19,414 nucleotides of DNA from positions 1-19,414 of the forward strand of contig SVMQ01000009.1 in NCBI GenBank assembly GCA_015067375.1. Reading direction: 5' to 3'. The DNA comes from Oscillospiraceae bacterium. Its GTDB lineage: Bacteria > Bacillota > Clostridia > Oscillospirales > Ruminococcaceae. Both the position numbers and the translations under genes were made by a program. The notes below the pieces were generated by a model. It searched no databases. It was not told the DNA's origin and saw only the letters and a program-made list of their open reading frames with translations. Shown piece by piece: positions 1 through 19,414 of the stretch. The first letter of the stretch is position 1. Every line of letters begins with the position of its first letter.

Positions 1-474
1 CTGATGGTTGCTAAAAACGACCTTGCGCATATCGGTCTTTCAGAGCAGATAAAGGAGCACAGCTTCACGCGCGAGTATGAGGCGGTAGTATGCGGCGCTG
101 TCAAAGAGGACGGCAAGGTGGACGCTCCCATAGGCAGAAGCAAGAACGACCGCAAAAAGATGTGCGTTACGCTTGAAAACTCACGCGAGGCTGTGACGCA
201 CTATTTCGTGATACAGCGCTACGCAGGCTACACGCACCTGCGTGTCCGCCTTGAAACAGGCAGGACGCATCAGATACGCGTACACATGGCTTACAAGGGC
301 AATCCCGTTGCAGGTGACGAAGTGTACGGAAATGGCAAGCCGAAGTGGCTGGAGGGTCAGTGCCTGCACGCACGCAAGATAGGCTTTGTTCATCCGCGTA
401 CGGGTGAGTATATGGAGTTCACAAGTGAGCTGCCCGAGTATTTCGTGAAGTTCCTGAAAACAATAGGAGATTGA
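1..474 (+). CDS. RluA/RluD-family pseudouridine synthase, C-terminal part (5' end outside window)
   Basis: This is the C-terminal 157 residues of an enzyme that isomerises uridine to pseudouridine in rRNA or tRNA. The frame is open from base 1 and reads LMVAKND, which in this family lies just after the HRLDxxTSG catalytic motif. The catalytic Asp should therefore sit a few codons before the window, and the ATG at base 4 is internal, not the start. The family motif RLETGRTHQIRVHM is present, followed by GDEVYG and LHARKIGFVHP, all typical of the RluA/RluD/RluC fold. The C-terminal end looks complete. Which member it is (RluD, RluC or a Clostridial paralogue) cannot be told without the N-terminus, where an S4 domain would be. 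The next gene starts one base after the stop, so the two are probably co-transcribed. Confidence 0.93.
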   Translation: MMVAKNDLAHIGLSEQIKEHSFTREYEAVVCGAVKEDGKVDAPIGRSKNDRKKMCVTLENSREAVTHYFVIQRYAGYTHLRVRLETGRTHQIRVHMAYKGNPVAGDEVYGNGKPKWLEGQCLHARKIGFVHPRTGEYMEFTSELPEYFVKFLKTIGD

Positions 475-475
475 C

Positions 476-1279
476 ATGGATTTCAGCAAGGTAATTATAA
501 TGACCGACCTTGACGGCACGCTGCTGACCGATGACAAGCAGATATTGCCGCATGACATGGCGGCAATTCAGCGTTTTGTCGCGGGCGGCGGTACATTTAC
601 TGTTGCCACGGGTCGCGGCTGTGGAATGTCAAGGAGCATTGTAAACAAGCTTGGCATCGACATCCCTGCCGTTGTGTTCAATGGTGCGGCGGTGTACGAT
701 TTCAAGGCGGAGAAGTTCGTGTGGCAGTGCGAGATAGGCGCTCACGCGAGGGACTACATCCGCAGACTCAGCGAGCAATTCCCCGACCTCGGCATAGAAG
801 TGCTGCATGAGCAGACTATATACACTCCTTTCATCAATCAGACGGAGCTTGACCATCTTGCGCTTGAGGGCATCGAGCCACATCCGTGCACGATAGATGA
901 GCTTCCCGAAAAGGGTTGGCTGAAAGTGCTGCTGGCACACGAGCCTGAGCGCATGGACGAGATACAGCGCTGGATAGAGGCTTCGGATATGCAGCAGGCG
1001 CAGTGGGTGCGCAGCGCGCCTGTTTATTACGAGTGCCTGCCCGAGGGCGTTGACAAGTCGATGGGCTTCAAGCAGCTTATCAGGATACTCGGCGCAGAGG
1101 ATAAATTCAAGGTCGCTTCGGGCGATTATATGAATGACCTCGCCATGATACAGAAGGCTGACCTCGGTGTTGCGGTGGCTTCCGCACAGGAGGCGGTAAA
1201 GGCTGCGGCAGATCTTGTGGTGTGCGACAACAACAGCGGCGCTATGGCGGAGATAATTGAGTATATTGAGAGGTTATGA
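476..1279 (+). CDS. Cof-type HAD-superfamily phosphatase
   Basis: A 267-residue cytoplasmic phosphatase of the Cof/YidA group (HAD subfamily IIB), which usually acts on sugar phosphates, pyridoxal phosphate or nucleotide phosphates. Motif I is DLDGTLL with nucleophile D11 and general acid/base D13. Motif II is the Thr in VATGR (T45). K194 in GVDKSMGF fits the motif III lysine, and motif IV is GDYMND (D217, D221) for magnesium. The alpha/beta C2 cap lies between about residues 80 and 190. Length is normal for the family. AGGAG at 465-469 is six bases before the ATG. The stop overlaps the start of the next gene by four bases (ATGA), a sign of translational coupling. The substrate cannot be predicted from sequence. 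Confidence 0.93.
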   Translation: MDFSKVIIMTDLDGTLLTDDKQILPHDMAAIQRFVAGGGTFTVATGRGCGMSRSIVNKLGIDIPAVVFNGAAVYDFKAEKFVWQCEIGAHARDYIRRLSEQFPDLGIEVLHEQTIYTPFINQTELDHLALEGIEPHPCTIDELPEKGWLKVLLAHEPERMDEIQRWIEASDMQQAQWVRSAPVYYECLPEGVDKSMGFKQLIRILGAEDKFKVASGDYMNDLAMIQKADLGVAVASAQEAVKAAADLVVCDNNSGAMAEIIEYIERL

Positions 1280-1662
1280 TGAAATTACCGAAATATATGC
1301 GTATACAGGGCAGAGAGATAGCTTATCGTACACAAAAGCCTGTAGGAGTTTTTATTCTCAACTGGCGCAGGGTACGTGATGGGGTGTACTCGCCCGAGGA
1401 TGTGAAGATATATGAGGAAACACACCAGTGGTTTCTTGATAATCTCCCTGAGCCGCCTTTTTACGGAAACAACAATGAAAATCCACAAGGTGCGGTAACA
1501 TGGTTTAAAACTGACAGCAGCGCTGAAATGCTGGAGCATATACAACCGCTTATCGATCTGCTTGATAAGTATGCTATTCCTTATGATATCGTGTACAGCA
1601 ATCATGTTGGTAAGATAATTTACGAGGATGATTATCAGGTTGGCGTATTTGATTGCGATTAA
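1276..1662 (+). CDS. Unknown 128-residue protein coupled to the HAD phosphatase
   Basis: I do not recognise this protein. It starts on the ATGA that ends the phosphatase gene; a second ATG follows at 1279. It is soluble, with no signal peptide or membrane segment. It is rich in aromatic and acidic residues (for example NWRRVRDGVY, TWFKTD, YEDDYQVGVFD). Its alternating charged and hydrophobic pattern suggests a small alpha/beta fold, with one clear helix around residues 80-97 (SSAEMLEHIQPLIDLLDKY). Base composition is somewhat more AT-rich than the phosphatase gene. No terminator is evident after it, and the next promoter follows within 30 bases. Small proteins of this style are sometimes immunity proteins or house-keeping orphans, but nothing in the sequence decides this. 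Confidence 0.72.
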   Translation: MMKLPKYMRIQGREIAYRTQKPVGVFILNWRRVRDGVYSPEDVKIYEETHQWFLDNLPEPPFYGNNNENPQGAVTWFKTDSSAEMLEHIQPLIDLLDKYAIPYDIVYSNHVGKIIYEDDYQVGVFDCD

Positions 1663-1689
1663 GCGCAGTAATCTTGTACAGTATAGATA

Positions 1690-1718
1690 TTGACTATTTG
1701 TTGGATATGCTGTATAAT
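1690..1718 (+). promoter_or_regulatory. Sigma-A promoter of the transketolase genes
   Basis: TTGACT at 1690-1695 and TATAAT at 1713-1718 are separated by exactly 17 bases. The start point would be near 1725, giving a leader of about 45 bases. The leader contains a small hairpin ATCGG-GCGA-CCGAT at 1734-1747. The promoter marks the transketolase pair as a separate unit from the genes before it. Confidence 0.75.
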
Positions 1719-1768
1719 AAATCTGGAACAATAATCGGGCGACCGATCTAACAAAACACAGGAGGTCT

Positions 1769-2611
1769 ATGATGGACACACAACTGAAAAAGCAGCTTGA
1801 AATTGCTGCAACAAAGGTCAGAATGGGCGTAATCGAGGGTGTTTACAACGCTAAGGCAGGACATCCCGGAGGCTCTCTTTCTGTTGCCGACACACTGACA
1901 TATCTGTATATGAACAGAATGAACGTTGATCCCGCAAATCCCGAGATGGCAGACCGCGACAGACTTGTACTGTCCAAGGGTCACACAGCACCCGCGCTGT
2001 ATGCCTGCCTTGCACACAGAGGTTTCTTCCCCGTTGAGGAGCTTAAGACTCTGCGTAAGATCGACTCCAGACTTCAGGGTCACCCCGTCAAGGGCAAGGT
2101 TCCCGGCGTTGATATGAGCACAGGCTCGCTCGGTCAGGGCATCTCTGCTGCCTGCGGTATGGCGCTTTCGGGCAAGATCTCCTCTGACACCTACAAGGTA
2201 TACGCTGTCCTCGGTGACGGTGAGATACAGGAGGGTCAGGTATGGGAGGCTGCAATGTTTGCGGCTCACTACCAGCTTGATAACCTCGTTGCTGTTGTGG
2301 ATAACAACGGTCTGCAGATCGACGGTAAGATCGGTGATGTTATGAGTCCCTATCCCATCGACGAGAAGTTCGCTGCATTCGGCTGGCACGTTATCTGCAT
2401 CAACGGTCACGACTTTGACGAGATCGAAAAGGCATTCGACGAGGCTGAAACAGTGCTTAACAAGCCCACAGTCATCATTCAGCGCTCCACAAAGGGCAAG
2501 GGTGTTTCCTTTATGGAGAACCAGTGCGGCTGGCACGGCAAGGCTCCCAACGACGAGGAGTACGCAAAGGCTATGGACGAGCTGAAGGCTCACCTCGCTT
2601 CTCTGGAATAA
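1769..2611 (+). CDS. Transketolase, N-terminal (thiamine diphosphate-binding) subunit
   Basis: First half of a split transketolase of the non-oxidative pentose phosphate pathway, which moves two-carbon units between ketose and aldose phosphates. It carries the pyrophosphate-binding domain. Visible motifs are GHPGGSLS (31-38), SKGHTAPALY (69-78), GSLGQGIS (119-126) and the thiamine diphosphate/metal motif GDGEIQEG starting at 149 and ending in VDNN (177-180). 280 residues is the usual size for the split form. AGGAGG at 1760-1765 is only three bases from ATG 1769 but six from ATG 1772, so the second Met may be the real start. The gene ends with tandem stops TAA TAG. The partner subunit follows after a structured spacer; together they form the complete enzyme. 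Confidence 0.95.
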   Translation: MMDTQLKKQLEIAATKVRMGVIEGVYNAKAGHPGGSLSVADTLTYLYMNRMNVDPANPEMADRDRLVLSKGHTAPALYACLAHRGFFPVEELKTLRKIDSRLQGHPVKGKVPGVDMSTGSLGQGISAACGMALSGKISSDTYKVYAVLGDGEIQEGQVWEAAMFAAHYQLDNLVAVVDNNGLQIDGKIGDVMSPYPIDEKFAAFGWHVICINGHDFDEIEKAFDEAETVLNKPTVIIQRSTKGKGVSFMENQCGWHGKAPNDEEYAKAMDELKAHLASLE

Positions 2612-2614
2612 TAG

Positions 2615-2770
2615 TCAGCCCACATAGTGTGCAGCGTCTTTTTGGTAAAAACCGCCGCATACGGCGTTAAAAATCCTTGAAATACACAAAGTATTACTGC
2701 GGATTTTTGCCTTGTCTGCAACGGTTTTTCCTCAAAAATCCTTCTCCACCCTATGTGTTCTGCCTCTTAT
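2615..2770. repeat. Nested inverted-repeat spacer element between the transketolase genes
   Basis: The 196 bases between the two subunit genes hold dense dyad symmetry. CACATAG (2621-2627) matches CTATGTG (2751-2757). GGTAAAAACCG (2644-2654) nearly matches CGGTTTTTCC (2722-2731). CGCCG-CATA-CGGCG (2653-2666) is a perfect hairpin. AAAAATCC (2669-2676) pairs with GGATTTTT (2701-2708), enclosing AATAC-ACAAA-GTATT (2681-2695). AAAAATCC occurs again at 2734-2741. The spacer has no start codon followed by a credible gene. It could be a miniature mobile repeat or an RNA element that sets the ratio of the two subunits. The nested arms suggest one folded unit rather than a simple terminator; no terminal U-run is present. 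Confidence 0.6.
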
Positions 2771-2807
2771 CTATTTGACAATCTGATTGAAAGGATATTA
2801 ATATATT

Positions 2808-3743
2808 ATGGAAAAGAAAGCAACCCGTGACAGCTACGGCGAAGCTCTGGTAATGCTCGCTGAAAAGCGCCCCGACTTAGTAGTACTCGACGCTGACCTT
2901 GCTGCCGCAACAAAAACAGGTACATTCAAGGCTGCATATCCCGATCGTTTCTTCGACTGCGGTATTGCAGAGGCTAATATGATGGGCGTTGCTGCAGGTA
3001 TCGCAACAACAGGCAAGCTTGTTTTCGCAAGCTCCTTTGCTATGTTTGCTGCCGGCAGAGCATTCGAGATCGTAAGAAACAGCATCGGCTATCCCCACAT
3101 CAACGTAAAGATCGGCGCAACTCACGCAGGTATCTCCGTAGGTGAGGACGGCGCTTCCCACCAGTGCAACGAGGATATCGCGCTGATGCGCACCATCCCC
3201 GGCATGACAGTCATCAACCCTGCCGATGATGTAGAGGCTAAGGCTGCCGTACTGGCAATGGCTGACTATGTTGGCCCCACATACATGAGATTTGGTCGTC
3301 TTGCTGCTCCCATATTCAATGACGCTGCAACCTACAAGTTCGAGGTAGGCAAGGGCATCCAGCTCAAGGACGGCAAGGACATCACTATCGTTGCAACAGG
3401 TCTGATGGTAGCAGAGGCTATTGAGGCAGGCAAGGCTCTTGCTGAGCAGGGCATCGACGCTCGCGTTATCAACATCCACACCATCAAGCCTATCGACCGC
3501 GATATCATCATCAAGGCTGCCAAGGAAACAGGTAAGATCATTACCGTTGAGGAACACAGTGTTATCGGCGGTCTCGGCTCGGCTGTTGCAGACGTGGTTA
3601 CAGAGGAGTGTCCCGTACCCGTTATCAAGATCGGCGTAAAGGACGTATTCGGTCACAGCGGCCCTGCAGTTGCACTGCTCAAGGAGTTCGGTCTGTGTGC
3701 TGACAACATCGTGGCTACTGCTAAGGCAGCGCTGGGTAAGTAA
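2808..3743 (+). CDS. Transketolase, C-terminal (pyrimidine-binding) subunit
   Basis: Second half of the split transketolase, 311 residues. It supplies the pyrimidine-binding domain and the C-terminal domain. The motif DCGIAEANMMGVAAGIA includes the catalytic Glu (E55) that activates the thiamine ring. The downstream HAGISVGEDGASHQ loop and the INPAD segment are typical of transketolase and set it apart from DXP synthase. The ribosome binding site AAAGGA (2790-2795) lies 12 bases before the ATG, which is long and suggests weaker initiation than for the N-terminal subunit. A strong terminator follows 20 bases after the stop. The enzyme is cytoplasmic and would assemble with the N-terminal subunit. 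Confidence 0.95.
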   Translation: MEKKATRDSYGEALVMLAEKRPDLVVLDADLAAATKTGTFKAAYPDRFFDCGIAEANMMGVAAGIATTGKLVFASSFAMFAAGRAFEIVRNSIGYPHINVKIGATHAGISVGEDGASHQCNEDIALMRTIPGMTVINPADDVEAKAAVLAMADYVGPTYMRFGRLAAPIFNDAATYKFEVGKGIQLKDGKDITIVATGLMVAEAIEAGKALAEQGIDARVINIHTIKPIDRDIIIKAAKETGKIITVEEHSVIGGLGSAVADVVTEECPVPVIKIGVKDVFGHSGPAVALLKEFGLCADNIVATAKAALGK

Positions 3744-3762
3744 TTAAAGGCAAGATTAATTA

Positions 3763-3797
3763 AGGCTGTGCATACAAGATGCGCAGCCTGTTTTTTT
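3763..3797 (+). terminator. Rho-independent terminator of the transketolase unit
   Basis: An 11-base-pair stem, AGGCTGTGCAT with ATGCGCAGCCT and one T/G mismatch, has a five-base loop and is followed by a run of seven T. Confidence 0.9.
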
Positions 3798-3849
3798 GAG
3801 TAATTATTTCGGATATCCGTATATGAAAAGTTATATATAGTATAAATAC

Positions 3850-3875
3850 AGGCACACGGGTTGTATCGTGCGCCT
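3850..3875 (-). terminator. Possible terminator hairpin after the LRR gene
   Basis: AGGCACACG and CGTGCGCCT form a nine-base stem with one mismatch and an eight-base loop, about 80 bases after the LRR stop codon. The following T-run on the minus strand (GTATTTAT) is weak. The rest of 3798-3953 is AT-rich with no gene. Confidence 0.4.
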
Positions 3876-3953
3876 AAATTTTACTTATCTACACTTGATA
3901 TATTACAGTATTTGTTTTCAAGAAAATAGTATAGATTGCATTAATCAGGATAC

Positions 3954-5411
3954 TTATGTGCCCCAATAATAATGAACGTTATAAAGAAGATCAAACTCAT
4001 CGGAGGTGTATGTTCTGCCATAACGAATTACGCTTTCGATACAATCACTGTCAAAAGCATCTTCATATATTGTATATACACTGTTAGGAATGGTCACGGA
4101 TTTTAGTTTTGTACAATCACAAAAAGCAAACATAGTTATTTCAGTGACACCGTCTGGAATTATATAGCTTTCACTATCTTTGGCGCTGGGATAACCTTCT
4201 ATTGATTTACCGTCTTTAGTGAATAACACGCCATCGATGGATTTGTAATGCTTGTTGTTTTTCGATACATTTATTTCAGCGAGAGAAGCGCAGTGACCTA
4301 CAATACCTGATATTTCCGTAACCCCAGCTGGTATTGTAATTGATGTTATATTAGTTCCTTTAATAGCAGATATATCAAAACTGGTTAGAGATTCAGGTAA
4401 ATCTATCTCTGTAATTTTCGAGCAACCCGAAAATACATGATTATTTATTATAGTAATTTTATCTGAGAGAGTAACGGATGCTAATTGCGTACAGTTGGAA
4501 AAAGCAGCAGAATAAATTACAGTAACGTTATTTGGAATTTTGATAGATGTAAGACTTCTGCAGTTTTTAAATGCATACATGCCAATTTCGGTCACACTGT
4601 CAGGTATTTCAATAGATTTAAGGTTTATGCAATTAGCGAATGTCCAGTCATCAATGATTTTTAACGTATCTGGCAGAACTACCGAGGTGACTAAGGCATC
4701 GCCGGCAACTTTTGTCGCGACACCACCCTCACGCACCCAGGTGTAAGAGTTGATAAAAACTGCGTAATTAATATTTCCGCTTTGCCCTATTTCGATTACA
4801 GGTAAACCATCAATCTTATCTGGGATAACGACGGTCATATCTGTACCGATATATTTTGTGATCTTAATTCCGCCTTCGATCTCTTTATATTTAAAATCAC
4901 TTGCAGGGTTTGGCATTTCAACATTTTTGGATACATAACTTTTCTTTATATATTTATTGTTGCTTAATCTATAGTATCCAGTATTAGTATAGCCTATTAC
5001 TGTAAGAGCATCTCCTGTGCTTACAGTACCAACATTTTTGCTATCAGATAGGGCTTTATTGAGCAGATTGGCACTGCGATTTGCGTAAAGAGTTTTCGGA
5101 GCCTTATATTTGAAAGTTGTCCATGTAGTACGCTTAGTATTTAGATATTTCTTTGCTGCATAAGTGCCATCTTTCAGCTCATAATAGTACTTTGTTTCAG
5201 AAACAACAGTAACCTTGTCGCCTGCATAAAGCGTCGCGACTTTTATATGTCCTTTGAACGGAGTATCATAAGTATAGCACTTTTTTTGAGCATACATGGT
5301 TTCTTGCGCCGTAGAAGTTGCAGCATATACAGGTTTTATATATGCTGATGATGGAATCAAAAAAGATGCTACCACTAAGAATGCCATAAGTAAATTCCTG
5401 ATTTTTATCAT
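3954..5411 (-). CDS. Secreted BspA-type leucine-rich-repeat protein with SH3-like repeats
   Basis: A 485-residue exported protein. Residues 1-30 form a signal peptide (MIKIR start, hydrophobic core, probable cleavage after VYA at 30). Residues about 40-165 contain two similar segments rich in Tyr, Lys and Gly, with patterns such as LYAGDKVTVV and VSTGDALTVI, which look like bacterial SH3-type repeats. From about 200 on there are roughly eight LRR_5/BspA units, seen as IPDSVTEIGMYAFKNC and IPNNVTVIYSAAFSNC. One is interrupted by a VLFTKDGKSIEGYP segment typical of this family. No LPXTG, dockerin or membrane anchor is visible, so it is probably released or bound through the SH3-like part. Such proteins usually mediate adhesion or protein binding. 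The gene is markedly more AT-rich than its neighbours. AAAGGA lies 11 bases before the ATG. Confidence 0.9.
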   Translation of the reverse strand: MIKIRNLLMAFLVVASFLIPSSAYIKPVYAATSTAQETMYAQKKCYTYDTPFKGHIKVATLYAGDKVTVVSETKYYYELKDGTYAAKKYLNTKRTTWTTFKYKAPKTLYANRSANLLNKALSDSKNVGTVSTGDALTVIGYTNTGYYRLSNNKYIKKSYVSKNVEMPNPASDFKYKEIEGGIKITKYIGTDMTVVIPDKIDGLPVIEIGQSGNINYAVFINSYTWVREGGVATKVAGDALVTSVVLPDTLKIIDDWTFANCINLKSIEIPDSVTEIGMYAFKNCRSLTSIKIPNNVTVIYSAAFSNCTQLASVTLSDKITIINNHVFSGCSKITEIDLPESLTSFDISAIKGTNITSITIPAGVTEISGIVGHCASLAEINVSKNNKHYKSIDGVLFTKDGKSIEGYPSAKDSESYIIPDGVTEITMFAFCDCTKLKSVTIPNSVYTIYEDAFDSDCIESVIRYGRTYTSDEFDLLYNVHYYWGT

Positions 5412-5508
5412 AATAATATCATTCCTTTCATTTACATAATAGTTCTGACAGATTAAATTGTGTTATTAAAAGACATTGTCTTTGTAACTACAACTAAATC
5501 ATATTTTT

Positions 5509-5537
5509 ATTATACCACGTTTTGTTGTGTTTGTCAA
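5509..5537 (-). promoter_or_regulatory. Perfect consensus promoter of the LRR gene
   Basis: On the minus strand TTGACA (5532-5537) and TATAAT (5509-5514) are separated by exactly 17 bases, a full match to the sigma-A consensus. Transcription would start near 5502, leaving an untranslated leader of about 90 bases. The two copies of a 19-base repeat cover the spacer/-10 region and the bases just upstream of the -35, which points to repression. Confidence 0.85.
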
Positions 5538-5555
5538 TACCACAAACTGTTGTGT
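5512..5555. promoter_or_regulatory. Tandem operator-like repeat in the LRR/XRE divergent region
   Basis: ATACCAC-N5-GTTGTGT occurs twice, at 5512-5530 and 5537-5555, with starts 25 bases apart. The second copy contains the perfect dyad CACAA-ACTG-TTGTG (5541-5554). Their placement on the LRR promoter and upstream of the XRE-type gene makes them the likely binding sites of that regulator. Binding itself is inferred. Confidence 0.6.
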
Positions 5556-5593
5556 GCCATAATATTAGTATTAAGTATTATGGAGGCGATGAG

Positions 5594-5800
5594 GTGTACA
5601 GGCGGATAAGAGATCTCAGAGAGGACAGCGACATGACGCAGAAGCAGGTCGCACAGAAGCTTTGTTGTTCACAACAGGCTTACAGCAACTACGAGCTTGG
5701 TCTGCGCGATATCCCGACCGAGATACTTATCGCTCTTGCGAAGCTGTATAATACTACATCGGATTATATTTTGGAGCTATCCGATAAGCGTGACAGATGA
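5594..5800 (+). CDS. Small XRE-family helix-turn-helix regulator
   Basis: A 68-residue Cro/CI-type DNA-binding protein consisting of one HTH domain and nothing else. The sequence MYRRIRDLREDSDMTQKQVAQ, the recognition helix SQQAYSNYELGLRDIP and the closing LAKLYNTTSDYIL are standard for the family. I place the start at GTG 5594, because GGAGG (5582-5586) is seven bases upstream and family members begin at exactly this point; the frame is open further upstream but runs into the operator repeats. It is divergent from the LRR gene, and the repeat pair between them suggests that it represses that gene and perhaps itself. No ligand-binding domain is present, so any signal would have to come through abundance or a partner. 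Confidence 0.87.
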   Translation: MYRRIRDLREDSDMTQKQVAQKLCCSQQAYSNYELGLRDIPTEILIALAKLYNTTSDYILELSDKRDR

Positions 5801-5803
5801 AAA

Positions 5804-5893
5804 ACACAGCGTTAGCCGACGCTACCGTGTACAAAGAACGCCCCAGATCACGCATATCTGGCATCATAACAAACTGACACAGCACGCTGTGTC
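5804..5893 (+). other. Three consecutive hairpins after the XRE gene
   Basis: The 159 bases between the XRE gene and pilT hold no gene. They contain AGCGT-N6-ACGCT (5808-5823, with outer ACAC/GTGT), CCAGAT-N7-ATCTGG (5843-5861) and GACACAGC-AC-GCTGTGTC (5876-5893), followed by the shared terminator. They could form the structured tail of the XRE transcript or a small RNA. No T-run follows the first three stems. Confidence 0.5.
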
Positions 5894-5923
5894 CCTACCC
5901 CTCACATTCTCCATTCCACAAAA

Positions 5924-5959
5924 ATATCCCCCTCAGACGAGGGGGATATAATTTTATTT
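5924..5959. terminator. Bidirectional terminator between the XRE gene and pilT
   Basis: A perfect 11-base-pair stem, ATATCCCCCTC and GAGGGGGATAT with loop AGAC (5924-5949), is followed on the plus strand by a T-rich run and on the minus strand by ATTTTTG. It can end both convergent transcripts. Confidence 0.88.
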
Positions 5960-7018
5960 TTAGATAAGTCCCGACATGAGCTTCTTTTCCATTTCGCCCT
6001 GATCGGTGCAGTATTCAAGCGCTGTTTCATAGGAGATAGAGCCGCTCTGATACAGCTTTGCAAGGCTGGTGTTGAGCGTGGACATACCCATGGAGGTGCT
6101 TGCCTGCATGATGGTCTCCATCTGCGGTATCTTGTTGGAGCGGATGAGGTTCTTGATAGCGTCTGTGCCGATCATTACCTCTACAGCTGCAACTCTGTTC
6201 TTGCCGTCGTTTGTGGGAACGAGCGACTGTGCCACGATACCCTGTATCATGTTTGCAAGCTGAGAGCGTGTCTGATCCTGCGCGTGGATGGGGCAGGCGT
6301 CGATGATACGGTCGATGGTCTGTGCAGCACTGGATGTATGCAGTGTGCCGAATACCAGATGTCCCGTTTCTGCTGCTGTCATAGCAAGGGAGATGGTCTC
6401 GTAGTCACGCATCTCACCGATGAGGATAACATCGGGATCCTCACGCAGCGCACTTCTCAGCGCGTCAGCGAAGCTCGTTACATCTCTGCCAAGCTCGCGC
6501 TGGTGGATGGTAGCCTTCTGCTGGGTGTATCTGTACTCGATAGGATCTTCGATAGTGATGATGTGGCAGGCACGGGTCTTGTTTATGTACTCTACCATAG
6601 CGGCGAGGGTGGTGGACTTACCTGCACCTGTGGGGCCTGTTACCAGCACAAGACCGCGGCGCTTCTTTGCGAAGTCGAGCAGTACGCGGGGCATCTTCAG
6701 CTCGTCGAGCGTGGGTATCTCGGCATTCAGCAGACGGATACAAGCTGCAAGCTTTCCGCTCTGACGGAACACGTTGACACGCTGTCTTGCGCCGTTTTTC
6801 AGCTCAAAGCTGAAGTCGATGTCCTTGCCCTCTGTCAGCATCTTTTCCTGCTCAGCAGAGAGGATAGAGAGGATAGTGCGGTTTACCACCTGATCGCTCA
6901 GCTCGGTGTACTTGCGAAGCTCGCCGTTTACACGCACTACAGTGGGAGCGCCGACGGTGAGGTGGATATCGGAGGCATTCATTTCTCTTGCCTGCATTAT
7001 AAACTCTTCAAATGTCAT
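5960..7018 (-). CDS. pilT: Type IV pilus retraction ATPase PilT
   Basis: A 352-residue hexameric ATPase of the secretion-ATPase superfamily that depolymerises type IV pili at the inner face of the membrane and powers twitching. Walker A is GPTGAGKST (128-136), the Asp box is TIEDPIEY (155-162), Walker B is VILIGEMRD (197-205) and the His box is ETGHLVFGTLHT (217-228). AIKNLIR (287-293) matches the PilT-specific AIRNLIRE motif and separates it from the assembly ATPase PilB. The N-terminal PAS-like domain (NASDIHLTVG) is present, and the length is normal. No pilin, PilB, PilC or prepilin peptidase gene is in the window. It is read after the CobU-like gene with a 33-base gap and probably shares its promoter. 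In cellulolytic ruminococci type IV pili have been linked to fibre adhesion, which is context only. Confidence 0.93.
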   Translation of the reverse strand: MTFEEFIMQAREMNASDIHLTVGAPTVVRVNGELRKYTELSDQVVNRTILSILSAEQEKMLTEGKDIDFSFELKNGARQRVNVFRQSGKLAACIRLLNAEIPTLDELKMPRVLLDFAKKRRGLVLVTGPTGAGKSTTLAAMVEYINKTRACHIITIEDPIEYRYTQQKATIHQRELGRDVTSFADALRSALREDPDVILIGEMRDYETISLAMTAAETGHLVFGTLHTSSAAQTIDRIIDACPIHAQDQTRSQLANMIQGIVAQSLVPTNDGKNRVAAVEVMIGTDAIKNLIRSNKIPQMETIMQASTSMGMSTLNTSLAKLYQSGSISYETALEYCTDQGEMEKKLMSGLI

Positions 7019-7051
7019 ATATAAAGTCCGTCCTTTCGTGAGATAACAGAA

Positions 7052-7597
7052 TTACTTGATCTTGAACTGGATGCCGCTTGCGGAGAAATACACCTCGTCG
7101 CAGGTGTTTGCGATACGCTGGTTTACGTTGCCGAGTATCTCTCTGAACAGCGCCTGTGCGTGATTTTCGGGAGTAACGGAGAAGCCTGTTTCAAGCGTGA
7201 TGATTATCATACTGCCCTTCTTTTCCTGAATGCAGTTCATCATATCCGTAACATCGGAAATGACGCGCTTTTCGATCTCCTTGCGCATATCCTCGCCCAT
7301 GCTCTCGATATCGGGACACATCTCGTCGATGATGCGCGAAGTATAGGAGCTGAGGCTGTCGAAGATAACGAACTTGTGGTCGGTGAAGAAGTCCACGGGC
7401 TTTGAATAGGCGCCTGTTGCGATGTCCCATTCAACACCGTGCTTTTCGTTGCCGTACTTGATGCGCTGCATGGTGTCGGCATCTACTGCTTCTCCGACGC
7501 GCAGATACAGCACATAGTCACAAGCAGCGAACTGTGTAACAGCCCAGCGTGATTTTCCGCTTGCCGCGCCGCCTGTGATCAGGATGTTATTAGCCAT
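7052..7597 (-). CDS. Divergent CobU-like P-loop protein (adenosylcobinamide kinase/guanylyltransferase family)
   Basis: A 181-residue protein with the CobU fold. CobU phosphorylates adenosylcobinamide and then attaches GMP during cobalamin assembly. The P-loop GGAASGKS (9-16) is intact, and the C-terminal part NVNQRIANTCDEVYFSASG with its terminal KIK matches the family closely. However, the conserved RIxxHRxxRPxxW segment reads RIKYGNEKHGVEW (45-57) with no gap. The His that carries GMP in CobU is therefore Gly49, and the RP pair is HG. The usual NEVGMGIVP reads LETGFSVTP. Kinase chemistry may remain, but canonical guanylyltransfer looks lost. No cobalamin genes are near; the neighbour is pilT. 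It may be a paralogue with another job. AAAGGA lies 11 bases before the ATG. Confidence 0.8.
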   Translation of the reverse strand: MANNILITGGAASGKSRWAVTQFAACDYVLYLRVGEAVDADTMQRIKYGNEKHGVEWDIATGAYSKPVDFFTDHKFVIFDSLSSYTSRIIDEMCPDIESMGEDMRKEIEKRVISDVTDMMNCIQEKKGSMIIITLETGFSVTPENHAQALFREILGNVNQRIANTCDEVYFSASGIQFKIK

Positions 7598-7674
7598 AAT
7601 GATGACATTCCTTTCGTTGATTTATTTATGCCGATTGGTATAGTGCTTTAATATAATAGAGTGATTATAGTAAT

Positions 7675-7703
7675 AGTATACCACTTTTAACCCTGATTGT
7701 AAA
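7675..7703 (-). promoter_or_regulatory. Promoter of the CobU-like gene and pilT
   Basis: On the minus strand TTTACA (7698-7703) and TATACT (7675-7680) are spaced by 17 bases. Transcription would begin near 7668, about 70 bases before the CobU-like start. No other promoter was seen between that gene and pilT. Confidence 0.7.
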
Positions 7704-7749
7704 TAGTTTTTGTGCATTAATTTAATACCTGCTTTTTGGAACAAACTAC

Positions 7750-7783
7750 AAAAAAGCGCACCATCGTTTATCAATGGTGCGCT
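7750..7783 (-). terminator. Terminator of the aspS-gatCAB-MBL unit
   Basis: A perfect ten-base-pair stem, AGCGCACCAT with ATGGTGCGCT and a nine-base loop, ends in six T on the minus strand, six bases after the MBL stop codon. It closes the long minus-strand unit that begins at the T-box near 13880. Confidence 0.92.
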
Positions 7784-7788
7784 ATCTT

Positions 7789-8655
7789 TCATGCAAGCTC
7801 CTTGCGGATGAGTGTTATCATGATGGAGGTGTTGAGGTCGATCGCGTCCTCAGGGTAGATATCCTTGATGTAGCCGCGCCAATAAGTGTTTTTGAACTCG
7901 CGTATGATATCATTGTCGTTTGTGCCGCTCTTTATCATGTCAGCGATAGATCCTGCGGCAGATTTTGCACTCTGCTTGCAGCTGCTGAGGAAGAACATGG
8001 TCTGCTCCTTGCTGAGCAAGCCAAGATGCGGTGCAAGCAGGTTTTCTATCTTAAGGCTGAGAACCTTGTCTATGGAGCGCAGCGAGTCGTTGTAGCTGAC
8101 CAGAAACGACGGAACAATGAGCTTTTCACCGTCATAAACGCCGATCGTTTCGGAGGACAGCATTAATGCGTGTTCCTCGCAGTAGTAGCCTATGGAGCAT
8201 CTTGTGTGTCCGGGGAGATACAGCACCCTGAAGCACATATCGCCTGCTTCGATGATGTCTCCGTCGTCTGCTGTGATATCCACACGCAGCTCGTTTCCGA
8301 GGAACTCTCCGTATTCTACACCGCAGCGCTGTGCGCACTTGCGGTCGAGATCCTGCATCACGGCTATCGCGCCCTGACGCTTGAATATCTCAGCGGCATA
8401 TCTTCCCGCGACCACCTTTGCATCGCTGTAATGACGAAGTATGTATGCACTGCCCAGTGCATGGTCATAGTGCGAATGTGTGAGGAAGATATAGTCCAGC
8501 CGTCTGTCGCCCAGCACCTGCTTTATCTTTTCCGCCATTGCAAAGCCTGTGAAGCCGAAGCCTGTGTCATAGAGTATCGCGGTCTTGCCGTCATCTATCA
8601 GAAAACCGCTGTCGCCCGGGTTTACTCTTACATCTGTTATTTTAATTCTGTCCAT
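7789..8655 (-). CDS. Metallo-beta-lactamase-fold hydrolase
   Basis: A 288-residue cytoplasmic hydrolase of the MBL superfamily (glyoxalase II-like). The metal site THSHYDH (59-65, H60/H62/D64/H65) and the third-helix histidine in PGHT (H150) are present. The usual bridging Asp region reads SSETIG, so Glu may stand in for Asp. A C-terminal helical extension of about 80 residues follows APHLG and could form the substrate pocket or a dimer contact. AGGAG lies seven bases before the ATG. It follows gatB after 57 bases and is probably the last gene of the aspS-gatCAB unit. Its substrate cannot be told from sequence, and a link to tRNA charging would be guesswork. Confidence 0.88.
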   Translation of the reverse strand: MDRIKITDVRVNPGDSGFLIDDGKTAILYDTGFGFTGFAMAEKIKQVLGDRRLDYIFLTHSHYDHALGSAYILRHYSDAKVVAGRYAAEIFKRQGAIAVMQDLDRKCAQRCGVEYGEFLGNELRVDITADDGDIIEAGDMCFRVLYLPGHTRCSIGYYCEEHALMLSSETIGVYDGEKLIVPSFLVSYNDSLRSIDKVLSLKIENLLAPHLGLLSKEQTMFFLSSCKQSAKSAAGSIADMIKSGTNDNDIIREFKNTYWRGYIKDIYPEDAIDLNTSIMITLIRKELA

Positions 8656-8672
8656 GTGTTCTCCTGTAGAAA

Positions 8673-8704
8673 CTCCCCATAAGCGGCGTGCCGTTTACGG
8701 GGAG
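8673..8704 (-). other. Hairpin between gatB and the MBL gene
   Basis: CTCCCCATAAGCGG and CCGTTTACGGGGAG form a long stem with one mismatch and one wobble pair. On the minus strand it is followed only by TTTC, so read-through into the MBL gene is likely. It may be an attenuator, a weak terminator or an RNA-stabilising stem. Confidence 0.5.
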
Positions 8705-8712
8705 CGTTTGTA

Positions 8713-10155
8713 TTATGCCTCGTTGATAGCCTTGATAAGAAGCTCTCTGAGCATATCGGGCGAGCAGTTGCCCTTGAGCTGCTTCATGCACTTTCCGAAA
8801 AGTGCCATCAGCGCCTTTTCCTTACCGCTCTTGTAGTCGTTTACGGAGCGTGTGTCCTCTGCAACTACTGCCTTGATAACAGCCTCGATAGCGCCTGTAT
8901 CGTTGGATACGATGAAGTTGTTATCCTTAGCGTACTGCTCGATATCAGCGATCTCCTCGTCGAACATCGTGTTAAGTATCTTCTTTGCATTGCCGCGCTG
9001 TACCTTGCCGTCAAGCACCAGCTTGATGAGCTTGCCGAGCGCCTTGCCGTCGATGGTGAGATCGTCAGCGATCATCTGACGCTTGTTGAGGATGTTGGAG
9101 CAATCCGAGATGAGCCAGTTTGCAACCTCCTTGGGCTGTCCGCACTCGTCGCACGCAGCCTCGAAGCAGTCACAGAATGCTCTGCTCTGTGTGAGCTGCT
9201 CAGCGTCGTATTCAGTAAGACCAAGCTCGCTGATGTAGCGCGCCTTCTTTACTTCGGGAAGCTCGGGGAGCGAAGCCTTGATGCGGTCGAACCACTCGTC
9301 GTCGATAACGATGGGCATGATGTTGGGGTCGGGGAAGTAGCGGTAGTCGCCTGCTGTTTCCTTGTTACGCATAGCGTAGCTCTTGCCCTTGATGTCATCC
9401 CAGCGGCGTGTTTCCTGTACAAGCTCCTCTGTGCCGTTTTCGAGAGCGTCGATGTGGCGTGCGGTCTCGTACTCGATAGCGCGTGTTATAGCGGAGATGG
9501 AGTTCATGTTCTTCATCTCGGTACGCACACCGAGCTTGTCGCTGCCCTCCTCGCGCACGGAGAGGTTAACGTCGCAGCGCATAGAGCCCTGTTCCATACG
9601 GCAGCCTGATACCTTTGCAAAGCGCAGACGAGAACGCAGCTGCTCGAGGTATGCGACTACCTCCTCGGCAGAGGAAAGGTCGGGCTGGGAAACGATCTCG
9701 CACAGCGGAACGCTTGTTCTGTTAAAGTCAACGAGGGTAGTGTCTGTCCAGTCGTCGTGGACGAGCTTGCCTGCATCCTCCTCCATGTGTATCTGCTTGA
9801 TGCGGATGTTCTTCTTGCCCTTGCTTGTTTCGATCGGAACAGTACCGTTGATCGCAACGGGGCTGAACCACTGTGTGGTCTGATAAGAGCAGGGGAGGTC
9901 GGGGTAGTAGTAGCTCTTCTTATCGAATGTGGTAACGCGGTTGATGTCGCAGTTGAGCATAAGACCTGCTGTCATGCCGAGGTCAACGACGTGCTTGTTT
10001 ACGATGGGGAGCATACCGGGCATACCGCAGCAGGCGGGGCAAACGTGGTCGTTCTGCTCGCCGCCGAATTTAGCGGAGCAGGAGCAGAATATCTTTGACT
10101 CGGTGGCAAGCTCGATATGAACTTCCAGACCGATGACGGTTTCGTACTTTTTCAT
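8713..10155 (-). CDS. gatB: Asp-tRNA(Asn)/Glu-tRNA(Gln) amidotransferase subunit GatB
   Basis: The transamidase subunit of GatCAB, 480 residues. It activates the side chain of misacylated Asp-tRNA-Asn or Glu-tRNA-Gln with ATP and joins it to ammonia. The N-terminal IGLEVHIEL, the zinc cysteines C24, C26, C39 and C42 and the IHMEEDAGK motif with acidic residues for metal binding are all intact. The C-terminal helical/YqeY-type tRNA-binding tail is present, so the length is normal. I place the start at ATG 10155: AGGAGG (10165-10170) is nine bases upstream and family members begin at this residue. An in-frame upstream extension exists but overlaps gatA. One base separates it from the gatA stop, indicating coupling. 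It appears fully functional, in contrast to its GatA partner. Confidence 0.95.
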   Translation of the reverse strand: MKKYETVIGLEVHIELATESKIFCSCSAKFGGEQNDHVCPACCGMPGMLPIVNKHVVDLGMTAGLMLNCDINRVTTFDKKSYYYPDLPCSYQTTQWFSPVAINGTVPIETSKGKKNIRIKQIHMEEDAGKLVHDDWTDTTLVDFNRTSVPLCEIVSQPDLSSAEEVVAYLEQLRSRLRFAKVSGCRMEQGSMRCDVNLSVREEGSDKLGVRTEMKNMNSISAITRAIEYETARHIDALENGTEELVQETRRWDDIKGKSYAMRNKETAGDYRYFPDPNIMPIVIDDEWFDRIKASLPELPEVKKARYISELGLTEYDAEQLTQSRAFCDCFEAACDECGQPKEVANWLISDCSNILNKRQMIADDLTIDGKALGKLIKLVLDGKVQRGNAKKILNTMFDEEIADIEQYAKDNNFIVSNDTGAIEAVIKAVVAEDTRSVNDYKSGKEKALMALFGKCMKQLKGNCSPDMLRELLIKAINEA

Positions 10156-10156
10156 A

Positions 10157-11362
10157 TTACTTGTCCTCCTTTTCAAAAGCAGCGGCAGCGTCGAGCAGTG
10201 CCTGCTCGGAGAACGCCTTGCCTATCAGCTGAACTCCGCCGACAACTGCAGCAGGAAGTCCTGTGAGGGAAGCGGGAGCGGTGTACAGCGCCTCGTCAAA
10301 GGAGAGGTACTTGTTCGCCTTTACATCATCCATCGTGTAGGAGGTCTTAGCGCAGGCAGGCATCAGCACTGCATCGTACTCCTTGAATATCTCGGCAAAT
10401 GCCTCAACGACAACGCGGCGGATGCGCAGGGACTTGTCGTAAACTCTCATGTAATTATCGGTGGACAGTGTTTCGGAGCCGAAGAGGATAATAGTTTTGA
10501 GCAGCTCTCCGAATGCCTCTGTACGGCTGTTGGTGTACAGCTCCTCGATGGTCTTGTAGTTGCTTGTGCGGTGGCCATACTTAACGCCGTCGAAGCGGGA
10601 AACGTTGTTGCACAGCTCCGCGCTCATGCATACGTTCCATGCTGTCTTTGCGAGAGCAAGGGTGGTATCGTCTATCTCAACGAACTCGATGCCCTGTGCG
10701 GACATGACCTCGCGGAACTTTGCAAGCTTTGCCTTTGTTGCGTCATCTGCACTGTCGCAGATGGACTTTGCAACAGCGATCTTCTTTATCTTTGTGAAGT
10801 CAGCGCCGTTCTTTACCTGTGCGCACTCAGCCTCGGAAAGGCTCGTGCCGTCCTTGTCGTCGTGACCTGCGATAGCGGAGAGCACCTTGCCACAGTCTGC
10901 AGCGTTGTTAGCCATAACGCCCACGGTCTCACCCGAGCAAGCGATAGCGATGGTGCCGTATCTCGAAACAGTGCCGTAGGTGGGCTTGATGTAGGTCTTG
11001 CCGCAGAGTGCCGCAGCACGTCTGGGTGTACCGTTGATGTCAAAGCAGAGAGCGGCGGTTGCTTCACCTGCATTGAGCCACTCGGCACACGCATTTGTCA
11101 GTGTGCCATCATCCTTTGCGCAAGCGCCGTAGTAGGATGTTTCGCCAAGCAGGTCAACGGAGAACTCTCCAACATTTGCCTTGCCTGCTATATCGTAGCC
11201 GGCAGCGGAGAGCTTTGAAATGACCTCCGCGTCAAACAGGCTCATGTATCCTTTAAGCATCATGGAGCCGCCTGTTGTGGGCATATCCTTTGTGAGGAAC
11301 AGGTCGTCCAGCACTACCGCATTTGCGGAAGCTTTTTCGTTTTTGTTAAGATATATATTCAT
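10157..11362 (-). CDS. gatA: GatA-like amidotransferase subunit lacking the catalytic triad
   Basis: GatA normally hydrolyses glutamine and channels ammonia to GatB, using a Ser-cisSer-Lys triad of the amidase-signature family. This homologue has 401 residues against roughly 480-490. It is clearly related: TTGGS, GKANVGEF, IKPTYGTVSRYG (125-136) and ASLTGLPA align well. The triad is gone. The Lys of the (V/I)KDN motif is Asp19 (VVLDDL), the GGSSGGS stretch with the cis-Ser is deleted (WLNAGEATAAL), and the nucleophile in DTGGSIRQP is Thr112 (DINGTPRR). About 50 N-terminal residues are also missing. The frame is unbroken and codon use matches its neighbours, so this is not a decaying pseudogene. 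Start chosen at 11362 (AAAGGA nine bases upstream). Inference: a structural subunit, with GatB using free ammonia or another source. Confidence 0.87.
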   Translation of the reverse strand: MNIYLNKNEKASANAVVLDDLFLTKDMPTTGGSMMLKGYMSLFDAEVISKLSAAGYDIAGKANVGEFSVDLLGETSYYGACAKDDGTLTNACAEWLNAGEATAALCFDINGTPRRAAALCGKTYIKPTYGTVSRYGTIAIACSGETVGVMANNAADCGKVLSAIAGHDDKDGTSLSEAECAQVKNGADFTKIKKIAVAKSICDSADDATKAKLAKFREVMSAQGIEFVEIDDTTLALAKTAWNVCMSAELCNNVSRFDGVKYGHRTSNYKTIEELYTNSRTEAFGELLKTIILFGSETLSTDNYMRVYDKSLRIRRVVVEAFAEIFKEYDAVLMPACAKTSYTMDDVKANKYLSFDEALYTAPASLTGLPAAVVGGVQLIGKAFSEQALLDAAAAFEKEDK

Positions 11363-11385
11363 CGTCATTCGTCCTTTCCGCAATA

Positions 11386-11667
11386 TCAGTCAACAGTGCG
11401 GGGTACCTGCCAGTAGCCGTCTGTTGTTTCGGGAGCGCCCTTCTGCAGGTCGTCGCGCTCGAACAGCTTCTTCTCGATGTCCTCGCGTACTACGGTCATG
11501 ATAGGCATAACGTGTACCATGCGCTCTACCTGCTCTGTGTCCTTTGTGTAGAGTTTGTCTATCTCCTGCTCCTGCTTTGCGAAGAAGGCGAGAAAATCGT
11601 CCTTCTGTTCTTCTGTCAGTGAAAGCTGGTTGAGCTTTTCAAGACGTCTTAATACATCTCTGTCCAT
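11386..11667 (-). CDS. gatC: Asp-tRNA(Asn)/Glu-tRNA(Gln) amidotransferase subunit GatC
   Basis: A 93-residue subunit that wraps around the GatA-GatB interface and stabilises the complex. Family features are the N-terminal helix LNQLSLTEEQKDDFLAFF, the central DTEQVE and VREDI segments, and the tail LQKGAPETTDGYWQVPRTVD. I place the start at ATG 11667, where AAAGGA lies eight bases upstream; an in-frame extension to 11733 lacks family similarity and overlaps the intergenic hairpin region. It is followed by gatA after 23 bases. The gene order gatC-gatA-gatB is the usual one. Confidence 0.93.
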   Translation of the reverse strand: MDRDVLRRLEKLNQLSLTEEQKDDFLAFFAKQEQEIDKLYTKDTEQVERMVHVMPIMTVVREDIEKKLFERDDLQKGAPETTDGYWQVPRTVD

Positions 11668-11735
11668 GAATCTTGTCCTTTCGAAAACACAAATATCGTG
11701 AGGCGAACAAAGCGTCAGCCGCAAGTCAGCCATCC

Positions 11736-11781
11736 AACGGTCAGGCGCAGCTTCACAAACATCGTGTTTGCGCCTGCCGTT
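11736..11781 (-). other. Hairpin in the aspS-gatC spacer
   Basis: AACGG-T-CAGGCGCA (11736-11749) pairs with TGCGCCTG-CCGTT (11769-11781), 13 pairs with one bulge. The loop contains a second possible stem CAAACA/TGTTTG. There is no T-run after it, so it is unlikely to be a terminator. It may be an RNA processing or stability element or a small palindromic repeat. Confidence 0.5.
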
Positions 11782-11819
11782 GAATAGTTGACACGGTAGA
11801 TGACATTTTATCGTTTGCC

Positions 11820-13571
11820 TTAATCTCTTACCTTGATGTGAACTTCTCTGAGCTGCTGCTCTGTTACCTCGCCGGGCGCACCCATCATCAGATCCTGTGC
11901 ATTGCCGTTGAGCGGGAATGCGATAACATCGCGGATGGTCTCCTCCTCAGCGATCAGCATTATCATTCTGTCTACGCCGGGAGCCATACCTGCATGGGGA
12001 GGTGCGCCGAATGTGAACGCTGTATACAGCGCGCCGAACTTCGCCTTTACATCCTCCTCGCCGTAGCCCGCGATCTCGAATGCCTTCTTCATGATCTCGG
12101 GATTGTGGTTTCTTACAGCGCCAGAGGACAGCTCGATGCCGTTGCATACGATGTCATACTGGTAAGCGAATATCTCAAGCGGATCCTTGTTAAGCAGCGC
12201 GTCCATACCGCCCTGGGGCATGGAGAAGGGGTTGTGAGTGAAGTCGATCTTGCCGGTTTCCTCGTTCAGCTCGTACATGGGGAAGTCTACGATAAAGCAG
12301 AAGTCAAAGCGGCTCTCGTCGATGATCTCCATGCGCTTTGCTACCTCAGTTCTGATCTGACCTGCGAACTTGGGTGCATTCACCTTGCTGTCAGCGATGA
12401 AGTAGAGGACATCGCCCACCTCGAGTGCGCAGCGCTCTGCAAGCTCTTTTCTCTGTGCGTCGTCAAGGAACTTGTCGATGGGGCCGTTGTACTTGAAGCC
12501 GCCGTTCTCGCCCTCTTCTACCTTGAAGTAGCCGAGACCCTTCATGCCTACCTCAGTTGTAGCAAACTCCTCCATGCTCTTGAAGAAGGTCTTGGAGCGG
12601 CTTGCCATCTGGGGAACGCGGATGCCTCTTACGCACTTGTTGCAGAAAGGCTTGAACTCGCTGTCAACGAACAGGTCGGACAGCTCAACGATAACGAGGG
12701 GGTTGCGCAGGTCGGGCTTATCTGTGCCGTACTTCAGCATGGACTCCTCAAAAGGAATACGTGCGAACGGGGGCTTGGATATCTCCTTGCCTGTGAACTC
12801 CTTGAATGTGTTGTAGATAACGGTTTCAGCTACCTCGAATACATCCTCCTGCTCAGCGAATGCCATCTCAAAGTCGAGCTGGTAGAACTCGCCGGGGGAG
12901 CGATCCTGTCTTGCGTCCTCGTCGCGGAAGCAGGGCGCGATCTGGAAGTAGCGGTCGAAGCCGCTTGTCATCAGCAGCTGCTTGAACTGCTGAGGAGCCT
13001 GAGGCAGAGCGTAGAACTTGCCCTTGTGCTTTCTGCTGGGAACGAGGTAGTCACGCGCGCCCTCGGGGGAGGAAGCTGTGAGGATAGGCGTCTGGATCTC
13101 AAGGAAGCCGAGATCTTCCATCTGACGTCTGAGGAAGCTCAGTATCTTGGAGCGCAGAACTATATTATCGTGGATCTTCTTGTTTCTGAGGTCGAGGTAG
13201 CGGTACTTCAATCTCAGATCCTCTCTGGTCTGTGTAGAATTGTCGATCTCGAAGGGCAGACCCTGACAGCAGGGGCCGAGTACAGTGAGAGTATCAGCCT
13301 TGACCTCGATAAGACCTGTCAGCAGCTTGGGGTTTACAGTTTCCTCATCTCTGCGTGTAACTGTACCGCTGATCTGGACTACTGTTTCCTTGGAGATGCC
13401 GTCAAGCAGGCTGTCGTCGGACAGTACGACCTGTGTCACGCCGTAGTGGTCGCGCAGGTCAACGAAGATAACGCCGCCGTGGTCGCGTACTGTGTCTACC
13501 CAGCCCGAGAGCTTGACGCTCTGACCGATGTGTTCTACATTGAGTTCGTTGCAGGTGTGTGTTCTAAGCAT
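11820..13571 (-). CDS. aspS: Aspartyl-tRNA synthetase, probably non-discriminating
   Basis: A 583-residue class II synthetase that attaches Asp to tRNA. The N-terminal OB-fold anticodon-binding domain (1-100) is followed by the catalytic core, with YLDLRN, motif 2 around 215-236 (FRDEDARQDRSPGEF) and motif 3 GMAPGVDRMIML near the C-terminus. A GAD-type insertion lies in between, as in bacterial enzymes. The DHGG loop places His at position 31, the position where His is associated with recognition of both tRNA-Asp and tRNA-Asn in Pseudomonas aeruginosa AspRS (discriminating enzymes such as that of E. coli have Leu). HNPFSMPQGG replaces the HHPFTAP of E. coli. Together with gatCAB in the same unit and the Asn T-box, this points to a non-discriminating enzyme. 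AAGGAG lies eight bases before the ATG. Confidence 0.95.
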   Translation of the reverse strand: MLRTHTCNELNVEHIGQSVKLSGWVDTVRDHGGVIFVDLRDHYGVTQVVLSDDSLLDGISKETVVQISGTVTRRDEETVNPKLLTGLIEVKADTLTVLGPCCQGLPFEIDNSTQTREDLRLKYRYLDLRNKKIHDNIVLRSKILSFLRRQMEDLGFLEIQTPILTASSPEGARDYLVPSRKHKGKFYALPQAPQQFKQLLMTSGFDRYFQIAPCFRDEDARQDRSPGEFYQLDFEMAFAEQEDVFEVAETVIYNTFKEFTGKEISKPPFARIPFEESMLKYGTDKPDLRNPLVIVELSDLFVDSEFKPFCNKCVRGIRVPQMASRSKTFFKSMEEFATTEVGMKGLGYFKVEEGENGGFKYNGPIDKFLDDAQRKELAERCALEVGDVLYFIADSKVNAPKFAGQIRTEVAKRMEIIDESRFDFCFIVDFPMYELNEETGKIDFTHNPFSMPQGGMDALLNKDPLEIFAYQYDIVCNGIELSSGAVRNHNPEIMKKAFEIAGYGEEDVKAKFGALYTAFTFGAPPHAGMAPGVDRMIMLIAEEETIRDVIAFPLNGNAQDLMMGAPGEVTEQQLREVHIKVRD

Positions 13572-13622
13572 AGTTTTTTCTCCTTACCTTAATTAAAATA
13601 GTGTGCTTAGTGATCTCGGGGG

Positions 13623-13877
13623 AAAAACAAAAAAGATGTCATTCGCCCGAACATGGGACGAAAGACATCTTCCGCGATACCACCCAAATTGACCGTTTCC
13701 GATCCACTCAATTTCATCTTTACGCAATGTAACGTGCGGTTCTACTGACGCATAAAAGCGCGTTCTTCCGCAAGCTCCGAAGTGTTTTTCATGCAGGCGC
13801 ATTGCTGTTTCGCACCACACAACAGCTCTCTGGTAACACGTTACCGCACTACTCTCTTCATCACAGCCACTTTTAAC
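13623..13877 (-). promoter_or_regulatory. T-box leader of aspS-gatCAB with an Asn (AAC) specifier
   Basis: Read on the minus strand. The T-box GGGTGGTATCGCGG lies at 13672-13685. The terminator stem AAGATGTC...GACATCTT (13633-13671, with inner TTCGTCC/GGGCGAA) ends in a T-run. Stem I carries AGAGAG, GGTGCGAAAC and the AGTA/GAA loop-E elements. The specifier position, just before ACTTCGGAGC, reads AAC (13784-13786), an Asn codon. The Trp T-box at 16408 has its codon in the same place (TGG before ACCGCTGAGG), which supports this reading. Uncharged tRNA-Asn would prevent termination. An Asp codon (GAC) is not found at this position. Confidence 0.9.
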
Positions 13878-13883
13878 TTTTTC

Positions 13884-13912
13884 AGTATATCACATTTTTT
13901 TTGCACTGTCAA
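13884..13912 (-). promoter_or_regulatory. Promoter of the aspS T-box unit
   Basis: On the minus strand TTGACA (13907-13912) and TATACT (13884-13889) are separated by 17 bases. Transcription would start near 13877, at the 5' edge of the T-box. Confidence 0.85.
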
Positions 13913-13963
13913 TAATTTTTTGCAAAAAAAGCGACGAAATACCGCTCTGTATAAAGAAATATA

Positions 13964-13992
13964 TTGCTTTTTTGTACATATTATGCTATATT
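13964..13992 (+). promoter_or_regulatory. Probable promoter of the GH26 gene
   Basis: TTGCTT (13964-13969) and TATATT (13987-13992) have a 17-base spacer, about 30 bases before the GH26 start codon. The match is weaker than for the divergent aspS promoter, and the region is generally AT-rich. Confidence 0.5.
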
Positions 13993-14023
13993 TATTGAAA
14001 GACTATCCACCGCAGGAGGAATT

Positions 14024-14992
14024 ATGAGCGACAAGATATACACACCTCAGAACAAAAACGCACAGCAGTGCGTCAAAAACGTCATGAAATACCTTTCGGA
14101 TATCACCTATGAAAAGATGGTGACGGGTCAGCATACACAGAGCATGGCACAGGAGGAGCTACACCATATCGAAGCTGTCACGGGAAAGCAGCCTGCGCTG
14201 CTCGGGTTTGAGCTGCTGTCATATTCGCCGAATATCAACTATACCGACACTGACGAGGAGTGCATGAAAGAGGTTGCCGATAACTACGGCACGCTGAAAC
14301 GCGCGTGGGAATGGGCGGATGCAAAGGGACTCATCACCTTTACATGGCACTGGTTCTCTCCGCTGTACGGCAAAAGCAAGTCGTTCTTCACCTGCAACAC
14401 CGAGTACGACGCTGACAAGGCGGTGACAGAGGGTACGCCCGAAAATGCCGCGCTGCTGTCGGACATGGATGTTATGGCAGGAATACTCCGCCCGTTCTGC
14501 GACAGGCAGATACCGATACTGTGGCGGCCGTTCCACGAGGGCGAGGGAACGTGGTTCTGGTGGAGCGCAAAGGGCGCAGACGCGCTTAAAAAGCTGTGGC
14601 GCATCATGTATCAGCGTTTTACTGAGGTGCATAAGCTCAACAACCTGATATGGGTGTGGAACTCACCCGCGCCCGAGACCTACCCCGGGGATGATGTGGT
14701 GGATATCATCTCACGCGATATGTACCCGCCCGCGCACGAGCATACCAGCCGCAGCGATATGTACGAGGGCCTGATAAAGATAACACAGCAGCCTAAGATA
14801 GTGCTGATAGGCGAAACGGGTACAATTCCGTCAGCGCAGGCTGTGCATGACGAAAAAACAGGCTGGGCAGGCTACATGACATGGTCGCACGAATTCTGTC
14901 TGTCCGAGGACTACACTACGAATGAGGAGCTTTGCAGGATGTACAACAGTCCATACGCTGTGACAAAGGAAACGCTGCCTGTTCTGTATTGA
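14024..14992 (+). CDS. Cytoplasmic GH26 beta-mannanase-type glycoside hydrolase
   Basis: A 322-residue (beta/alpha)8 glycoside hydrolase of family 26, which cleaves beta-1,4-mannosidic bonds by a retaining mechanism (a few members act on other beta-glucans). The family motif WRPFHEGEGTWFWW (168-180) carries the acid/base Glu172 preceded by His171, and LIGETG (261-266) carries the nucleophile Glu264. FTWHWFSP and RDMYPP are further family segments. The start is ATG 14024, preceded by AGGAGG (14014-14019); the longer frame from 13964 has no ribosome binding site. There is no signal peptide, carbohydrate-binding module or dockerin, so it should act inside the cell on imported manno-oligosaccharides, perhaps as an exo- or oligosaccharide-trimming enzyme. 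It has its own promoter and terminator. Confidence 0.92.
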   Translation: MSDKIYTPQNKNAQQCVKNVMKYLSDITYEKMVTGQHTQSMAQEELHHIEAVTGKQPALLGFELLSYSPNINYTDTDEECMKEVADNYGTLKRAWEWADAKGLITFTWHWFSPLYGKSKSFFTCNTEYDADKAVTEGTPENAALLSDMDVMAGILRPFCDRQIPILWRPFHEGEGTWFWWSAKGADALKKLWRIMYQRFTEVHKLNNLIWVWNSPAPETYPGDDVVDIISRDMYPPAHEHTSRSDMYEGLIKITQQPKIVLIGETGTIPSAQAVHDEKTGWAGYMTWSHEFCLSEDYTTNEELCRMYNSPYAVTKETLPVLY

Positions 14993-15003
14993 TGTGATAA
15001 CGA

Positions 15004-15035
15004 CCCCGTGGACATGAGTTCCACGGGGCGTTTTT
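15004..15035 (+). terminator. Rho-independent terminator of the GH26 gene
   Basis: A perfect nine-base-pair stem, CCCCGTGGA with TCCACGGGG and a seven-base loop, is followed by CG and five T. It may also serve trpB from the other side, although the minus-strand T-run is poor. Confidence 0.88.
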
Positions 15036-15060
15036 ATGGGAGGTCGATGGTCGCAGTGAT

Positions 15061-16278
15061 TTATCTTATACCGTACTTTTCAATGATATAGTCCATATCC
15101 TTGTCGCCTCTGCCTGAGAGATTGATGAGGATAGAGCCGCGCTCCATCTGCTGTGCAAGCTTGATGGCATACGCAACGGCATGGGAGCTTTCGATGGCGG
15201 GGATGATGCCCTCCAGCCTTGACAGCTTGAAGAAAGCGTCGATGGTGTCGTCGTCGTTTACAACGTCGTACTTTACCCTGCCGATGTCATGCAGGAATGC
15301 GTGCTCAGGGCCAGACGAGGGGTAATCCAGGCCGCTTGCCACCGAGTATACGGGCGCAGGCTCGCCGTTTTCGTCCTTCAGCATGATGCTGTTGAAGCCG
15401 TGCATCACACCCTCTGTGCCGTATTTCAGACTGGCTGCGTGGTCACCGAGCTTTTCGCCCCTGCCGAGCGGCTCTACGCCGTATATCTCCACGGGGTCAT
15501 TGAGGAAGCCTGAGAACATTCCCATTGCATTCGAGCCGCCGCCGACGCAGGCAACCACCGCGTCGGGAAGCTCTCCTGTCATCTCGGTGAACTGCTCGCG
15601 CGCTTCTATTCCGACGATGCTTTGGAAATCTCTCACCATCATCGGGAAAGGGTGCGGACCAAGCACTGAGCCGATGCAGTAGATGCAGTCCCTGTATTCT
15701 CTGCTGTAAGCGGCAAAGGCGGCATCCACTGCCTCCTTGAGGGTCTGCAGACCATCTGTCACCTCAACGACATTTGCGCCGAGTATCTTCATTCTTGCGA
15801 CATTGGGAGCCTGCTTTTTGATATCCACAGCGCCCATGTAGATGTCACATTCCAGTCCGAAGTAGGCAGCCGCTGTTGCAAGGGCAACTCCGTGCTGACC
15901 TGCGCCTGTTTCAGCGATGACCTTTTTCTTGCCCATGTATTTTGCAAGAAGCGCCTCGCCCATGCAGTGGTTGAGCTTGTGTGCGCCTGTGTGATTGAGA
16001 TCCTCGCGCTTTGCGTAAAGCTGCACGCGGCCTATGCTGTTGGAGAGTCTTTCGAGATGGGATATCGGAGTTGGACGTCCCTGAAACTCCTTGCGTATCC
16101 TGCGAAGCTCGCTGATAAATCTGCCCGATTTGCAGATGGTGTAATATGCGTCGGTTATCTCAGCCATTGCTTTCTGCAGCTCCTCGGGGATATAGCTTCC
16201 GCCGTATCTGCCGAAATAGCCGTTCTTGTCGGGGTAGTTTCTGAAATATGTGTCAAAGTTGATTCCGTTGTGTTCCAT
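15061..16278 (-). CDS. trpB: Tryptophan synthase beta subunit (standalone)
   Basis: A 405-residue PLP enzyme that joins indole with serine to make tryptophan. The PLP lysine is K101 in HTGAHKLNH, the catalytic Glu is E123 in AETGAGQHG, the phosphate loop is GGGSNA (246-251), and SGRGDKD closes the chain. [13 protein letters not shown] (21-33) is the N-terminal family signature. I chose ATG 16278, because GGAGG (16287-16291) is eight bases upstream; the ATG at 16293 overlaps that site. HKLNH and [10 protein letters not shown] differ slightly from the usual HKxNN and DYPGxGPEH, so this is a somewhat divergent member. No trpA or other trp gene is adjacent. It may salvage free indole, or the rest of the pathway may lie elsewhere. 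It is controlled by an upstream Trp T-box. Confidence 0.93.
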
Positions 16279-16329
16279 AGTGTTTTCCTCCATATAAGTC
16301 GTTAATGTTGTTTGGTAGTTCGTGTAGAG

Positions 16330-16368
16330 TTATATGAAGCGTCGCCATCGTTTTGTGAGCAGGAACAT
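16330..16368 (-). CDS. Possible 12-residue leader peptide containing Trp, between T-box and trpB
   Basis: A short frame reads MFLLTKRWRRFI and stops with TAA. It has a good ribosome binding site: GGAGG (16377-16381) is eight bases before the ATG. It lies after the T-box terminator and 50 bases before the trpB start. The single TGG codon and basic C-terminus recall trp leader peptides, but there is only one Trp and no clear attenuator stem follows. It could simply be a chance start in the leader. An alternative ATG at 16373 in another frame is too close to the GGAGG. Confidence 0.35.
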   Translation of the reverse strand: MFLLTKRWRRFI

Positions 16369-16407
16369 ATCATTATCCTCCGTATCTGTTATCATTCCTG
16401 TCGGGAC

Positions 16408-16703
16408 AAAACAAAAACGCCCCTGACAGAAATATACCATTTCTGTCAAGGACGAATAAAATACTATTATCCGCGGTGCCACCTTGATTCACAGCATGAT
16501 ACTGTGCGCTTGACGGGATACCTGCATATCCCCGACAACTGACGTATGTCCTCACGTCGCAGAATACTCTGTGCATCGCACATTTGACTGCGCCCTCAGC
16601 GGTCCATTTGATGACTTGTTTTTCACCTGACTCTCAGCAACGCAGGCTCTCTGTAGAAGCATCATCACCTTTATCTCCGCCTCAACGGTTTTGATATTCG
16701 ATT
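16408..16703 (-). promoter_or_regulatory. T-box leader of trpB with a Trp (TGG) specifier
   Basis: Read on the minus strand. The T-box AAGGTGGCACCGCGG lies at 16471-16485. The terminator CTTGACAGAAAT...ATTTCTGTCAGGG (about 16420-16451) ends in CGTTTTTGTTTT. Stem I contains AGAGAG, and the specifier loop reads AAATGGACCGCTGAGG with TGG at 16604-16606. Uncharged tRNA-Trp would stabilise the antiterminator and switch on trpB. The match between the codon and the regulated gene confirms the assignment. Confidence 0.93.
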
Positions 16704-16709
16704 TGTTAC

Positions 16710-16738
16710 AGTATATCACCGCCGCGCGGATTTGTCAA
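16710..16738 (-). promoter_or_regulatory. Promoter of the trpB T-box unit
   Basis: On the minus strand TTGACA (16733-16738) and TATACT (16710-16715) are spaced by 17 bases, with the same hexamers as the aspS promoter. Transcription would start near 16703. Confidence 0.85.
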
Positions 16739-16778
16739 TAGTTTTTCTGAAATTTTTTTGGAATTTGTTGCTGTGTAC

Positions 16779-16807
16779 TTGACCTGTAATTCAAAAAGGG
16801 GTATAAT
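16779..16807 (+). promoter_or_regulatory. Promoter of the Mur ligase fusion gene
   Basis: TTGACC (16779-16784) and TATAAT (16802-16807) have a 17-base spacer. Transcription would start near 16814, giving a short leader of about 27 bases. It is back to back with the trpB promoter, 40 bases away. Confidence 0.85.
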
Positions 16808-16840
16808 CTTTACAGACAAAACTATCATGGAGGTATTGCT

Positions 16841-19027
16841 ATGAGCGAGCAGATACTGACCTCTGCCGAAAAGGTCACGGCAGGGCAGATACATGAGATA
16901 CTGGGCGGCGAAGCTCAGTTTGATATAGAGCAGATGCGCGACAGAGCCATCGGCGGCGTTACCTATCATGACACGAGCATAAAGGACAGCGTGTATTTCA
17001 ATTTCAGCTACAACAGCGTCTACACCAACGGCAACCCCTGCTTTGACAATATGAGTGCGCTTAAAAAGAACGCGCTTTTCGTTGTAACGCGCAAGCCGAT
17101 AGACGGCTGTCGCTGCTATATCGTGCCTGATGTCAAGGCGGCATATCAGCAGTTTGCGGCGCAGTGGAGAGGTCTTTTTGATGCAAAAGTGGTTGGTGTA
17201 ACGGGAAGCGTCGGCAAGACCACCACGACGGGCATCATTGCAAACGTGCTTGCACAGCAGTATGTTACAGAAAAGACGAAGGAATCCAAGAATATCCCTA
17301 CCGCTGTGGCGGACTGCGTGCTGAGATTTGACAGCAGGCTGGAGTATTTCGCGCTGGAGATGGCGTCCTCGCAGCCTGAGCAGATACATAAAAGCTCCAT
17401 GATGGGACGGCCTGATATCGCGGTCATCACCACGATAGGCACGGCGCATATCGACCTGATGAAAACGCGTCAGAATATCTGTGACACAAAGCTGCAGATA
17501 CTGGACGGCTCGGCAAAGACAGCGCCGTATGTGCTGAATTTCGACGACGAGTATCTGAGTAAAGTGCAGACCGAGCATCCCATCATCTCCTATGCGATAG
17601 ACAGCGCTGCAGACTATCGCGCTGAGGATATCGTGATGACCAACGACCGCCTTGAATTTGACATAGTGTATGACGGCGGCAGGTGTCACATCGTTTCGGA
17701 TATGCACGGCAGGCATAATGTATACAATGCGCTTGCGGCGTTTGCGGTTGGCAAATGGGCAGGTATGCAGGATGAGCTTATCGCACAGGGAATAGCTGAA
17801 TACCACGCAGACGGCATTCGTCAGAATGTGCTTGACTTTGACGGGGTCACAGTCATCGCGGATTATTTCAGCATCGACACCGCCTCTATGATATCCGCGT
17901 TTCAGGCGCTTGACAGCCGCGAGTGCAGCGGCCGAAAGATAGCCGTGCTGGGTCACATCATGCGTATGGGTGAGGAGAGCAGACGTATGCACCACTTCGT
18001 TGGTGAACACGTTGTGAAGAACAACATCGACGTCTGCCTGTGTTTTGACGACGACTCCGTATGGATAGCCGAAAAGGTAAACGAGCTTGGCGGAAATGCG
18101 ATATTCTTCAACAATAACAGATACGAGCTTATCCGCTGGTTAAGGGAGAATGTACAAAAAGGCGACACCGTGCTGTTCAAGGGAGCACAGAAATATTCGC
18201 ACTTTGAGGACATCATAGAAACGGTATTCGCGTACAAGGATGAGCCTACCGTGCAGGCTGTTTCGGCAGCGGCGATGTGTCTTGATTCGGGGCGCATGGT
18301 GTATGCGAAAAATGCAAAGCGCAAGCTGCCTCCGATAAGCCTTACCATGATAATGACGCTGGTGCTGGCGGCGGAGAATACCACTCCCGAGCGAATGATC
18401 ACGGTGCCTGACCGATGCCTGAGGTATTCGGGCAGCGGCTATGCGAACGTGCTGCTCAAAGCGGGCGAGGTCATCTCTGTGGAGGATCTGATGTATGCCG
18501 TGGCGGTGCGCTCCGCTTATGACGCGGCGTGCGTGCTTGCTGACCATATTGGCGGCAGCGAGAAGGCTTTCGTTGATATGATGAATAAAAAGGCGCAGGT
18601 GCTTGGCATGAATGACACGCACTTCACCAACTGCTGCGGTGCGCACGAGGATGCGCATTATTCCACCGCGGCAGACCTGCTCAGGCTGTGCGCCTATGCC
18701 TATAATAACAAGCTGCTTGACAGGATGCTCAGATGCACTAAGTACACCTGCCGCACCTGTGACAGGCAGTTTGCCACCAGAAACCGCATGATGCTGTCGG
18801 GCAGTCCGTACTACTATCCGTATGCTGCAGGAATGAAGATAACCAATTCCGCAAAGGGCAGGCACTGTGCGGCTATGTGCGCGGAAAAGGACGGCAGGAG
18901 CGCGCTGTGCATCGTGCTGAAGTCCCCTGACGAGCCGCGCGCAAAGACCTATGACCAGAACACTCCCGATAAACGCTACAGCCTGTCAGACAGCATGAAG
19001 CTGCTGGAATATGTATTTAATAATTGA
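16841..19027 (+). CDS. MurF-like Mur ligase fused to a degenerate D,D-carboxypeptidase (S11) domain
   Basis: A 728-residue two-part protein. Residues 1-460 are a Mur ligase closest to MurF, which adds D-Ala-D-Ala to UDP-MurNAc-tripeptide: P-loop TGSVGKTTTT (121-130), EMASSQPEQI (173-182), TTIGTAH (197-203), LNFDDE (232-237), HNVYNALAAF (292-301) and VLGHIMRMGEES (369-380). The YNANP segment usual in MurF reads DYFSIDTAS (341-349). Residues about 474-728 match S11 (DacA/PBP5-type) peptidases, from SGRMVYAKNAKRKLPP to GMKITNSAKG. Its three active-site motifs are broken: SxxK is SLTM (500-503), SxN is SAY (558-560) and KTG is KIT (666-668). There is no signal peptide or membrane segment, so the S11-like domain should be cytoplasmic and non-catalytic, perhaps binding D-Ala-D-Ala ends. 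GGAGG lies seven bases before the ATG. A normal MurF elsewhere is possible. Confidence 0.88.
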   Translation: MSEQILTSAEKVTAGQIHEILGGEAQFDIEQMRDRAIGGVTYHDTSIKDSVYFNFSYNSVYTNGNPCFDNMSALKKNALFVVTRKPIDGCRCYIVPDVKAAYQQFAAQWRGLFDAKVVGVTGSVGKTTTTGIIANVLAQQYVTEKTKESKNIPTAVADCVLRFDSRLEYFALEMASSQPEQIHKSSMMGRPDIAVITTIGTAHIDLMKTRQNICDTKLQILDGSAKTAPYVLNFDDEYLSKVQTEHPIISYAIDSAADYRAEDIVMTNDRLEFDIVYDGGRCHIVSDMHGRHNVYNALAAFAVGKWAGMQDELIAQGIAEYHADGIRQNVLDFDGVTVIADYFSIDTASMISAFQALDSRECSGRKIAVLGHIMRMGEESRRMHHFVGEHVVKNNIDVCLCFDDDSVWIAEKVNELGGNAIFFNNNRYELIRWLRENVQKGDTVLFKGAQKYSHFEDIIETVFAYKDEPTVQAVSAAAMCLDSGRMVYAKNAKRKLPPISLTMIMTLVLAAENTTPERMITVPDRCLRYSGSGYANVLLKAGEVISVEDLMYAVAVRSAYDAACVLADHIGGSEKAFVDMMNKKAQVLGMNDTHFTNCCGAHEDAHYSTAADLLRLCAYAYNNKLLDRMLRCTKYTCRTCDRQFATRNRMMLSGSPYYYPYAAGMKITNSAKGRHCAAMCAEKDGRSALCIVLKSPDEPRAKTYDQNTPDKRYSLSDSMKLLEYVFNN

Positions 19028-19107
19028 GTTTTATGCATCAATAACGCAAAAAAATACTGTTCAAGTTCAATATCATTATCAACTCTAACAAATTTTCGGG
19101 AAAACTA

Positions 19108-19136
19108 TTGCATTTCGTTTGATGAACTAATATAAT
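19108..19136 (+). promoter_or_regulatory. Promoter of the lipoprotein gene
   Basis: TTGCAT (19108-19113) and TATAAT (19131-19136) are separated by 17 bases. Transcription would start near 19143, about 60 bases before the start codon. No clear terminator was seen between the Mur ligase gene and this promoter. Confidence 0.7.
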
Positions 19137-19202
19137 AGGGATGTGCCGCAAAGGGTATGGTCTGCCCACAGAAAGCGGCGTATGAAGAAAGGATAGATGA
19201 AC

Positions 19203-19414
19203 ATGAAAAAGATAATTGCATTATTTACAGCGGCAGCTGTTATCACCTGCTTTGCAGGCTGCAGCACAAAGGACGAGGGCACTGCTGACACAGCAGAGGT
19301 ATCCACTTCCGAGGCGTCTGCACCCGAAGCTGAAAGCACTTCAAAGCCTGCTGAGGATGAAGCTTCTTCCGCTGAAAGCGTCGTAAAGGAGGATATGTCC
19401 CTTTCTGAGATGCT
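19203..19414 (+). CDS. Lipoprotein, N-terminal part (3' end outside window)
   Basis: The first 70 residues of an exported lipoprotein. MKKIIALFTAAAVITCFAGC is a type II signal peptide with lipobox FAGC and acylated Cys20; Phe at -3 is less usual than Leu. After the Cys comes a linker rich in Ser, Ala, Glu and Thr (for example STSEASAPEAES), as in many surface-anchored solute-binding or unknown lipoproteins of Gram-positive anaerobes. The functional domain lies beyond the window, so no role can be assigned. AAAGGA (19188-19193) is nine bases before the ATG. Confidence 0.87.
   Translation, partial: MKKIIALFTAAAVITCFAGCSTKDEGTADTAEVSTSEASAPEAESTSKPAEDEASSAESVVKEDMSLSEM

Follow-up and report, generated by a model that had tools for sequence, protein, structure and literature searches.

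A GatA-like subunit without its glutaminase active site in a predicted asparagine-specific GatCAB operon of Oscillospiraceae and relatives

Where would a GatCAB amidotransferase obtain its ammonia if its GatA had lost the glutaminase active site? The question is raised by an operon in a 19,414-nucleotide stretch of contig SVMQ01000009.1 from an Oscillospiraceae bacterium (the window, by which we mean the whole stretch analysed), in which a T-box leader precedes genes for a second aspartyl-tRNA synthetase (AspRS2), GatC, a GatA relative and GatB (Table 1). Accounts of tRNA-dependent asparagine synthesis have it fed by glutamine, and homology annotation assigns cells with this gene a glutamine-dependent enzyme that is probably not theirs. 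The sequence comparisons below support well a glutaminase-less amidotransferase dedicated to asparagine; its catalytic activity and its ammonia source we infer. If this is true, protein asparagine in a widespread clade depends directly on ammonia, and the gene opens questions about the role of GatA beyond glutaminase activity, the entry of ammonia to GatB and the replacement of a glutaminase by an asparaginase-fold protein. In a literature search with limited reach into subscription papers, we found neither a GatA described as lacking its Ser-cisSer-Lys triad nor an account of such an operon.

Table 1. Features of the operon in the window
Feature	Position	Strand	Basis and remarks
gatB	8713..10155	-	NF004012, 589 bits; likely start ATG at 10155
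gatA-like gene	10157..11362	-	401-aa GatA-like protein; lacks the triad (Ser, cis-Ser, Lys) and both Gln-binding residues (Arg, Asp)
Thr codon at nucleophile Ser178 position	11027..11029	-	Alignment with S. aureus GatA (2df4)
Leu codon at cis-Ser position	11099..11101	-	Alignment; Leu/Ile or gap in relatives
Asp codon at catalytic Lys79 position	11306..11308	-	Alignment with S. aureus GatA (2df4)
gatC	11386..11667	-	TIGR00135, 61.2 bits (cut-off 47.1); likely start ATG at 11667 (inspection)
aspS2	11820..13571	-	NF001750, 782 bits; bacterial-type AspRS with His31 (RDHGG)
T-box leader	13651..13873	-	Rfam RF00230, 117.2 bits (gathering 93); specifier loop GAAA-AAC-A

The frame that holds the GatA relative (10157-11383, minus strand, with its start ATG at 11362) matches the Pfam Amidase family (3.3e-53), and its best model class is GatA, yet it reaches 264 bits with TIGR00132 against a cut-off of 481. 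The protein is 74-84 residues shorter than five aligned GatA proteins (475-485 aa), mostly at the N terminus, and its Pfam match begins at profile position 54. Alignment with Staphylococcus aureus GatA confirms what the original prediction had read from the DNA, namely Asp at the catalytic Lys and Thr at the nucleophile Ser, at the codons it had named. The GGSSGGS stretch carrying the cis-Ser, which the same prediction took to be deleted, is instead replaced: the cis-Ser is indeed gone and a six-residue gap lies just upstream, but its position is occupied by Leu within the segment GTLTNAC, 24 residues before the nucleophile position. The Arg and Asp that bind glutamine are missing as well. We take the S. 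aureus cis-Ser and nucleophile to be S154 and S178, and the Gln-binding residues to be R358 and D425. For yeast GatA, the accessible part of one paper gives the glutamine-binding residues as R334 and D418 (PMC4027206). The window protein thus fails a defining feature of GatA, and it is called GatA-like here.

The rest of the complex and the fold are retained. Against two congeners (G026 and G028; dS 0.84-1.0), dN/dS is 0.09 and 0.18 for the gatA-like gene, 0.05 and 0.10 for gatB, and 0.08 and 0.12 for aspS, and by these ratios the gatA-like gene is under purifying selection. In an AlphaFold2 model (mean pLDDT 93.1, pTM 0.93) the GatA fold is preserved; the best PDB matches are GatA subunits of GatCABs, the first being 2df4_A (TM 0.86 by query). 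GatB and GatC, earlier described as normal, bear this out, GatB scoring over the cut-offs of three NCBIfam models and GatC over that of TIGR00135 (its longest open reading frame starts at 11733). Among 96 GatB columns that are invariant in 83 canonical sequences, 71 are kept and 25 are not in 51 GatB proteins partnered with GatA-like ones. The kept columns include E10, H12, K79, E124, E125, D192 and E210, so that the kinase/transamidase active site is, on column conservation, preserved. Some residues are specific to these partners, such as His at S. aureus Q231.

To what extent are the losses shared? Our relatives' set held 417 rows, 398 of them distinct since some genes occur twice, made up of 57 locus rows and 360 clusters, the latter the best 120 of 5531, 2253 and 3564 matches from three protein searches. 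The queries were the window protein, a deep-branch GatA-like protein (L045) and a spirochaete one (L068), and rows were picked by similarity rather than by triad, with the exception of L068 and L062, which were assigned by sequence. Lys79, Ser154, Arg358 and Asp425 are each kept in none of the 417 rows; Ser178 is retained in 91, and no row has all three triad residues. The 91 canonical GatA controls keep Ser154, Ser178, Arg and Asp throughout and Lys in 90, the single miss being an alignment gap. Recurrence of the same losses in 417 related rows rules out random decay or a sequencing mistake in a single genome. The possibility raised in the original prediction, that the losses are general in the lineage, is therefore borne out by this survey, and its proposal that selection has kept GatA while glutaminase activity was lost is well supported by the shared losses together with the dN/dS ratios.

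Source names among the listed matches are Oscillospiraceae, Ruminococcaceae, Acutalibacteraceae, Clostridia, Spirochaetes and one Planctomycetaceae metagenome-assembled genome (MAG). Within the window's order the gene occurs in 17 of 394 sampled genomes spanning nine families, and within its genus in 3 of 37, those three having 3-9% estimated contamination. A quick tree of 93 GatB sequences, run without bootstrap, unites 49 partners of GatA-like proteins with that of the spirochaete L068 in one branch (SH-aLRT 100), and a single origin of the gutted GatA is thus the simplest reading. The Spirochaetes bacterium has a gutted gatA of its own at L068:8070-10629, with gatB next and no aspS alongside; L068-type proteins, with Glu in place of the catalytic Lys, constitute a third subfamily of large size. 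Reading frames of the gatA-like gene are broken in L046 and L048, and those of G192 and G218 have one stop each; these interruptions may be assembly error or decay.

A scan of 84,980 named genomes yielded, from the best 80 matches, at least 33 loci with a GatA-like protein at 44-65% identity, largely in MAGs from herbivore guts. The next gene is gatB in all 33, and an aspS frame was seen in 30; L048 and L059 start at or near gatA, and L034 has no adjoining aspS. AspS is 691-748 residues long in 20 loci, and its extra C terminus is GatC in the three proteins checked. From these lengths gatC appears often to be fused to aspS in relatives; in the window the two genes are separate. No neighbour family occurs in more than 7 of the 33 loci, which gives no conserved third operon gene. 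The largest such family led to an asparaginase-fold gene; the second largest, present in 5 of 33 loci, pointed to a gene identified by eye as AlaX-like. This AlaX-like (alanyl-tRNA editing) gene lies directly after gatB in L038, L047, L053 and L059, also by eye.

Two features of the operon point to asparagine as the product. The T-box specifier in the window, read from the covariance alignment, is AAC, an Asn codon. Covariance alignment gave the same specifier in L224, L225, L231 and L232, and a pattern search gave the same specifier octamer in ten further loci, so that AAC is found in all 15 leaders read; the leader pattern search takes in GGGTGGCA forms. Of 46 loci tested, 41 have the GGGTGGYA core ahead of aspS, and aspS is cut in two of the misses (L053 and L055). 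Only L033 among seven loci passes the Rfam T-box gathering threshold; the deep-branch leaders of L038 (51.6 bits, E 2e-10) and L050 (39.7 bits, E 2e-7) both stand outside the 15 specifiers read. A Gut-1 RNA (RF01706) and a tRNA are found just upstream of the operon leader in L050 (L050:6221-6295, minus strand). The second feature is His31 of AspRS2, which we take to be a mark of the non-discriminating enzyme and which is present in all 29 sequences aligned (28 of the 33 loci and the window). The equivalent residue is His in both aligned AspRSs that act on Asp and Asn and Leu in Escherichia coli; eight carrier genomes have Leu (six) or Lys (two) there in their stand-alone AspRS. Both features agree with the amidation of Asp-tRNA-Asn that the original prediction had named as the pathway served.

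The carrier set searched for other routes to Asn-tRNA and Gln-tRNA comprised 29 of the 33 genomes with the loci above and six more, 35 in total; nearly all are MAGs, with completeness stated for six, so that absences can be gaps. A canonical GatA or a fragment of one was found in 13, the window's genome included, AsnB over the cut-off in 16, AsnA in none of the 35, and AsnRS over the cut-off in six; G074, with one sub-cut-off AsnRS match of 191 bits, is left out of the following count. Sixteen carriers have neither canonical GatA nor AsnRS, which leaves this GatCAB as their sole visible route to Asn-tRNA, and ten of the sixteen are also without AsnB over the cut-off. GlnRS exceeds its cut-off in 28 carriers, comprising 21 of the 22 without canonical GatA and 7 of the 13 with it, as expected if the complex does not serve Gln. 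G062, with neither canonical GatA nor GlnRS over the cut-off, and G065, with a second gatB and no second gatA, hint at missed genes and are doubtful members of the sixteen. Seven carriers (G069, G071, G078, G079, G081, G085 and G087) have both canonical GatA and GlnRS over the cut-off; according to the accessible part of one paper, the two routes to Gln-tRNA were not then known to occur together in any bacterium (PMC4206432).

We consider it likely on these comparisons that the operon encodes an asparagine-dedicated GatCAB with its own AspRS, in which the GatA-like protein is no glutaminase and ammonia comes from outside it. Uncharged tRNA-Asn would turn the operon on via the T-box, and AspRS2 would charge tRNA-Asn with Asp, whose side chain GatB would activate with ATP and then amidate. 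The GatA-like protein would serve the complex structurally and might also form the entrance of the ammonia tunnel, at which the former Lys position nearly always carries an acidic residue. The ammonia, probably not made by this subunit, would be either free or a partner's, the two options that the original prediction had named. Free ammonium is the simplest source and would serve most or all carriers, with some possibly drawing on a linked asparaginase-fold hydrolase. GatFAB uses NH4Cl as amide donor in vitro, as stated in the accessible part of its description (PMC4027206).

The candidate partner is the divergent asparaginase-fold gene from the neighbour analysis. Its close form (338-400 bits) is present in 10 of the 394 genomes of the order, all among the 17 carriers (10 of 17 against 0 of 377 non-carriers; Fisher 9e-16), and a looser form (139-208 bits) in 14, three being carriers; in these counts the profile was built from operon-linked genes, the 139-bit line is a chosen one and the carriers are related. 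Four of the 17 carriers have neither form, and the window's genome (G000), one of the four, has no match at 139 bits or more. Of 49 operon loci, 14 have the close form linked to the operon, where it follows gatB or precedes the T-box and lies on the same strand in 12 cases, compared with none of 47 control loci (L066-L112, 46 canonical and L068); G047 and G060 were left out of the linkage count, having been selected for the gene. Some form is found in all 16 carriers without canonical GatA and AsnRS (close in eight, looser in eight) and in 6 of 18 other carriers (G074 left out). Examples of the gene lie at L033:5424-6509, L035:10890-11942 and L050:11630-12652, with 11 further operon loci.

All 19 aligned rows (two genomes occur twice) retain the nucleophile Thr and the Thr-Asp pair but have Gln in place of the catalytic Lys. 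An invariant YHS(G/D/Q) motif is also present. A model built from six sequences (pLDDT 72) matches type I asparaginases first, with GatD at ranks 43 and 48; the three proteins compared with the GatD models fall below their cut-offs, and the GatD N-terminal domain is absent.

Such a protein may supply ammonia or may merely recycle free Asn. Its association with carriers, its linkage to the operon, its presence in all sixteen genomes without the other routes and its retained Thr and Thr-Asp residues favour a hydrolase that passes ammonia from an amide to the complex, as a bacterial parallel of archaeal GatDE. We regard this as rather unlikely, given the substituted Lys, the four carriers without either form, a fold nearer type I asparaginase than GatD, the missing N-terminal domain and the way in which profile, threshold and carriers were drawn; recycling would also suit cells without AsnRS, in which free Asn is unchargeable. 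A broader version is slightly less likely still: the amidase-class glutaminase of GatCAB would have been replaced by the operon-linked asparaginase-class hydrolase, partnerless carriers living on environmental ammonium. GatA would then have lost its site a single time and survived as a scaffold and entry port for ammonia, and the hydrolase, with a rebuilt Thr-Thr-Asp-Gln site, would feed it, converging on archaeal GatDE.

The remaining alternatives are far less probable. Canonical GatA, or its ammonia, might be borrowed from a second GatCAB of the same cell, as the 13 carriers with such a GatA or a fragment, the window's genome among them, would allow; this is very improbable, for in the other 22 canonical GatA gave no match, and a single GatB is present in 21 of them. 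Pseudoenzymes in general can take on another, for instance regulatory, role, and a complex that no longer amidates tRNA would be an example; we give it just as little credence, since the active-site columns of GatB are kept, the operon combines an Asn T-box with a second AspRS, and sixteen genomes would be left without Asn-tRNA. Least probable of all is a GatA-like protein that still acts as a glutaminase with a different set of residues in the former site. That site is not random, with Asp or Glu in place of Lys in 401 of 417 rows and a largely conserved Trp in place of Tyr309 (291 rows), but both Gln-binding residues are lost in all rows, the nucleophile position varies widely and no new invariant Ser/Cys-Lys set could be seen in A3.

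The complex described here shares with the bacterial GatCAB the GatA fold, the GatB active-site columns, GatC and the order gatC-gatA-gatB. It differs in the absent triad and Gln-binding Arg and Asp, the shorter GatA N terminus and, in many relatives, the GatC-AspRS fusion. Clostridium acetobutylicum reportedly has a T-box-controlled AspRS2-GatCAB for tRNA-Asn, said to have been described by Saad in 2012 and 2013. Its T-box leader over a second AspRS and gatCAB resembles the arrangement here, whereas its GatA is taken to be an ordinary glutaminase. The Asn-transamidosomes of Pseudomonas aeruginosa and Thermus thermophilus (PDB 4wj3 and 3kfu) likewise hold AspRS with GatCAB on tRNA-Asn and have matching GatA folds; in many relatives here AspRS and GatC would be one chain, and the GatA-like protein has lost the site. 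Human carbamoyl phosphate synthetase 1, in the accessible part of one account, keeps an inactive ancestral glutaminase part and uses external ammonia (PMC4655335). On that account it is like the complex proposed here, although the enzyme and glutaminase class are unrelated and one Cys has changed there rather than a whole site. Archaeal GatDE would be alike if the asparaginase-fold partner supplies ammonia, but that partner lacks the GatD N-terminal domain and catalytic Lys and adjoins the GatA-like gene and gatB rather than GatE.

The window's genome is itself a MAG, 73.8% complete, in which AsnB is present and neither AsnRS nor GlnRS exceeds its cut-off. The second gatA that the original prediction proposed to look for was found in part: a canonical gatC-gatA start stands on contig C208 and is cut by the contig end. 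A second gatB lies on contig C231. The operon flanks differ in G026 and G028, which, with the presence of the gene in so few members of the genus, fits horizontal gain or movement without proving it; an assembly join at the operon may also have occurred in the window's contig. A contaminant contig was considered and rejected, as most members of the genus have a match to the window's transketolase at 69-99%. The neighbourhood of pseudouridine synthase, HAD and transketolase genes is shared with G016, G026 and G028, and this shared left side indicates that the left part of the window is native.
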